This document shows, piece by piece, positions 1-60,774 of a stretch of DNA of 60,774 bases. The DNA is from Candidatus Hopanoidivorans cymbastelae (GTDB lineage: Bacteria > Actinomycetota > Acidimicrobiia > Acidimicrobiales > Hopanoidiivorantaceae). Where the stretch lies: assembly GCA_028283145.1 (NCBI GenBank), contig JAPYNY010000056.1, positions 1-60,774 on the forward strand, given 5' to 3'. Position numbers and translations under genes: made by a program. Below the pieces are notes generated by a model. The model worked only from the letters and a program-made list of their open reading frames with translations. It ran no database searches and had not been told where the DNA came from. Each line of letters starts with the position of its first letter. The first letter of the stretch is position 1.

Positions 1-1
1 C

Positions 2-1690
2 ATCAACGTCCCGCAAACAGACGACAATGTGGCTGGCACCAACGACTACACCGGCACCACCTTTGACGTCACCTTCACCCGCGTCACAGGAGCCAACGCC
101 GGCTGCACCGAAACTGCCACATCCACAGCCACTATCGGCGACAACGGCCAATCCACCGCCACCACCATCACCCTGGTGGACCGGCCCACCGGCATCACCG
201 CACGCTGCCAATACGACGTAGCCTTCCCCACCACCCCCGGACTGGTGCTGCAAGCCGGTGCTACAGCTACGGTCAGTGCCACCTCTCTGGCTGCTTCGGC
301 TACTTACTTCGCGCCTACTTCCAGCTTCACCCCGACGATTACTGTCAACGTGCCGCAAACGCAGGACAACGCTCCTGGCACCAACGACTACACCGGCACC
401 ACCTTTGACGTCACCTTCACCCGCGTCACAGGAGCCAACGCAGGCTGCACCGAGACTGCCACAGCGACGGCCACCATCGGCGATGATGGCCAATCCACCG
501 CCACCGATGTCACCCTGGTGGATCGGCCCACCGGCATAACCGCTCGCTGCCAATATGACGTCATGTTCCCCACTTCGGTAGGCGATCTTACTTTGCAGAC
601 CAGTTCCCCTACCGTCAGCGCCACCGCTGCTGCTGCCATGGCCACTTACTTCACAGCCGATTCCAGTTTTTCACCCACCATCACTATTACGGTGCCTGAC
701 ATCCAAGACGACACTCCTGGAACAAACGATTATTCCGGAACTGAGTTTGACGTGACCTTCACCCGCGTCACCGGAGCCAACGCCGACTGCACCGAGACGG
801 CCACCTCCACGGCCACCATCGGCGATAACGGCCAATCCACCGCCACCACCATCACCCTAGTGGATCGACCTACGGGGGTTGCTACGCGGTGTGTGTATGA
901 TGTCGGGTTCCCCACGGTTGCGGGATTGGTGTTGCAAGCCGGCTCCACCGCTATGGTCAGCGCCACAGCCCTCGCAGCCGCAGCTACTTACTTCGCACCC
1001 GCCGCCAGCTTCACCCCGACGGTTACTATCGTGGTGCCACAGACGCAAGACAACACGCCGGGTGTGAATGATTATGCTGGCACCGAGTTCGAAGTGACCT
1101 TCACTCGTGTGTCGGGAGCCAACGCCGGCTGCACCGAGTCGGCCACCGCCACCGCTACCATCGCCAACGACGGCGGTTCTGTGGCCACCCCTGCTTCGTT
1201 GGTTGATCGGCCCACTGGGGTCACCGGCCGCTGCCGATATGACGTCAGGTTTCCAAGTTCCGCTGCAGGTCTGGTGTTGCAGGCTGGCTCCACCGCTGCT
1301 GTCAGCTCTACTGCTGCGACCGCCACCGCTGCTTACGTTGTGGCTGCCAGCAGCTTCACCCCGACGGTTGCGATCAATGTTCCGCAGACAGACGACAACA
1401 CTGCCGGCATCAACGACTACACGGGAACTGAGTTTGACGTGACCTTCACCCCCGTTGTAGGGGCTGACGCCGGCTGCACCCAAACCGCTACCGCAACTGT
1501 TACCATCGGCGACAACGGACAATCCACCGCCACCACCGTCACCCTGGTCGGTCGAGCTCGGGGCGCTGGTGCGGATTGCCGCTATGCGGTATCGTTCCCG
1601 GCCAGGGTGGGTTCTTTGAGCCTGCAGACAGGCGCCACCGCCGTGGTCGCTCCCGGCTCTGCCAGCGCTTCGGCAACTTATGCCGTTGTC
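2..1690 (+). repeat. Tandem 342-bp coding repeats (114-aa units)
   Basis: The Gly codon before the NDY motif falls at nt 35, 377, 719, 1061 and 1406. The spacing is exactly 342 bp three times and then 345 bp, one extra codon. Long stretches are identical at DNA level between units, for example around nt 36-75 and 378-417, which indicates recent duplication or gene conversion. Copy number may vary between strains. Confidence 0.9.
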
Positions 1691-3139
1691 GATGAGACTC
1701 CGCCAGACCCTCCAACGGAGCCACCGGAAGAACCAGACCCACAGCCTCAACCACCGCCAATGCAACAGCCGGCGCCGTTGGTGATGTTGCCGCCGGCTCC
1801 TGGGCCTGATATTGACCTGATTGTGAATGTACGACTCGCAGACTCGGTAAACCGAAACCTGTTCGGCACAGAGACGGTTGCGTTTGCGGTTGAGCCGCTG
1901 AACGGCACGCAGAACCCGGAGTGCACAGCCCGCACCGAGTTCGAAGCATCCGAGCCAGAACCTGCCGTGGTTACCCTGGTCAGAGTCCCCGAAGGCGCTT
2001 CGGATGCCTGCTCTTACCGTTTGGCCGCCCAGGCAGGGTCAGCTATTTTGATGCTGGCAGCAGGCGAAGAAGCTGTCAGGGAACTGGACGGCAGCAACGC
2101 CTCAGAATTCATTACGACTTTCAGATACAAACTCCAGCACACACCAGTGCGGGTAGCTGTGCAGACATCGGTGCCTGACGGCAGTTCGTTCGGATTTGGC
2201 GAGCTTTTCGAGGTGCACGTAAACGTGCCCGGCGTCTGCGGCGCAGACACGGCCTTGTTCGGCGGGGTGCCAGCCGCGGCAGGAGTGTCCTACGGGATCA
2301 AAGCCGCCCCAGGCACAAGCTACGCTATCGGCCCCGGCTCATTGACCCTCAACCCCGCCGCTTCCTACACCCTGCCGGCCTACGTGCTGGTTGAGGGAGA
2401 AAGGGTTGACTGCGTGGTGCGGGCAACTGAAATATCAGCCCCGCAAAGCTGCGTCGCCCTAGACGCCCGCCGAGACGAAACCGGCAAAGTGTTCACAGAA
2501 GCCGCCCGCGACGACACGACCAGCACAATCAGCGTGACGCTACGATACGACTGCACCCCACAACAACTGGCAATCAGCGGACTGCCGGGTTCTGTGCCCG
2601 GACAGGTGATTTTGCCGGCGGGCTGGGTAACGCTGCCGTTCAACGGACCCACCGGCACCACACCACAGGCCCACGCACAAGCCCTCAGCAATGCCATAAC
2701 CAGCCTATGGATCTGGGATGCTCAGGCACAAACTTGGGCTGGCTGGACAGTTCGCGGCGGCAACCAAGGACTTGACAGCCTCACCAACGGCGACATCATC
2801 ATGGCCTACTCACCCGTCCCACAAAGGGTAGCCTACACCCCGGCCACGTTGCTGAACCCGCCACAGCCAACCGGCACAATCACACTACCCACCCGATACT
2901 CACTGCAAATATACACCGGACAAACCCCGCGACTGATCACCGAACTGCTGCAGGGCCAAGCAGAGTTCATCCCCCTGATACTGCGCTGGAACGTCCAGAC
3001 CCAACAATGGAACTACAACCTCCCAGGCCGACAACCACTGGCATCAATAGACACCCCCTGGTTCGACACCATCAACCCCGGAGACACACTCCTCATCTAC
3101 AACACAAACCCAACACCCATCACCATACCCTGGCCATAA
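2..3139 (+). CDS. Giant tandem-repeat surface protein (3' part; 5' end outside the window)
   Basis: The frame is open from the first base, so the beginning of the gene is missing. The visible part has about five units of 114 residues. Each begins with a motif like NVPQTDDN..G.NDY.GT.F.V.F, has one Cys after GANAG and a second in RC.YDV, and is Thr/Ala-rich, suggesting an extracellular beta-sandwich with one disulfide per unit. A Pro-rich linker (about nt 1690-1790) follows, then a different C-terminal region. That region ends in two Trp-containing segments (W.WD.Q.Q.W...GD and RWN.Q.QQW...GD) that look like a degenerate duplication. No sortase motif, membrane segment or catalytic site is visible. 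The next two genes carry members of the same repeat family, so the three are probably one surface locus. The role is unknown; adhesion or stalk formation is an inference. Confidence 0.75.
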   Translation: MNVPQTDDNVAGTNDYTGTTFDVTFTRVTGANAGCTETATSTATIGDNGQSTATTITLVDRPTGITARCQYDVAFPTTPGLVLQAGATATVSATSLAASATYFAPTSSFTPTITVNVPQTQDNAPGTNDYTGTTFDVTFTRVTGANAGCTETATATATIGDDGQSTATDVTLVDRPTGITARCQYDVMFPTSVGDLTLQTSSPTVSATAAAAMATYFTADSSFSPTITITVPDIQDDTPGTNDYSGTEFDVTFTRVTGANADCTETATSTATIGDNGQSTATTITLVDRPTGVATRCVYDVGFPTVAGLVLQAGSTAMVSATALAAAATYFAPAASFTPTVTIVVPQTQDNTPGVNDYAGTEFEVTFTRVSGANAGCTESATATATIANDGGSVATPASLVDRPTGVTGRCRYDVRFPSSAAGLVLQAGSTAAVSSTAATATAAYVVAASSFTPTVAINVPQTDDNTAGINDYTGTEFDVTFTPVVGADAGCTQTATATVTIGDNGQSTATTVTLVGRARGAGADCRYAVSFPARVGSLSLQTGATAVVAPGSASASATYAVVDETPPDPPTEPPEEPDPQPQPPPMQQPAPLVMLPPAPGPDIDLIVNVRLADSVNRNLFGTETVAFAVEPLNGTQNPECTARTEFEASEPEPAVVTLVRVPEGASDACSYRLAAQAGSAILMLAAGEEAVRELDGSNASEFITTFRYKLQHTPVRVAVQTSVPDGSSFGFGELFEVHVNVPGVCGADTALFGGVPAAAGVSYGIKAAPGTSYAIGPGSLTLNPAASYTLPAYVLVEGERVDCVVRATEISAPQSCVALDARRDETGKVFTEAARDDTTSTISVTLRYDCTPQQLAISGLPGSVPGQVILPAGWVTLPFNGPTGTTPQAHAQALSNAITSLWIWDAQAQTWAGWTVRGGNQGLDSLTNGDIIMAYSPVPQRVAYTPATLLNPPQPTGTITLPTRYSLQIYTGQTPRLITELLQGQAEFIPLILRWNVQTQQWNYNLPGRQPLASIDTPWFDTINPGDTLLIYNTNPTPITIPWP

Positions 3140-3175
3140 CCCACAACCAGGCTGGGCTGCTGGCGAAGTGAACCT

Positions 3176-5836
3176 ATGAGACCAACAGCAGATGAATTGA
3201 CGCCAAGCAATACCGCCCCAAATTCTGCCCCGCAGGGATGGGGGCCGTATTGGTGGGGTATGCGTCAAAACAAGAAGCTGCTGCTATCCAGCCTCATTTT
3301 CATAGCTCTGATCCTAGGAGTTGTGTTGACAATCATAGCTCTGGGCGCAAAGGACGCAAACCAAGATGCAGCTTTCACTTTTGCTCCGGTTATCTCTATC
3401 ACGGTTCCCGATGTAGATGAAAATGAGGACGGAATCAATGACTACTTCGGACAAGAATTTGAAGTCAAATTCCGGCGGCTATTGGGTTCTGGCAACAAAT
3501 GCACCTCATCTGACTCAGCGAGGCTCGTTGTTGACCGTAGAGGTTCAGTAACACAAGCCAGGCCTTCTGTCAGGTTGATGCAACATTCTGTCGTAGCGGG
3601 TACAAGATGTGATTATTTTGCAGAGTTTCCAAGCTTGGTGGGGGTTCTTGGTTTGCAGTCCGGTGCCAATAGGCAGATTAATGCTGACTCTCCTGAGGCC
3701 GTAGCTGATTACAAACCGGCGATAGTCTTTGAACCGAAAGTAGTTATTATCGTTCCTGAAGCAGATGATGACGAGGACGGAATCAACGACTACTCCGGAC
3801 AGCAATTCAACATTGACTTTGTAGGGAGCGCTTCTCCTGATGCCGGGTGCCATTCCCGCTCTGCTCTGTTGGAAGTTGACGATGAGGGTTCGGTGTCCTT
3901 GGCTGAAAGCGAACTTCCCATCAGGTTGATTGATCGTCCATTTGGAACGGAAGAAAGATGCCAGTACCTAGTGCTATTATCCAATCCAGCAGGTGGTTTG
4001 GGCTTGTATCCTGGTTTTACACCAGGTATCAATGCCGGGACTCCAGTTGTTGCAGCTGCTTATGAACCGGTAACAACCTTCCAACCTATAGTCAGGGTCT
4101 CTGTTCCACAGGTGGATGATAACGGAGACGGAATCAACGACTACTCCGGAAAGCCATTGCTTATGCTTTTTGATCCCGTCTTGGATTTCCCAGATGGGTG
4201 CAATATTGAGATTGCGGTGCTTGAAGTTGATGATGCAGGTTCAGTCTCTATGAAATCTAGCTTCGCTTCCCGGCCGGTGGGCACACCCTTGTCTTTGGCA
4301 GTTGATGGTGAAGATGCAGTATTCCTAGCTACGGACAAGTCGGTCGCGAGCTTGATAGATCGTCCATTTGAAACTGCCACGAAATGCGAATATTCAGTGG
4401 AATTTGAAGATCCGAACGAAGTGCTGTTTGTGCCACCTGATACTTCACACAGGATAAACTCTGATGCGCCAGTGGTAAGGGCAGCTTTTCAGCCATTGCG
4501 AGCATCTGAGCCTCCTGTCACAACTACAACTACCACGATTGCGCCTTCAATTACCACAGCACCGCCGCCTGCAACCACCTCTACCGCACTATCTTCAAAC
4601 ACCACACCAGACAATGTTGACCAGGCAGGCACAACAGTTACTGTCCTTGGCCCTAGAGATTTGGTCGAAGAGCCAGGTTCTCTGCAGGATGCGCTAGACG
4701 TTTTTGGCAACAGGACTGGTATTGATATTCAGTATTATGGTGTCGGTGACTTCTTTGAGCAGATCACCGCTCAGGTCATAGCTGGTAATCCTCCTGATAT
4801 TGCGATGTTCGTAAATCCTCTTAGATTCGCTGACTTTGTAAGCGATGGGTATATCTTGCCGTTGCCTGATAATGTCAAGGCCACGGCTGAAGCCAACTGG
4901 TCAGCAGCTTGGAATGAATTGGGCTTTGTGGATGGTGTGCAGTATGCCGTGCCCACCAAGGCTGACATCAAATCATTAGTTTGGTATCAGCCAGCCCGTT
5001 TTGAAGCCAACGGCTATGAAGTCCCCCAAACCTGGGACGAATTCAAAGCCCTGGTTGATGAGATGATCGCCAACGGGGACACTCCTTTGTGTGTGGGCAT
5101 TGAGTCGGATTTTGCTACTGGCTGGGTGTTTACCGACTGGGTGGAAGACTTGATGCTGCGTTTCCACACCACCGACGACTATGACTCCTGGATAGCCGGC
5201 GACTTGGCTTTCAGTTCGCCTGAGGTGCGCCAAGCATGGAATGAGGTTCTAGACCTATGGAACACTGAAGGAGCAGTTTTTGCTGCTGAAGGCTCCATTG
5301 CTTCCACCCCGTTCTATGCCAATGCCGACCCGCTAATCAATGGAGATTGCTTCATGCACCGCCAAGCTTCCTTCTTCTCCGCCTCCATGCCAGTAGGCAC
5401 ACCATTTGCGGATGACTCAGAAAATGCAGTTGACGTGTTCTATTTTCCCTCCGTCAGAGGTGACCACCCAATCCTTATAGCCGGCACGATGGCAGCCGCC
5501 TTTGCCGACCGACCAGAGGTCTGGGCCGTGATGGAATACTTGGCCACATCTGAATACGCTTCCGAACGCCAAAAATCTCTAAAAGCCCGCACTGGCAACC
5601 AGATGTCAGGCTTCCTCTCGGCGGCTAAGAATCAAGATCTGAACTACTACTCCCCGCTGGAACGTTCAATCATAGAAATCCTTACTACAGCTGACGTAGC
5701 GCGTTTCGATGCTTCAGACTTGATGCCTCTGGATGTTAGTGCAGGCACCTTCTGGACGGAAGGAACAAGTGCAGTAAACGGTGATAGCTCTGTTGAAGAG
5801 GCGACCGCCGCCATTGACGCTTCTTGGCCCCGCTAA
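3176..5836 (+). CDS. Membrane-anchored repeat protein with C-terminal ABC-type solute-binding domain (three repeats)
   Basis: 886 aa. A short hydrophilic N-terminus is followed by a membrane segment at about residues 35-57 after QNKK, without a lipobox or cleavage site, so it reads as a signal anchor. Three 116-118-residue repeats follow, with DEDGINDYSG motifs at about residues 85, 201 and 319. They are related to the repeats of the preceding gene. A Thr/Pro-rich linker (about 445-478) leads to a family-1 extracellular solute-binding domain from about 483 to the end, with typical TVTVLG, NPPDI, WYQPARFEANGYEVPQTWDEF and WAVMEYLATSEYASE segments of carbohydrate-type binding proteins. No permease or ATPase gene is adjacent. 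Putting a binding protein on a stalk of surface repeats instead of a lipid anchor is unusual. The ligand cannot be deduced. Confidence 0.85.
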   Translation: MRPTADELTPSNTAPNSAPQGWGPYWWGMRQNKKLLLSSLIFIALILGVVLTIIALGAKDANQDAAFTFAPVISITVPDVDENEDGINDYFGQEFEVKFRRLLGSGNKCTSSDSARLVVDRRGSVTQARPSVRLMQHSVVAGTRCDYFAEFPSLVGVLGLQSGANRQINADSPEAVADYKPAIVFEPKVVIIVPEADDDEDGINDYSGQQFNIDFVGSASPDAGCHSRSALLEVDDEGSVSLAESELPIRLIDRPFGTEERCQYLVLLSNPAGGLGLYPGFTPGINAGTPVVAAAYEPVTTFQPIVRVSVPQVDDNGDGINDYSGKPLLMLFDPVLDFPDGCNIEIAVLEVDDAGSVSMKSSFASRPVGTPLSLAVDGEDAVFLATDKSVASLIDRPFETATKCEYSVEFEDPNEVLFVPPDTSHRINSDAPVVRAAFQPLRASEPPVTTTTTTIAPSITTAPPPATTSTALSSNTTPDNVDQAGTTVTVLGPRDLVEEPGSLQDALDVFGNRTGIDIQYYGVGDFFEQITAQVIAGNPPDIAMFVNPLRFADFVSDGYILPLPDNVKATAEANWSAAWNELGFVDGVQYAVPTKADIKSLVWYQPARFEANGYEVPQTWDEFKALVDEMIANGDTPLCVGIESDFATGWVFTDWVEDLMLRFHTTDDYDSWIAGDLAFSSPEVRQAWNEVLDLWNTEGAVFAAEGSIASTPFYANADPLINGDCFMHRQASFFSASMPVGTPFADDSENAVDVFYFPSVRGDHPILIAGTMAAAFADRPEVWAVMEYLATSEYASERQKSLKARTGNQMSGFLSAAKNQDLNYYSPLERSIIEILTTADVARFDASDLMPLDVSAGTFWTEGTSAVNGDSSVEEATAAIDASWPR

Positions 5837-5903
5837 CCACGTCTGTGACCCCACTAGTGCCATCTGATATATTTACGTTTAGGGGCAACTTCTTTTTATA
5901 TTC

Positions 5904-7742
5904 ATGGAACAAACATCAGACGAACTGACGTCAAACAATGCTGCTTCCCAAGATCGGGGCCGAAGATGGCGGGACATATTTCAAAACAAGAAGTTGCTGC
6001 CAATCGGCCTTATTGTCATGGCCTTGATTGCAGGAGTTGTGCTCATAGTCATAGCCTTGGATACAAACGAAGATTCAGATTCCACTTTTACTCCGGTCAT
6101 TACGCTTACGATTCCCGATGTGGATGAAGACGAAGATGGCATCAACGACTATTCCGGGCAAGAATTTGAGGTCAAATTCCAACGAGTGCCTGGCTCTAGT
6201 GACGAATGCACGTCATCTTACTCCACCAGACTTGTGGTGGATGACAGAGGTTCAGCGTCTCAGGCTGAGGGCAAGCCACCTGCCAGGTTGATCGATCGTC
6301 CATCTGGGGCCGACGCAAGTTGCGAATACTCGGTGGCATTTCAAGACTCGGCCAATGTGTTGAGCATGCCAGTCGATGCTTTGAGCAAAATAAGCGCCGA
6401 TGTTTCGGTGGTGCTGGCAGTTCTTCAACCGCTGCAAACATCTGAGCCTCCTGTCACAACCACCACTACGACTCCCTCTCCGCCATCTACCACCACTACA
6501 GTTCCAGAAGTTCCAGAAAAAGTCGACTTGGCGGGCACCACGGTTACTGTCTTAGGCGGTGAGATTTCAGACGAAGAGGCAGGTGCTTTACAGGATGCGC
6601 TAAACATTTTCGGAACTAGAACTGGCATCAAAATTGAATATGACGGCGCCTTTGACTTGTTTGACCGGGTCAATGACAAGGTTGTAAATGGAAATCCTCC
6701 TGACATCGTGCTTTTCACACAGCTAAGTCAGCTAGCTGGGTTTTTCCGAGACGGGCACCTCCTGCCACTGCCTGACAATGTCAAAGCCACGGCTGAAGCC
6801 AACTGGCCGGCAGCTTGGAATGAGTTCAGTGTCGTAGATGGCGAGCAGTATGCCGTGCCCGTCAAGGCTGAGATCAAATCATTAGTTTGGTATCAGCCCG
6901 CCCGTTTTGAAGCCAACGGCTATGAAGTCCCTCAAACCTGGGATGAATTCAAAGCCCTAGCAGATAAGATGATCGCCAACGGGGACACTCCCTTGTGTGT
7001 GGGTATTGAATCGAACGGCGCTACTGGCTGGGTTTTCACCGACTGGGTGGAAGACTTGATGCTGCGTTTCAATACAGCCGAGGACTATGACGCTTGGGCA
7101 GAGGGCGACCTAGCTTTCAGTTCACCTGAGGTGCGCCAAGCATGGAATGAGGTTCTAGACCTGTGGAATACCGGAGGAGCGGTTTTCGGCTCGGCGGACT
7201 CTATTGCTTACACTCCGTTCTATACTGGCGGTGTTTCGTTAGTCAACGGAGATTGTTTCATGCACCGCCAGGGTTCCTTCCTTCCCTTTTTCATGCCAGC
7301 GGACACACCATATGCAGATAACTCAGAAGGTGCGGTTGACGTGTTCTATTTCCCCTCTGTCAAAGGCGACCGGCCCGTGCTTGCAAACGGCTCCTTTGCA
7401 GCAGCTTTTTCTGACCGTCCTGAAGTTTGGGCCGTGATGGAATACTTGGCCACGTCCGAATACGCTTCTGAGCGCCAAAAAACTCAAAAAGCCCGCCTGA
7501 GCTGGCATTTTTCAGGCTTCCTCTCGGCGGCCCGCAATCAAAACCTTAGCTACTACACCCCGCTGGAGCAGTCGCTGCTGAAGATACTCATCACAGCTGA
7601 CGTTGTGCGCCTTGATGCCTCAGACTTGATGCCTGAAGAGGTTGGTTCAGGCTCTTTCTGGACTGAAGGCACCCGAGCAGTGGTGGGCATCGCTACCGTG
7701 GAAGAGGCAACCGCAGCCATTGACGCTTCCTGGCCCCGCTAG
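5904..7742 (+). CDS. Membrane-anchored repeat protein with C-terminal ABC-type solute-binding domain (one repeat)
   Basis: 612 aa; a tandem paralog of the preceding gene. Same layout: N-terminal tail, membrane segment at about residues 34-52 after FQNKK, a single repeat with DEDGINDYSG at about residue 79, a Thr-rich linker (about 181-205), then the solute-binding domain from about 208 to 612. The binding domains are nearly identical over long stretches (KSLVWYQPARFEANGYEVPQ is in both), while the repeat number differs (three against one). This fits duplication followed by loss or gain of stalk repeats. The ATG at 5904 gives an N-terminus matching the paralog (DELTSNNA against DELTPSNT). No strong Shine-Dalgarno sequence precedes it. 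No transporter partner is nearby. Confidence 0.85.
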   Translation: MEQTSDELTSNNAASQDRGRRWRDIFQNKKLLPIGLIVMALIAGVVLIVIALDTNEDSDSTFTPVITLTIPDVDEDEDGINDYSGQEFEVKFQRVPGSSDECTSSYSTRLVVDDRGSASQAEGKPPARLIDRPSGADASCEYSVAFQDSANVLSMPVDALSKISADVSVVLAVLQPLQTSEPPVTTTTTTPSPPSTTTTVPEVPEKVDLAGTTVTVLGGEISDEEAGALQDALNIFGTRTGIKIEYDGAFDLFDRVNDKVVNGNPPDIVLFTQLSQLAGFFRDGHLLPLPDNVKATAEANWPAAWNEFSVVDGEQYAVPVKAEIKSLVWYQPARFEANGYEVPQTWDEFKALADKMIANGDTPLCVGIESNGATGWVFTDWVEDLMLRFNTAEDYDAWAEGDLAFSSPEVRQAWNEVLDLWNTGGAVFGSADSIAYTPFYTGGVSLVNGDCFMHRQGSFLPFFMPADTPYADNSEGAVDVFYFPSVKGDRPVLANGSFAAAFSDRPEVWAVMEYLATSEYASERQKTQKARLSWHFSGFLSAARNQNLSYYTPLEQSLLKILITADVVRLDASDLMPEEVGSGSFWTEGTRAVVGIATVEEATAAIDASWPR

Positions 7743-7854
7743 CCAGTGCCTGCCTCGGCTGTTAGGCACCACCTCACTACGCCCCTGATACAACCCGCGC
7801 CGCGCCACCCGTCCACCACGACTGCGCACACGCCGCGGCCGCACACCAACGCAA

Positions 7855-7893
7855 CTCTAAAATCAGCCCACTCAGCTCTAAAATCAAATTTGA
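7855..7893 (+). promoter_or_regulatory. Duplicated CTCTAAAATCA element before aceE
   Basis: The 11-mer CTCTAAAATCA occurs at 7855 and again at 7876, 21 bp (two helical turns) apart, just before the aceE ATG at 7894. The second copy contains TAAAAT, a possible -10 box about 9 nt before the start codon, with no Shine-Dalgarno sequence. A leaderless or regulated promoter is possible. Inference only. Confidence 0.35.
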
Positions 7894-10689
7894 ATGATTA
7901 CTCACTACACACACCAACTTCCTGATACAGACCCGACGGAAACACAGGAGTGGATGGAGTCGCTGGATGCCTTGGTAGCCGCCTCAGGCAAGGAGCGTGC
8001 CCGCTTCCTCATCAGTCGGCTCATGGAAAGAGCCCACGAACTCCAAACTGGCTTCCCCCTCACCGTCACCACTCCCTACATCAACACCATACCTGCCGAA
8101 AACCAGCCTGATTTCCCTGGCGACGTTGACATCGAGCGCCGCATTCGCCGGCTGATTCGCTGGAATGCCGCCGCGATGGTCATCAGAGCCAACAAGCTCT
8201 CCGAAGGCATCGGCGGACACCTGTCTACCTTCGCCTCCTCGGCCTCGCTGTTTGAAGTGGGATTCAACTGGTTTTTCCGCGGCAAGGCAAACGGGCAGCC
8301 CGGCGACCACGTCTATATGCAGGGCCACAACTCGCCTGGTATTTACGCCAGAGCCTTCCTGGAAGGCCGCCTCACCGAATTGCAGCTCAACAACTTCCGC
8401 ATGGAAATCGGCGGCCATGGTCTGTCCAGCTATCCGCATCCCCGTCTCATGCCCGACTTCTGGGAGTATCCCACCGTGTCTATGGGGCTGGGCCCGATCA
8501 ACTCCCTCTATCACGCCCGCTTCAACCGCTACTTGCATCACCGCCGAATCACCGACACCAGTCAAAGCAAAATCTGGTGCTTTCTGGGAGACGGCGAAGT
8601 TGACGAGCCTGAAACGCTAGGCGCCATCTCCTTGGCGGGGCGCAGTCAGCTGGACAACCTCATCTGGGTGATCAACTGCAACCTCCAGCGGCTGGACGGC
8701 CCTGTGCGAGGCAACGGCAAGATCATCCAGGAGCTTGAAAGCATCTTTCGGGGCGCGGGCTGGAACGTCATCAAGGTGATTTGGGGATCGCGCTGGGATG
8801 AGTTGCTGAATGCCGATGTGGACGGAGTGCTGCTCAACAAGATGAACACCACCGTGGATGGCGCCTATCAGCGCTACGCCACCGAAACAGGCACCTACAT
8901 CCGCAACCACTTCTTCGGCCCCGACCCCCGCCTGGGCGCGATGGTGGCGCACCTGAGCGATGACCACCTGCGCAGCCTGCCACGCGGCGGCCACGACTAC
9001 TACAAGATTTACGCTGCCTACCGCGCCGCTACTGAAACCGAGGGCCGACCGACCGTCATTTTGGCCAAGACCATCAAGGGATGGACGCTGGGCGAGGGCT
9101 TTGAAGGGCGCAACGCTACGCATCAGATCAAAAAGATGACCACCCCGCAGCTGATTGACCTCAGAGACCGCCTCAACCTACAGGAGATCATCCCGCTGGA
9201 AGACCTTGCGGACGATGCCCAGCCGCCTTATTATCGCTTTGCCGAGGATTCCGAGGAATACACCTACATGCTGGAGCGCCGTCGGACTTTGCAGGGCTTT
9301 TTGCCGAGCCGCCGCGTGGCCACTCGCTTGCCCATGAAGCTGCCAGACGAGAAGATTTTTGCCGAATTCAATGATGGGTCGGACGGCCGGGAGGTCTCCA
9401 CCACTATGGTCTTCACCTCCATGCTGCGCACGCTGATGCGAGACAAAAACTGCGGGTCCAGGGTGGTGCCCATCGTGGCTGACGAAGCCCGCACCTTCGG
9501 CATGGATTCGCTGTTTCGGGAGTTCAAGATTTACGCCCCCAAGGGTCAGCTGTATGAGCCGGTTGATCACGACCTGCTGCTGTCTTATGCCGAAGACAAG
9601 GACGGACAGATCATGGAGGAGGGCATCACCGAGGCGGGGAGCCTGGCGGAGTGGATTGCGGCTGGCACCAGCTATGTCAATCTGGGGGTGGCCATGCTGC
9701 CGATCTATGTGTTTTATTCCATGTTCGGCTTTCAGCGGGTGGGGGATTTGATTTGGTCGGCTGCCGATTCGCGGGCGAGAGGCTTTTTGTTTGGAGCTAC
9801 CGCCGGGCGCACCACCTTGGCAGGCGAAGGGCTGCAGCATCAGGATGGACACAGCCATATCCTGGCTACGTCGGTGCCTTCGTGTCAGGCTTATGACCCT
9901 GCCTTTGCCTATGAGCTAGCCACCATCGTAACCGAGGGCATTCAGCGGATGTATCCCGAAAGCGGGGCGGAGTTTGGCGAGGACATCTTCTATTACATCA
10001 CCATCTACAACGAAAACTACGAGCAGCCAGTGCGGGCCGACCATGTTTCAGACGCAGACATCACCAGCGGGCTGTATCGTTGGTCTGGGGGGCCTGACGA
10101 TGATGGCAGCGGCGGTGGCGGCGGGGCCGACGGCGGCTTGGGCGATTCCGATGCCAGCCTGCGAGCAACCATTCTTTTTTCCGGGCCAGCGCATCTGGCT
10201 GCCCGCGAAGCTCAGCGCGAGTTGGCCCAGCACTATGGCGTGTCGGCTGAGTTGTGGAGCGCCACGTCCTACAAGCTGTTGCGCGAGGAAGCTTTGGACG
10301 CCGAGCGCTGGAACCGACTTCACCCTGAAACCGAACCCCGCATCCCGCAAGTCACCCAAAAGCTGCAGACCAGCCGTGGGCCTATCGTGGCTACCTCCGA
10401 CTATCTGACCTTGGTGCCCGACCAGATAGCCCGCTGGGCACCGCGCCAGATGCTGGTGCTAGGCACCGATGGCTACGGACGAAGCGATACTAGGCAGACG
10501 CTGCGCCGCTTCTTTGAGGTGGACGCGGCCCACGTGGTGGTGGCAGTGCTGACTGGTCTTGCCCGGGATGGCAAGCTGGACTTTTCGGTGGTGGCCGATG
10601 CGCTCAAACGCTACGATATTGACACGGAAAGCACTAATCCCTATTGGTATGAGTGCGGGCCGGCTCTGGTGGAAAACAAGCAACCGTGA
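7894..10689 (+). CDS. aceE: Pyruvate dehydrogenase E1 component, homodimeric type
   Basis: 931 aa, near the usual length for AceE (about 890-930). It decarboxylates pyruvate with thiamine diphosphate and passes the acetyl group to the E2 lipoyl domain of the pyruvate dehydrogenase complex. The sequence shows the N-terminal IERRIRRLIRWNAAAMV segment, GHLSTFASSASLFEVGFN, the thiamine-diphosphate motif GDGEVDEPETLG...NCNLQRLDGPV, AKTIKGWTLGEGFEG, and the transketolase-like second half (ADEARTFGMDSLFRE, GLQHQDGHSH). A Gly/Asp-rich insertion near residues 730-750 (DDDGSGGGGG) is unusual and probably a surface loop. No E2 or E3 gene is in the window. Confidence 0.97.
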   Translation: MITHYTHQLPDTDPTETQEWMESLDALVAASGKERARFLISRLMERAHELQTGFPLTVTTPYINTIPAENQPDFPGDVDIERRIRRLIRWNAAAMVIRANKLSEGIGGHLSTFASSASLFEVGFNWFFRGKANGQPGDHVYMQGHNSPGIYARAFLEGRLTELQLNNFRMEIGGHGLSSYPHPRLMPDFWEYPTVSMGLGPINSLYHARFNRYLHHRRITDTSQSKIWCFLGDGEVDEPETLGAISLAGRSQLDNLIWVINCNLQRLDGPVRGNGKIIQELESIFRGAGWNVIKVIWGSRWDELLNADVDGVLLNKMNTTVDGAYQRYATETGTYIRNHFFGPDPRLGAMVAHLSDDHLRSLPRGGHDYYKIYAAYRAATETEGRPTVILAKTIKGWTLGEGFEGRNATHQIKKMTTPQLIDLRDRLNLQEIIPLEDLADDAQPPYYRFAEDSEEYTYMLERRRTLQGFLPSRRVATRLPMKLPDEKIFAEFNDGSDGREVSTTMVFTSMLRTLMRDKNCGSRVVPIVADEARTFGMDSLFREFKIYAPKGQLYEPVDHDLLLSYAEDKDGQIMEEGITEAGSLAEWIAAGTSYVNLGVAMLPIYVFYSMFGFQRVGDLIWSAADSRARGFLFGATAGRTTLAGEGLQHQDGHSHILATSVPSCQAYDPAFAYELATIVTEGIQRMYPESGAEFGEDIFYYITIYNENYEQPVRADHVSDADITSGLYRWSGGPDDDGSGGGGGADGGLGDSDASLRATILFSGPAHLAAREAQRELAQHYGVSAELWSATSYKLLREEALDAERWNRLHPETEPRIPQVTQKLQTSRGPIVATSDYLTLVPDQIARWAPRQMLVLGTDGYGRSDTRQTLRRFFEVDAAHVVVAVLTGLARDGKLDFSVVADALKRYDIDTESTNPYWYECGPALVENKQP

Positions 10690-10758
10690 GCAAGGCACGC
10701 AAGAGGCATAAATTCGCAATAGCGAGACATCGCAAAATCGCAAGATAAGGAGGATGAC

Positions 10759-11340
10759 ATGACCACAGGAACCCTAGCTGTAACTGGCATTGAAGAAGCC
10801 GACTCGCTGATTAACTCCGATCCTTTGGCACTGCTGTTGGGCATGCTTTTGGATCAGCAAATCCCGATGGAGCGGGCGTTCAAATCTCCTTGGGAGTTGA
10901 AAGATCGCCTAGGGGGCCAGCTGGAGGCCGACCATATTGCCACGCTGCCGGAGGAAAATCTGTTGGCGGCCTTCAGGGAAAAGCCAGCACTGCATAGATT
11001 CCCAGGCTCAATGGCAACTCGTGCCCAGGCGCTCTGTCAGCATCTGATGGAAAACTACGATGGCAGCGCTGAGGCTGTTTGGGCGACTGCTGCGGATGGG
11101 GCTGAAGTGCTGGATCGGCTGGTTGCCTTGCCAGGATTTGGCAAGGAGAAGGCGCGGATTTTTCTGGCGGTGCTGGCGAAGCGCTTTGGCTTTCAACCCG
11201 AAGGCTGGGAAGCAGCGGCTGGCCCCTTTGCCGACGACACACCCCGCTCTGTGGCCGACATCTATAGTCCTGAATCTCTGGCTGAGGTCAGGGCCTGGAA
11301 AAAGGCACAAAAAGCCAAGGGCAAAAGCAAAGCCGACTAG
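10759..11340 (+). CDS. HhH-GPD-type base-excision DNA repair protein
   Basis: 193 aa, preceded by a good Shine-Dalgarno sequence (AAGGAGG, 6 nt before the ATG). It resembles the small actinobacterial HhH-GPD family: LLGMLLDQQIPMERAF in the N-terminal half and a helix-hairpin-helix segment LVALPGFGKEKARIFLAVLAKRFG at about residues 125-148. The Asp of the GPD part may lie in PFADDTPRSVADI. The C-terminus is Lys-rich. Such proteins are predicted DNA glycosylases; the damaged base recognised is unknown. It lies 69 bp after aceE and may be read from its own promoter. Confidence 0.85.
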   Translation: MTTGTLAVTGIEEADSLINSDPLALLLGMLLDQQIPMERAFKSPWELKDRLGGQLEADHIATLPEENLLAAFREKPALHRFPGSMATRAQALCQHLMENYDGSAEAVWATAADGAEVLDRLVALPGFGKEKARIFLAVLAKRFGFQPEGWEAAAGPFADDTPRSVADIYSPESLAEVRAWKKAQKAKGKSKAD

Positions 11341-11401
11341 GTGGCGGGCGCAAGGCCAGTGCCACCCTCCCCCACACACGCCACCGCACCCCTCCCCCGT
11401 T

Positions 11402-12346
11402 CTAACTGCGATTTCTGTCCAGCCAACTGAACAGCAGAGCTAGCGTGCGGGGGTCATACCTAAGGTTGTGACCGCCCCCCTCCAAAACTCGCAGACTGGC
11501 CAAGCCGTGAGCATCTGCAATAGCTCTGGCATCAAACAGAGAGGCAATCTCATTGTCTTGGCCGTGTATGACCAGCAGAGGCCTGGGCGATAACGTTTTA
11601 GCAGCGTCCACAGCGTTGATGTCGACAGCGGCTGACGACAGGGGCTTGTTGTTTGCTGGGTCGTTTTTTGCTGGGTCGTTTTTCGCTCGCTTGCCTTTTG
11701 CCAACCCGTTTTTGAGGCGTCCTCCTTTCGTCTGCTCGCCGCTAGCCGGCTCAGCCTGCCACCGTTCGCCACTCGCGCGGCCGCTCTCCTCCAACTCGCG
11801 CTTGGCTCGCGCGGCCCGTCCCCTGAGTTGCGCTAGCTTGGCGTCTAGTGTGGCTGGGTCTTGGTTCCACATTTTCAAGTCACCATAGGCTGACACTGCA
11901 GCCACTCCTTGAACTCGCAGGTTGTCAGCAGCGGTGCTTATTCCCAGCGTCGCGCCCACGCCAAAACCCACAATCCAGACTTCCTCTGAGTGCTCCTCCC
12001 AGAGATAATTCACTGCGGCTTCTACATCACGCTGCCAGCCCGCCAATGAAAAGTCGCCCTCCGACTCGCCGCAACCCCTATAGCCGAAGGCAAACGCGGC
12101 CCAACCCAACTCCCTGGCTACGAACTCCGCCAAGCCAGTATCCACAAAGGAAAAATCCTTGCGACCGTGCGGGAAGTCTTGGCAAATCAGCAACATCGGC
12201 AGCCACAGCCCCTCATTCACTTCAGGCAGACTGAGGTGCCCCCTCAAGGTGAGGCCGTCCGAAATGAATGCCTCAGACGTGGTGGTTGAGCCTGCCGTGG
12301 GTGAACTTGGCGGACTGTCGGAGCTTGCTGGCGCCATCTGCATCAA
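11402..12346 (-). CDS. Alpha/beta-hydrolase fold protein lacking the nucleophile serine
   Basis: 314 aa. The fold is visible from the oxyanion-region segment CQDFPHGRKDFS, the strand AAFAFGYRGCGESEGDF, the acid-residue region VIHGQDNEIASLFDA and the terminal GGGHNL histidine. The nucleophile elbow, normally G-x-S-x-G, reads G-F-G-V-G (about residues 149-153), so the catalytic Ser is Gly. A Lys/Asn/Ala-rich insertion (AKNDPAKNDPANN, about residues 220-250) sits between core and cap. It is either a non-catalytic relative or one using another mechanism. It ends an operon-like minus-strand run with the two small genes and the acyl-CoA dehydrogenase upstream. Three Met codons near the start leave the exact N-terminus open. 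Confidence 0.75.
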   Translation of the reverse strand: MMQMAPASSDSPPSSPTAGSTTTSEAFISDGLTLRGHLSLPEVNEGLWLPMLLICQDFPHGRKDFSFVDTGLAEFVARELGWAAFAFGYRGCGESEGDFSLAGWQRDVEAAVNYLWEEHSEEVWIVGFGVGATLGISTAADNLRVQGVAAVSAYGDLKMWNQDPATLDAKLAQLRGRAARAKRELEESGRASGERWQAEPASGEQTKGGRLKNGLAKGKRAKNDPAKNDPANNKPLSSAAVDINAVDAAKTLSPRPLLVIHGQDNEIASLFDARAIADAHGLASLRVLEGGGHNLRYDPRTLALLFSWLDRNRS

Positions 12347-12403
12347 CAGCGGTTGTGGCTTTGGTTGCGGTTCCCGGCTTCGGTTCCCAGCCCCGAGCTG
12401 GTG

Positions 12404-12589
12404 CTATGCCAAGCGATAGCCGCGATTTCTGGCTTCAGCCAAAGTGTCGGGCGCAAAGCAGATGAACTGCTCCGAAGCTACTAGCTCAGCCAGCACATCT
12501 TGGCTCACGTCGCCTTCCAAGTCATAGACAGTCTGATTGCGCTTGTCGCCAATGTAGCGGTGGTCGGGGAATTGACGAAGACTGGCCAT
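12404..12589 (-). CDS. Small conserved-looking protein, function unknown
   Basis: 61 aa, ATG start, 38 bp after the end of the upstream 150-aa gene and 57 bp before the hydrolase, all on the same strand. It is soluble and acidic in the middle (DLEGDVSQDVLAELVASEQ) and ends ARNRGYRLA. No family was recognised. Its position between two genes in an operon-like arrangement is the main reason to believe it is real. Confidence 0.5.
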   Translation of the reverse strand: MASLRQFPDHRYIGDKRNQTVYDLEGDVSQDVLAELVASEQFICFAPDTLAEARNRGYRLA

Positions 12590-12627
12590 TGATTTCAGAT
12601 TACCCTGCTTCGGTTGCCCTGCTCAGA

Positions 12628-13080
12628 TTACCCTGCTTCGCCGTTCAACTCCGAGCCTATGGCTGCGATGGAGCGCAGGTAGCCGGTGTGAATGTCCAGC
12701 ACCACCACCACATCCACTTCGTCTATGTCCAAGCCTTCGTCCCAGGCCCGCTTCAGCACTTCCACCACCAAGTCATCCTCATCCAAAAAAACGGTCTGCT
12801 GCTGAGCGGAGGAACTAACGGCATCCAGCGACCCGAAAGTTGCCAGCCCGCGCCGGCGCAGAGATTCAATCTGCCACAGGAGCAGGGCGGAGACGTTGTC
12901 TTCGGTCAGGTGCTCAGCAACGCTGGCAGGCAGGCGGCTTATGACCCACTCAACCCCGTCAGACAGGTCATACAGCGCCGAGGATTCAGTGTGAGACAGA
13001 CGGGCTGAGGTGCGAAACACGGCATAGCTGGCAATGCCTACCACGCATATGCCGCCAAAAATCAGCACCAGCCATGCCAC
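12628..13080 (-). CDS. Membrane-anchored protein of unknown function
   Basis: 150 aa, GTG start. One N-terminal membrane segment (AWLVLIFGGICVVGIASYAVF, residues 2-22) is followed by a soluble acidic domain with VEWVISRLPASVAEHLTEDNV and a hydrophobic stretch VDVVVVLDIHTGYLRSIAAIG near the end. The N-terminal anchor would leave the domain facing either the cytoplasm or the outside; the sequence does not decide. Same strand and close to the 61-aa gene. Not recognised. Confidence 0.6.
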   Translation of the reverse strand: MAWLVLIFGGICVVGIASYAVFRTSARLSHTESSALYDLSDGVEWVISRLPASVAEHLTEDNVSALLLWQIESLRRRGLATFGSLDAVSSSAQQQTVFLDEDDLVVEVLKRAWDEGLDIDEVDVVVVLDIHTGYLRSIAAIGSELNGEAG

Positions 13081-13176
13081 AACAACTCAGCTTCTGGTGG
13101 GAGCGGGGCGAGTTACAGTGGACGGGGGTTGCGGGGGCAAGTGCGGAGCGCTGGGTGCGGACTTAGCCTCCGAGGC

Positions 13177-14295
13177 CTAAATCCCGATCCGCTGAGCCAG
13201 CAACTCGCGGTGATAGGCCGGGTCGCCCAGGAAAAGCTCGCTGCTCTTGGCTCGCTTGAAGTAGAGGTGAGCCGGGTGCTCCCAGGTAAAGCCGATGCCT
13301 CCGTGGATTTGGATGTTCTCAGCTGAGGCATGGAAATAAGCCTCCGAGCAGTAAGCCTTGGCCAGACTCGCCACCGAAGGCAGCTCTTCGTTCAGTTCGG
13401 ACGCACACCAGCCGGCATAGTAAGCTGCCGATTTTGCGGATTCCACTTCCATTAACATGTCGGCGCACTTGTGCTTGATGGCTTGGAAGCTCCCGATAGG
13501 GCGCCCAAACTGAATTCTGGTCTTGGCGTATTCCACCGATGTCTCCAGACACAACTGCGCACCTCCGACCTGTTCGGCCGCCAGCGCCACGGCAGCCAAA
13601 TCCAAGACCAACTCCAAAGTCTCCCAGCCGCGGCCCAACTCTCCCGCCAGATGCAAGGGCGTGTTGTCAAAGTCCAGCTTGGCTTGCTTGCGGGTTTGAT
13701 CCATGGTGGAGAGCGGCGTGCGGGTCAGCCCTTCCGAATCGCCTTGGCAACAGAACAAGCTCAGTCCCTGGGGCGTGTCGGCCACCACCAAAATCACATC
13801 TGCTGTGTGCCCGTCCAGCACGAACATCTTGGAGCCGCTCAGGTGCCACTGGTCGGTGCTGTCCTGGGTGGCTTCCAGAGTGATGCCATGTTTGTCCCAG
13901 CGACCGTTCTCCTCGGTGAAAGCTAGCGTGGCGATGGTTTCACCTGAGGCGATTTGGGGCAGAATCCCCTGCTTGGTGGCTTCGTTGGCGCCGTGCAGCA
14001 AGGCGTTGGCGGCGAGCGCCACCGTGGAGAAAAACGGGGCGCACAGCAGAGCCCGTCCCATCTCCTCCAGCACCACCACCAGCTCGATGTAGCCAAACCC
14101 CTGCCCGCCATATTCCTCGGGGATGATGAGGCTCTGCAGGCCTAGTTGTTCGGCCATCTGACGCCACACGTCAGGGTCGTAGCCAGCTTCGGTTGCCATC
14201 AATGCGCGCACAGCCGTCTCAGGCGACTTTTCCTCCAAAAACTGGCGCACAAAGCGTCTGAGTTCTTCCTGTTCTTCGCTGAATGCAAAATTCAC
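13177..14295 (-). CDS. Acyl-CoA dehydrogenase family protein (FadE-like)
   Basis: 372 aa, GTG start with Shine-Dalgarno GAAAGGA. It is an FAD enzyme expected to introduce the alpha-beta double bond in acyl-CoA. The sequence shows the N-terminal helical domain (MNFAFSEEQEELRRFVRQF), PEEYGGQGFGYIELVVVLEEMGRAL, the FAD-binding region with LAFTEENGRWD, and the C-terminal domain TRIQFGRPIGSFQAIKHKCADM, then IHGGIGFTWEHPAHLYFKRA. This C-terminal signature is common in actinobacterial FadE proteins that pair with a second subunit. I could not place the usual catalytic Glu in the late position, where the sequence reads SSELFLGDPAYH. The substrate is unknown. Confidence 0.92.
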   Translation of the reverse strand: MNFAFSEEQEELRRFVRQFLEEKSPETAVRALMATEAGYDPDVWRQMAEQLGLQSLIIPEEYGGQGFGYIELVVVLEEMGRALLCAPFFSTVALAANALLHGANEATKQGILPQIASGETIATLAFTEENGRWDKHGITLEATQDSTDQWHLSGSKMFVLDGHTADVILVVADTPQGLSLFCCQGDSEGLTRTPLSTMDQTRKQAKLDFDNTPLHLAGELGRGWETLELVLDLAAVALAAEQVGGAQLCLETSVEYAKTRIQFGRPIGSFQAIKHKCADMLMEVESAKSAAYYAGWCASELNEELPSVASLAKAYCSEAYFHASAENIQIHGGIGFTWEHPAHLYFKRAKSSELFLGDPAYHRELLAQRIGI

Positions 14296-14441
14296 AAGTC
14301 TGTCCTTTCGTCAGCTGGCTGGGGCCTCGCTGGTGGTGCAGGGGCGCGGGGCTGGCTCAACCGTGTCTAGCTTGGGTATAAATCTGGCACAATATAAGTA
14401 AGCGTATAGCAACTTAACTAGATTAGCCTGCGAGGATAGAC

Positions 14442-15245
14442 ATGACCGACAAAACTTCTGCTGTGGCTGCAGACGGCGCTGCTTCGGCGAGCGGCGGTGC
14501 TTCGGCGGGCGACCTGGCCGGAGAAGACCTGGCCGGCAACGGCTTGAGTCCCGATGAGACGGCCGAGCACTATAACATTGAGCACTATTGCTGGCCCCAG
14601 CACGGCACTGAGCGCCGGTCGGCTGCGGCTGGCCCCACGCTTTACTACCGGGACTCTGTGGTGGAGGTTCACAAAGTGGTGGTGGGGCCGATAGACAACA
14701 ACGTGTTTGTGGTGCGCTGCCGCCAGACGGGTGATGCCGTGCTGGTGGATGCCGCCAACGAGCACGAGAAGCTGCTGGAGCTTTGTGGGGCTCTGGGCGT
14801 ACGCCATGTGATTGAAACCCACGGGCACTGGGACCACATCGCCGCGGTGCCTGAGATTCGGGAGGCGGGCTATGACGTGCATGTGGCTGAGCCCGATGCC
14901 TACATGCTGGACAACGCCTACGACCAGTTCATTGATGACGAGTCGGTCATTGAAGTCGGCCGACTGCGGCTGCATACTTTGCTGACGCCAGGGCACACGC
15001 CTGGCTCCATGTGTTTTCAGGTGGAGGGCACGCCGCTGCTATTTTCGGGCGATACGTTGTTTCCTGGTGGGCCGGGGGCGACCAACTTTGAGGGCGGACA
15101 TTTCCCGACCATAATTGAGAGCCTGGACAAGTTGATTTTCTCGCGTTTTGCCCCTGAGACCGTTGTGCTCCCAGGACATGGCGACGACACCACCATCGGA
15201 CGCGAAAGCCCTCACCTGCAAGAGTGGGCCGACCGGGGTTGGTAG
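14442..15245 (+). CDS. Metallo-beta-lactamase-fold hydrolase
   Basis: 267 aa, with a GAGGA ribosome site and an Ala/Gly-rich N-terminus before the domain. The zinc motif H-x-H-x-D-H is present as THGHWDHIA (about residue 127), followed by TPGHTPGSMCF, FSGDTLFPGGPG and VLPGHGDDTTIG, giving all the ligands of a glyoxalase-II-like dinuclear site. It belongs to the broad hydroxyacylglutathione-hydrolase-like group; the substrate is unknown. The stop lies 31 bp before sufC on the same strand, so it may be the first gene of the sufC-sufS-sufU transcript. Confidence 0.9.
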   Translation: MTDKTSAVAADGAASASGGASAGDLAGEDLAGNGLSPDETAEHYNIEHYCWPQHGTERRSAAAGPTLYYRDSVVEVHKVVVGPIDNNVFVVRCRQTGDAVLVDAANEHEKLLELCGALGVRHVIETHGHWDHIAAVPEIREAGYDVHVAEPDAYMLDNAYDQFIDDESVIEVGRLRLHTLLTPGHTPGSMCFQVEGTPLLFSGDTLFPGGPGATNFEGGHFPTIIESLDKLIFSRFAPETVVLPGHGDDTTIGRESPHLQEWADRGW

Positions 15246-15276
15246 GTTTTGCCCGTTCCACCTTGCCTCGCATCAC

Positions 15277-16023
15277 ATGACCACCCCGCTGTTTGAAACC
15301 GACAACCTTCACGCCGAAGCCGATGACGGCACGGAAATACTCAAGGGGCTGACCTTGTCTGTCAACGCAGGCGAAATCCACGCTCTCATGGGCCCGAACG
15401 GCTCTGGCAAATCCACCTTGGCGTCGGTGTTGCTGGGCAGCCCTGAGTATCGTGTAACGGCTGGCCGGGTGCTGTTCAAGGGGGAAGACATCACCGACTG
15501 GAGTCCCGACGTGCGCAGCAAAGCCGGTGTGTTCATGGCGTTTCAATATCCTCAGGAAATCCCAGGGGTTTCGGTGACGAACTTTCTGCGCCAGGCACTG
15601 TCGGCCCGCCGGGGTGAGCAACTTTCGGTGCTGGATTTGCGCATGTCCATATTGCGCTGGATGGACAAACTTGACATTGACCCTTCATTTGCCAGTCGGC
15701 ACCTGAACGAGGGTTTTTCAGGAGGCGAAAAGAAGCGCAACGAGGTGCTGCAGCTGGCTATTTTGGAACCTGAGTTTGCCGTGCTGGACGAAACTGACTC
15801 TGGGTTGGACGTGGATGCTCTCAAGGTGGTGTCCAACGGTTTGCGCGAGATTGCCGCTGATCGACCTGAGCTGGGTTGCCTGGTGATAACTCATTTTCAG
15901 CGGTTGTTGGGCTATCTCAAGCCCGATATTGTGCATATTTTGCTGGACGGCAAGATTGTGGACAGCGGCGACCTTTCGCTGGCAGAGCAACTAGACCGAG
16001 AAGGCTATGAGGCCTGGAGGTAA
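15277..16023 (+). CDS. sufC: Fe-S cluster assembly ATPase SufC (copy 1)
   Basis: 248 aa. SufC is the ABC ATPase of the SufBCD scaffold. The open frame extends upstream, but the ATG at 15277 (MTTPLFETDNL) matches normal SufC length. Walker A GPNGSGKST, Q-loop FQYPQEIPGV, signature SGGEKKRNEV and Walker B AVLDETDSGLDVDAL are all intact. The stop is 4 bp before the sufS start, so sufC, sufS and sufU form one operon. A second, clearly diverged SufC is encoded at 21619-22425 on the other strand. Confidence 0.93.
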   Translation: MTTPLFETDNLHAEADDGTEILKGLTLSVNAGEIHALMGPNGSGKSTLASVLLGSPEYRVTAGRVLFKGEDITDWSPDVRSKAGVFMAFQYPQEIPGVSVTNFLRQALSARRGEQLSVLDLRMSILRWMDKLDIDPSFASRHLNEGFSGGEKKRNEVLQLAILEPEFAVLDETDSGLDVDALKVVSNGLREIAADRPELGCLVITHFQRLLGYLKPDIVHILLDGKIVDSGDLSLAEQLDREGYEAWR

Positions 16024-16027
16024 TGGA

Positions 16028-17335
16028 ATGACGACCACCGACGCTGCTGCGGCCGCAGACGCCCACACCGCCGCGGCAGACGCCCACACTCCCGCCGCCT
16101 CGCCTGTTCCCGCACCCCTGGACGGAGCCAAGCTCAAAGCCGACTTCCCCCTGCTCACCAGAGAAATAAACGGCCAACCCATCGTCTATCTGGATTCGGC
16201 TGCCACTTCCCAAAAACCGCACTCGGTCATAGCTGCCATGTCTGACTATTACGACCGCTACAACGCCAACGTCCACCGCAGCGCCTATTTCATAGCCGAA
16301 CAAGCCACCACTCAGACGGAACTTGCCCGCCAGAAAGTCCGGCGGTTCATCGGCGCGGCGCACACCGAAGAGATCATCTTCACCAAAAACGCCACCGAAG
16401 CGCTCAATCTGGTGGTGAATTCGTGGGGGCGCACCAACCTAGCCAATGGGGATGCGGTACTGCTCAGTCTGCTGGAGCACCACTCCAACATCGTGCCGTG
16501 GCATATTTTGTCGGCCGAGCGCAACCTTGAGCTGCGTTGGATTCCCGTCGGCGATGATTTTCAGCTAGACCTGTCTAATCTGGATGAGCTGCTTGAAGGG
16601 GTCAAGGTGGTGGCCATTTCAGCCATGTCTAACGTGCTGGGGACGCTGCCACCGGTGTCTGCCATCGCCGAAGCAGCTCATGAGCGCGGGGCGGTGGTGG
16701 TGTGCGATGCCTGCCAGTTCGTGCCCAATCGAGTCTGCGATGTGGCCAGCCTGGGGGCTGACTTTGTGGCTTTTTCGGGGCACAAGATGTGCGGGCCGAC
16801 CGGCATCGGAGTGCTCTGGGGGCGACGGGAGTTGCTGGAGGAGATGCCTCCGTTCCTGGGCGGCGGGGAGATGATTCTGGATGTCTCCACCGAGGGCTTC
16901 TTGCCCAACACGCTGCCGTGGAAGTTTGAGGCTGGCACACCTCCGATCGCTGAGATGGTGGGGTTGGGGGCCGCGGTGGACTATCTGTCTGGTGTCGGCA
17001 TGGAAGCCATTGCTGCTTATGAGGAGGATTTGGTGGCGTATGCCCAAAAGACCTTGAAGGACAAGTTTGGAGACGACATTGCCATTCACGGGCCTGCTGA
17101 CGGGCCGCGGGGCGGTTCCATTTCGTTTGCCTACCGCGACATCCACCCGCACGATGTGTCTCAGATCCTTGACCAGTATGGAGTGTGCGTGCGAGCGGGG
17201 CATCACTGCGCCAAGCCTCTGATGAAGCATCTCGGAGCGCAGGCAACGGCGCGGGCTTCGCTGTATCTCTACAACACCAGGGAAGATATTGATTGTCTAG
17301 CCGAGGCCCTGAGCAAAGCTAGTGAGATTTTCTAG
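16028..17335 (+). CDS. sufS: Cysteine desulfurase SufS
   Basis: 435 aa. A PLP enzyme that takes sulfur from cysteine for Fe-S assembly and hands it to SufU. Start chosen at ATG 16028 because GGAGGT lies just before it and sufC ends at 16023. The first 30 residues are an Ala/His/Asp-rich extension (AAAAADAHTAAADAHTPAA), ahead of the usual beginning LKADFPLL. Visible signatures: YLDSAATSQKP, TKNATEALNLV, LEHHSNIVPW, the PLP-lysine segment AFSGHKMCGPTGIGVL and the catalytic cysteine in VRAGHHCAKPLM. Group II (SufS/CsdA) type. Confidence 0.95.
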   Translation: MTTTDAAAAADAHTAAADAHTPAASPVPAPLDGAKLKADFPLLTREINGQPIVYLDSAATSQKPHSVIAAMSDYYDRYNANVHRSAYFIAEQATTQTELARQKVRRFIGAAHTEEIIFTKNATEALNLVVNSWGRTNLANGDAVLLSLLEHHSNIVPWHILSAERNLELRWIPVGDDFQLDLSNLDELLEGVKVVAISAMSNVLGTLPPVSAIAEAAHERGAVVVCDACQFVPNRVCDVASLGADFVAFSGHKMCGPTGIGVLWGRRELLEEMPPFLGGGEMILDVSTEGFLPNTLPWKFEAGTPPIAEMVGLGAAVDYLSGVGMEAIAAYEEDLVAYAQKTLKDKFGDDIAIHGPADGPRGGSISFAYRDIHPHDVSQILDQYGVCVRAGHHCAKPLMKHLGAQATARASLYLYNTREDIDCLAEALSKASEIF

Positions 17336-17348
17336 GATGAAATAAGTT

Positions 17349-17828
17349 ATGTCGGGACTAGAAGACCTTTACCGCGAGATAATCCTTGACCATTATCGTA
17401 GCCCCCGCAACCGAGGGGACTTGCCGTGTCCGCCCGCGCACAAGGGGGAAGGCTTCAACCCGCTTTGCGGCGATGACGTGGTGCTCTACCTTTTGGCTGA
17501 TGGGGGGGTGATTGCCGATGTGAAGATCGGAGGCAATGGGTGTTCCATCAGTCAGGCTTCGGCGTCTATGATGTCGTGCGCTATTATGGGCAAGACGTTT
17601 GCTGAGGCCAGAGCTATCAACGAGGCTTTCAAGAATATTTTGTCTATTCCCGATGTTGATTCCAATGGGCAGGATGTTGGGGCTGGGGAAACTGGTGCCA
17701 ACCAAGAGGTGTCTTTGGGCGACCTTCAAGCACTCCAAGGGGTGATGAAATTCCCAGTGCGCATCAAATGCGCCACCCTAGGTTGGAATGTGTTGACCGA
17801 CAGCTTGGACGAATTGGACTCCTGCTAG
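17349..17828 (+). CDS. sufU: Fe-S assembly sulfur-transfer protein SufU
   Basis: 159 aa. Zinc-dependent acceptor that receives sulfur from SufS. The three conserved cysteines are visible in NPLCGDD, GNGCSISQASASMM and IKCATLGW, together with the conserved Asp after the first Cys. The segment around residues 105-125 (SNGQDVGAGETGANQE) is longer than usual. The gene lies 13 bp after sufS. No sufT (DUF59) follows, unlike many actinobacterial suf operons. Confidence 0.94.
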   Translation: MSGLEDLYREIILDHYRSPRNRGDLPCPPAHKGEGFNPLCGDDVVLYLLADGGVIADVKIGGNGCSISQASASMMSCAIMGKTFAEARAINEAFKNILSIPDVDSNGQDVGAGETGANQEVSLGDLQALQGVMKFPVRIKCATLGWNVLTDSLDELDSC

Positions 17829-17932
17829 CTGTCTGCTAGCCGTAGCCGGCGGATTTGCTAGCCGGCGCCTGCGCAACCGCCACAGCATTCACTCACGCGC
17901 TGGCTCGCCGGCGCGCTCACCCAAGAATCCTG

Positions 17933-18217
17933 CTAGTCTCCCGCCACAGCATTCACTCGCTTCGCAAAGTCAAAATCCAGATCAGTTATGCCACCTTTTG
18001 AGTGGTTGGTAATGGAGATGGACACCTTGTTCCACACATTTGACCACTCTGGATGATGAAATAGTCGTTCAGAAATGCAAGCCACCTGAGCCATGAAGCC
18101 AAAAGCCTCGGTGAAGTCCTTGAATTCAAAGTCTCGGTGCAGAGCGTTGCCTTGTTGCTCCCAGCCGCCCAACTCAGCCAGTCTGGCTGAAATCTCGTCT
18201 TGACTTAGCAGTTCCAT
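17933..18217 (-). CDS. phhB: Pterin-4a-carbinolamine dehydratase
   Basis: 94 aa, typical length. It dehydrates 4a-hydroxytetrahydropterin, formed by aromatic amino-acid hydroxylases. The active-site signature is present as ERLFHHPEWSNVWNKVSISI followed by TNHSKGGITDLD. The start is downstream of an AAGGAGAA ribosome site. It is convergent with sufU; no pterin-dependent hydroxylase is in the window, so its partner must lie elsewhere or it serves another role. Confidence 0.9.
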   Translation of the reverse strand: MELLSQDEISARLAELGGWEQQGNALHRDFEFKDFTEAFGFMAQVACISERLFHHPEWSNVWNKVSISITNHSKGGITDLDFDFAKRVNAVAGD

Positions 18218-18284
18218 TGTCGGTTCTCCTTTTGATCATTCTCCGAAAAGCTTGAATTTCATTTTTACAGCAGCGCAAAAGGAA

Positions 18285-19943
18285 TCAGACATTCCTAGCT
18301 ATGGAAGACCCTTCCTCCACCAACCCCTGCTCCAGCGCAGAGGCAGCTTCGACATCTGTCAGGAACACAACATCGCCTGGAGAGAACTGGGGTTTGTTCG
18401 CTCCCACTTGGGGATACAGACTGGCTGTCTGCTGGCTGACGATATAGTTCTTCAATGAAATGCCTTGGGTTGTAAGTGCTTCTTGCGTGCTTTGCGCCCC
18501 CACAGCCAGCAAGAAAATAGGAAGCGAAATGCGGCCTATGCCTGTCTTCGTCATCTCTGGGTGCACCAAGGGCGTGCCAGTCTGGACAACATAGGCCTGG
18601 TTGGCGAAGCGGGGTTCGGCCTTCAGCAACTTCTTCATGCCGTCTTTTTTGTGCTCGCTTTGGCTGCCGACCTCAAAGGCCAGGCTTTCGCCATGAGGGT
18701 CAAATATGAAATCTACTTCCCAGGTGTTGTCCAACCTCCAATAGTTCAAAGCCTTCCCGCTTTGCATAGCTAGCTCCTTCAGTGCCGCACCTGCAAAATT
18801 CTCAAACGCTTTGCCCAGTTTGTCCATTTCCAACACAGAAACTCCGCTTTGGCGCAGTGCCCCTGCCATTGCGGTGTCGTAAAAGCAAAACTTTTGGCTG
18901 CGCGATTTTGCTCCCATGTCCATATCGGAATAGTTTGACAATCGGAACAACAGCAAAGCCCTTTCCATGTGGAAGATGTAGTCTTTGGCGGTTTTGCCTT
19001 TGATTTCCAGCTTTGAGGCAATCTTGCCCGGCATTGTCAGATCAGACATTCTGGAAGCTGTGGCGTTCAGCATATCTTCAAGCGCCAGCAGGTCTCTTAT
19101 GCCGCTTGATAGCGCAATATCTCTGAAAATCACTTTCTGGGCTACGTCATAGAGATACTCCTGGGCTTGTTTGGTGCGCTCATAGACTGCATCCGAATCG
19201 GACATCGGAATGGAAGGGTAAATATTTTCGGGATACCCACTCCATAAAATCTGTGCTTTGACGGCTTCCTTGACCTCATCTGGCACAAAGACATTGGCTG
19301 GTATGGCTTTCAGTCTTTCGCGCAAAGACTTATATCCCGTGCGGCACCATTTGGGAACTGCATTCGCCCCCAGGGAGAACTCCACATACTCCACGAAATT
19401 GCAAGGCATGAGATAGTGCTCTGCCCATCTGCCTGGCCCGCTTTCACGGCTGCCTCCTCTGATTTCGGCTGCGCCACTGGAGGATGCCAGAATTCGGAAG
19501 GGTTTGCGTGAATCGTGGAAAACTTTCAGCCATTCACCCCAATCGGCGGCTGTGGCGATTTCGTCAATGACGAGATACAGAGGATTTTTTGGGGATGTTT
19601 CGGGGGTGATTTCAAACAGCGCTCTAGTTATGGCGTCCAGCGACTCATGCCTCAAATCTGGGTGGTCCATCTGAAGATAAAAAATCTGGGATTCTGGGAT
19701 GCCCTTGTGTTGGAGGTTGCGGATGGTCTGCCAGAGAACCGTGCTCTTGCCTGAACGGCGGGGACCGACAATGAGATGGTAGAGTTGCGGGTGGTCTTGG
19801 CGGAGCAAGGCAGGGAGTATCCGAGTGAGGTAACGCTCTTTGACCTTGTCGGTTGTGTACAGTTCCTGGGAGCGTGTTTTCCAAGCATTGAGGTCGTGGA
19901 TTATCTCACGAAACCGCTCTGTTGTGATACTCTTGAAATTCAT
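18285..19943 (-). CDS. AAA-family ATPase, DUF4143-type (ATP-binding protein)
   Basis: 552 aa. The N-terminal AAA domain has Walker A GPRRSGKST (about residues 60-68) and a Walker B-like LVIDEIATAADW. LASSSGAAEIRGGS follows, where sensor-1 is expected. The C-terminal half (CFYDTAMAGALRQSG, LGKAFENFAGAALKEL, NYWRLDNTWEVDFIFD) resembles the PD-(D/E)xK-like DUF4143 domain, with Asp and Glu retained in WEVDFIF. Base composition is lower in GC than the flanking suf genes, suggesting lateral gain. It is a neighbour and distant relative of the gene at 20161-21498. Function is not established for the family; ATP-dependent nuclease-like or regulatory roles have been suggested. Confidence 0.8.
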   Translation of the reverse strand: MNFKSITTERFREIIHDLNAWKTRSQELYTTDKVKERYLTRILPALLRQDHPQLYHLIVGPRRSGKSTVLWQTIRNLQHKGIPESQIFYLQMDHPDLRHESLDAITRALFEITPETSPKNPLYLVIDEIATAADWGEWLKVFHDSRKPFRILASSSGAAEIRGGSRESGPGRWAEHYLMPCNFVEYVEFSLGANAVPKWCRTGYKSLRERLKAIPANVFVPDEVKEAVKAQILWSGYPENIYPSIPMSDSDAVYERTKQAQEYLYDVAQKVIFRDIALSSGIRDLLALEDMLNATASRMSDLTMPGKIASKLEIKGKTAKDYIFHMERALLLFRLSNYSDMDMGAKSRSQKFCFYDTAMAGALRQSGVSVLEMDKLGKAFENFAGAALKELAMQSGKALNYWRLDNTWEVDFIFDPHGESLAFEVGSQSEHKKDGMKKLLKAEPRFANQAYVVQTGTPLVHPEMTKTGIGRISLPIFLLAVGAQSTQEALTTQGISLKNYIVSQQTASLYPQVGANKPQFSPGDVVFLTDVEAASALEQGLVEEGSSIARNV

Positions 19944-19962
19944 GATAGGGTTTTTGGGCGAT

Positions 19963-19980
19963 TACTCTACTTATAGAGTA
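19963..19980. promoter_or_regulatory. Inverted repeat upstream of the DUF4143-type ATPase
   Basis: TACTCTA (19963-19969) and TAGAGTA (19974-19980) form a perfect 7-bp inverted repeat with a 4-bp spacer. It lies 20 bp upstream of the start codon of the minus-strand ATPase gene ending at 18285. The position suits an operator or a transcript hairpin. Confidence 0.4.
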
Positions 19981-20099
19981 GTATAGCTACTTTTTATTCG
20001 TAAAATCTGGCTTATTTTGGGATTTCTAGAAAATTAGTCGCATTATGCAGACTAGTAGTCTGATATTTTTACACTTCAGATAGTACCATATTTGGGCAA

Positions 20100-20127
20100 T
20101 TCCCGCCCATTCCACTAAAGGCGGGAA
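20100..20127. terminator. Hairpin downstream of the second DUF4143 ATPase
   Basis: TTCCCGCC (20100-20107) pairs perfectly with GGCGGGAA (20120-20127) around a 12-nt loop, 34 bp past the stop of the minus-strand gene at 20161. No U-run follows, so it is at most a weak or factor-assisted terminator. Between it and the gene lie two copies of AGACGCGGGAAG, which could also pair with the hairpin. Confidence 0.35.
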
Positions 20128-20160
20128 GCCTAGACGCGGGAAGCGCAGACGCGGGAAGAG

Positions 20161-21498
20161 TCAGAGTTGCTGGTCGGCTTCAAGCGGGTCTTGTTGCTCC
20201 AGCCATCTCCATAGTGGGATGGTCTGGATCTCTCGCGTGGTGCCCCGCCAAGTGAATTCTTGTGTTTGTGCATCTGGGTTGCCGGTGAGGATTATAAGGC
20301 GGTCGCAGTTGAGTTCTTGACTTGCATTAATAAGGGAGCGGACTTCGCGGTCTGCAGTTGTGGAGTCACTCATATCCCAGCAAACTTGTATCAGGTGTGT
20401 AACAGCTTCATTTTGCGACACCACAAAATCTACTTCCCACTGCCTTTCTCCTCTCCAAAAATAGACCTTGCAGGCATCTTCCCTAGCTCGCCTGTGCAGC
20501 GCAATGGCAACCGCGTTCTCTGCCAGCTTGCCTGCCTCAGGCATGAATCTGTCACCGCAAGCTGTGATGAAGCCGTTGTCTATGCAATAGATTTTTTGGT
20601 TTGATGTCATTCTTTCTCGTGTTTTGTATGAAAAACGCTGTAGCGAAAAAAGCAAAAAAGCTTCTTCAAGATATCCAATGTATTTCAGAGCAGTTGGTTC
20701 GCTGCAAGGAGCGGATTTGGCAAGTTTCTTTAATGAATATTCAGCTGCAACATTATTGATAAGTTGAGCCGCGATGCTGTTCATAGCATTTGACGAGCGT
20801 ATCCGGTGCCTTTGCACGACATCTTTGTATATGACGCTGTTCCACAACGACTGTAGATAGAACCCGCCATCAGCAGGGGCAAAAAGGTAAGTCTGCTGAA
20901 AATAGAGACCATCTGAAGCAGTGCCTTGCAGTACCGATTCAGGGTACCCTCCTCTTTCCAGGTAGTGCTTCAAAGCTGTGGCCTTTTCGGGCTCTGAAAG
21001 CGTATCGCTTGAATTTTTTAGCATTTCTGCAAATGAGAATGGGAAAAGAACGATAGGAAGATGCCTACCGGTGAGGTGAGTGGCCAACTCTCCTGCCAGC
21101 AAATTAGAGTTGCTCCCGGTGATGACCAGGTGATAGCCACTGCGATGGAGCCGATTGGCAAACAACTCCCAGTTGGGGAAGTTTTGTATCTCATCCAGCA
21201 GCAAATAACGGGGACTGCCATATACATCGTTAATAGCATCCACAATTTCTTGACTGTCTTCCACCTGGAGCAGACGGCGGTCATCGTCAAAATTGACATA
21301 CCCGTAGTGACCTAAAGACTGCAGAAGATGTGTCGCCAAGGTGGACTTTCCACAGCGACGCGGACCAATGATTACTTTTATGATGGGATAGTCACGCATT
21401 GGAATGGTGACGTCTCGTTCAATGTAGGGCTGGCGTAACCGCCGTTCAATTTCTTCTTTCTGGCTGGCTATGATGCGACGCAACGCTGATTCAGACAT
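20161..21498 (-). CDS. AAA-family ATPase with C-terminal DUF4143 domain
   Basis: 445 aa from the ATG at 21498. Walker A GPRRCGKST, Walker B LLLDEIQNFPNWE, sensor ITGSNSNLLAGELATHLTGR, then an FPFSFAEML segment and a C-terminal DUF4143 domain (IYCIDNGFITACG, LAENAVAIALHRRA, FWRGERQWEVDFVV). This is the common AAA_14-DUF4143 architecture found widely and sporadically in bacteria and archaea. A perfect -10 hexamer TATAAT (21505-21510 on the minus strand) ends 6 nt before this ATG, so the transcript is probably leaderless. That is why this start is preferred over an upstream TTG at 21522. Lower GC than its neighbours. Confidence 0.88.
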   Translation of the reverse strand: MSESALRRIIASQKEEIERRLRQPYIERDVTIPMRDYPIIKVIIGPRRCGKSTLATHLLQSLGHYGYVNFDDDRRLLQVEDSQEIVDAINDVYGSPRYLLLDEIQNFPNWELFANRLHRSGYHLVITGSNSNLLAGELATHLTGRHLPIVLFPFSFAEMLKNSSDTLSEPEKATALKHYLERGGYPESVLQGTASDGLYFQQTYLFAPADGGFYLQSLWNSVIYKDVVQRHRIRSSNAMNSIAAQLINNVAAEYSLKKLAKSAPCSEPTALKYIGYLEEAFLLFSLQRFSYKTRERMTSNQKIYCIDNGFITACGDRFMPEAGKLAENAVAIALHRRAREDACKVYFWRGERQWEVDFVVSQNEAVTHLIQVCWDMSDSTTADREVRSLINASQELNCDRLIILTGNPDAQTQEFTWRGTTREIQTIPLWRWLEQQDPLEADQQL

Positions 21499-21504
21499 AC
21501 GCCA

Positions 21505-21510
21505 ATTATA
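21505..21510 (-). promoter_or_regulatory. -10 box TATAAT, leaderless promoter of the DUF4143 ATPase
   Basis: A consensus TATAAT on the minus strand lies 6 nt before the ATG at 21498. This places the transcription start at or next to the start codon, as is common in actinobacteria. No Shine-Dalgarno sequence is present. Confidence 0.6.
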
Positions 21511-21618
21511 CCCAAATAGCAAAATAGAAATGCTGTAATTTGTAAAAAAGTAGGTTTTAAGGAATTACAAGGTTTTTATTTCCTTAATTCGGTGTTTTTG
21601 CAGTGAGCGGAACAAGCC

Positions 21619-22425
21619 CTAGCCGCCCAACCGGATGCCGACTCCTACTTCGTCTGGGGTGTCCCATTGCTCAAAGCCGTTGGCTTCTATCTGGTGAGCC
21701 AACTCTAGCCCCCCGGAAGTTACGATGCGGCCCATCACCAGCACGGATACTATATCGGGCTTCAACTCGGCAAACAGGCGGCTGTAGTGCGTTATGGCCA
21801 GCACCGCCAAACCATCGGCTGGGGTTTGCGCTCCGTTTGACTGCCGGGCGGGAACCTGCTCTTGAGTCGCTCGCTCAATGCGCTTGCTGATACTTCGCAG
21901 CGCGTCCACGTCCAAGCCTGAGTCCACTTCATCCAGCACGGCAACTCTGGGTTGCAGCACCGCCAACTGGACTGCTTCGCTGCGCTTCTTCTCGCCACCT
22001 GAGAGGTCGCCATTCACATCCCGCTTGAGCAAGCTGGCGTCCAACTCCACCAACTCGGCTTCGGTGAGCAAGTCTGACATCAAAGCCTCGGTGTCTCGTC
22101 CAGTTGCTTGGTAGGAAGCCGCCAGCATGTCGGTGAGTTTGACGCCGGGGATTTCAATGGGGGCTTGCATGCCGAGGAACAAACCTGCCTGGGCTCGCTC
22201 ATAAGTTGACATGCCTGCCAAGTTCTGCCCGTCCAGCGTGATAGACCCGCGGGTGACTTCGTAATTCGGCCGTCCCATCAGCACATGCGCCAACGTGGAC
22301 TTGCCCGAACCGTTGGGGCCCATGACGGCGTGAACCTGCCCGCCCTTGACCTCCAGGGTAACCCCCCGCAGAACCTCCGTGCCGCTGGCTTCGGCCCACA
22401 AATCTTCAACTATCAGGTGCGTCAT
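21619..22425 (-). CDS. sufC: Fe-S cluster assembly ATPase SufC (copy 2)
   Basis: 268 aa from the ATG at 22425, which overlaps the stop of the Rieske gene as ATGA. Walker A GPNGSGKST, signature SGGEKKRSEA and Walker B AVLDEVDSGLDVDAL are intact. It differs strongly from copy 1 (for example LGMQAPIEIPG against MAFQYPQEIPG). It has an extra segment at about residues 200-220 (EQVPARQSNGAQTPADG) and a longer C-terminus. It belongs with sufB and sufD in this half of the split system, so it is probably the SufBCD partner; copy 1 would then be redundant or specialised. Confidence 0.92.
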   Translation of the reverse strand: MTHLIVEDLWAEASGTEVLRGVTLEVKGGQVHAVMGPNGSGKSTLAHVLMGRPNYEVTRGSITLDGQNLAGMSTYERAQAGLFLGMQAPIEIPGVKLTDMLAASYQATGRDTEALMSDLLTEAELVELDASLLKRDVNGDLSGGEKKRSEAVQLAVLQPRVAVLDEVDSGLDVDALRSISKRIERATQEQVPARQSNGAQTPADGLAVLAITHYSRLFAELKPDIVSVLVMGRIVTSGGLELAHQIEANGFEQWDTPDEVGVGIRLGG

Positions 22426-22781
22426 GGCCGGGGCAACTCCACTTGGACTTCGCTGCCATGGAGACGGACTGGATAGACCGCCACGGGTTCGGTGGCTGGC
22501 AGGGTTTCGGGCTCGCCCGTGCGCAGGTTGAAGAGGCTGCCGTGCTTGGGGCATTCCAGCGTGCAGTCAAATTCGTCCAGCTCCCCTTCCGAGAGTGAAA
22601 AGTGGCCGTGGCTGCAGACGTCGTCTATGGCGAAAAAATCTTCTCCGATGCGGGCTAGGGCAATTTGGTGGGAACCGGCCGCGAAGAGCTTGACTTGGCC
22701 GCTGGGTAATTCGTCCGCAGGGCAAAGGGTGATGTAGCCCTGCTGGGAAGTTGGCTCGGTTTTGTCGGCTGGCGGGGTCAT
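22422..22781 (-). CDS. Rieske-type [2Fe-2S] ferredoxin of the SUF operon
   Basis: 119 aa. Non-haem Rieske ferredoxin with both ligand motifs: CSHGHFSLSEG (C-x-H) and CPKHGSLFNLRTGEP (C-x2-H). Such a gene sits between sufD and sufC in many actinobacterial suf operons, where an electron-transfer role in cluster assembly is presumed. The stop overlaps the sufC start (ATGA), indicating translational coupling. The first 15 residues are a polar extension. Confidence 0.92.
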   Translation of the reverse strand: MTPPADKTEPTSQQGYITLCPADELPSGQVKLFAAGSHQIALARIGEDFFAIDDVCSHGHFSLSEGELDEFDCTLECPKHGSLFNLRTGEPETLPATEPVAVYPVRLHGSEVQVELPRP

Positions 22782-22829
22782 GACTGATACGATTATGGTT
22801 TCCAGCTGAGCTTGGCGGGGCTAACTGGA

Positions 22830-24203
22830 CTAGTCTTCAAACTCATAAGGCAGTTTTTCGTGCAGGGCCAGGCGCGCCAGCGGCACTGCTTCGGGCACCG
22901 AAAGCTTGCGCAAGACCTCGTCAAAAAATCCGTCCACAATCAGGCGCTCGGCCACATCTGGCGGCACGCCACGGCTCTCCAAGTAAAACATCTGCTCTTC
23001 CTCAACCGGCCCCACTGTGGAGGCGTGCGAACAGACCACGTCGTTGTTTTCAATTTCCAAGTTGGGCACGGACTCAGCCCAGGCGTCGGCGGAGAGCTTG
23101 AGATTGCGGTTGGTTTGGAAGGCGTTCGTGCCGCGGGCCTGGGCACCCACCCTTATCAAACCCGTGTAGATAGACCGAGCTTCGTCGTCTATGGCCCCCT
23201 TGAAAAGCAGTTGACTGGAGGTGTCTTGGGCGATGTGTGAATGGAAGGTGCGAAAATCTATGGTCTGCGTGTTGTCGGCAAAAGACAGGGTTGCGATATT
23301 GCCGGTGGCGCCTCGGCCGATAAGACGGGTGTCGGTGCGCTGGCGGGCATAACTGCCGCCCAATGCCACGGTGGAAGAGACGAGCGTGGCTTGGGATTCC
23401 ACCTCAGCTACCTGAGAAGCGATTTGCCAGGCTTGCTGTGGGAGATTCTGGAAGTTGAGATACTTGAGCCGGGCGGCTTTGCCGACTGAAAGATTGACAA
23501 GGGGTGCGGTGAAGACAGGGTCGGGGTCGGAGGTGGAGGTGGAGATGACGGCGGAGGCAGAGGCAGGGGCGGGGTTTGCCTGCTGGTCGGATACAAGGGC
23601 AGGAGCCTCTTGCCCAGCTATGTCCAGCCCTGTGAAGTCCAACACCTTGGCCTCCGAATTCTCACCCAGATTCACCGTCAGCCAAGGGAAAGTAGCCGTG
23701 TTGGATCCGGTAAAGTCGTGAGCTACCACAAAAACCCCATCCAAAACTTGACCCGCAGGCACAACCAACTCAAGTGGCTCTGGTGCAAATGCCTCGGTCA
23801 GCAGCCTGAACATATCGCCATTGGTTTCCATCGGGGGCAACTCCTGAGCCAAACCAAACCTCACCCCAGCAGCCTCAGCTTCCTGAGAGAGCCACGAATA
23901 GACTAACCAACCGTTGAGACACACCGCCAAGCCCACCATGTCGGGAACTACCTCCGACAAGAATTCACTCGTGGCAGCGGTGGCAGTGGAGGTGGCCGTT
24001 TCGGTGGCCGTAGCAGCGGGCTTGGTCAAGGCAGGCTGCCAGCTGTCCAGAGAAAAATCAGCGATGGGGCTGTAGCGCCACTCCTCGGCTTCCGGGGTCG
24101 GCATGCCGACCTCCAAAAAGGACTTGACCGCCAACACCCGCCGTTCCTTCAGCCAATCTGGCCCAGGCAACTCTGTCGCTGCCTGAGACGTAAACAAGCT
24201 CAC
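22830..24203 (-). CDS. sufD: Fe-S cluster assembly protein SufD
   Basis: 457 aa, GTG start. SufD forms the scaffold with SufB and SufC. Family hallmarks: PTPEAEEWRYSPIADF near the N-terminus and the beta-helix with LLFKGAIDDEARSIYTGLIRVGAQARGTNAFQTNRNL and NNDVVCSHASTVGPVEEEQMFYLESRGV near the C-terminus. Two low-complexity insertions are unusual: Ala/Thr repeats at about residues 62-80 (AATATETATSTATAATSE) and Ser/Ala repeats at about 210-226 (PASASAVISTSTS). Both fall in poorly conserved regions, so the protein is expected to function. Confidence 0.93.
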   Translation of the reverse strand: MSLFTSQAATELPGPDWLKERRVLAVKSFLEVGMPTPEAEEWRYSPIADFSLDSWQPALTKPAATATETATSTATAATSEFLSEVVPDMVGLAVCLNGWLVYSWLSQEAEAAGVRFGLAQELPPMETNGDMFRLLTEAFAPEPLELVVPAGQVLDGVFVVAHDFTGSNTATFPWLTVNLGENSEAKVLDFTGLDIAGQEAPALVSDQQANPAPASASAVISTSTSDPDPVFTAPLVNLSVGKAARLKYLNFQNLPQQAWQIASQVAEVESQATLVSSTVALGGSYARQRTDTRLIGRGATGNIATLSFADNTQTIDFRTFHSHIAQDTSSQLLFKGAIDDEARSIYTGLIRVGAQARGTNAFQTNRNLKLSADAWAESVPNLEIENNDVVCSHASTVGPVEEEQMFYLESRGVPPDVAERLIVDGFFDEVLRKLSVPEAVPLARLALHEKLPYEFED

Positions 24204-24269
24204 CGAATTATTTCTACCGAATTACTTCAGATTTGGTGTATTCGCACTTTGGACGTGCTGAGAAAGCAA

Positions 24270-24698
24270 CTAATCGGAGCGGCGCTTCTTGTTTTTGCGC
24301 TTGGCGTCCTTTTTCATGCGCCGGCGCAGCTTCCGGTTGTGCTTGCCAGCAGGCAGACCTGGCCCCAAGTCGACCTTCCATTTCTTCAACTGCTCAGCTT
24401 CCATCTCAGCCAAAATAGCCGGGCCTGCTTGGTTGACAATGTCTTCAGCCTCATCCAAAAGGGCTGCGATGCTGCCATCATCGTCAGCCTGAAGCGATTT
24501 CGGAGCTTCGGGGGTGGGCGGAGTTACCAACGTCCCATACGACCAGTTCACATCCACCCGGCGACGCTCATAGGAAGCGCAGTCAGATGGGCAGCGCCAC
24601 GGTGCCTCAGGCGCCAAGTCTAGATTGCACTTGCGCACAGTATCGCCGTTGGGATACGACCGGCTCTCAAACTGCTTGCAGTCTTCACGCATTCCCAT
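24270..24698 (-). CDS. Four-cysteine basic protein in the suf operon, function unknown
   Basis: 142 aa, located between sufB and sufD on the same strand. The N-terminal 40 residues hold four cysteines (positions 7, 24, 36 and 40) spaced C-x16-C-x11-C-x3-C, able to bind a metal or a cluster. The middle is acidic (DDDGSIAALLDEAEDI) and the last 30 residues are strongly basic (NRKLRRRMKKDAKRKNKKRR), like a nucleic-acid-binding tail. No family was recognised. Its place inside the suf operon suggests a link to cluster assembly or sensing, which is an inference. Confidence 0.7.
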   Translation of the reverse strand: MGMREDCKQFESRSYPNGDTVRKCNLDLAPEAPWRCPSDCASYERRRVDVNWSYGTLVTPPTPEAPKSLQADDDGSIAALLDEAEDIVNQAGPAILAEMEAEQLKKWKVDLGPGLPAGKHNRKLRRRMKKDAKRKNKKRRSD

Positions 24699-24880
24699 TG
24701 CTTGGGCTTTCTATATGACTTGGTGGGGAGACGGAAAAGGGTATGACAATAGGGTATGAGGCAGAATGGTATGACGCAGAATTATCAGAATTATGACGAA
24801 GGGCCAATAGCAAGCGACGGGAAACTGGGCCAATAGCTAGTGCCGACACGGAACAGCCAACCGCCAGCAACTCCCTCTCC

Positions 24881-26365
24881 CTAGCCGACACTGCCTTCCA
24901 TCTGCAGTTCAATCAGTCGGCTCCATTCCACCGCGTATTCCATCGGCAGGGTGCGGGTTACCGGCTCAATGAAGCCGTTGACGATCATGCCCGCAGCTTG
25001 CTCTTCGGTCAGGCCTCGGGTCATCAAGTAGAAAATCTGCTCGTCCGCCACTTTGGAGACCGTGGCCTCGTGGCCGATTTCGGCATCGCCTGTGCCGACT
25101 TCCATATAAGGATAGGTGTCGGAAATGCTGTCTTCGTCCAAAATCAGCGCATCGCACTGGACGTGGCTCTTGCAGCGGTCGGCGTGCTCTTCCACCCGCA
25201 CCAAACCGCGATAGCTGGTGCGCCCGCCATCCTTGGAGATGGACTTGGACAGGATTTTGGAGGTCGTCTCAGGGGCGGCATGAGTCATCTTGGCGCCAGT
25301 GTCCTGGTGCTGGCCGTCCCCAGCGTAAGCCACCGACAGCACCTCCCCCGAAGCCTTGGGACCAACCATCACCACCGCAGGGTATTTCATGGTGAGCTGG
25401 CTGCCGATGTTGCCGTCTATCCACTCCATGTGCCCCTCGGCTTCCACGCGGGCACGCTTGGTAACCAGATTGTAGACGTTGTTCGACCAGTTCTGGATGG
25501 TGGTGTAGGTAACCCTGGCGCCCGGCTTCACCACAATCTCCACCACTGCCGAATGCAGCGAGTCGGTGGTATAGACAGGTGCCGAGCAGCCCTCAATGTA
25601 GTGGACTTGCGAGCCTTCGTCGGCAATGATCAGCGTGCGCTCAAACTGCCCCATATTCTCAGCATTGATGCGGAAATAAGCCTGCAGCGGCAACTCCACC
25701 GACACGCCAGGCGGCACATAGATGAAGCTGCCCCCCGACCAGACCGAGGAGTTCAGCGCGGAGAACTTGTTGTCGTTCGGGGGGATGACTTTGCCGAAAT
25801 ACTGGCGCACCAGCTCGGGGTGCTGGGCTACAGCGGTATCCATATCGCAAAAGACGACGCCCTGGCGCTCCAAGTCTTCCCTGTTGCGGTGATACACCAC
25901 TTCGGACTCATACTGCGCGGTAACGCCGGCAAAATACTTGCGCTCAGCTTCGGGGATGCCCAGCTTCTCATAGGTGTCCTTGATGGCTTCGGGCACGTCA
26001 TCCCAGTCTTTTGCCTGCTCCTGAGTGGGCTTGATGTAGTAGTAGATGTTGTCAAAATTGATGGTGCCGAGTTCGCCTCCCCAAGTGGGCAGCGGTCTGT
26101 TCTCAAATCGGGACAGCGACTTCAGGCGGAAGTTGAGCATCCAGTCGGGTTCGCTTTTCATGCTTGACATTTCGCGGACGATGGCGTCGCTCAGCCCTTT
26201 GCGCGGCTTGAAGACGTAGTCCTCTTCGTCGCTCCAACCCAACTGATAGTTGCCGAGATTGACACCGATGTCGGGGGTGGGCGTGGATGCGGGGTCGGCC
26301 TTGGGCTTAGGCGGGGTTTGGGTGCCAGTCGTCGCAGCGGCTTGAGCGTCGGTCAGGGTTGTCAT
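24881..26365 (-). CDS. sufB: Fe-S cluster assembly protein SufB
   Basis: 494 aa, ATG with ribosome site AGAGGAGAT. Main SufBCD scaffold subunit. The sequence shows [23 protein letters not shown], the conserved [36 protein letters not shown] and [19 protein letters not shown], with the conserved cysteines, and [20 protein letters not shown] at the C-terminus. The N-terminal 30 residues are a Thr/Pro/Ala-rich extension. It is the first gene of the minus-strand suf half. No sufR-like regulator gene precedes it. Confidence 0.96.
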
Positions 26366-26667
26366 GTTTTAATCTCCTCTTGGCTTTATTCTACTGCCGA
26401 TTCGCAAAATCTGATTTCAGGGCGCCGCAGTGGGTCTGAGCGGGGTTTTACGCTGGTCTAGGCGCGGGTTGGAAGCTGTGCAATAGTGGTGCAGTAAGGT
26501 TTTGGCGTGGCTTATTGCTTCGGATTTAGGTTGGCACTCGTAAGTGGGAAGACAGATGGCCCGCGTGGTCCGCAAGTCTCCGCAAGAGCACGCAGCACTA
26601 GCTGTGCAACCTGTAAACTGAAAACACAAGCCACATCAAACCAACATCCAAAAGAAAGGAGTGAACA
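26366..26667. promoter_or_regulatory. Divergent intergenic region between sufB and a coiled-coil gene
   Basis: No gene is credible in these 302 bp. The region must carry the sufB promoter (minus strand) and that of the coiled-coil gene (plus strand). It contains the 10-mer AGCTGTGCAA twice, at 26474 and 26600. The second copy lies 68 bp before the coiled-coil ATG, at almost the same distance as the identical 10-mers before the related genes at 49070 and 49970. No clear inverted repeat for an Rrf2-type or SufR operator was recognised. Confidence 0.5.
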
Positions 26668-27177
26668 ATGATTTACGAACTGTTCATGACAATTGGTGCG
26701 GTTGTGGCTGTGGGGCTACCCATCGCTGGCTACATGCGCTCCTTCAAGAAAGAAGTCAAAGGCGAAATCGCCAGCTTCAAAAAAGAAGTCTGGGACGCCC
26801 TCGTCTTGCTGGATGGAAAAATCACCAGCCTTAAAGACGAATTCGCCAGCTTCAAAAAAGAAGTCAATGACAGCTTCGCCAACGCTAGAAAAGAAACCAA
26901 TGATGGCTTCGCTGCAATGGACAAAAAGATCACCGATCTGAGACTGGAAATCAAAGACGACATCAGCAGCCTCAGACAAGAAATCAAAGACGACATCAGC
27001 CAACTCAGACAAGAGACCAAGAGCGACATCAACAGCCTTAGGCTGGAAATCAAGCGCGACATCGGCTGCCTCAGACAAGAATCCAAAGACGATTTTGTCT
27101 CACTGGACGGAAAAATCAGCGATCTCTCCAATGCCATCATCGGGGAATTCGCTGCCACCTCGCTTCGCAAGGGCTAA
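26668..27177 (+). CDS. Membrane-anchored coiled-coil protein (family copy 1)
   Basis: 169 aa, Shine-Dalgarno AAAGGAG. One N-terminal membrane segment (residues 2-23) is followed by a continuous charged coiled coil made of short repeats such as EIKDDISSLRQ, EIKDDISQLRQ and ETKSDINSLRL, about 11 residues each. The C-terminus is short and uncharged. Related proteins occur at 27353 (broken), 49070 and 49970. Function is unknown; homo-oligomer formation at the membrane is likely from the heptad pattern. Confidence 0.75.
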   Translation: MIYELFMTIGAVVAVGLPIAGYMRSFKKEVKGEIASFKKEVWDALVLLDGKITSLKDEFASFKKEVNDSFANARKETNDGFAAMDKKITDLRLEIKDDISSLRQEIKDDISQLRQETKSDINSLRLEIKRDIGCLRQESKDDFVSLDGKISDLSNAIIGEFAATSLRKG

Positions 27178-27352
27178 CCGCAACGGCTGACACGGCTGTA
27201 AATTGGGAACGCGGCATCGTCCATCCGCCTGTGCTCCCAGAGGATCCTGCTTTTCAGCTAGGCAAAAGAGTTCCTAACTGATCTTGCGATGAGTTTCTTG
27301 TTTCATGTAGTGTATGAACTGAAACTTTTTTCAGTCCACAAAGGAGTGAGCA

Positions 27353-27627
27353 GTGTTTTCTCTAGCCATGGTCATTGTTGCTGTCGTTATAATATTGTGG
27401 TTGACAATAGAGACTAGAGCACTCGCAGCAAAGATAGAGTCGAGACGCAGCATCAGCAACCTTGAGTGGGAGCCGAGAAACGAAATTCGCAACTTGAGGG
27501 AAGAGATTTGCAACTTGAGGAGGGAGACAAAAGCAATTTTTCGAAGTTTGAGCACAAGATCACCGATTTGAAATTCAAAACTGAGGGGTTGAAGTTAGAC
27601 ATCAGCCTGCTTACTAGGAAAAGCTAA
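27353..27627 (+). pseudogene. Frameshifted membrane coiled-coil gene (family copy 2)
   Basis: It starts at GTG 27353 after AAGGAG, with a membrane segment (FSLAMVIVAVVIILWLTI) and coiled-coil residues (NLREEICNLRRETKAI). In that frame it stops at 27571. In another frame the coil continues as FEHKITDLKFKTEGLKLDIS and ends at TAA 27625-27627, matching KKITDLRLEIKDDIS of copy 1. One indel near nt 27540 therefore broke the gene. It lies 175 bp after copy 1 and is probably a decayed tandem duplicate. Confidence 0.7.
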
Positions 27628-27661
27628 AACCTGCCGAAGCTAGCCGAGCAGCCCATCCCAC

Positions 27662-28180
27662 CTAGTCAAGCCGTCTCAAAGTCTCACGATAGGTGGCCGC
27701 TCGCGCGACATAAGACTCCACCCCCAAACGCTGCCCTTCTATATCCACCGCGTTTTCCTTGATTTTGGCTGGCGTACCGACTGCCAGAGCGCCCGGCGGC
27801 ACAACCATATCATTTAGCACCACAGCATTAGCAGCCACCAAAGCCCACTCTCCGATGACGGCTCTGTGAAGTATAACCGAGCTTGACCCCGCCAGCGCGC
27901 CTTCCTTGAGCACACAACCTTCTAGATGCGCCAAGTGCCCGATCGTGCAGTTGTTGCCGATGGTCGTGGGAAAGTTGGGCACAGTGTGAAGCACCGCGCC
28001 GTCCTGAATGGAAGTGCGCTCTCCGATAACAATCGGGGCGTCATCGGCACGAATCACAGTGCAAGCCCAAATCGTGGAGCCAGCCCCGATTTCAGCCTGC
28101 CCGATAATGACAGCATCTGGGTGAACGTAGGCTTCAGGGTGGATGGACGGGACTAAATCGCCCAGAGCGTAGATTGGCAT
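27662..28180 (-). CDS. Gamma-carbonic-anhydrase-like hexapeptide-repeat protein
   Basis: 172 aa from the ATG at 28180 (MPIYALGDLVP), which has an AGGAA site; the frame extends 16 codons further. Left-handed beta-helix of the gamma-carbonic anhydrase / PaaY family: HPDAVIIGQAEIGAGSTIW, RADDAPIVIGERTSIQDGAVLH, TIGNNCTIGHLAHLEGC. Family members bind zinc through three His. The first (VLH) and second (GH) are present, but the third position reads E in LEGC where HGC is usual, with an extra His three residues after the second. Catalysis is therefore doubtful or uses an altered metal site. C-terminal helix YVARAATYRETLRRLD as in the family. Confidence 0.88.
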   Translation of the reverse strand: MPIYALGDLVPSIHPEAYVHPDAVIIGQAEIGAGSTIWACTVIRADDAPIVIGERTSIQDGAVLHTVPNFPTTIGNNCTIGHLAHLEGCVLKEGALAGSSSVILHRAVIGEWALVAANAVVLNDMVVPPGALAVGTPAKIKENAVDIEGQRLGVESYVARAATYRETLRRLD

Positions 28181-28311
28181 GGTGTTTCCTAGGCGGGTGC
28201 GGGTTGCTTGGGCGGTGGCTAGTGGCAATGACGGCTAGGCGGGTCTAGCGTGCCTGGCTGGTTGAGTTGGCTGGTTGGATAAACACTTGGCAGCCCTAAC
28301 ACACCCAGCGG

Positions 28312-28929
28312 CTACTCGGCACCCAATTCCTTATAGCAGCCATATCCGCCCCGATAGAACAGCAGCGGAGTTTTGCCGGCAGCGGCATCCAGTGCCAAGA
28401 CTTTGCCCAACACCACCCAGTGATCGCCCGCCTCGATCGCCTGTATGATTTCGCAGTCAATCCAAGCCTCGGCGCCATCCAGCACGGGCGAGCCGGTGCA
28501 TTGTGTCGTCCAAGAAACATTGGCGAACTTGTCGGGCGCTTTGCTGGCAAAGGTGGAGCAGACGTCTTTCTGGTCGTCAGCCAGCACGTTGGCGCAGAAA
28601 ACTCCCGCGGCTTTGATGCTGGGCCAACTGGACGACTGATTGCCGGGACAGAACATCACCAGCGGGGGTTCCAGCGAAACCGAGGCAAACGAACCGACTG
28701 CCAAGCCTGCAGGCCCGTCCGGCCCCATTGCTGTGATGACCGTTACGCCAGTTGGGAAGTGCCCCAAGACGTTTCGGAATGTGGCGCTGTCAAATGCGGG
28801 GGCGGGATTTGTGTTTGCGGCGGAAGTGCTGTCGTTGGCTGCTGTGGCGAGCGCGGCTGCTGTGGATTCAGGCTCGGATGCAGATACGGCTTCAGATGCG
28901 GATACGGATGTGGGATTGCTGGCTGTCAC
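28312..28929 (-). CDS. Flavin reductase family protein (FMN-binding split barrel)
   Basis: 205 aa, GTG start after GGAAAGGA. The first 45 residues are a Ser/Ala/Glu-rich low-complexity extension (SASEAVSASEPESTAAALAT). The domain then shows FRNVLGHFPTGVTVITAMGPDGPAGLAVGSF, PPLVMFCPGNQSSSWP, FCANVLADDQKDVCSTFA and the late GDHWVVLGKVLAL, as in reductases that supply reduced FMN or FAD to two-component monooxygenases. No monooxygenase gene is adjacent. It is divergent from the 365-aa gene at 29055, sharing 125 bp of upstream DNA. Confidence 0.9.
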   Translation of the reverse strand: MTASNPTSVSASEAVSASEPESTAAALATAANDSTSAANTNPAPAFDSATFRNVLGHFPTGVTVITAMGPDGPAGLAVGSFASVSLEPPLVMFCPGNQSSSWPSIKAAGVFCANVLADDQKDVCSTFASKAPDKFANVSWTTQCTGSPVLDGAEAWIDCEIIQAIEAGDHWVVLGKVLALDAAAGKTPLLFYRGGYGCYKELGAE

Positions 28930-29054
28930 GGGTGATTTCCTTTCCTGGCCTTGAGCTGCTGGTTTTGCGTTCTTGTCTGTCTTTCAAGAAATATAGCCCC
29001 TTAATCAAATTATAAACTAGGACTACCGCACGCAACCGAAAGGGTTTTTCGCCT

Positions 29055-30152
29055 ATGACACCGCCGACGACCGAGACACCTTCAGACACGGCCACAACCG
29101 CGCCCCCAGCCCCGCCCAGCAACCAGCTAATCCGCTTTGGCGCAGCCGAAGACCCTTTTGAAGCCATGTTTGACAGGGGTTGGTCGGACGGACTCCCCTT
29201 GGTGCCCCCCACCGCCGAGCGCGTGGCCCAGATGCTGTCTGGCACTACTAGGGCACCCGATGAAGTGGTCGCTGTCGTCCCGCCAGATTTGGTGGAATGC
29301 ACGGTTGAGACCGTGGCGGTGAATGCAGTGATGGCGGGCTGTCGGCCCGAATACCTGCCTGTTGTGCTGACGGCGGTGGAAGCTGCCTGCACTGACGAGT
29401 TCAATATGCATGGCGTGCTGGCGACCACCATGTCGGTCGGGCCAATCATCATCGTCAACGGCCCGATACGCCACCGAATCGGCATGAACAGCGGCGGCAA
29501 CGTGCTGGGGCAGGGCAACCGAGCCAACCTGACCATCGGGCGCACCCTGCAGTTGGTGGTGCGCAATGTCGGCGGTGGGCGGCCGGGGGAAATTGACCAG
29601 TCAACTTTGGGCAATCCTGGGAAATTGTCATTTTGCTTTGCCGAGGACGAAGAGGGGTCGCCTTGGGAGTCGCTGGCGCAGGAGCGTGGATTTCCGGCGG
29701 AGGCTTCCACGGTGACGATTTTTGCGGGAGAGGGGCCGCGGGTGATGGTGGATCAGCTCTCCAGGCAACCTGAGCGCCTAGCTAAATCGCTTGCCCTGTG
29801 CCTGCTGACAACTGGACATCCCAAAATGGCGCTGGCATTTGACTCCATCTTGGTGGTTTCACCTGAACATTCGGCTCGTTTTCGGGATGCGGGCTGGTCA
29901 AAGCAGCGTCTGCAGGAGGAGCTGCGCAAAAACATGATGATAGACGTGGGTCGACTTCCAGCAGCTGCCAAGGGAATCACCACTGAGGAATCTGAGAGCA
30001 TTCAGGTGAAACAGTTGCCGAAGTTCAGAGATGGCGGGCTGTTGATCGTCCATGCTGGCGGGCGGGCGGGGCTTTTCTCGTCTGCAATTTGCGGCTGGGC
30101 AAGCGGGCCCGCTGGAAGCCAACCCGTTACACACGAGATTGAACATGTCTGA
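29055..30152 (+). CDS. Uncharacterised protein upstream of the UGSC selenoprotein
   Basis: 365 aa. A Thr/Pro/Ala-rich first 25 residues precede a well-ordered domain: DGLPLVPPTAERVAQML, CTVETVAVNAVMAGCRPEYLPVVLTAVEA, MSVGPIIIVNGPIRHRIGMNSGGN, NVGGGRPGEIDQSTLGNPGKLSFCFAEDEE and FAGEGPRVMVDQ. I have a general memory of this family occurring next to UGSC proteins in marine and soil bacteria, but no function is established. The cysteine in MAGCRP and the conserved GGGRPGE and NPGK segments could be catalytic. The next gene (UGSC) starts 127 bp later on the same strand, so co-transcription is plausible. Confidence 0.75.
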   Translation: MTPPTTETPSDTATTAPPAPPSNQLIRFGAAEDPFEAMFDRGWSDGLPLVPPTAERVAQMLSGTTRAPDEVVAVVPPDLVECTVETVAVNAVMAGCRPEYLPVVLTAVEAACTDEFNMHGVLATTMSVGPIIIVNGPIRHRIGMNSGGNVLGQGNRANLTIGRTLQLVVRNVGGGRPGEIDQSTLGNPGKLSFCFAEDEEGSPWESLAQERGFPAEASTVTIFAGEGPRVMVDQLSRQPERLAKSLALCLLTTGHPKMALAFDSILVVSPEHSARFRDAGWSKQRLQEELRKNMMIDVGRLPAAAKGITTEESESIQVKQLPKFRDGGLLIVHAGGRAGLFSSAICGWASGPAGSQPVTHEIEHV

Positions 30153-30279
30153 AACCGACTGAAGCCGGCCGATTGGAATGCTAAGCTTTTGACATAGGGA
30201 CGTGACGTAAAGCTCTCACTGACTGCGTCTGCACCCCCCGCCTTGCCCTCTACCCCCGCAAACCCGCACGGAAACCACA

Positions 30280-30813
30280 ATGGCCATCATGGAAGTTCTA
30301 GACCCCACCGGCAAAACAGCCGACTCGCAGTTCGGTTCAATGCGCCAACCGCTCCCCCGCCCCAAGTCTCTTGAAGGCAAGACCGTGGGCCTGCTTGACA
30401 TCTCCAAGCCTAGGGGCGATGTCTTTTTGAATGAGATTGAAAACAGCCTGCGCGACCGGGGGGCGAACATCGTGCGTTTCACCAAGCCCACCTTCACCAA
30501 GCCAGCGCCAGTGGACTTGCGCCAGGAGATTGCGTCCAGTTGCGATGCAGTGATTGAAGCTTTAGCCGATTGAGGGTCGTGCACGTCATGCAGTGTGCAT
30601 GACATCACCGATTTAGAGAGGCGCGGAGTGCCCGGAGTGTTCGTGGCTTCGGTGGAGTTTGACTTGGCAGCGAAAGTTCAGTCGTCTGCTTTGGGATTTG
30701 CTGCTCCCTACGTGCTGGTTGACCACCCAATTCAAGACCGCACAGACGACGAAATGCGGATTATCGCCGAAAAAGCTGTGGCGGAGTTGCTAGAAAAACT
30801 GACTTCGGGCTAG
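30280..30813 (+). CDS. UGSC-family selenoprotein, read through an in-frame UGA (Sec)
   Basis: 177 codons. The frame from ATG 30280 meets TGA at 30571-30573 and continues in the same frame to TAG at 30813. The residues around the TGA read EALAD-U-GSCTSCSVHD, the U-G-S-C motif for which this (seleno)protein family is named. The Sec/Cys pair spaced U-x2-C is typical of thiol redox sites, with a further Cys three residues on. The downstream half (VPGVFVASVEFDLAAKV, YVLVDHPIQD, AEKAVAELLEKL) and the upstream half (KTVGLLDISKPRGDVFLNEIENSL) belong to one domain, so this is not a broken gene. A hairpin placed like a bacterial SECIS follows the UGA. The substrate is unknown. Automatic annotation would split it into two short frames. 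Selenocysteine machinery is not in the window. Confidence 0.88.
30577..30611 (+). ncRNA. Bacterial SECIS-like hairpin after the UGA codon
   Basis: GTCATGCA (30585-30592) pairs perfectly with TGCATGAC (30596-30603) around the 3-nt loop GTG. A weaker lower stem joins TCG-TG (30577-30581) to CA-CCGA (30606-30611) with a bulge. The apical loop begins with G and sits 20 nt after the UGA, inside the spacing known for bacterial SECIS elements recognised by SelB. It lies within coding sequence, so the perfect pairing is unlikely to be required by the protein alone. Confidence 0.75.
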
Positions 30814-30913
30814 CCAGGCGCTAGCGCAGGGATGGTGGAGTTTCGTTTTCTCCCCGCACCCGCCAAAACATCTAGCCCCTCTCAGCCACCCCCCTAAACC
30901 AAAAACCGCGCCG

Positions 30914-31447
30914 CTAGCCGTCCATCTCCTCAAGGATGTTCAGCAGATCGTCCGCGTGCTCTTCTTCCATCGCCAAAATATCCTCAAACATCCTGCGACT
31001 TACCGGGTCGCCGTCACCCAGCCAGCGGATGATTTCGCTGTATGACTCAATGGCGATGCGCTCAGCCACCAAGTCTTCACGCACCATATCCAGCAAACCA
31101 GGGCTGTCGTCATACTCAGAGTGGCTTCTGCTGGCAAGCCCCTCAGGGTCTAGATTCGGCTCGCCACCCAACTGGGTGATGCGCCCGGCGATTTGGTCGG
31201 CATGCTCCATCTCTTCGTTGGCATGCTGAAGGAACTCAGCAGCTATGGGGGCAGCCGACAGACCCTTGGCAGTGAAGTAGTGCCTCTTGTAGCGAAGCAC
31301 GCAGACGATTTCCGTGGCTAGCGCCTCATTCATAACGGCAACGACCCTCTCGCGGTCGGCTCCGTAGGCGGAAGTGATGGGGCCATGTTCAATGTGCTGA
31401 CGGGCGCGGGCCCGCAGTGTTTCAATATCGGTTAGGAATTCGCTCAT
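30914..31447 (-). CDS. Ferritin-like / bacterioferritin family protein
   Basis: 177 aa. Four-helix ferritin-like protein with diiron ligands visible in ALATEIVCVLRYKRH, LQHANEEMEHADQIAGRI, DLVAERIAIESYSEII and FEDILAMEEEHADDLL. Close in layout to bacterioferritin-type stress or iron-storage proteins, with a 30-residue N-terminal segment before helix 1. It would oxidise or store iron in the cytoplasm. It is convergent with the UGSC gene. Confidence 0.88.
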   Translation of the reverse strand: MSEFLTDIETLRARARQHIEHGPITSAYGADRERVVAVMNEALATEIVCVLRYKRHYFTAKGLSAAPIAAEFLQHANEEMEHADQIAGRITQLGGEPNLDPEGLASRSHSEYDDSPGLLDMVREDLVAERIAIESYSEIIRWLGDGDPVSRRMFEDILAMEEEHADDLLNILEEMDG

Positions 31448-31517
31448 GTTTGAATTTTAGCCTTGTGTTGAGGACATGCTGTGGCGGACGCGGAGATTGG
31501 AGAATTTGGGGAATTAT

Positions 31518-31928
31518 CTATTTGAGTTTGGCAATGTTGTCGGATTCCGAGCCATCTGGGGCGGTGGCAGCAAAGGCTTCAAGTATCTCTTTGGCAACCT
31601 CCGGGGAGGTCAGACGCAGGCTCATGGCCAATACATTGGCATCGTTCCAGCGCCTGGCGCCCTTGGCTGTCTCGGCATCTCCGCACAGGGCTGCACGCAC
31701 TCCTGGAACCTTATTGGCTGACATGGAAACCCCAGTGCCAGTCCAGCAGCAGACCACTCCCCAGTCGGCCTCCTCGTTGGCGACGGCTTCACCCACCCGG
31801 CTGCCCACATCAGGCCAAGGCTCATCCTCCAGCTGAAGGATGACATCGTGCCCGGCTGCGCTCAGGCAATCAACCACGGACTGCGAAACAACCGTCTTTT
31901 CGTCGGTTCCAAATGCTACCTTTGCCAT
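31518..31928 (-). CDS. RpiB/LacA/LacB-type sugar-phosphate isomerase
   Basis: 136 aa from the ATG at 31928 (MAKVAFGTDEKT); a start 10 codons upstream is less family-like. RpiB-family signatures: DEPWPDVGSRVGEAVANEEADWGVVCCWTGTGVSMSANKVPGVRAALC and ARRWNDANVLAMSLRLTSPEVAKEILEAF. The Cys in the VVCCWTG segment corresponds to the catalytic Cys region of RpiB. Substrate is either ribose-5-phosphate or another aldose phosphate; the family does not settle it. TAGTTT lies 7 nt before the ATG and could be a -10 box for a leaderless mRNA. Confidence 0.88.
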   Translation of the reverse strand: MAKVAFGTDEKTVVSQSVVDCLSAAGHDVILQLEDEPWPDVGSRVGEAVANEEADWGVVCCWTGTGVSMSANKVPGVRAALCGDAETAKGARRWNDANVLAMSLRLTSPEVAKEILEAFAATAPDGSESDNIAKLK

Positions 31929-31958
31929 ACCTTGCAAACTACCAGCTTGGAACATCAA

Positions 31959-32447
31959 CTATGGAATCTTGAAATCAAGTTCCTGATACATGGTGAAATC
32001 AGTTACACATCGAATGCCGAGTATTTTGCAAGCATCGGGAATTTTTCGATTGCCTCGTGTTTGCGTTAGCTTTGAAACCTCTTTGGTAACTACGCATCTT
32101 TGTGCTTCATCCTTCAATGCGTAGGCAACTAGAAACGGATCATTTCCAGCCTTTTCCAACTCTTCATCAGTTAAATCGGGAGCATAAGCGGTGTTAATGA
32201 CATGATTATGAATTTGCTCATCTACTTTCTCATCAAGAATCAGTGCCTGCTTTATATGCTTTTCACTAATCCAACGGCTGATCAAATCATCTCGCTCTCC
32301 TATTTCACTGTAGATTTCAAAAGGCATTTTGATTTGGCTTCTTTTCGCCTGTTCTTCCAGCCAATCCCAAAACTGAGGTATTCGATCTAGTGGATAATAA
32401 TCATAATGAGCTCTTATCAGAACGTTGGCATCAATCAGATAAAGCAA
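31959..32447 (-). CDS. PIN-like DUF4411 family protein (probable toxin ribonuclease)
   Basis: 162 aa. It begins MLYLIDANVLIRAHYDYYPLDRIPQFWDWL, the usual start of DUF4411 PIN-like proteins, with the first acidic residue in IDAN. Later acidic positions fall in LEKAGNDPFLVAYAL and IPDACKILGIRCV. It begins 2 bp after the stop of the ImmA/Xre gene on the same strand. ImmA/IrrE-Xre plus DUF4411 is a recurrent two-gene module regarded as a toxin-antitoxin pair. GC is low compared with the flanks, as for the rest of the island. Confidence 0.88.
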   Translation of the reverse strand: MLYLIDANVLIRAHYDYYPLDRIPQFWDWLEEQAKRSQIKMPFEIYSEIGERDDLISRWISEKHIKQALILDEKVDEQIHNHVINTAYAPDLTDEELEKAGNDPFLVAYALKDEAQRCVVTKEVSKLTQTRGNRKIPDACKILGIRCVTDFTMYQELDFKIP

Positions 32448-32449
32448 GA

Positions 32450-33709
32450 CTACCCACCTCCTTGGGGAAACAAACCTCTAAGGCTGCTAACACCTTGCAG
32501 CAGCGGCTCAACTGAAGTTGGTTTTACCGCTAGAATGCGGGCTGCTGTGGTATGTGTGATTTGATTTTCACGCAGAGTGTGACCAACTAAGTTCAGCAGC
32601 GGATTACCCAGCCGATACCGGCGAACAACATGGCTAGAAGGCCCAGAATCTGATTTTTGCCTGAGTTCCTTACTGCTTTGCTTGTATTCGCTCCATCGCT
32701 TTTCATAGTACTCTCGTAGGTGGCTGTATATTTTTTGGTCTATCCTGCCTAAAAGATGCAACCTGTAAGCAATCATGGACTCGCTCAGGTTTTTGCTTTT
32801 GGCTAAATTAGAAATAATCTGCTGCGCGCTGTTTCTGGTGGTAATATTTCCAATTTTTTCGACTGACGATGCGGGCAAAAGGAATTCTCCTGCTACATCA
32901 TTGCAAAATCTTTCTATTCTCGCGCTTGGTGTTTTTGGTGCTACCACAGTAGGAGAACCGCTGACACCAGTTTTGCCTGCAAACAAATGCACCAACTCAT
33001 GCGCAAGCGTAAATATTCGTGCTGGCTTGGCGTCTTGAGGGTTGATAACTATAAAAGGAGCAATCTCATCTGCTATGGCAAACCCACGAAAAACTTGCTC
33101 GCTGATGTCAGTATGGTGTGATCCCAGATTTCCGATAAGTAAAACAAAAACACCTAGAGTTTCCACCCTGCTACGAAAATCTTTGAATAGCTCATCTGGA
33201 GACGAGTAATCTGTTGTCCAGTCTTTGGATTTAATTCCCAAGATATCTCTAATCTTGTCAGCAATGTCAACAGGGCTGTCACTTATTGAAATAGAGTTAA
33301 CGAATTCAAGTGGTTTGGTGTCTTCGTCTTCTTCTAGGATGGACTTCACAATATCTTGCCTAACTCTGGCATCACGTAGCAAGGCATCCAAAAGCGCGCT
33401 ATCCCGTGGAGAAACTGGGCCAGGCAAGGTTCGGAAATCCTCACCGCGATCTGCAATTCTTGGTGGTTTCGCCAAATAAAAGACAGTTAGAGGCCGCCGG
33501 TACACCCTTGCAATTTCTAAAAGTTGATTACGCGTTGGAAAATTTTTTCCTGCTTCCAGAGCTTCCATTTTTTCTGCAGCGCTTGAACGCGTTGAAGAAG
33601 TCAACCCAATTTTTCTTGCGGCTTCTTCAAGGCTGAGCCCAGCAGTTTCCCTTGCCCACACCAAGATTGAGGAGTTGATATTATCAGCTTTAGCGGATGC
33701 GAGTGGCAT
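32450..33709 (-). CDS. Xre-type HTH and ImmA/IrrE metallopeptidase fusion
   Basis: 419 aa. An N-terminal helix-turn-helix (WARETAGLSLEEAARKIGL ... KMEALEAGKNFPTRNQLLEIARVYRRPL, residues 17-75) is followed by an ImmA/IrrE zinc-protease domain with the HExxH motif in TLAHELVHLFAG (about residues 235-246). The third-ligand region is IERFCNDVAGEFLLP. Such proteins act as repressors that can be cleaved or cleave, and as antitoxin-like partners of the PIN gene that follows 2 bp downstream. It is probably autoregulated. This pair forms one edge of the defence island. Confidence 0.9.
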   Translation of the reverse strand: MPLASAKADNINSSILVWARETAGLSLEEAARKIGLTSSTRSSAAEKMEALEAGKNFPTRNQLLEIARVYRRPLTVFYLAKPPRIADRGEDFRTLPGPVSPRDSALLDALLRDARVRQDIVKSILEEDEDTKPLEFVNSISISDSPVDIADKIRDILGIKSKDWTTDYSSPDELFKDFRSRVETLGVFVLLIGNLGSHHTDISEQVFRGFAIADEIAPFIVINPQDAKPARIFTLAHELVHLFAGKTGVSGSPTVVAPKTPSARIERFCNDVAGEFLLPASSVEKIGNITTRNSAQQIISNLAKSKNLSESMIAYRLHLLGRIDQKIYSHLREYYEKRWSEYKQSSKELRQKSDSGPSSHVVRRYRLGNPLLNLVGHTLRENQITHTTAARILAVKPTSVEPLLQGVSSLRGLFPQGGG

Positions 33710-33780
33710 ACCTGCAGTTTAATCGTATGTTGGCATGAAACTTGATAAGTGCAGGATCCGCGACTTGTCGCACATCAGAG

Positions 33781-33811
33781 GAGAGTGCCTTGGGAGAGCA
33801 CGGCAGGCTTG
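33781..33811. repeat. 31-bp direct repeat, copy A (relic of a type ISP C-terminal cassette)
   Basis: These 31 bases are identical to 34786-34816, about 1 kb away. On the minus strand they encode QACRALPRHS, the end of the type ISP cassettes found at 34781-35151. Just upstream on the minus strand GTTQ is still legible, so the site is the stump of another cassette, cut off from the array by the lipoprotein gene. Confidence 0.75.
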
Positions 33812-33863
33812 CGTTGTCCCTGCTGCCCAGCCAATCTGCGTTTCATGCGTTTCCCTCCGTTGC

Positions 33864-34592
33864 TTACGACAATTTCCTTATGCACGCTCTCACATACCTT
33901 CCAATCTCATCAAGCGTCTTCATCTCATCCAGACCAGCTTGTTCCAACACGCTGGGATTCTCTCTCAATGCGCTATCAAGCCGTGCGAAGTCCTCAAAAG
34001 CCACATTGCGCCTGATTTCGTCGTAAGTGCATTCGCAAACCATTCTGTTGAGATCGCTTACCATGTCAATAGCAAGTTTGCAACCCTTGACATAGTTTTC
34101 TTCTACCTCGGAGGTGTATTCACATGGATAGATACCACCGCACCACTCTATTGTTGTAGTCGTCTGCTCCACAGAGACTTCCTGTGTCAACCCCTCCAGT
34201 CTCCATCGAGAAACTTGAGATGCTATCTGCGCTCCGGCACATGTGTCATAGTGATCAAACCCCTCTTGCTCCGATGCTGGCAAACTGCTCGCTAATGCAG
34301 TGAATTCGTATATCGCCGTCTCTGTAGCAAGGTCAACATTGCTCTCACTTATTGTTGCTTCTACAAGCCGTTCCAGTATCCGTTCAGCATCATCGCGCAC
34401 CCGTTCATTCGGGAGAAAGTGGTCGCAGTTAGATCTAACCCGTTCCGTAATGATTTGCCATGCCTCTTCCTCTGTATCAGGCATGGGTGGAGACAAGCTG
34501 CCAACGTCGGTTCTATCGGAACAGCCACCCAGATTCCAAACCCCTATGCTCACCAGAACCATCACCCCGACGGAAGCCAAGTGGCGTTTCAC
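33864..34592 (-). CDS. Predicted lipoprotein, function unknown
   Basis: 242 aa, GTG start with a strong GAGGAGG site. A signal peptide ends in a lipobox (NLGGC, Cys about residue 24), so the protein is lipid-anchored outside the cell. The mature part is acidic, mostly helical, with cysteines in NCDHFL, DTCAG, WCGGIYPC and GCKL...CECTYDE that could form disulfides. No family was recognised. It is bracketed by the 31-bp direct repeats at 33781 and 34786, suggesting it was inserted into, or moved with, the type ISP cassette array. Confidence 0.7.
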   Translation of the reverse strand: MKRHLASVGVMVLVSIGVWNLGGCSDRTDVGSLSPPMPDTEEEAWQIITERVRSNCDHFLPNERVRDDAERILERLVEATISESNVDLATETAIYEFTALASSLPASEQEGFDHYDTCAGAQIASQVSRWRLEGLTQEVSVEQTTTTIEWCGGIYPCEYTSEVEENYVKGCKLAIDMVSDLNRMVCECTYDEIRRNVAFEDFARLDSALRENPSVLEQAGLDEMKTLDEIGRYVRACIRKLS

Positions 34593-34780
34593 AATGCTGC
34601 CTCCTCAATCGTTTATTCCCATAGTTTTTCTTATCCCCCATATTGCCAAGATCCGGTTTCCCGATATTCCTTATGTACCCAGAATAGCAGGTGGGAGTGA
34701 GAAAACGGCTTTAGCTGATTTTCCCAATTTCAGAAAAGTGTGTCCAGGGTGAACTAGTAAGGACTGCAGTTTGGGGCACG

Positions 34781-34905
34781 TCAAAGAGAGTGCCTTGGGA
34801 GAGCACGGCAGGCTTGGGCTGTTCCTGCACCCTTGAGATCTGGAGGAATGGTGCTGGCCAAGGCTGCAAACATGGCCATATTGGATGGGCATGTAACGAC
34901 TATCT
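34781..34905 (-). other. Type ISP C-terminal cassette 4, reached from the main gene only if the second G-run is 10
   Basis: The minus strand encodes IVVTCPSNMAMFAALAS, then TIPPDLKGAGTAQACRALPRHSL and a stop at 34781-34783. It is homologous to the other cassettes and to the end of type ISP recognition domains. It lies just past the current stop of the 1585-aa gene at 34900. Reading the main gene with one extra G at 35152-35160 stays open through cassette 3 and enters this cassette in the correct frame. Confidence 0.7.
34786..34816. repeat. 31-bp direct repeat, copy B
   Basis: Identical to 33781-33811. It is the 3' end of cassette 4. The two copies bracket the lipoprotein gene and could support its loss or duplication by recombination. 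Confidence 0.8.
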
Positions 34906-37900
34906 GGGCATATGTCGTGGCAGCACGCGGGTGGCTCCTGTGGCGCCTACCATGTTCAGGTCTGTCAGTGTTGTAGTGGCCAGCGTTGTGTAAATTGCCA
35001 TACCTGACGGCGTGCCTATGAGAATCACTGGGCGAGCGCTCGGCAGGCTTGTGTGGTGCCTGCTGCGCAAAGGTCGGGGAGGATTGTGTTGGCCAGAATT
35101 GCGAATTGGGCTTTGCTGGATGGGGTGCTGACCAGAATTGCTTTGAATCTGCCCCCCCCCGTCAGTTAGATTTTGAGTGGGAGCAATCTGGTCTGCTGCC
35201 CTGGTGCCAGCATGTGCAAATCCGCTAGGTGTGGAGTGGCCAGCGTGGCTGGAATCGATTGGCTGGACGGTGCTGTCAGGGCTATCTTCAGGTGCTGACG
35301 ACAACTCGCCCCCCCCCCGCATAACAACTAGGTTTGGAAGCGTGTCGGAGGCAACTGCGTCATCATTTCGTGCAATTGTAGAACTATCCCCAACCACTAT
35401 ACTTTCAACTTCTTCGTGGCGTGGGAACATGGCTGACACGGTCTTGACTGAAGACAAAATCCGATCATCTTCATATAACCAAAGCTTGGTGAAGGGGCGG
35501 TAAAGCACATGCCGGCACCGATCAGGATCTACGGATAATTCCACGGGTGGATTATTCGTGCGCTGAGCTTCGTTCAAGAGCCTGCGAAAGGACTCTTTTA
35601 GTGTGCCAGTCCATTTGATTTCACTCAGATTGTTGTTGACTGTGAATCTGCTCACTGTTTGCTTGACTGAAACATCAGGATTGTCAAGCATGTAATCCCA
35701 AGCATCAAATAAGGTTTCATTGAACATATTCACAAGCCGCTCAATTTTTTTCAATAAATTTCTTCGGCTAAAACTATAGACATAGGTGTCGCAGTTAGTT
35801 TTAACTCCGCTTGCGTTGATGGATACTATTGGATCTATATCTTCATTTTTGCTGCTTTTAGTCCTACAAAGAGGTATGAGTTGTTTGTAAGTTTCATCGC
35901 TTAGGTTGTCCCAGTCATGTGCTGGATTGATGGGAACTTCTTTAAGCTCATCTGAAAGCACATCTTTAAGTTGCTCCAGCCAAGCAAATTTTTCTGCAAG
36001 CTTGCTGTAATCAGGAACTTTGGCATAATGCACAGTTCCTGGCTCAGAAGTGTCAGTGCTTGCATTTCTCACTGCTATAGTAATTTGCACGCCGTTTTGT
36101 GATGCACCACCAAATAATTTGTCGCCCTCTCTTTTCCAAGCTTCCCCAGCTTTATAGGCATTTCCCCGCAAGTTAACCACATAAATATCAGTGAATTCTT
36201 CTCGCAATTTTGCTCGCATACCGGCTAAAGACGTTCCATCCGTCAATGAATTTGGATGTATGAACGCAACCACACCACCATAAGTCTTGGACAACCGGTC
36301 AGTGGCCCATCTAAACGCTTTCACATATAAATTCCCCATAGCATTACCGCCGGGGGAACTACCTGTGACTTTTCTGTGTTCCGCGCCATATGTCTCTTTT
36401 ACTCTTTCTGCAAGATCAGGATACTCTTTGTTTGGGTTGTCCTCACCTGAAGAATCCTGCCCAGACGACCATGGTGGATTGGCAACGATGGCACGAACTG
36501 GCAAATTCTCGCGTTGGCGGATGCGCTTTTCGTTTTCTTCCAGGCCGGCAAACTGGAGTTTCGCGGAAAAGAATGCTGTCTCTAGGAAAGTATCAGTCAG
36601 AACTAATCCTTGAAATGCTGCTGGATCACCGCGTTTCAACTGCTTGCGTTGGCGATATCCCTCCTCTATTTTAAGGGCTGCAATGTAATATGCCAGCAAC
36701 AGCAGTTCGTTGGCGTGCAACTCTGGCGATTCTTCTGAAACGGGACCAAGATACTTGCGATCGAGATGCTCATCGCTAATCAAAAATTCGGAATCCACAT
36801 CACCAGCGTTGCGGCGGATGGTCAGTAGTCGGTTGATGAAGGTTCCAGTGCCAGTAAACGGATCCAGCACATGCACGCCTTCGGCCCCTATGCCATCTAT
36901 CAAAGCGAGATTGTGGCGACATACCGCATCTACAGAGCGCAGCATGAAGTCAACCAGCTCCACCGGGGTATATGCGATGCCCAGGCTTTTGGTTTCCTTG
37001 GGCATGGCGTTCTTGAAAAAAGATTCATACAGATTCAGCAAAATCTCCAAACGCGCGTCAGAGTCAGTAACCTCCCACAATTGCCGGCGCATTCTGTCGT
37101 GGAAACGGTCCAAGCTTGCCAACTCCCGTCTCAGCCCAAGCTGATCGGCGCTGCTGTCTGCTTCGCTTTGGCGATCTCCGAGCAGGGTAGTATAAACAGC
37201 ATCCAGCTCACGGGAGATTGGGTTGGTCTTGACAAAGTCCTGCCCTGCAAAAAGCGCGTCCAGAACAGGGCCGGTAACAATATGCTGAGCGATGAGTTCC
37301 AGCAATTCATCATCGCTAAGGACGTCAGCCCTGAATGCGGCACGCATCGCCTCTTTGTATTTTCCAATAAGAGTAGCTACTTGCCCACTGCTTGCGGGAT
37401 CGGTCACAGCAGCTTCAATGCGATCGCGTATCCGGCGGGTAATTTTGCCGACTTCCTTACCCCAGCGCGGCCAGAATTTGTTGTCGCTGACATTATCCAC
37501 AATCGCTGAGGCAACCGACAAAGGCAGATCAAGAGGCAAGGGTGTCTCCTGATAAGAATTGCCCGATCCCGCCATGTTGCGTTCTTGTTCCGCGGCAGTG
37601 GTGTTGTCAATCACCGTAATCGGTGCTTTCCTTTTGGTCAGTTGTGGCGATGAAAGATAGCCCTCCATGCGCTCATCGTGCGCCCGTAAAGCGCGCAACA
37701 CTTGCCACACGCCTTTCCAAGCACTGCTGCGCAACACTTCATCAGCTACAGCGGTCTTCCCGTTCGGCACCAGCACAGGGATAATGACGTACCCGGCTGC
37801 TTTCCCTTCGGCTCGGCGCATCACCCTGCCGACCGCCTGCACCACGTCTATCTCCGATTTCTTGGGAGACAGAAACAGCACCGCATCCAAAACCGGCACA

Positions 37901-39657
37901 TCCACCCCTTCTGTCAAGCATTTGGCATTCGTCAAAACCTTGGCGGTATCTTGGGTTTCACTGGCAGCTGCGGATGTTTCCCTGAGCCAGTTAATGTGTA
38001 CAGCGCGATCATAGGCATTCATCTTCCCGTCTATATGGCGGACATCCAGTTGAAGTGTGTGCCCCTGCTGATTTGTCTCGGTTTTCGCCCGGCGGTATTT
38101 GCGGTATAGATTGCCGCTGCTCTCAAGAACTTCGCCCAAAAGCTTCACCCAGTGCTTTTCAGCATTCCTTGACTGGGGAATGGTGTTGGTGAACGCAATG
38201 GCTCTCCGCACCGACGCCTTGCCATCAGGGTTGACAACTCCTGCAGGACGATCTTTTGTAATTCCCTTGGTGCTTGGATCGGCTAAAGCATCCCAGCATC
38301 CGAGGAGTTGCTGGGTGGTCTTCATATCCAAATCGGCAATCTGAGTGTTGGCGAAACCGCTGCTGGAATCTTCATCGACGGCAACCACCACTACGTGATA
38401 ATCGGTCAGCAATTTGTCGTCTATGGCCTGGCGGAATGACATATTGAACAACTCGGGGCCATAGACGGATTCATCATCCATGGAATACAAATCCATATCG
38501 TTATCAGACGCCTTGGAGTGGGCCTTTTCCGAATACAACCGTGGCGTAGCTGTCATATACAAACGGCGGTCGGCATTGATGTTCTGGTTGTCGTGAATGA
38601 GGGTAAACAAGGTGTCGTCCAAGCTCCCCAACTGGGTTGTGCCTGCGGTTCGATGCGCCTCATCGCAAATTACGAGATCAAACTCTGGAGCACCAAGTTG
38701 CTGCGCTTCCATGACCTTGGGCAAAGACTGGTAGGTGGAAAACACGCAGGTCATCATGAGCGGCTCTACACGCTTGAGTTCTGCGGCTATCTTGTTTGCG
38801 TCTGTGGTTGGCGGAATTGCCAGATCGGAAAGGTTATCATCTTCACTGGCCCGGCCGGCTTTGGTGTCGGAACACACGCTCAGATAGCGGTGTTGCACGT
38901 TCGGACTGCGCTGCAGCGCCCATTCTCGCATCGTCTGGCTCATCAATGCAATGGACGGCACCAGATATAACACACGACCACCCTCCCCCACATAGCGTTC
39001 TGCCGACCAAAGCGCGACCACCGATTTTCCGGTACCACAAGGCATCACCAGTCGCCCGCGAGTGACCGATAAATCAGTGAACAAGCCTTCTTTGACAGCT
39101 TCCAGGGCTGCCTGCTGATCATCTCGGGGCTTATATTTCTCAACATCAAAAACAAGCGACTCCGGCTTGTCTAGCAAGTCTCTTATGTCGCCAATTGGCC
39201 AGCTGTCTATTTGAGGGCCAGTAATTACAGTTACGTTGCCCGCATTGTCTAGCTTCTTTTGGGCATTGTCGGAGTATTCAGTGGTGGAGACAAAAATCCT
39301 ATGTTTCCAATCCTCTACGTTAGTTGAGTCAGAGAGGAATGCTTTGACACCATCAGTAGAGACCTTCCTGTCCGCATAATTCTTGCATTGAATAGCACAT
39401 AGACCGCCGCCATACGCATCTGTCTGTTCAGCTACTAGGTCAATTCCGGTGTCGCTGCCAGGATCAACCTTTCCTCGGCTAACGCAATCTTGCCTCCATT
39501 CCTTCCAAGTCATAACCCGGCTGAACCGAGCGGGGCCGAACTCGCCTGGATGCTTTTCGAAAATAGTCTTCACAAGCTGCTCAAACTTTTTGCCCGAGGC
39601 GGTGGTGGACTGAGACTCGTCTCTAAGTCGTTGAAGGGCTTCCTGTAGATGCGGCAT
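34900..39657 (-). CDS. Type ISP restriction-modification enzyme (nuclease-helicase-methyltransferase) with repeated C-terminal cassettes
   Basis: 1585 aa. Order: Mrr-like nuclease (SDTGIDLVAE ... AIQCKNYA, about residues 68-95), superfamily-2 helicase (Walker A PCGTGKS about 207, ICDEAHR about 330, QAVGRVMRR about 612), a coupler, then an N6-adenine methyltransferase (DPFTGTGTF about 930, NPPW about 1060) and the start of the target-recognition domain (YRPFTKLWLYEDD). This is the single-polypeptide LlaGI/LlaBIII-like design, which translocates along DNA and cuts unmethylated sites. After about residue 1445 it departs from the family. Runs of 10 G (35309-35318) and 9 G (35152-35160) separate repeated copies of the recognition-domain end, and the usual 200-residue C-terminal domain is absent. 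That domain is encoded by the gene just upstream (39682-40462, 24 bp away). With the lengths seen, the product ends in cassette 3 (VILIGTPSGMAIYTTLAT...). Confidence 0.9.
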   Translation of the reverse strand: MPHLQEALQRLRDESQSTTASGKKFEQLVKTIFEKHPGEFGPARFSRVMTWKEWRQDCVSRGKVDPGSDTGIDLVAEQTDAYGGGLCAIQCKNYADRKVSTDGVKAFLSDSTNVEDWKHRIFVSTTEYSDNAQKKLDNAGNVTVITGPQIDSWPIGDIRDLLDKPESLVFDVEKYKPRDDQQAALEAVKEGLFTDLSVTRGRLVMPCGTGKSVVALWSAERYVGEGGRVLYLVPSIALMSQTMREWALQRSPNVQHRYLSVCSDTKAGRASEDDNLSDLAIPPTTDANKIAAELKRVEPLMMTCVFSTYQSLPKVMEAQQLGAPEFDLVICDEAHRTAGTTQLGSLDDTLFTLIHDNQNINADRRLYMTATPRLYSEKAHSKASDNDMDLYSMDDESVYGPELFNMSFRQAIDDKLLTDYHVVVVAVDEDSSSGFANTQIADLDMKTTQQLLGCWDALADPSTKGITKDRPAGVVNPDGKASVRRAIAFTNTIPQSRNAEKHWVKLLGEVLESSGNLYRKYRRAKTETNQQGHTLQLDVRHIDGKMNAYDRAVHINWLRETSAAASETQDTAKVLTNAKCLTEGVDVPVLDAVLFLSPKKSEIDVVQAVGRVMRRAEGKAAGYVIIPVLVPNGKTAVADEVLRSSAWKGVWQVLRALRAHDERMEGYLSSPQLTKRKAPITVIDNTTAAEQERNMAGSGNSYQETPLPLDLPLSVASAIVDNVSDNKFWPRWGKEVGKITRRIRDRIEAAVTDPASSGQVATLIGKYKEAMRAAFRADVLSDDELLELIAQHIVTGPVLDALFAGQDFVKTNPISRELDAVYTTLLGDRQSEADSSADQLGLRRELASLDRFHDRMRRQLWEVTDSDARLEILLNLYESFFKNAMPKETKSLGIAYTPVELVDFMLRSVDAVCRHNLALIDGIGAEGVHVLDPFTGTGTFINRLLTIRRNAGDVDSEFLISDEHLDRKYLGPVSEESPELHANELLLLAYYIAALKIEEGYRQRKQLKRGDPAAFQGLVLTDTFLETAFFSAKLQFAGLEENEKRIRQRENLPVRAIVANPPWSSGQDSSGEDNPNKEYPDLAERVKETYGAEHRKVTGSSPGGNAMGNLYVKAFRWATDRLSKTYGGVVAFIHPNSLTDGTSLAGMRAKLREEFTDIYVVNLRGNAYKAGEAWKREGDKLFGGASQNGVQITIAVRNASTDTSEPGTVHYAKVPDYSKLAEKFAWLEQLKDVLSDELKEVPINPAHDWDNLSDETYKQLIPLCRTKSSKNEDIDPIVSINASGVKTNCDTYVYSFSRRNLLKKIERLVNMFNETLFDAWDYMLDNPDVSVKQTVSRFTVNNNLSEIKWTGTLKESFRRLLNEAQRTNNPPVELSVDPDRCRHVLYRPFTKLWLYEDDRILSSVKTVSAMFPRHEEVESIVVGDSSTIARNDDAVASDTLPNLVVMRGGGELSSAPEDSPDSTVQPIDSSHAGHSTPSGFAHAGTRAADQIAPTQNLTDGGGQIQSNSGQHPIQQSPIRNSGQHNPPRPLRSRHHTSLPSARPVILIGTPSGMAIYTTLATTTLTDLNMVGATGATRVLPRHMPR
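35025..35151 (-). other. Type ISP C-terminal cassette 2 (out of frame at the present G-run length)
   Basis: If the run at 35152-35160 had 8 or 11 G instead of 9, the main gene would continue as RFKAILVSTPSSKAQFAIL, ANTILPDLCAAGTTQACRAL, AQ and stop at 35025-35027. This is a full family-like recognition-domain end. At 9 G this stretch is read in another, low-complexity frame (QIQSNSGQHPIQQ). Confidence 0.75.
35152..35160 (-). repeat. G9 homopolymer (phase-variation candidate 2)
   Basis: Nine G on the coding strand. 8 G leads to cassette 2, 9 G (as here) to cassette 3, 10 G to cassette 4; all three frames are open to the respective cassette. Runs of this length are prone to slippage during replication, and also to sequencing error. 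Confidence 0.8.
35166..35308 (-). other. Type ISP C-terminal cassette 1 (out of frame at the present G-run length)
   Basis: If the run at 35309-35318 had 9 or 12 G, the gene would continue as KIALTAPSSQSIPATLAT, PHLADLHMLAPGQQTRLLPL, KI and stop at 35166-35168. It matches the cassette pattern (hydrophobic strand, PSS, LAT..L.DL). At 10 G it is read in a Ser/Pro/His-rich non-family frame. Confidence 0.75.
35309..35318 (-). repeat. G10 homopolymer (phase-variation candidate 1)
   Basis: Ten G on the coding strand. As found, the frame passes through to the second run. 9 G would switch to cassette 1; 11 G would stop after VVVST. It directly follows the first recognition-domain end (SDTLPNLVVMR). 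Confidence 0.8.
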
Positions 39658-39681
39658 GGCTGACTCTTTGCTGTGTGGTGC

Positions 39682-40462
39682 TTACTTTTCGGATGGTTTC
39701 CTGCCCTCTGGGCTATCAGGCCCCATGGGCCCATCCAAAGAAGGCGGAAGATTTGCAATAATCGCTGTGGAACGAACCCCCACATAGGCCAGTCGCCTGA
39801 GATGGCGGATCAACTCAAAGGGGTCGTCCTTCCAAGCGTCCCATCCGTTCGGGTCATCAACTATTCCGGAGTCTGTGTCCAACTTGTGACGTAAGCTGTC
39901 CACCGCCCATTCCAGCGGAGAACGACCAGAGACCTTATATTCATGTGCTTCGGCAGGGATGTTTCGCAGTTTGCAATGGTTATTTATACGCAGGATTGAC
40001 TTGTCTTTTTTGCTTTCAGCAGTGCCCCCCCCCCCAGCGCATCCGATCAGCGATCTTGTAGACCTCTGCGGCTGGCTCGCGCTCCTCCTCGAGCAGCATC
40101 CCCGTCAACTTCCCATCCTGAGTCACAATCTGTCCGTCCACTTCACATACGACATCTGGCAACTCTGGACAGACTTCATATCCAATATGCAAATCCATGA
40201 GTTCCCTGCCCGCTTCACAAAACGACCAGAAATCAGTGGCCAAAGGAATCCTGGGTAAACTCTTTTGAAGGTCGTGCTCATATCTCTCACGCCAGTCGGG
40301 GGCGTGCATCACTCCGTAGATATATTCCCAAATGGCATCCTTGGTGATGCTGCCATCCTGATACTCAGACTGAAATAACTCAAGATAGGTATCGGAAATA
40401 CTGTCTCTGGCTGCGGGTGGCGGTGGTGTGCCAGTGTCTGTGTGCGGAAGTTGCTGTTCCAT
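39682..40462 (-). pseudogene. Separate type ISP C-terminal specificity domain gene, out of frame at a G11 run
   Basis: From ATG 40462 the frame encodes DSISDTYLELF, IWEYIYGVMHAPDWRERYE, LPRIPLATDFWSFCEAGREL and MDLHIGYE, the domain that normally follows the recognition domain inside type ISP enzymes. It stops at 40016, just after a run of 11 G (40025-40035). With 10 G the frame continues through YKVSGRSPLEWAVDSLRHK, DTDSGIVDDPNGWD and DDPFELIRHLRRL to TAA at 39682, about 259 aa in total, the complete family C-terminus. It is either a phase-OFF gene or a homopolymer error. The stop lies 24 bp before the main enzyme gene, so the two form an operon in permuted order (C-terminus first). A TTG at 40561 could extend the N-terminus. 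Confidence 0.8.
40025..40035 (-). repeat. G11 homopolymer (phase-variation candidate 3)
   Basis: Eleven G on the coding strand within RMRWGGG. As found, translation stops two codons later (HC, stop). 10 G restores a 259-aa specificity domain; 12 G gives an early stop after about 15 residues. Confidence 0.8.
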
Positions 40463-41116
40463 TGCCTGGTTTTTCTGGAGAAGTGGCGGTTTTTGATTTA
40501 TTGCTGAAAGTTTGTTTTGCAAACCCGGTTGGCTGGATTTCTGAAATTTTAGCTTGTTCAATTCTTACTATCTTAGAATTTTTAAGCTGCCTTTGTGGTA
40601 TAGCATCATTGCACGGAGCCCGAGATTGCCATTAAAATCAACTGCCTGCTCTATGACGCTGCCACATACGAGCTCCGCCTGGATTCCCACGATAGCGCAA
40701 GCCCTGATTTGCCTCCTTTGTCTGTCCGCACATCAGTGGCAGCCGATAATATGACTAGCACCAGTCCAGCGTAGGCGAGGACAAATGGAAGAGAACCAAG
40801 CTGCTGAAAAAGAGAGAAATGCCATGTTCCAAAATCGTTCAAAAAGCTTCGAATCCACGCCAGCCCTCAAGAGAAACCTAGGCTTGAGCCGGACTGGGCG
40901 ATTGCTCTAGGGAAATCCATCTAGGAGTTACTAGAGTTGAGAAACCTGTCTGTTGAGCAGGCTGCCCAGAAAACTGGTATGGCCTATCTGCTATTTTCGT
41001 CTGCTCAGCGGAGCCGCACCCATTACCGAAGACATTACCAAAATCTTGCCCAAGGGTTGTTAGAGGCTCCAGCCAATGTTGGCTCAGGTCCGTTCGCTAT
41101 CATGCAGCACTAAGGG
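40463..41116. other. Gap between the type ISP operon and the PLD-like gene
   Basis: No well-supported gene fills this stretch. Directly upstream of the specificity-domain gene the same minus-strand frame reads MMLYHKGSLKILR followed by two stop codons (TAG TAA), possibly decayed coding sequence. The plus strand carries one plausible short frame at 40937-41113, listed separately. The rest looks like degraded sequence at a rearrangement junction. Confidence 0.5.
40937..41113 (+). CDS. Possible 58-aa protein just before the PLD-like gene
   Basis: TTG start with AGGAG 8 nt upstream; stop 3 bp before the ATG of the PLD-like gene. The N-terminus LRNLSVEQAAQKTGMAYLLF resembles a helix-turn-helix, as in small Xre-type regulators, but the rest is short and basic. 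It could be a small regulator or a gene remnant. Weakly supported. Confidence 0.3.
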   Translation: MRNLSVEQAAQKTGMAYLLFSSAQRSRTHYRRHYQNLAQGLLEAPANVGSGPFAIMQH

Positions 41117-42055
41117 ATGAATACAATCATGCAACAGCAAACCACTGGAGACATAGAAGGCCGTCTACTGGATTTCATCCACAAAAACACCGACGGCAAG
41201 CTGCAAATAATAACGGGTTTCGCTAGTGTGTGGGGCCTAGCTTGGCTGGCTAGAAACACTCAGCATCGTTCAGTTGAATTATGCATTGGGAAGATAGATA
41301 GACGTTACTTCCGCAACAGCACTGAGGCGGAGCGAAATGAGGCTGAAGCGTTTTTGAATCGCGATAATGTGCTTGTGAAAACCGGCCGGGATAAACCAGA
41401 AGACCACGGTTATATCCACATGAAAACATGGCGCATCCAATCCGGCAGGGAAACAAGAGCAGTGCTGTCTGGCAGTGCCAATCTTTCAAAGAACGGGCTG
41501 AGACAAAACAGGGAAATCATGTCGTCAGTGCCTGCCGAAGAGCTTCCTGCGGTTTCTGAGCAGATAAATTCTGTACTGCGGGAAGCTAGGTCTTGCAAGC
41601 AAGACTTGATGAAAAATGTGAAACACCCATTTGGGAAGGGCTTGGCAACGGCAACTCGCTACTTGGAATCCATGCGTCCGAATGTTCTGAAGCCTAAACC
41701 GCCTGAGCAAGAGGCGCTAGACGAACCCGAGGAAACAGAAGCAGAAATTAACGCTGTCAAGAGCTTGTCGGCCGGGCTTACAACATTCCTTAGCGGACTG
41801 GCAGTGATTTTCATAGTCGGGCTTGCCGAGATAATCCCTGCTTTAGCTCAAGACTGGCTTACGATATTCCTGTCAACGTCGCCATTTATAGCCCCGTTTG
41901 TGGCAGCGCTTGGATACTACTACGGCATCAAAGCCCGAAAATGTTATGATGACGACACACCAAAATATGTGAAATACTTCGTCAAATATGGAGCTATCCT
42001 TCTGGCAGTTGGATTAGCCATTAACAGCGGTTTGATAGTTGCTATCCTTATTTGA
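41117..42055 (+). CDS. Phospholipase-D-like protein with C-terminal membrane segments
   Basis: 312 aa. The N-terminal half is a single PLD-like domain: IITGFASVWGLAWLARNT, then HxK in YIHMKTWRI and the following LSGSANLSKNGLRQNREIM, the typical PLDc_2 layout with the His/Lys pair and an Asn/Glu close behind. After a Glu-rich linker (about residues 205-225) come three or so membrane helices (SAGLTTFLSGLAVIFIVGLA, FIAPFVAALGYYYGI, YGAILLAVGLAINSGLIVAIL). One HxK motif implies a dimeric active site. A nuclease or phospholipase tethered at the membrane fits an abortive-infection type defence effector; this is an inference from its island context. Confidence 0.8.
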   Translation: MNTIMQQQTTGDIEGRLLDFIHKNTDGKLQIITGFASVWGLAWLARNTQHRSVELCIGKIDRRYFRNSTEAERNEAEAFLNRDNVLVKTGRDKPEDHGYIHMKTWRIQSGRETRAVLSGSANLSKNGLRQNREIMSSVPAEELPAVSEQINSVLREARSCKQDLMKNVKHPFGKGLATATRYLESMRPNVLKPKPPEQEALDEPEETEAEINAVKSLSAGLTTFLSGLAVIFIVGLAEIIPALAQDWLTIFLSTSPFIAPFVAALGYYYGIKARKCYDDDTPKYVKYFVKYGAILLAVGLAINSGLIVAILI

Positions 42056-42132
42056 ACCTGCCTCGATCCAATCCCACCATTCCGCAGACCTGCCAACAGA
42101 GCACTAAAACCTGCTAGATTAGCACTACGCGC

Positions 42133-43275
42133 ATGACAACCTTCCGTTTCATACACACCGCTGACTGGCAGATCGGAGCGCCATTTGGTGCCTATCCCGA
42201 CGACTTGTCAGCACGGCTGCGCGAAGCCAGAACCAGCGCAATCAGCAGAATTGCCCAACTAGCCCAGGATAAATCTGTCAAGCATGTCATAGTTGCGGGC
42301 GATGTTTGGGACAGCGAACAGCCTTCAGATCAAGCAATTCGCCAGCCACTTGATCTGATGGGCGAAGCAGAAGGTGTGAACTGGTGGCTGCTGCCGGGAA
42401 ATCACGACCCTTTTCGTAAAAACATGCTTTGGGACCGAATTGCCGAACGCGCCCCCGACAATGTGCACCTCCTGCTAAAGCCAGAGCCTGCGGAAGCTGA
42501 AAGCGGAGTTTGGTTTTTGCCAGCGCCTTGGACGTCCAAAGATCCTGGCAGGGATTTGACTGAATGGATGGATGAGGCAACCACTCCCGAAGGTGAACTC
42601 CGCATAGGCATCGCGCATGGCTCCATCCACGATTTCTCTCCACCAGATGGCGACAGCGAAGCTGGAACTAAATCCATCATCCCACCCAACCGACCTGAAT
42701 TGGCTTGCCTTGACTACCTAGCTCTGGGGGATTGGCATGGCACGCTTGAAATTGGCCCTCGGATCTGGTACAGCGGAACGCCCGAGCCAGATAAGTTTCA
42801 CCGCAATAACCCTGGCCATGTCTTGCTGGTTGAAATCCAATCGGGTCAAGAACCTGTGGTGGAAATCCGCGAAACCGCTCAATTCAGATGGCAAATTCAC
42901 AACGTAGAATGCCTCCCAGCAGTACCTTCTTACCCTGAAATTGACGAATTGGAAACTCAAGGCGCTTTGCGCCAGACGATGCAGCATCTGTCTTTGCGCG
43001 GCCAGCTGACTTACGATGAATGGACCAAACTTCAGCAACGTGTGAACGAACTAAACGAACGTTGCGCCTTCATGGAGTTGGATGATGAAAAACTCACCAA
43101 GCTCGTATCAGAAGACGATCTTGACCAGCTTGATCAAGGCGGTAGCGTGCGCGTGGCAGCTGACCGACTCCATACCATAAGACAAGACGAGAGCTTGTCT
43201 GAATCAGATAGAGACTTAGCCGGCGAAGCTTTGATTCTGCTATTGTCGTTTGCTGCTGAGGAAATGATCTCATGA
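42133..43275 (+). CDS. SbcD/Mre11-like metallophosphoesterase (predicted nuclease)
   Basis: 380 aa. Calcineurin-like phosphoesterase motifs in order: FIHTADWQIGAPF, VIVAGDVWDSEQ, WLLPGNHDPF, GIAHGSIHDF and LALGDWHG, giving the full two-metal site of Mre11/SbcD/YhaO exonucleases. The C-terminal part (about 280-380) is helical and probably binds the ATPase. The stop overlaps the next gene's start (ATGA at 43272-43275), so the pair is translationally coupled and should form an SbcCD/Rad50-Mre11-like complex. Confidence 0.9.
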   Translation: MTTFRFIHTADWQIGAPFGAYPDDLSARLREARTSAISRIAQLAQDKSVKHVIVAGDVWDSEQPSDQAIRQPLDLMGEAEGVNWWLLPGNHDPFRKNMLWDRIAERAPDNVHLLLKPEPAEAESGVWFLPAPWTSKDPGRDLTEWMDEATTPEGELRIGIAHGSIHDFSPPDGDSEAGTKSIIPPNRPELACLDYLALGDWHGTLEIGPRIWYSGTPEPDKFHRNNPGHVLLVEIQSGQEPVVEIRETAQFRWQIHNVECLPAVPSYPEIDELETQGALRQTMQHLSLRGQLTYDEWTKLQQRVNELNERCAFMELDDEKLTKLVSEDDLDQLDQGGSVRVAADRLHTIRQDESLSESDRDLAGEALILLLSFAAEEMIS

Positions 43276-45896
43276 GAATTAATGCCATCCGCTTGCGCAA
43301 TGTCCGCATGGTCGGGTCTAAAGGCTTGGCCATAGAAGATATCCCCGACGGCCTATCCATGCTGGCGGCTCCTAACGAACGCGGCAAGACAACTATTTTT
43401 GAATCGCTGCGAACTGTGCTTTTCGAAAAACATAAAGCCAGAAATCAGAACGTCAAGAAAATTTTACGAGAGCCGGGAATGGCAGCGGTTATTGAGCTTG
43501 ACTTCACTGAAGACGACAAATCATACAGACTGACAAAGCAATACATAAAAGGCGAAAGGGCCAAGCTAGTTGATCTTGAGAGTGGAACAGCTTTGTTCCA
43601 CGGCGATGAGGTTCATGATTGGTTAATTGACCGCATCGGAGCCTCCAAACCTGGCGAGGGGCCAACAGGTCTGCTTTGGGTTGAGCAGGGAGAGTCCATG
43701 AAAGCGCCGGATGCTGGAGAATCTGGAAAGAGTTTGTTGGCAAGCTTGCTTGAACGTCAAATCGGTGATATAACCGGGGGAGAACGCGCCCGCAAGCTTT
43801 TGGCACGAACGCAAGATGAACTCAGCTTGATGGTAACCAAAACTGGCAAACCCAGAACCAATACTGACTACAAGCGTGAAATTGACGAGAGAGATAGAAT
43901 CTCTGAACAATTGCACGAAGCCAAAGAGCTCATCAGCAATTCCGAAGAACTGCTCAGCGAGCTAGACCGGCTGGAAAACTCTATTGAAAAACTTCAGGAT
44001 CCGGCTCAAATCGAGGAAATTGAAGCCGACATTGAAGAGGCCCGTTCCGAACGCGAAAAGGCAAGAGCGGCGCACCAAGTCATTGAAGCATTGAAAGACA
44101 GCTTGCAGGACAAATCTGAGACCACACAACGCGCTGAAGACGAGCTTGCGGAATTCAGGCAACACCGGCTAGAAGTAAATGACCTTGGTGCCACTCTCAG
44201 CCAGATCCAGACAGAGCGCATCAGATTGGTGGCTGAACTTGAACCCTTGGAAGAAACCATCCGCGAGCTCAAGAACAAAGAGTTAGAAGCTGAAGCCAAG
44301 CAAAAAGAGGCCAGCTTGATTGCCAAGCAAAGCAGGGAAGCAGCCAAACTGAAAGCCGATGAAGAACAGCTAGCCCAAGCTGAACAGCAATTAGAGAAAG
44401 CCAATGCCATCGCTGGCGAACTGGAAGGATTGAAAACAAAACTTTCAGCCAACCAAGCAACAGAAGAAACACTGGAAAACATCAAGGAATCAATCAAGCA
44501 ATTAGAAGTTGCCAGAGCGCGGCTAGAAAGCTTGAGAACGCTTCTGATGCCAGAGCTTACAGTCGAAGGAGAGGCGAAGGTAAAGCTGGACGACCTGCCA
44601 TTGACTGAAAATGTTTATCTTTCGGGCAGACAAGTGCTGTCTTTGGACAATTTAGGCCAAATAATTTTTGAAGCCAACGACCCTGATGATGCCAGACAGG
44701 AATTTGAAGCCGCCGAAACCAAGCTGAACGAACAACTTGAGGCTATCGGAGCCAATGATTTTGCTGCGGCTGAGCGGGCTGGCCTAGAGCGAAGGGAAAT
44801 TGAAAAAAACTTTGAAAGACGTCAGTATCAACTTGAGCAGCTGACACCCGATGGCTTGGCATCTCTGCAAGCTGAGCGAGATGAATTGGCTGCCAATGTT
44901 GCAGCCGCAGGCCAAGACAGCAGCAACGAAGCATTGCCCGATGTCCAAACAGCCGAAAACGAATTAGAACTAGCACGAGATCGCTTTGACAGCTTGCGCA
45001 GCCAAAAATCAGACAAAGAAGAAAACCGCCAGTCACTCAAAGACAAGATTGCCGAACTTGATGCCGATATGCAAAAAATCAAAGCCCGCCGCGATGTGCT
45101 ATTGGAAAAGCTCGGCAGCCAAGACCAATGGGAGCAAAAGGAAAAAGTGCTTACAGAAAAGCACAAGCAAGCACAACAAGACGAGTTGAAGCATCAAAGC
45201 GACATTGAGCAGAAAGAAAAAGAGACAACATCACTGGAGGCTGCAGAGCATAATTTACAACGACTGGAAGATTCCAAATCAGAAATCACTCACGACCTTG
45301 CAAAAAAACGTGAACGCCGGGCAGATATTCAGGGGCAACTGAAATCTATTTCTGATGGGGGGCCGCAGGAGTTGCGCAACAATCTTCAAGAAAGACTGGA
45401 AGCTTGCGAAAATCGCGTCAACGCTTATGAGCGAAGAATAAAAATTCTCACACTTGTAAAGAACGAGCTTGAGGAAGCGCAGAGCAACCTTACGCAAACT
45501 TTTCTGAAACCTGTAGCCAATGAGCTTTCCCCGTTGCTACGGGTGGTAATACCGGGGGCAGATGTATCCCTTGGAGATGATTTCACCGCTGAGAAGGTCA
45601 AGCGTTTAGGACGAGTTGAAACCCTTGCTTCGCTCAGCGGTGGCACAAAAGAACAAATTGCTGTCCTCACTAGGCTCGCTTTTGCCAAGCTGATGGCAAA
45701 CCGAGGACGAGAAATGCCGGTGGTCCTAGACGATGCTCTGGTGTGGTGCGATGATGAGCGCCTTGAAAAAGTCTTCACTGCCTTGCGCATGGCAGCAAAT
45801 GATATCCAATGCATCGTGTTGACTTGCCACGAGAGTGCTTTTCGGCGACTAGGCGCTCCCTCGCTGGAACTCCAAACCTGGCCATTGCAAGACTAG
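43272..45896 (+). CDS. SbcC/Rad50/YhaN-like AAA ATPase without a zinc hook
   Basis: 874 aa. N-terminal Walker A (APNERGKTTIFESL, about residues 33-46) and C-terminal signature LSGGTKEQIAVLTRLAFAKLM plus Walker B VVLDDALVWCDD, separated by two long coiled coils. Rad50 and SbcC have a C-x-x-C zinc hook at the tip of the coil; no CxxC exists here. A compact segment at about residues 425-485 (LTVEGEAKVKLDDLPLTENVYLSGRQV) interrupts the coils instead, resembling the YhaN type. With the phosphoesterase it would process DNA ends. Its place beside restriction and toxin genes suggests a defence role. Confidence 0.88.
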   Translation: MRINAIRLRNVRMVGSKGLAIEDIPDGLSMLAAPNERGKTTIFESLRTVLFEKHKARNQNVKKILREPGMAAVIELDFTEDDKSYRLTKQYIKGERAKLVDLESGTALFHGDEVHDWLIDRIGASKPGEGPTGLLWVEQGESMKAPDAGESGKSLLASLLERQIGDITGGERARKLLARTQDELSLMVTKTGKPRTNTDYKREIDERDRISEQLHEAKELISNSEELLSELDRLENSIEKLQDPAQIEEIEADIEEARSEREKARAAHQVIEALKDSLQDKSETTQRAEDELAEFRQHRLEVNDLGATLSQIQTERIRLVAELEPLEETIRELKNKELEAEAKQKEASLIAKQSREAAKLKADEEQLAQAEQQLEKANAIAGELEGLKTKLSANQATEETLENIKESIKQLEVARARLESLRTLLMPELTVEGEAKVKLDDLPLTENVYLSGRQVLSLDNLGQIIFEANDPDDARQEFEAAETKLNEQLEAIGANDFAAAERAGLERREIEKNFERRQYQLEQLTPDGLASLQAERDELAANVAAAGQDSSNEALPDVQTAENELELARDRFDSLRSQKSDKEENRQSLKDKIAELDADMQKIKARRDVLLEKLGSQDQWEQKEKVLTEKHKQAQQDELKHQSDIEQKEKETTSLEAAEHNLQRLEDSKSEITHDLAKKRERRADIQGQLKSISDGGPQELRNNLQERLEACENRVNAYERRIKILTLVKNELEEAQSNLTQTFLKPVANELSPLLRVVIPGADVSLGDDFTAEKVKRLGRVETLASLSGGTKEQIAVLTRLAFAKLMANRGREMPVVLDDALVWCDDERLEKVFTALRMAANDIQCIVLTCHESAFRRLGAPSLELQTWPLQD

Positions 45897-46060
45897 TTAG
45901 CTTGGCTGTTTTTCAGCCCGGTTTTTTGGCTAACTTTTTTGGCCACTCCGTCAGCAATTCATGCCCAGCCGACCCGCCATCGGTTCACACCCGGCTGGCT
46001 CGCCGAACACCTTCCCTCCGTCACGCCCCCATCCCCTTATCACACGCCCCCGTCTCCTCA

Positions 46061-47155
46061 TCAATAGTCGTTGGGATCAATGCTGCCGTCTTGCAGCCCA
46101 GCGTCTATGCGTCTCAACTCAGCGTCAATCTTGGTGATCTTGCTTATTGAATCCCAGAAATCGTGGTAGTCGGCCAGCCCAACTTCTCCCACAAAGTTGC
46201 CGCCTTGGAAATTTTCAATCAACTCCCTCACGCCAGCCGCAATGAGCTTCATGGCACTGGAAACCAGACAGGGGCGCGCCTGGGGGACAGTCTCCCACTG
46301 GTCGGCGTCAACGCCGATGCAAAACACGCCAGGGAAACCAGCAGTTTCAATGAGCGCCCCGTTGCCGGTCGTGCCGCCACCGCCAAAAACCACATCGGCG
46401 CCTTGGGCAATGTTTTGGCGGGCGTTGGAAGCACCCCACTCAGGGTCGGAGAAAGCCTCGTCCAAACCACCCGGATGGTAGGTGGCAATCACCTCTATAT
46501 TGGGGTTGATGTAGCGAGCGCCTGAAGCGTATCCTTCGGTGAATTCCACCACAGGCGGAGCTGAGTCAGTCCCCACTACAGCTGCCACCACTCCAGATTC
46601 AGATAACAAACCCGCCAACGCCCCAGCCAGAAAACCTGCCTGCCTCTCAGGGAAAATCAGCCCTGCGAGATTGGTGATAGCTGTGTTTTGGGGCTGGTCA
46701 ACACCAATGAAATTGATGTTTGGATATTTGGCTGCGGCTTCGGTGGTAGCCTCTGTGATGGCAAAGCCGACCGTAACTATGACGTCATAGCCCTCATCGG
46801 CAAACTGCGCGATATTGCTGGTGTAGTCCTGAGCGTCTTGGGTTTCAATGAAATCAGCTTTGGCACCCAACTCTAGCGCAGCCAAGCTGACGCCTTCCCA
46901 AGCCGACTGGTTGAAGGAGCGGTCATCTATTTCGCCACCATCGGTAACCAAGCCGATGCATATGGTTTCGCTGAGCGAGCAGTTGTCGCTGGCGGTCAGG
47001 GCTTCAGATGCCACGGCGGTTGAATCGTTGCCTTTTTCTCCACAGGCAACAACAACCAAGACAACGGCACAAAACAGTGCCGTGATACGCCAGGAAGTCC
47101 AAGGCAAAACGCGCCAGGAGCGCCAGAATGATTTGTCTCGCACAAAAGCCAACAT
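46061..47155 (-). CDS. BMP/PnrA-family substrate-binding lipoprotein
   Basis: 364 aa. A long N-terminus with a hydrophobic segment ends in a lipobox (VVVAC, Cys about 38). The domain matches the BMP/Med/PnrA family: IGLVTDGGEIDDRSFNQSAWEGV, YDVIVTVGFAITEATTEAAAKYP, NLAGLIFPERQAGFLAGALAGLLS, FGGGGTTGNGALIETA and FCIGVDADQWETVPQARPCLVSSAMK. Characterised members bind purine nucleosides for ABC import. The start is 9 bp after the cupin gene, in an operon with mtnA. No permease or ATPase gene is nearby. Confidence 0.92.
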   Translation of the reverse strand: MLAFVRDKSFWRSWRVLPWTSWRITALFCAVVLVVVACGEKGNDSTAVASEALTASDNCSLSETICIGLVTDGGEIDDRSFNQSAWEGVSLAALELGAKADFIETQDAQDYTSNIAQFADEGYDVIVTVGFAITEATTEAAAKYPNINFIGVDQPQNTAITNLAGLIFPERQAGFLAGALAGLLSESGVVAAVVGTDSAPPVVEFTEGYASGARYINPNIEVIATYHPGGLDEAFSDPEWGASNARQNIAQGADVVFGGGGTTGNGALIETAGFPGVFCIGVDADQWETVPQARPCLVSSAMKLIAAGVRELIENFQGGNFVGEVGLADYHDFWDSISKITKIDAELRRIDAGLQDGSIDPNDY

Positions 47156-47164
47156 AGAGACATC

Positions 47165-47758
47165 TCAGGTGAGCGCGATGATCCTAGCTTCAGCCGCGGG
47201 CCAGCGTTGTATCAGCTCAGCTCGGTCACCCAGCGTAAAATCTTCCTGCCTATAGGGAGGCGACATGGTCGTTCCGAGCAGTGTCCAGCTGCCAAGGCTA
47301 GATGAGCCCTGCCAAACGCCGCCAGGCACCGGCACTTGAGGTCGGTGGCCGCTTGGAAGGTCGGGGCCGACCAATTGGATGGCGTGACTGCCGTCCGGGT
47401 AGAGCAACACCAGCTCCAGCGGGGCGCCCAGATACCAGTGGTAAATTTCTGGCCCTGAGAGCCGATGCATTTTGGACACTTCCCCATCGCAAAGAAGATA
47501 GTAGATGGCCGTGGAGTTTTGGTCTCGGTAGGTTTGCGCCCACAAGCCACCTTCTTCGGCAAGGGGTTGCAAGCCCAGCAATTCCGCCACCTCGGGGCCG
47601 GACATTTGGGAAGCTTGAGGCGCAAAGGACTCCCGCGCTGCGCCTGCGCCGCCACTTCCCGGCCCAACACCGCCAACGACCGGCCCCACCCCGACACCAC
47701 CCGAGCCGGCCCCGACACCACCCGAGCCCGCCGCCGCCGAATCAGCCGAATCGGCCAT
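47165..47758 (-). CDS. Cupin family protein (DUF985 type)
   Basis: 197 aa. The first 45 residues are Gly/Val/Ser repeats (GSGGVGAGSGGVG). The cupin_5 domain then shows MSGPEVAELLGLQPLAEEGGLWAQTYRD, AIYYLLCDGEVSKMHRLSGPEIYHWYLGAPLEL, GVWQGSSSLGSWTLLGTTMSPPYRQEDFTLG and a terminal segment. His and Glu of the metal motif are in KMHRLSGPEIYHW. Role unknown; sugar or small-ligand binding is typical of the family. The start overlaps the 3' end of mtnA by 17 bp. Confidence 0.85.
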   Translation of the reverse strand: MADSADSAAAGSGGVGAGSGGVGVGPVVGGVGPGSGGAGAARESFAPQASQMSGPEVAELLGLQPLAEEGGLWAQTYRDQNSTAIYYLLCDGEVSKMHRLSGPEIYHWYLGAPLELVLLYPDGSHAIQLVGPDLPSGHRPQVPVPGGVWQGSSSLGSWTLLGTTMSPPYRQEDFTLGDRAELIQRWPAAEARIIALT

Positions 47759-48941
47759 TCAGCACCTCACCCCGGTCCAAGCGAATAACCCTGCGGTTGA
47801 CAACAATCGCGGTGATGAGGCTCGCGGGAGTCACATCAAAAGCTGGATTTTGGGTGGGCGCGCCCTCCACCGACAGCAGCTTTCCATGGATAGACCTGAC
47901 CTCGTGCGGCCCTCTGTCTTCTATTTCAATGTCTTGACCTGACGGGGTAGCGAGATCAACCGTGGATTCAGGTGCAACCACCAGCAAAGGCACACCCGCA
48001 TATTGTGCCCCCAGAGCCAGCGAAAAAGTGCCTATCTTGTTGGCGGTGTCGCCGTTGGCAGCTATGCGATCGGCGCCAGTCAAAACCACGTCAACTCCCC
48101 CCTGCGCCAAAAGCGCTGGCCCGGCGCTGTCCACGACCAGCTCATAGGACGCGCCCATCTGCGACAACTCCCAGGTGGTCAACCTGGCGCCTTGGAGCAG
48201 TGGTCTGGTTTCCAAGACGATGGCTGCGGCCAGCCGCCCTTGCTCATGCAGCGTTTGGATGACTGCCAAAGCTGTGCCTCTCTCAACCGTTGCCAACCCA
48301 CCTGTGTTGCAAATTGTCATGGCTCGGATCTTGGGCTTGCCTACCAGCTCACAGACCAACTCAGCACCCCGCTCTCCCATGGCTTTGGAAGCGGCGATCT
48401 CCTCGTCTCGGATTTTCAAGGCCTCCTCCAAAACCGCCTTGAAACCTTGCTGGGCTTTGGCAACCACCCTGTCCACCATGCGAGCCAAATTCACAGCCGT
48501 GGGTCGGGCTTGTCGCAGGGCTGCAACCGCCTGCTGGAATTCTGGCGGCAGCGCTTCCGATGCTGATGCGCTTGATGCTAATGTCGCCGGCGCCTGCTGC
48601 CGACCCTGCCGACCGCAATGCTCTTGGAATGCCAACACCACGCCAAAAGCTCCAGCAACGCCAATCGCCGGTGCCCCGCGCACAGCCAATCGCCGGATCG
48701 CCTCAATCAAGTCGGCCGTTTTTGTGAGCTTTAGAAATTTGACTTCGTGGGGCAACAACGTCTGGTCAATTATTACAACAGCTCCGGGAGAGGCAACAAC
48801 GTTGAAGTCCGCTCCCATAAAACTGGTGAATTCAGCAGCAGGCACATCATCCACACATTCGCCAACACCAAGGGAATTGCTTTCCCAATCCACGGCACGC
48901 GGCACCGGCGAATTTCCAACATTGCTGTGTGATGCCACCAT
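47742..48941 (-). CDS. mtnA: S-methyl-5-thioribose-1-phosphate isomerase
   Basis: 399 aa against about 340-350 in the family. Methionine-salvage enzyme converting methylthioribose-1-phosphate to methylthioribulose-1-phosphate. Visible: IDQTLLPHEVKFLKL, RRLAVRGAPAIGVAGAFGV, ICNTGGLATVERGTALAVIQ, ETRPLLQGARLTTWEL, VDVVLTGADRIAANGDTANKIGTFSLA and the active-site Cys/Asp in these segments. It has an N-terminal extension of about 40 residues and an Ala/Ser insertion near residue 120 (LASSASASEALPP). TATGAT lies 6 nt before ATG 48941, arguing for a leaderless transcript and this start, although ATG 48818 is possible. Confidence 0.93.
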   Translation of the reverse strand: MVASHSNVGNSPVPRAVDWESNSLGVGECVDDVPAAEFTSFMGADFNVVASPGAVVIIDQTLLPHEVKFLKLTKTADLIEAIRRLAVRGAPAIGVAGAFGVVLAFQEHCGRQGRQQAPATLASSASASEALPPEFQQAVAALRQARPTAVNLARMVDRVVAKAQQGFKAVLEEALKIRDEEIAASKAMGERGAELVCELVGKPKIRAMTICNTGGLATVERGTALAVIQTLHEQGRLAAAIVLETRPLLQGARLTTWELSQMGASYELVVDSAGPALLAQGGVDVVLTGADRIAANGDTANKIGTFSLALGAQYAGVPLLVVAPESTVDLATPSGQDIEIEDRGPHEVRSIHGKLLSVEGAPTQNPAFDVTPASLITAIVVNRRVIRLDRGEVLNGRFG

Positions 48942-48970
48942 AAGTCAATCATAAATTATCCGCTGACTTC

Positions 48971-49069
48971 CAAGCATGCACGGCCACACGGGCAGCCGGA
49001 TAGATAGCTGTGCAACACCTGTGGGTTACTATTTTCCCCAAGAAACCCAACTAAACTAAGGAGCAACAA
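48971..49069 (+). repeat. Duplicated upstream region, copy A
   Basis: About 100 bp before the coiled-coil gene at 49070 is closely similar to 49869-49969 before its paralog. Shared parts include CAAGCATGCACGG, CACACGGGCAGCCGGA and the 10-mer AGCTGTGCAA (49006). A TACTAT possible -10 box and AAGGAGCAA ribosome site complete it. The promoter was duplicated with the gene. Confidence 0.75.
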
Positions 49070-49504
49070 ATGTCTCTTCAACTCTTTGCCGCAGCCACCG
49101 ATCACGCCATCGCATGGGGCGTCCCAAGCGTCCTCGCCCTGCTTTCCGGAGCCCTGTTGTACGCCATCTGGCAAGTCGTCAAATCCCTCCAAGCCCAAAT
49201 CAACGGGCTCAGCGCCGACATGAACAGCCTCCGCGCCGAAGTGAACAGCCTCCGCGCCGACATGAACGAACTCCGTGCGGAAATGCGAACAGAGATAAAC
49301 ACCTCTATGACCAACTTCCGTATGGAAATCCGAGCAGAGATGCAAGCAGGTTTTCAAAGGATGGAAGACAAAATTGACGCTCTGACAGTCCGTATGGGGA
49401 CCACGGAAGAGAGAGTAGCAATATTAGAAACCACAGTGCGACACAGATGTTTCCCACTCGAGGCACTCAGCGAAACAGAGGAGGGTTCTAAGGTCCTCGC
49501 CTAA
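49070..49504 (+). CDS. Membrane-anchored coiled-coil protein (family copy 3)
   Basis: 144 aa, AAGGAGCAA site 5 nt before the ATG. N-terminal hydrophobic segment (HAIAWGVPSVLALLSGALLYAIW, residues 10-32) and then a coiled coil with 7/11-residue repeats (ADMNSLRAEVNSLRADMNELRAEMRTEI), followed by MEDKIDALTVRMGTTEERVAILETTV and a 24-residue tail (EGSKVLA end). Nearly identical at its N-terminus to the gene at 49970. Function unknown. Confidence 0.75.
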   Translation: MSLQLFAAATDHAIAWGVPSVLALLSGALLYAIWQVVKSLQAQINGLSADMNSLRAEVNSLRADMNELRAEMRTEINTSMTNFRMEIRAEMQAGFQRMEDKIDALTVRMGTTEERVAILETTVRHRCFPLEALSETEEGSKVLA

Positions 49505-49529
49505 CTAGGCAAACCTTTCCCCACAAAAC

Positions 49530-49785
49530 CTATTTGACTTTGAAGCCGAAGTTATAGCAGTTACTGGCTTCAGTAGGGCCTTGCCAGCGGTGCGGCACAG
49601 TACTTAGACGAAGCAGGTGGCCAAGCCGGGTTGCACACGGCCAAAAGCCGACCCCTACGCTGACAACATACCATCTGCCTTAAAGTTACCGCGGAGAGTA
49701 TTCGCGCGGCAAATCTTTGCCTCAGAGTAGAAGCGGCATCAAGAATCCCGGCTGATTTGAATTTCAAATTCGCGTTGGAGGATTC
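49530..49785 (+). pseudogene. Relic of a short-chain dehydrogenase gene
   Basis: The sequence after the first coiled-coil gene is a decayed copy of the start of the SDR gene at 50515. FDFEAEVIAVTGFS here corresponds to FDFENQVVIITGAS there, then AKPGCTRPKAD to AKLVLHGHSRA, with an in-frame TAG near 49605. Weaker similarity to the next 100 bp of the SDR gene follows (LNFK region). It shows that a coiled-coil plus SDR unit was duplicated and the first SDR copy was lost. Confidence 0.7.
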
Positions 49786-49868
49786 CTAAACAGTGATGTC
49801 TCCTTTATCTCCGTCGGCACTCAGAAATCCGCTTCTTCAAACCACAGCACGTGGCATTAGCCAGCCGC

Positions 49869-49969
49869 CAAGCATGCACGGTCACACGGGCAGCCGGACT
49901 GACAGCTGTGCAACACCTATGGGTTACTATTTCGCCCAAGCAAACCCAACTAAAATAAGGAGCAAGCAA
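49869..49969 (+). repeat. Duplicated upstream region, copy B
   Basis: Counterpart of 48971-49069, offset about 898-900 bp. It includes AGCTGTGCAA at 49904, 66 bp before the ATG at 49970, and AAGGAGCAAGCAA as ribosome site. Confidence 0.75.
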
Positions 49970-50386
49970 ATGTCTCTTCAACTTTTCGCCGCAGCCACAG
50001 ACCATGCCATTGCATGGGGCGTCCCAAGCGTCCTCGCCCTGCTCTCCGGAGCCCTGTTGTATGCCATCTGGCAAGTGGTCAAAGCACTCCAAGCCCAAAT
50101 CGACGGACTCCGCGCCGACATGAACAGCCTCCGGCAGGAAATCCGCACCGAAATGAACGCTTCCCTGAGTGCGTTCCGACAAGAAATGCGAGCCGAGATG
50201 AGTGCGTTCCGACAGGAAATACGAGCAGAGATGAACGAATTCCGCACCGAAATCAGGGCTGAGATGAGTGCATTCCGACAAGAAATCCGAGCAGAAATGA
50301 GCGAAGGTTTTCAAAGAATGGATGACAAAATTGACGCTCTGACAGACCGAGTAGAGCAGCTGGAAATCCGAGAGTGGAGCAGCTAG
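49970..50386 (+). CDS. Membrane-anchored coiled-coil protein (family copy 4, C-terminus frameshifted)
   Basis: 138 aa from ATG 49970, chosen for its AAGGAGC site and its match to copy 3; the frame itself is open further upstream. Same N-terminal membrane segment, then a coil with an expanded set of short repeats (EIRTEMN, EMRAEMSAFRQ, EIRAEMNEFRT). Near the end GTAGAGCAGCT (50351) is repeated with one change as GTGGAGCAGCT (50374), 23 bp apart, which is not a multiple of three. This imperfect duplication shifts the frame and gives a stop at 50386. The lost tail is still readable in another frame up to TAA at about 50493 (EGSEVFV against EGSKVLA in copy 3). Confidence 0.72.
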   Translation: MSLQLFAAATDHAIAWGVPSVLALLSGALLYAIWQVVKALQAQIDGLRADMNSLRQEIRTEMNASLSAFRQEMRAEMSAFRQEIRAEMNEFRTEIRAEMSAFRQEIRAEMSEGFQRMDDKIDALTDRVEQLEIREWSS

Positions 50387-50514
50387 AAAACAGGATGGCG
50401 AAAACTGTGAAGACAAAGGCCACAGTGAGGCATTGGTATCAACCACCAGCCGCACCTAGCCGAGCAAAAGAAGGTTCTGAGGTCTTCGTCTAACACCTCC
50501 ATTGCAACAAAACT

Positions 50515-51261
50515 TTGTTTGACTTTGAAAACCAAGTCGTCATAATTACAGGTGCCAGCGGGAGCATCGGCAGCGGTATAGCTCAATGCTTCAGCGAAAC
50601 AGGGGCCAAGCTGGTTCTGCACGGCCACAGCCGAGCACCTGCGTTGCCAGCAAATTCCAGCCCACAAAACTGCGCAACGATCACAGCAGATTTGGCCGAC
50701 CCAGCCGGGCCAAAAGCCATCGTCAAGGCTGCCTTAGAAAATTTCAATCAAGTTGACGTGCTCATCAACAACGCTGCCGTTCAGCAAGTTGAGCCTTTGG
50801 AAGAGCTGCCCGACTCCAGCTGGCAGCAAATGTTGGACATCAACTTGACGGCTGCGCACCGCCTGACACAAGCAGTGGCCAGTCTGATGATTGAAGAACA
50901 AACAGGCGGCAGCATCATCCACATAGCTTCCATTGAAGGTCTTCAACCGGCGCCTGGGCACAGCCATTACGCCACCACCAAAGCTGCGCTCATTATGCAT
51001 GCCCGAGCCGCTGCTGCCGAATACGGCCCGCACAACATCAGAGTTAACTCGGTGTCGCCTGGGCTAATCTACCGCCCAAAACTAGAAGAACAGTGGCCCC
51101 AAGGCGTGGCACGCTGGCAAAACTCTGCCGCCCTGAAGCGGCTGGGGACACCAACCGACGTCGCTAATGCCTGCATGTTTTTAGCTTCGCCCTTGGCTAG
51201 CTGGATAACAGGCGCCAATTTGGTGGTGGATGGAGGTGTCTCAACCAAGCCGACTTGGTGA
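50515..51261 (+). CDS. Short-chain dehydrogenase/reductase (SDR)
   Basis: 248 aa. Classical SDR: cofactor loop TGASGSIGSG, NNAA, the catalytic Ser in IIHIASIEG and YATTK, then PGLIYRPK and the terminal ITGANLVVDGGVS. It is probably an NAD(P)(H)-dependent oxidoreductase; the substrate is not predictable. The start is a TTG at 50515 without a visible Shine-Dalgarno sequence. It follows the coiled-coil gene closely and may depend on its transcript. It is convergent with nuoN. A degenerate copy of its 5' part lies at 49530. Confidence 0.88.
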   Translation: MFDFENQVVIITGASGSIGSGIAQCFSETGAKLVLHGHSRAPALPANSSPQNCATITADLADPAGPKAIVKAALENFNQVDVLINNAAVQQVEPLEELPDSSWQQMLDINLTAAHRLTQAVASLMIEEQTGGSIIHIASIEGLQPAPGHSHYATTKAALIMHARAAAAEYGPHNIRVNSVSPGLIYRPKLEEQWPQGVARWQNSAALKRLGTPTDVANACMFLASPLASWITGANLVVDGGVSTKPTW

Positions 51262-51305
51262 GGGGTGTGGCAGCTAGGTCAAGCGCAACTCCGCTCAGCC
51301 TGCAA

Positions 51306-52979
51306 TCAGAACAGCGTTACGTCAGTGAAATGCGTCAGGGTGCCCGGGACGATACCAAATAGCAAGGTGGCAATCAAGGTAATACCCAGCGCCAAGACCA
51401 AGCCCGCCGGCAGCGACATCAACTTTCGCTCAGGTGCTACAAGCTGCGCGGCCGAGGAAACCGACACCAGGCCACGGGGGTCGGAGTCGGACGCGGTAGC
51501 GGCAGCGTCTGCAGTAGCGGGGGAACTGAACGCAGACCCGGCGGCGTCCTCTTCCGCCTCAGGCTGCCACGGCTGCTCAAACCACATGCGAGCCACAATC
51601 TTCCCGTAATAACCGACTGCCACCACAGCATTCACCGCAGCAACAGCCGCCAGAATGTAACCCGAAGCCGTGCCGGGTGAAACCAGTGCCTTGAAAATGG
51701 AAAACTTGGCATACCAGCCGCCAGCCGGGGGAACCCCCGCCAACGACGCCATGAAAACCGTCATCAAAACAGCCATCGCGGGAGCAGTCCTGAACAAGCC
51801 GTTATAGGACTCCACATCACCCGTGCGGGTATAGCGTGCCACCGCGATAATCACCGCAAACACGCCCAAGTTCATCGCCCCATAAATCACCAAATAGGCA
51901 ACGATGGCAGACAGCGCTTCGTCGGCTACGTCCAAGCTGTCTCCCGCCACTGCCAGCGGTGCCAGCAGAAACCCAGCTTGCGCTACACCCGAATAGGCCA
52001 TCAGCCGAACTATGTTGGTCTGGCGCAGAGCCATGAAGTTGCCGGCCGTCATGGAAGCAGCCGCCAAGAACCAGAAGGTCGGCTCATACACGTCTGAACG
52101 CCCCCAAAATCCCACGAACACCAAGTTCATCAGCGCCACGAACCCCGCCGCTTTGGACGCCACCGACAAAAATGCCGTTACAGGAGTTGGCGCCCCCTCG
52201 TAGGTGTCGGGCGCCCAGGTGTGGAAGGGGAAAGCAGACACCTTGAACGCCAGCCCCGCCACGATGAACACCACCCCCAAACTCACCATCGCCGGCGAGT
52301 CGGAGAAGCTGCCCAGCGCATCGCTGAAGGCGATGTCTTCCAGCAGAGTGCTCCCCGACACCCCGAACAGCAGCGACATCCCATACAGCAAAATGGCAGA
52401 CGCCACCACGCCCACCAAGTAATACTTCAAGCCCGACTCGTTGCTCTTCAAGTCGCGCTTGCGCCAAGTTGCCATCAGGTAGGCGGGGATAGACAGCAAC
52501 TCCAGCGCAATGAAGATGGTAATCAGGTCGCGGGCCGAAGTCATCACCAGCATGCCCAGCAGCGAAGATGCCAGCAGGCCGTAAAACTCACTCTCCCAGT
52601 AGTCGCCCTCGGCAAAATAGTTGGTTGACATCAGCACCACCACATAGCCGGCCATCACAAACAGGGCTTTGAGCACCAGCGAGTAGCCGTCCACCACATA
52701 GCCGCCGTCAAACATGACCCTGGGTTCAGACGCCACCCCTGCCGAAGCCAACGTGAGGATTGGAATCATGACCGCCAAAAAACCCAGACCCGCCAGCGCC
52801 GACGTAATGACCCGCCCTCGCTCGGCCAGGAAAATGTCCAGCAGTGTCAAAAACGCCCCGACTCCCAGCAGGGTCAGTTCGGGGGCTAGCGCATGCCAGT
52901 CCAGTTCGGGGCGGACAAATTCAGCCGCCGCCAACACAGGGGCGCTCGCGAACGCCGTCACTGCCGCCAAAGCACTCAC
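51306..52979 (-). CDS. nuoN: NADH-quinone oxidoreductase subunit N
   Basis: 557 aa, GTG start overlapping the nuoM stop (GTGA). Antiporter-like membrane subunit of complex I, about 14 helices. Conserved segments: LELLSIPAYLMATWRKRDLKSNESGLKYYLVGVVASAILLYG, FKVSAFPFHTWAPDTYEGAPTPVTAFLSVASKAAGF and RLMAYSGVAQAGFLL, with the key Lys and Glu of the proton path. The C-terminal region carries a polar Ala/Ser-rich loop (EEDAAGSAFSSPATADAAATASDSD) not usual in the family. Last gene of the operon in the window. Confidence 0.96.
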   Translation of the reverse strand: MSALAAVTAFASAPVLAAAEFVRPELDWHALAPELTLLGVGAFLTLLDIFLAERGRVITSALAGLGFLAVMIPILTLASAGVASEPRVMFDGGYVVDGYSLVLKALFVMAGYVVVLMSTNYFAEGDYWESEFYGLLASSLLGMLVMTSARDLITIFIALELLSIPAYLMATWRKRDLKSNESGLKYYLVGVVASAILLYGMSLLFGVSGSTLLEDIAFSDALGSFSDSPAMVSLGVVFIVAGLAFKVSAFPFHTWAPDTYEGAPTPVTAFLSVASKAAGFVALMNLVFVGFWGRSDVYEPTFWFLAAASMTAGNFMALRQTNIVRLMAYSGVAQAGFLLAPLAVAGDSLDVADEALSAIVAYLVIYGAMNLGVFAVIIAVARYTRTGDVESYNGLFRTAPAMAVLMTVFMASLAGVPPAGGWYAKFSIFKALVSPGTASGYILAAVAAVNAVVAVGYYGKIVARMWFEQPWQPEAEEDAAGSAFSSPATADAAATASDSDPRGLVSVSSAAQLVAPERKLMSLPAGLVLALGITLIATLLFGIVPGTLTHFTDVTLF

Positions 52980-54619
52980 GAATTCTGACTCCTGGCGGCC
53001 GAGCTAGCACGCAAGTCTTCAAAGCAGTCAATGCCGTCTTCGTCTTCCAGGCACCCGTAAACTTCATCGCCCACATTCACCACCAGCGATTCGCCCACTG
53101 CCGGGTCTGACGCTTCGTGAATCAGACGCGGGTAAAAGCCCAGCGCCACAATCAGCACCAGCATCGGCGCCCAGGCCATATACTCCCACTTAGTGACATC
53201 CTTGATGTCGGGCGAGTTGGCGAATTCCTCCCTGGGAGTGCCAAAAGCTGCCTTTTGCAGCATCCACAACAGATAGCCCGCAGCCAAAACCGTCCCGACG
53301 GCCGCCACCACCATGTAAGACCGAAACACCACTTCAGACAAAATCCCCGCCGGGTTGTAAGACGCCAGAATCGCCGGGAACTCCCCCCAAAAACCCGCCA
53401 AGCCAGGCAACCCCAGAGACGCCATGGCGCAAAAGCCGAGCATCCAACCCATCTTCGGAGCCTGCGCCAGCAGCCCGCCCAGGCGCGACATGTCTAGCGT
53501 GTGGTAGCGCTCCTTGACCGACCCCGCCAAGAAGAACAGCATCCCCGTGATCAGCCCGTGCGCCACCATCCCAAACACAGCAGCGTTGATGCCGAAGTCG
53601 GTCATCGTGGCGATGCCCAGCATCACAAACCCCATGTGCGCCACCGAACTGAAGGCAATCAGGCGCTTCATGTCTCGCTGCGCCAAGCACCCCAAAGCGC
53701 CATAGATAATGCCAATCACCGCCAGCAAGCCGATCACAGGCGCCCACGCAGCAGCAGCCTCAGGCAGCATCGGCAGGGCAATTCGCACAAAACCGTAGGT
53801 TCCCAGCTTCAGCAAAACCGCCGCCAAAATAACCGAGCCGACGGTCGGCGCTTCGGTGTGGGCATCGGGTAGCCAGGTATGGAAAGGGAAAATCGGCACC
53901 TTCACCCCGAAGCCCAGGAACATCCCCGCAAAAATCCACAGCTGGCTGGTGCGTGCGATGGCGGTAGTGGCGCCCTCTGAGAGCGCACGCATGTCAAAAG
54001 TGTTGACCTCTTGCAGGCCCGCCAGCGTCCCGTCAGCCAAGAAAAACAACGCCAAAAAGCTGATCAGCATCAGCGCCGAGCCAAACAAGGTGTAAAGGAA
54101 GAACTTGATAGCCGCATAGCGCCTGTTTTCCCCTCCCCAAACGCCAATCATGAAATACATCGGCAGCAGCACCACCTCAAAGAAGACGAAGAACAGAATC
54201 AAATCCTGCGCCACGAACGTCCCGACCATCCCCGTTTCCAAAATCAGCAACAGAGACAAAAACGCCTTGGGGTTGCGGGGCTCAGGCAGGTGCTTGAAGG
54301 AATAGATGACGCACAGCGGCACCACCAGCACGGTCAGCAACACCAGCGGCAGCGAGATGCCGTCCAGACCCATAATGTAGCGGCTGTTGATGACGTCAAT
54401 CCACGAGTGATCCACCACATATTGGAGGCTGCCGGCCTCATCCAGGCTGAACCAGCCCAGCAGCAGCGCGGCCATAGCTGCCGTAGCCAGCGTGGCCAAG
54501 AGCGTGACTGCTTTAATCAGCCCCTCGTTGATTTTGGGGATAGTCATGACTACCAGCGCCCCAGCCATCGGCAAAAAGGTGAGGATAGTCAGCCCCCAGT
54601 CGTCTAGAAATGCCTTCAT
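52976..54619 (-). CDS. nuoM: NADH-quinone oxidoreductase subunit M
   Basis: 547 aa, AGGAGGAAAT site before the ATG. Antiporter-like proton-pumping subunit. Recognisable by GLDGISLPLVLLTVLVVPL, FFEVVLLPMYFMIGVWGGENRRYAAIKFFLYTLFGSALML, VPIFPFHTWLPDAHTEAPTVGSVILA and RLIAFSSVAHMGFVMLG. The C-terminal 50 residues are acidic (LEDEDGIDCFEDL). It overlaps nuoN by 4 bp and follows nuoL by 17 bp. Confidence 0.97.
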   Translation of the reverse strand: MKAFLDDWGLTILTFLPMAGALVVMTIPKINEGLIKAVTLLATLATAAMAALLLGWFSLDEAGSLQYVVDHSWIDVINSRYIMGLDGISLPLVLLTVLVVPLCVIYSFKHLPEPRNPKAFLSLLLILETGMVGTFVAQDLILFFVFFEVVLLPMYFMIGVWGGENRRYAAIKFFLYTLFGSALMLISFLALFFLADGTLAGLQEVNTFDMRALSEGATTAIARTSQLWIFAGMFLGFGVKVPIFPFHTWLPDAHTEAPTVGSVILAAVLLKLGTYGFVRIALPMLPEAAAAWAPVIGLLAVIGIIYGALGCLAQRDMKRLIAFSSVAHMGFVMLGIATMTDFGINAAVFGMVAHGLITGMLFFLAGSVKERYHTLDMSRLGGLLAQAPKMGWMLGFCAMASLGLPGLAGFWGEFPAILASYNPAGILSEVVFRSYMVVAAVGTVLAAGYLLWMLQKAAFGTPREEFANSPDIKDVTKWEYMAWAPMLVLIVALGFYPRLIHEASDPAVGESLVVNVGDEVYGCLEDEDGIDCFEDLRASSAARSQNS

Positions 54620-54636
54620 GAATTATTTCCTCCTGG

Positions 54637-56826
54637 TCATAGAAACACGATAAATCCAAGGGCCAGCAGAGCAGCGGCGATGAAGACGATGCCCGCATAG
54701 GTTTGAACTTTCCCGGTCTGCATGCGGCGAATCTCCTCGCCGGCCAGTTGCGGCGCCACACCTGAGGAGTTCACCATGCCGTCCACTACCTTCTGGTCAA
54801 TCACGTCATAGGCGAAGTGCCCGGCTTGGACGGCCCGCTCCCCGACTTCGTTGACCACCTTGTCAATGCCGTCCTGGTTGAACTTGTAGGCCGCGCGGGC
54901 GATGGGTCCCTTGACACCGCCAGCGATGACCCCGCTGTAGAGGTGGTCAAGATAATACTTGTTCACCAGCAGGTTGTGCCCTGCCGCCGCCAGCGAAGAG
55001 CGAGCCACCATTCCGTCAGACAACTCCGTGGCAGACGGGCTGACAGCCGCCACCTTGCCGAAGTAATAGCGCCCAGCCAGCGCAATCCCCGCCAAAGCCA
55101 CCACCGCCGACAATATGGCCAGCGTCCAGCTGGGGTCGGCGTGGGCGATCTTGGGGAAGTAAGACAGGGCTTCGTTCGGCTCCACGAAATGGCCAAAGCG
55201 CTCAGTCCAGTTTTCAGGCACCAGCTGGAAGCCGGGCGGCAGATTCAGCCAGCCAGCCCCCACCGCCAGCACCGCCAAAATCCAAAGCGGCACCACGATG
55301 CGCGGGCCCGATTCATGGGGCTGTCCGTGCCCCCGATACTGCCCGAAGAAAGTCAGATAGACGCAGCGGGTCATGTAGGCCGCGGTGAGTGCGGCCGTTA
55401 TCAGCCCCATCACCAGCATCACTGTGTAGGCCCCGTTGCCACCGGTGCCGCCAACCAGCCCCCAGCCACCGGTGCCAGCCAGAATTTCGTCTTTCGACCA
55501 AAAACCTGCCAGCGGCGGCAGCCCAGCCAGCGCCAGCGAAGCAATCATGAAAGTGCGGTAGGTGTGGGGCATGTATTTGCGCAGACCGCCCATGTCAGAC
55601 TTCATGTCGAAGCTGTGGACGGCATGGCTGACCGAACCCGACCCCAAAAACAGACAAGCCTTGAAGAAGGCATGCGTGAAGAGATGGAAAACGGCAGCCG
55701 TCCAGGCGCCTACGCCCAGAGCCAGTACCATATAGCCCAGTTGGCTGATGGTGGAATAAGCCAGCACCCGCTTGATGTCGCGCTGGACGAAGGCCAGAGA
55801 AGCGCCCACCAAGGTGGTTATGCCGCCAATCACGGCCAGCAAATTGACGCTGCTGCCGGCAATAGCGAAACCCTCAAAGAACACCCCATACAAACGGGCG
55901 ATGAGATACACCCCCGCCACAACCATAGTGGCCGCGTGAATCAGCGCCGACACGGGGGTGGGGCCAGCCATGGCATCAGGCAGCCAGGTGTGCAAGAAGA
56001 ACTGGCCCGACTTGGACAGCACCGCCGCGGTGAGCGCACAGGCACCGACCAGAAGCGGCAGGTGCTCAATATTGCCTGAGATAGCCCTTTCGTTGAGTTC
56101 CAGCACCGAGAAAGTCTCCCCCGCAGCAAAGAATAAAACAGACACGCCGACCAGCAAGCCGATGTCGCCCACCCGGTTGGTGAGCATGGCTTTGAGGGCG
56201 GCGCTGGAGTTGGGTTTTTCTTCCCACCAGTGCCCGATGAGCACGAAAGAGCAGACGCCCACCAGCTCCCAGCCCACAATCATCTGCAGCGTGTTCTCCG
56301 ACAGCACGAAAAACAGCATGGAAGCCGTGAAGAACGACAAAAAGGCAAAGAAGTGGGTGTAGCGTCTGTCGTCAGCCAAATAGTCGGTGGAGTAGATATG
56401 CACCAGCAAGGAGACGATGGTCACCACCACCAGCAACGTTACAGCCAGCCCGTCTACCAGCGTGCCGAAAGTGAAGTTGATGCCGCCGTTCTGCCACCAT
56501 GTCCAAGTTGTAGAGACAGCATCCAAGGCAGCGTTTTTGTCGTCTGCCCGGTTGACTTCCGAAATCCACTGGATGGCGGCGGCGAGGGCGAAAACCAAAG
56601 AGGCGCCAACCGCCAGAATGCCGATTTCTGAGCCACGCTTGGGGAAGCGCTTCCCGAAAAACAAGATGAGCAGAAACGACAGGGCCGGGAAGGCAGGAAT
56701 GAGCCAGGCATTTTCCAAGAACCAGCCCGAGGCGGCGAGCACCTCTTCGGCTGCCTCGGAGGTCTCAGCCGCCAGCACCGATGCGGTGGTCTGCGTGGCA
56801 GCGGCTGCGGAAGTTGTCCAACCCAT
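54637..56826 (-). CDS. nuoL: NADH-quinone oxidoreductase subunit L
   Basis: 729 aa, longer than the usual 610-680. The largest antiporter-like subunit, with the lateral helix. Signatures: MLFFVLSENTLQMIVGWELVGVCSFVLIGHWWEE, NRVGDIGLLVGV, SGQFFLHTWLPDAMAGPTPVSALIHAATMVVAGVYLIAR, RVLAYSTISQLGYMVLALG and FKACLFLGSGSVSHAVHSFDMKSDMGGLRKYMPHTYRTF. The extra length is in the C-terminal arm (KGPIARAAYKFNQDGIDKVVNEVGERAVQAGHFAYDVIDQKVVDGMVN), a segment common in actinobacteria. Confidence 0.97.
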   Translation of the reverse strand: MGWTTSAAAATQTTASVLAAETSEAAEEVLAASGWFLENAWLIPAFPALSFLLILFFGKRFPKRGSEIGILAVGASLVFALAAAIQWISEVNRADDKNAALDAVSTTWTWWQNGGINFTFGTLVDGLAVTLLVVVTIVSLLVHIYSTDYLADDRRYTHFFAFLSFFTASMLFFVLSENTLQMIVGWELVGVCSFVLIGHWWEEKPNSSAALKAMLTNRVGDIGLLVGVSVLFFAAGETFSVLELNERAISGNIEHLPLLVGACALTAAVLSKSGQFFLHTWLPDAMAGPTPVSALIHAATMVVAGVYLIARLYGVFFEGFAIAGSSVNLLAVIGGITTLVGASLAFVQRDIKRVLAYSTISQLGYMVLALGVGAWTAAVFHLFTHAFFKACLFLGSGSVSHAVHSFDMKSDMGGLRKYMPHTYRTFMIASLALAGLPPLAGFWSKDEILAGTGGWGLVGGTGGNGAYTVMLVMGLITAALTAAYMTRCVYLTFFGQYRGHGQPHESGPRIVVPLWILAVLAVGAGWLNLPPGFQLVPENWTERFGHFVEPNEALSYFPKIAHADPSWTLAILSAVVALAGIALAGRYYFGKVAAVSPSATELSDGMVARSSLAAAGHNLLVNKYYLDHLYSGVIAGGVKGPIARAAYKFNQDGIDKVVNEVGERAVQAGHFAYDVIDQKVVDGMVNSSGVAPQLAGEEIRRMQTGKVQTYAGIVFIAAALLALGFIVFL

Positions 56827-56840
56827 CTTCTAACCCTTGC

Positions 56841-57140
56841 CTAACCCTTCATCAAGTCCATCTCGGAGAGGTCAACACTGCGACGGTTGCGGTAGATCAG
56901 CAGCACGATAGCCAAGCCCACACCCACTTCGGCTGCCGCCACGGTGATGACAAACAAGGCAAAGACTTCTCCGGCGATGGAGTCTCGCAAGGCGCCGAAG
57001 GCCACCAGGTTGATGTTGACGGAGTTCAGAATCAACTCCACCGACATCAACACCAAAATTCCGTTGCGACGCACCAAAATGCCATAGACGCCCATGGCGA
57101 ACAGCACCGCCGCCAGCACCGCAAACTGAGAAACATACAT
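56841..57140 (-). CDS. nuoK: NADH-quinone oxidoreductase subunit K
   Basis: 99 aa, three membrane helices. Family signature GVYGILVRRNGILVLMSVELILNSVNINLVAF with the conserved Glu, then FALFVITVAAAEVGVGLAIVLLIYRNRRSVDL with the second conserved Glu of the proton channel. 14 bp before nuoL. A 72-bp gap with degenerate CGTCCTG repeats separates it from nuoJ. Confidence 0.97.
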   Translation of the reverse strand: MYVSQFAVLAAVLFAMGVYGILVRRNGILVLMSVELILNSVNINLVAFGALRDSIAGEVFALFVITVAAAEVGVGLAIVLLIYRNRRSVDLSEMDLMKG

Positions 57141-57212
57141 GATTGCCCTTACCCCGTCCTGTCCTGTTCTGCTCTTCGTCCTGCCTTGCTCCGCCTCGTC
57201 CTGCTCCGCGCC

Positions 57213-57830
57213 CTAATCCCGTCTGGCCACGACTATGGCGCCAATCAGCGCCGCCAGCAGCAACACCGAAACAGCTTCAAAGGCAATGATGTAGTCGGAG
57301 AAAATAGAGTCGGCAACTTCGTTGGTGGTGGTGCGGGTTTCCTTAGGGAACTGCTCGTCCCCAAAATAGTCCAAGACTGAATAAATCGTGACCGCACCCA
57401 CCAAGGCTGCGGCCAGAGTTGCGGGCAGGCGTCTGGGGTGGTCGACTTCGGTGTCGGCGCCCATGGGTGAGCGGGTCAGCATGATGCCAAACAGAAACAG
57501 CACGATGACCGCACCGATATAGATGAGCACCTGCGTGATGCCCACAAACTCCGCGCCCAGCAGCAAAAACAGCGCCGCTACACCCGCCAGCACCGCAATC
57601 AGATAAAGCGCAGCGTGGACGACATTGGGGGAGGTAACCACCCGAAAGCCGGCAAACAGCATTATCGCAGCAATCACATAAAAGGCAACGTTCTGGGCCA
57701 CCAGGAGGGCCAGCACAGAGGTGGTGGGGGCCAGCGCGTCAGCGAACAGCACAGAGGTGGTGGGGGCCAGCGCGGCACCGGCCAACGAGTCGGCGGCCAG
57801 TGCGCCCGTCGTGGGAGCCAGCGCATCCAT
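57213..57830 (-). CDS. nuoJ: NADH-quinone oxidoreductase subunit J
   Basis: 205 aa from the ATG at 57830, which lies 4 bp after the nuoI stop. The first 35 residues contain a tandem repeat (ALAPTTSVLFADALAPTTSVL) produced by a duplicated 39-bp stretch, an unusual addition. The domain then reads VAFYVIAAIMLFAGFRVVTSPNVVHAALYLIAVLAGVAALFLLLGAEFVGITQVLIYIGAVIVLFLFGIML, typical NuoJ with the conserved Tyr and Glu region. Confidence 0.95.
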   Translation of the reverse strand: MDALAPTTGALAADSLAGAALAPTTSVLFADALAPTTSVLALLVAQNVAFYVIAAIMLFAGFRVVTSPNVVHAALYLIAVLAGVAALFLLLGAEFVGITQVLIYIGAVIVLFLFGIMLTRSPMGADTEVDHPRRLPATLAAALVGAVTIYSVLDYFGDEQFPKETRTTTNEVADSIFSDYIIAFEAVSVLLLAALIGAIVVARRD

Positions 57831-57834
57831 TGTC

Positions 57835-58521
57835 CTACCGACCTGCCGCTTCCTCATCGCGCGGCGTGGCGGCTAGCGGATTCACCCGCTCCACCGGCTC
57901 CGGCACCTTGAGTTTCTTTTGCTCCGAACCGCTCTCGTAGTCTTCAAACTCAGGCACCGTCTCCATCCAGTCCGACAGACGCTCCTTGTCGTGCAACAAA
58001 TCGGCGATGTGAGCTTCGGAATACTCATACTCAGGCGACCAAAACAGCGCCTCAAACGGACACACTTCCACACAAATCCCGCAATACATGCACAGCGAAT
58101 AGTCAATGTCAAAGCGATCCAAAATGTTGCGCTGGCGGGGCTTGCCACCAGCTCGGCGGGGTGGCGCCAAGGCTTTGTGCGCCTCGATGTAGATGCACCA
58201 GTCGGGGCACTCGCGGGCGCACAGCATGCAGGCAGTGCAGTTCTCGGTGTGAAGGGCAATGACACCTCGCGCTCGTGGGGCGGGCGCCTCCTTCTCGTGC
58301 GGATACTGGACGGTGTGTGCCCCCTTGGAAGGCTGCGGCACCGGCTTGCGCAACCCGTCTGGAAACAAAGTGCGCAGCATCGTGCGGGCGGTCACGCCCA
58401 GACCCTTCAGCATGCCCGGCAGGCGCAGCTTCTTGGGCTGGGTTTTTTGGGGTTGTGGCGATTTGGGCTGTGTCGCCCCGGATTGCATCGCCCCAGGCTG
58501 TGTCGTTTTCATACTATTCAT
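57835..58521 (-). CDS. nuoI: NADH-quinone oxidoreductase subunit I
   Basis: 228 aa. Carries the two [4Fe-4S] clusters N6a and N6b: [15 protein letters not shown] and [19 protein letters not shown] Gln/Pro/Thr/Lys-rich N-terminal extension ([17 protein letters not shown]) precedes the membrane-facing helix [12 protein letters not shown]. The ATG overlaps the nuoH stop (ATGA). The C-terminus is polar and acidic. Confidence 0.97.
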
Positions 58522-59603
58522 ACTGCCACCTTTAGAATCCCTGTTATTACGATATTTGCCAGCGCAATGGGAATGAGAACTTTCCAGGCCAGTTTCTGCA
58601 GCTGGTCTTCCCTGAAGCGCGGGTAGGTAAATCTAAACCAGAAAATCAAAAACGACACCGCCATGATTTTCACCAGCATCACAACGGGGCCTATCAGGTT
58701 GAGCCAGTTGCTGTCCACATCAAAGCCGGGCACATACCAGCCGCCTAGGAATAGCACCGAGGCGATGCCCGCGAAGACAAAGGCCGTGCCGAATTCGCCC
58801 ATGAAGAAGAACAGGAAACGGAAGCCCGTGTATTCCACCTGGTAGCCGCCGACAATTTCGCTTTCAGCCACGGGCATGTCAAACGGAGGCTGCGTCAACT
58901 CTGCCTGAACCGCTATCAGAAACACGGCAAAGCCCACAAACTGCGTGAGGATATAAGGGTTGCCGATGCCGCCCCAGCCAAAAATCTCGCCATTGGCTTG
59001 GGCATAGACGATGCCTTGAAGGTTGAGCGTGCCAGCTTGAATCAGCACCCCGACAACTGCCAGCACCAGTGGCAGTTCGTAGGCGATCAACTGGCCTGCC
59101 GCCCGCAAACCGCCGATGAGGGCGTATTTGTTGGCTGAAGCCCAGCCCGCCATCAAAATCCCCACAACCGAAAGCGACGACACCGCCAAGGCATAAAACA
59201 CTCCCACGTCCAGCTCGCTGACCACGGCATCGGGGCCGACCGGCAGCACCACATACAACAAGAAGGTGGAGATGAGCACCATCACGGGTGCCATAGCAAA
59301 CACAAAGCGGTCAGATTTTTCCGGGAAGATGTCTTCTTTTTGGAGGAATTTCAAGCCGTCGGCTAGCAATTGCAGGGTGCCGTGCGGCCCGGCTTCCATT
59401 GGCCCCAGACGGCTCTGGACGAAGCTCATCATCTTGAGCAGAAAAACATAGCCCAAAATCAGGGCGGCAGCGGGGATGACGGCTGCTACTACACCCATCT
59501 TGATGACGGTCTGCTGCCAGTAGGCGAGGTCGACTGCCAGCAGGTCGGCGGGGAAGGAGGCGGTAACGGAAGCGGCGGTCGCCGCAGCGGGCGCGCCCAT
59601 CAT
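58518..59603 (-). CDS. nuoH: NADH-quinone oxidoreductase subunit H
   Basis: 361 aa from the ATG at 59603, which overlaps the nuoD stop as ATGA; the open frame runs 27 codons further into nuoD but without family similarity. Quinone-site membrane subunit. Signatures: [64 protein letters not shown] and [29 protein letters not shown], with the conserved Glu and Arg residues of the quinone tunnel. Confidence 0.97.
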
Positions 59604-60774
59604 CGGTCTATGTCCCCCAAAATAAAATACAGGCTTGCCAAGATCGTGATGATGTCGGGCACATACACCCCCTTGAGCAGCCACGGGCTGATAGACAGGT
59701 TGCTGAAAGACGCCGACCGAATTTTCACTCTGAAAGGCACCAAGTCGCCCTTGCTGACGATGTAATACCCCATTGCGCCGAGCGGGTTTTCCGTCTCCAC
59801 ATAGGCTTCGCCCGCGGGGACTTTGATGATGCGCGGCACCTTAGCCATGATCGGCCCAGATGGGATGTCGTCAAACAACTGCTCTAGAATCTTGGTGGCT
59901 TCGCGCACCTCTTGGAGGCGCACCCAATAGCGGGCGAAAGAGTCGCCGTCTGGATGCGTCCAAACTCGCCAATCCAGTTGGTCATAGACCAGACCGCAGG
60001 GGTTGTCCCGCCGCAAATCCCAATCCACGCCGCTGGCTCTGATGTTGGCGCCGGAAAGTCCGTAAGACAGCCCCACCTCGGCAGGGATAATCCCGATACC
60101 GCGGGTGCGCACCTCAAAAATCTCGTTGCCCATCAGCAGGTCTTCCAACTCATCGCAAAACGTGCGGATTTTTTGCAGGACTTCTTTGGTGCTGTCAATC
60201 CAGCCGGCGGGGAGGTCGTCCTTGAGGCCGCCGATGCGGTTGAAGTTGGGGTGGAATCTGCCGCCTGTGACCGCTTCAATCTGGTTAAGCACGAATTCTC
60301 TGTCGCGGAAGGCGTAAAAGACGGGGGTGAGCGCGCCCAGCTGAACACCCATGTCGCCTAGGAAGAGAGAAATATTGGCCAAGCGGGACAGCTCAAACAA
60401 GATGGTGCGAATCCACTGGGCTCTGGGGGGCGCTTCAATCTCCATGAGCTGCTCAGCTGCCAGGATAAACGGCACTTCGTTGGCAAAGCTGCCCAGCCAG
60501 TCGATGCGGTTGATGAGGGTGGTTACCTGCAGGTAGGTGCGGACTTCGGTGAGTTTTTCGTAACCGCGATGCATGTAGCCCATGATGGGCTCGGCTTCCA
60601 GCACCTGCTCGCCGTCAAGTCGGGCCACGATGCGCAGCGTGCCGTGCGTGGCGGGGTGCTGCGGGCCTATGTTGAGGGTCATGCCCTCGGTCTCGATTTC
60701 CACATTCAAGCGAGCGTCCGCGGCTTGACCGGCGATGTAGGCTAGCTGTTCGCGGTTGGCGACTGGGGTGTGGG
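59600..60774 (-). CDS. nuoD: NADH-quinone oxidoreductase subunit D (5' end outside the window)
   Basis: The frame is open to the end of the window, so the N-terminus is cut off. At least 390 residues are visible. Hydrogenase-like subunit beside the quinone site: LNIGPQHPATHGTLRIVARLDGEQV, MGYMHRGYEKLTEVRTYLQ, NRIDWLGSFANEVPF, FELSRLANISLFLGDMGVQLGALTPVFYAFRDRE, GGRFHPNFNRIGGLKDDLP and the C-terminal [39 protein letters not shown]. The TTG at 60707-60709 is an internal codon, since the coding frame continues upstream as QLAYIAGQAADAR. Confidence 0.97.
   Translation of the reverse strand, partial: HTPVANREQLAYIAGQAADARLNVEIETEGMTLNIGPQHPATHGTLRIVARLDGEQVLEAEPIMGYMHRGYEKLTEVRTYLQVTTLINRIDWLGSFANEVPFILAAEQLMEIEAPPRAQWIRTILFELSRLANISLFLGDMGVQLGALTPVFYAFRDREFVLNQIEAVTGGRFHPNFNRIGGLKDDLPAGWIDSTKEVLQKIRTFCDELEDLLMGNEIFEVRTRGIGIIPAEVGLSYGLSGANIRASGVDWDLRRDNPCGLVYDQLDWRVWTHPDGDSFARYWVRLQEVREATKILEQLFDDIPSGPIMAKVPRIIKVPAGEAYVETENPLGAMGYYIVSKGDLVPFRVKIRSASFSNLSISPWLLKGVYVPDIITILASLYFILGDIDR

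What the first reader, a model, noticed from the sequence alone, without database searches (positions are those of the whole stretch)
34781..35400. Frame-selected C-terminal cassettes in a type ISP restriction gene: three frames after one G-run lead to three different recognition-domain ends
On the minus strand, the end of the target-recognition domain is repeated: one copy before the G10 run, cassette 1 between the runs, and cassettes 2, 3 and 4 after the G9 run. I translated all frames. G10 to G9 (run 1) opens cassette 1. At run 2, 8 G gives cassette 2 (STPSSKAQF...LPDLCAAGTTQACRAL), 9 G as found gives cassette 3 (IGTPSGMAIYTTLA...TDLNMVGATG), and 10 G stays open through cassette 3 and reads cassette 4 (CPSNMAMFAALAS...DLKGAGTAQACRALPRHSL). 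Chance would not leave each frame open to a homologous domain end. This suggests slippage-driven switching of the enzyme's terminus, perhaps of its DNA specificity. I know of no described restriction system built this way.
Basis: partly seen in the sequence, partly recalled or inferred. Interest (0 to 1): 0.95.

Follow-up and report, generated by a model that had tools for sequence, protein, structure and literature searches.

The report
Reading-frame selector for restriction enzyme specificity
The end of this bacterial restriction-enzyme gene holds several versions of one segment, laid out in different reading frames behind runs of G; by comparison with solved relatives that segment likely reads one base of the DNA target, so a slip in run length would swap the enzyme's end, and predictably its target, instead of switching it off.

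Summary
On the minus strand the restriction gene ends in a G10 run, cassette 1, a G9 run, then cassettes 2, 3 and 4 in three different frames. I collected 29 such arrays (120 cassettes), 27 of them from 19 genomes of the same order.

Three regularities support selection. All 69 neighbouring pairs of cassettes without a tract between them are spaced 2 mod 3. Frames stay open far beyond a synonymous-recoding null. The tract may be G, C, GA, CA, or a 4- or 5-base unit.

The cassette aligns to LlaGI residues 1343-1379, including Loop VI, which reads target base +3. The contact residue differs within 28 of 29 arrays.

The second half of the recognition domain is a separate gene, so the main gene can stop after any cassette. 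Of 20 homologue pairs with at least 95% core identity, 16 end in different cassettes.

Slippage and specificity change were not observed directly. The nearest precedent is a two-state Type IIG switch in Helicobacter pylori. Eight searches of held papers found no system built this way.

The parts
34900..39657 (-). Main gene: split type ISP-like restriction-modification enzyme (Mrr nuclease, helicase, coupler, methyltransferase, first part of recognition domain), 1585 aa as assembled, ending in cassette 3
   Evidence: ORF; Pfam Mrr_cat_2, ResIII, ISP_coupler, Type_ISP_C 3-144 of 342
35308..35409 (-). Cassette 0: native copy running into the first G-run; by eye one frame after the run completes it (GGGRVVVST*)
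   Evidence: First HMM E 4e-5, a training row; not listed by the second HMM; frame reading
35309..35318 (-). Tract 1, G10: frames lead to cassette 0 end, cassette 1, or pass on
35169..35294 (-). Cassette 1 (Loop VI DLHMLAPGQQTR; LlaGI H1368 position = H)
   Evidence: HMM E 3.8e-17, a training row
35152..35160 (-). Tract 2, G9: three frames lead to cassettes 2, 3, 4
35028..35147 (-). Cassette 2 (DLCAAGTTQACR; position = C)
   Evidence: HMM E 1.9e-20, a training row
34909..35034 (-). Cassette 3 (DLNMVGATGATR; position = N), the one in frame as assembled
   Evidence: HMM E 1.2e-17, a training row
34787..34912 (-). Cassette 4 (DLKGAGTAQACR; position = K)
   Evidence: HMM E 5.7e-21, a training row
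39682..40561 (-). h2 gene: second half of the recognition domain, upstream and separate; out of frame at its own run as assembled
   Evidence: Pfam Type_ISP_C 160-256 and 273-339 in another frame; translation
40025..40035 (-). G11 run inside the h2 gene, a likely on/off tract

Best explanation
The 3' end of this split type ISP-like restriction-modification gene is a frame-selected array: repeat tracts are followed by homologous recognition-loop cassettes in different reading frames, so a change in tract length would swap which cassette ends the protein and likely which base the enzyme reads in its target. Shown by sequence: as a rule an inner tract leads to two cassettes plus a 'pass' frame that stays open to the next tract, and the last tract leads to three cassettes, one per frame, so most tract lengths end in some cassette. 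Shown by sequence: each cassette covers the stretch that carries Loop VI in LlaGI, and the rest of the recognition domain (h2) is a separate gene, which lets the main protein stop right after the cassette. Inferred: replication slippage changes tract length at high rate and heritably; h2 assembles in trans; the swapped Loop VI changes recognition of base pair +3, giving a clone cells with different methylation marks and restriction targets, with a second layer of on/off tracts in h2 or the 5' part of the main gene.
For: Layout in 29 arrays: 69 of 69 within-block spacings are 2 mod 3 (107-152 nt), against 3/11/8 (0/1/2 mod 3) across tracts; terminal blocks have three cassettes in three frames in 23 of 29. 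Frames open beyond the synonymous null. Of 48 tracts x 3 frames = 144, 111 read a cassette, 22 pass, 11 do neither; four of those 11 complete cassette 0 by eye (window, L026 and L212.2; L027 from the display). Tract units differ (G 24, C 10, GA 7, CA/AC 3, 4-base 3, 5-base 1). Main ORF reads exactly one cassette in 20 of the 22 arrays whose main-gene end is held, with varying index. Cassette aligns to LlaGI 1343-1379 with Loop VI. The residue at the 1368 position varies in 28 of 29 arrays. No repeated cassette class in 25 of 29 arrays at cut 0.48, on 115 of 120 cassettes; shuffled mean 14.6, maximum 23. Of 198 homologues, the best-listed of two capped searches, 167 end in a cassette and 0 carry h2. 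Core identity 95% or more: 16 of 20 pairs differ in end class.
Against: No reads, methylome or assay was available; tract lengths are from assemblies, several of them with odd G/C clusters (L065, L081). Different ends in near-identical proteins could also come from recombination or assembly, and the 20 pairs reuse some proteins. Arrays are related by descent, so spacing counts are not independent; the cassette HMM was trained on rows from nine of the loci it was then used on. Seven of the 11 frames that neither read a cassette nor pass have no explanation (e.g. L071; L089 has a stop inside one cassette). At a coarser clustering cut only 12 of 29 arrays lack a repeated class. The AlphaFold model gave low confidence for the cassette (pLDDT about 50), so its fold rests on alignment to LlaGI; LlaBIII aligns weakly. 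The h2 gene in the window is out of frame, so the enzyme may be inactive as assembled.
Confidence: 0.84

Rival explanations
1. The array is a store of cassettes for recombination or gene conversion; the frames are incidental.
For: Arrays L026 and L027 in one genome share 316 nt at 88.6% identity while their main proteins are 46% and 40% identical to the window's, so cassettes do move.
Against: It predicts no 2-mod-3 spacing and no selection for open frames across neighbouring cassettes; both are strong. No tract would be needed, yet 48 tracts sit in 26 of the 29 arrays; the other three (L204, L208, L210) have none in the held sequence, L208 and L210 lying near contig ends.
Confidence: 0.06
2. 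The frame is chosen by slippage during transcription or translation, so each cell makes a mixture of ends rather than switching heritably.
For: G-runs of 9-10 are in principle slippery for polymerase or ribosome (recalled, not from a call).
Against: The same layout is driven by tetra- and pentanucleotide tracts (L063, L066, L207, L209), which are classic replication-slippage repeats (recalled). A restriction enzyme with mixed specificity would risk cutting host DNA that its minority forms had not methylated (inference).
Confidence: 0.06
3. The tandem copies are decaying duplications of the gene end, with chance open frames.
For: The window gene looks like a permuted remnant at first sight, and its h2 gene is out of frame.
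Against: Nearest neighbour of a cassette lies in the same array in 3 of 120 cases, so these are old, shared classes, not fresh duplicates; 22 of 22 third-cassette frames are open, 3.5 expected.
Confidence: 0.02
4. The ends switch, but the switch tunes activity, stability or pairing with h2 rather than the recognised sequence.
For: No methylome; predicted fold of the cassette is of low confidence without h2.
Against: The swapped stretch contains Loop VI, whose H1368 (LlaGI) and N1360 (LlaBIII) contact base +3 (PMC4872093, sections 16 and 18 read), and this very position varies between cassettes. In H. pylori a tract-gated TRD-like segment does change the motif (PMC3936762, section 25 read).
Confidence: 0.12

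Closest known systems
H. pylori Type IIG JHP1272 / HP1353-HP1354 (Hpy99XIV, HpyAXVI), PMC3936762
   Same: A homopolymer gates an extra segment similar to part of the TRD; adding it changes the recognised bases; a first tract turns the gene on or off (section 25).
   Different: Type IIG, two specificities, one extra segment. Here: split type ISP-like, two to seven detected cassettes in three frames, chained tracts, separate gene for the rest of the TRD.
C-terminal phase variation in H. canadensis (PMC2823697) and N. gonorrhoeae (PMC5320596)
   Same: A tract near the 3' end selects the C-terminal sequence by reading frame without stopping expression (passages read).
   Different: In the passages read, the alternative ends are not described as homologous copies of one domain segment, and no array or pass frame is described.
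Type ISP enzymes LlaGI / LlaBIII (PMC4872093)
   Same: Same domain order; the window protein matches LlaGI at E 4.9e-189 and LlaBIII at 7.9e-184; cassette = stretch around Loop VI.
   Different: LlaGI and LlaBIII are one chain with one fixed loop; here the domain is cut after Loop VI and h2 is a separate gene.
Duplicated or switching hsdS loci of Type I systems (PMC7394358, search listing and start of abstract seen)
   Same: Same end: one enzyme, several specificities in a population.
   Different: Those switch by recombination (its title); here by reading frame. No inverted repeat pairs two cassettes: four weak pairs of 16 nt or more in 34400-41100.

Membership tests
Type ISP restriction-modification enzyme | Mrr-family nuclease, SF2 helicase-like ATPase, coupler, methyltransferase and TRD in this order | tested here: met
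   Pfam Mrr_cat_2/Mrr_cat, ResIII/DEAD/Helicase_C, ISP_coupler, Type_ISP_C; no methyltransferase Pfam was listed, but NPPW is invariant in 10 of 10 rows of A2 and the LlaGI match spans that domain
Type ISP restriction-modification enzyme | All activities in a single polypeptide | tested here: not met
   Type_ISP_C 160-339 is on a separate upstream gene; 0 of 198 listed homologues carry h2. Hence 'split type ISP-like', not a canonical member
Type ISP restriction-modification enzyme | Methylation and long-range cleavage activity | not testable with these tools
   No biochemistry or methylome
C-terminal phase variation | Tract near the 3' end whose length sets the C-terminal sequence | tested here: met
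   (by reading frames)
C-terminal phase variation | Tract length varies within a population | tested here: inconclusive
   No reads. Related arrays differ, e.g. (GA)20 in L205 and (GA)7 in L211, which share 501 nt at 94.4% beyond the first cassette though their first cassettes differ; near-identical proteins end differently in 16 of 20 pairs
Specificity-switching Type IIG (JHP1272 type) | Type IIG architecture | tested here: not met
   Helicase and coupler present. PADLOC's top hit is named REase_MTase_IIG and its second REase_MTase_I, with profiles of 1646 and 1591 positions; I read these names as loose labels
Specificity-switching Type IIG (JHP1272 type) | Tract-gated segment similar to part of the TRD | tested here: met
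   LlaGI TRD segment matches the cassette HMM at E 3.5e-9 with database size set to 1
Specificity-switching Type IIG (JHP1272 type) | Demonstrated change of methylated motif | not testable with these tools
   No methylome
Invertible specificity locus | Inverted repeats flanking alternative segments, or a recombinase beside them | tested here: not met
   No inverted repeat of 16 nt or more pairs two cassettes; the six proteins scanned, h2 and main gene included, show no recombinase domain in Pfam. Not searched further out

The most novel reading that the evidence does not exclude
A combinatorial reading-frame code for DNA specificity: n tracts give up to 2n+1 alternative recognition loops with almost no off state, made possible by moving the second half of the recognition domain to its own gene. 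Slippage thus retunes one base of the target instead of silencing the enzyme, and the device spread through several families of likely sponge-associated Acidimicrobiia and perhaps further phyla.
Probability: 0.72. Interest if true: 0.95.

Novelty: new variant of a known kind. Interest (0 to 1): 0.91.

Why it matters
Ordinary tract-driven switching turns a gene off at two of three lengths. Here most lengths would give a complete enzyme with a different recognition loop, so a population could carry many restriction specificities at once, a moving target for phages and a ready source of changing methylation patterns. The cassettes are also a natural library of Loop VI variants on one scaffold, which makes the long-standing problem of re-engineering restriction specificity directly testable: change about 40 residues, read the new motif. 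It also shows overlapping frames used as alternatives of one domain, an unusual way of packing protein diversity into DNA.

Tried and rejected
Rejected: decayed duplication; invertible locus; a plain frameshift artefact, since the same layout stands in separate assemblies including contigs of 2.29 and 2.55 Mb and with seven kinds of repeat unit (G, C, GA, CA/AC, CCGA, CGAA, GGAGC). Tried without gain: the search for related loci with the single window protein found nothing. AlphaFold of the C-terminal 726 residues gave a confident methyltransferase part, a pass-frame linker at pLDDT under 50 (residues 559-681) and a low-confidence cassette; no structure search was run on it. At the coarser clustering cut (0.55) only 12 of 29 arrays lacked a repeated class (shuffled mean 9.2, maximum 16); the cut of 0.48, looked at second and on 115 of 120 cassettes, gave 25 of 29, so the class count depends on the cut. 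The phylum sample (396 genomes) found only the window's genome, while Dadabacteria and Thaumarchaeota names appear among protein hits; misbinning cannot be excluded. Literature: eight searches of CC-licensed PMC papers showed no report of frame-selected recognition cassettes in the listings seen; most subscription papers are not held.

Rows dropped: 27 arrays come from the 19 matching genomes of the order and two (L089, L090) from the named scan, which kept the best 80 of 559 confirmed relatives. I kept one copy per place (L067, L078, L088, L100, L101 dropped as duplicates of L212, L211 or L205 by genome place or contig length; the small loci overlap kept ones) and only arrays with two or more cassettes. 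Fused loci L074, L076, L077, L079, L080, L082 and short, partial or divergent ones (L025, L028, L068, L072, L075, L083-L086) were left out of the counts. The (AACC)x3 motif inside 'TNQPT' was first counted as a tract (66 of 66) and then merged (69 of 69). Of the 92 tests, five pass-frame misses are second unused frames in one-cassette blocks and two second-cassette frames (L071, L089) are closed.

Full report
What is there. The minus-strand ORF 39657-34900 encodes 1585 aa with Mrr nuclease, helicase, coupler, methyltransferase and the first part (3-144 of 342) of the Pfam type ISP specificity domain. Its last 510 bases or so, and the 120 after its stop, hold a native end copy (cassette 0), a G10 run, cassette 1, a G9 run and cassettes 2, 3, 4 in frames 2, 1, 0. 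As assembled the ORF passes both runs and ends in cassette 3. By eye, the third frame after the G10 run completes cassette 0 (GGGRVVVST*). So two tracts would give five ends, 2n+1 for n = 2.

The gene is split. Positions 160-256 and 273-339 of the same domain lie upstream at 40561-39682, in two frames separated by a G11 run. In relatives this part (h2) is an uninterrupted separate ORF of 244-268 aa (L024, L026, L027). h2 was found upstream of the main gene in 8 arrays (two of them, L212.1 and L212.2, counted with the same copy) and downstream of the array in 14; in 7 it was not found in the held sequence. A database search with h2 gave 396 proteins, necessarily of roughly its own length because of the search's length limits. 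The split matters: the main protein can stop right after any cassette.

The array is a family feature. A genus mate (G001) and the window's own genome carry further copies. The cassette profile hits 19 of 397 genomes of the order, the window's own included, in 7 of 203 genera, and 1 of 396 in a phylum-wide sample, the window's own. Of the 80 named loci kept by the genome scan, 5 carry two or more cassettes, four named as Acidimicrobiia or Acidimicrobiales and one only as 'bacterium'. Of the remaining 75, from many phyla, 5 carry one weak match and 70 none, with h2 found in 69 of the 75; that h2 lies in the same ORF was checked only for loci (L074, L079, L080, L082). Protein hits named after Candidatus Poriferisocius and Poriferisodalis and MAG names of a kind used for sponge metagenomes (recalled) suggest sponge symbionts; the host of the window is therefore likely a sponge-associated Acidimicrobiia, by inference.

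Rules of the array. I collected 29 arrays with 120 cassettes. (i) Consecutive cassettes with no tract between them are always spaced 2 mod 3: 69 of 69 pairs, eleven lengths from 107 to 152 nt; across a tract the classes 0, 1, 2 hold 3, 11 and 8. (ii) The last tract is followed by three cassettes in three frames in 23 of 29 arrays; of the other six, L060, L203 and L208 lie at contig ends. (iii) Of 48 tracts times three frames, 111 frames lead to a cassette, 22 pass to the next tract and 11 do neither; by eye four of the 11 complete cassette 0 (for the window, L026 and L212.2; display for L027). (iv) Cassette and pass frames are open far more often than after synonymous recoding of the overlapped cassettes: 41 of 43, 22 of 22 and 22 of 27 against 16.1, 3.5 and 3.4 expected. 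(v) Tract units are G, C, GA, CA/AC, CCGA, CGAA and GGAGC, so what is conserved is a frame-shifting tract, not a sequence. (vi) Detected cassettes number exactly 2n+1 in 18 of 29 arrays, cassette 0 not counted. Arrays share descent, so these counts are not independent trials, but lengths vary while the spacing rule does not.

What the cassette is. It covers LlaGI residues 1343-1379 by alignment (numbering is my count, anchored on H1368 and Q1373), and the LlaGI segment matches the cassette HMM at E 3.5e-9 with database size set to 1 (LlaBIII 8e-4). Kulkarni et al. 2016 (PMC4872093; abstract, sections 16 and 18 and passages read) place Loop VI at 1365-1374 and report that H1368 in LlaGI and N1360 in LlaBIII contact base +3. 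In the window the matching residue is H, C, N and K in cassettes 1 to 4, and it varies within 28 of 29 arrays. Cassettes fall into recurrent classes shared across arrays: the nearest neighbour is in another array for 117 of 120, and 25 of 29 arrays hold no class twice (115 of 120 cassettes used; shuffled mean 14.6, maximum 23), although a coarser cut gives only 12 of 29. This looks like a kept repertoire of recognition loops.

Natural states. In 20 of 22 arrays whose main-gene end is held, the main ORF reads exactly one cassette, of varying index. Two protein searches matched 7989 and 2959 proteins and listed the best 120 each; among the 198 distinct ones listed, 167 end in a cassette and none carries h2. 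Pairs with 95% or more identity over up to about 700 residues before the array end in different classes in 16 of 20 cases, for example P0253 and P0276 at 99.4%; some proteins occur in several pairs. Related arrays differ in tract length, for example (GA)20 in L205 and (GA)7 in L211, which share 501 nt at 94.4% though their first cassettes differ. Recombination also moves cassettes: arrays L026 and L027 share 316 nt at 88.6%. These data fit switching but do not prove slippage.

Second layer. Long tracts also sit in or just before h2 (window, L027, L070, L212) or near the start of the longest main ORF held (for example L024, L061, L064, L073, L205); in L026, L069 and L207 a tract lies further inside. 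This suggests a separate on/off control. As assembled, the window's h2 is out of frame.

Mechanism, with status. Shown: layout, frame rules, homology to the Loop VI stretch, split gene, spread. Inferred from established knowledge: such tracts change length by replication slippage. Inferred: h2 works in trans, and cassette exchange changes base +3 of the motif. The step from segment swap to motif change has a tested parallel: in an H. pylori Type IIG enzyme a second homopolymer adds a segment similar to part of the TRD and the motif changes from GGWTAA to GGWCNA (PMC3936762, section 25 and passages read).

Novelty. Tract-set C-terminal variation is described in H. canadensis and N. gonorrhoeae (PMC2823697, PMC5320596; passages read), and tract-gated specificity change in H. 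pylori. Homologous cassettes in three frames, chained tracts with pass frames, and a recognition domain cut in two to allow it were not seen in the listings of eight searches of the held papers. I rate it a new variant of a known kind, at the far end of that scale.

Noticed in passing
L028 (G002:C110:1-8000), minus strand, about 470-720: A divergent relative ends in (AC)24 and G12; the three frames after G12 give three ends with weakly alike tails, not matched by the cassette HMM. Perhaps a second cassette family with the same design.
   Followed up: partly
L025, 5594-5602 and 5856-5864, gene on minus strand (G000:C48): The window's genome also has a fused type ISP gene with two C9 runs on the coding strand and what looks like a duplicated end copy, perhaps an intermediate stage.
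   Followed up: partly
G000:C36, C48 (26765-28899), C75 and G001:C1:928-940 kb: Many G9+ runs genome-wide (99 and 113 overlapping nine-mer matches), some regularly spaced about 1 kb apart or alternating in strand, hinting at other tract-driven gene families.
   Followed up: no
L212 (G157:C2:2304000-2320000): Two tandem main genes, each with its own array; only a fragment of h2 was found between them.
   Followed up: partly
arrays of L026 and L027 (G001): Cassettes shared between two loci of one genome (316 nt at 88.6%), so cassettes also move by recombination.
   Followed up: partly
L065 oriented 1232-1422 and L081 oriented 3921-4101: Dense clusters of long G and C runs, possibly assembly artefacts.
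   Followed up: no
P0079, P0089, P0106: Three homologues share an odd tail beginning GGVPVLLSS after the tract, not a cassette.
   Followed up: no
window 31959-33709, minus strand: DUF4411 protein beside an IrrE-like/HTH protein, which may be a toxin-antitoxin-like pair.
   Followed up: no
window 41117-42055, plus strand: PLD-like protein with weak NgoFVII nuclease similarity next to the h2 gene.
   Followed up: no
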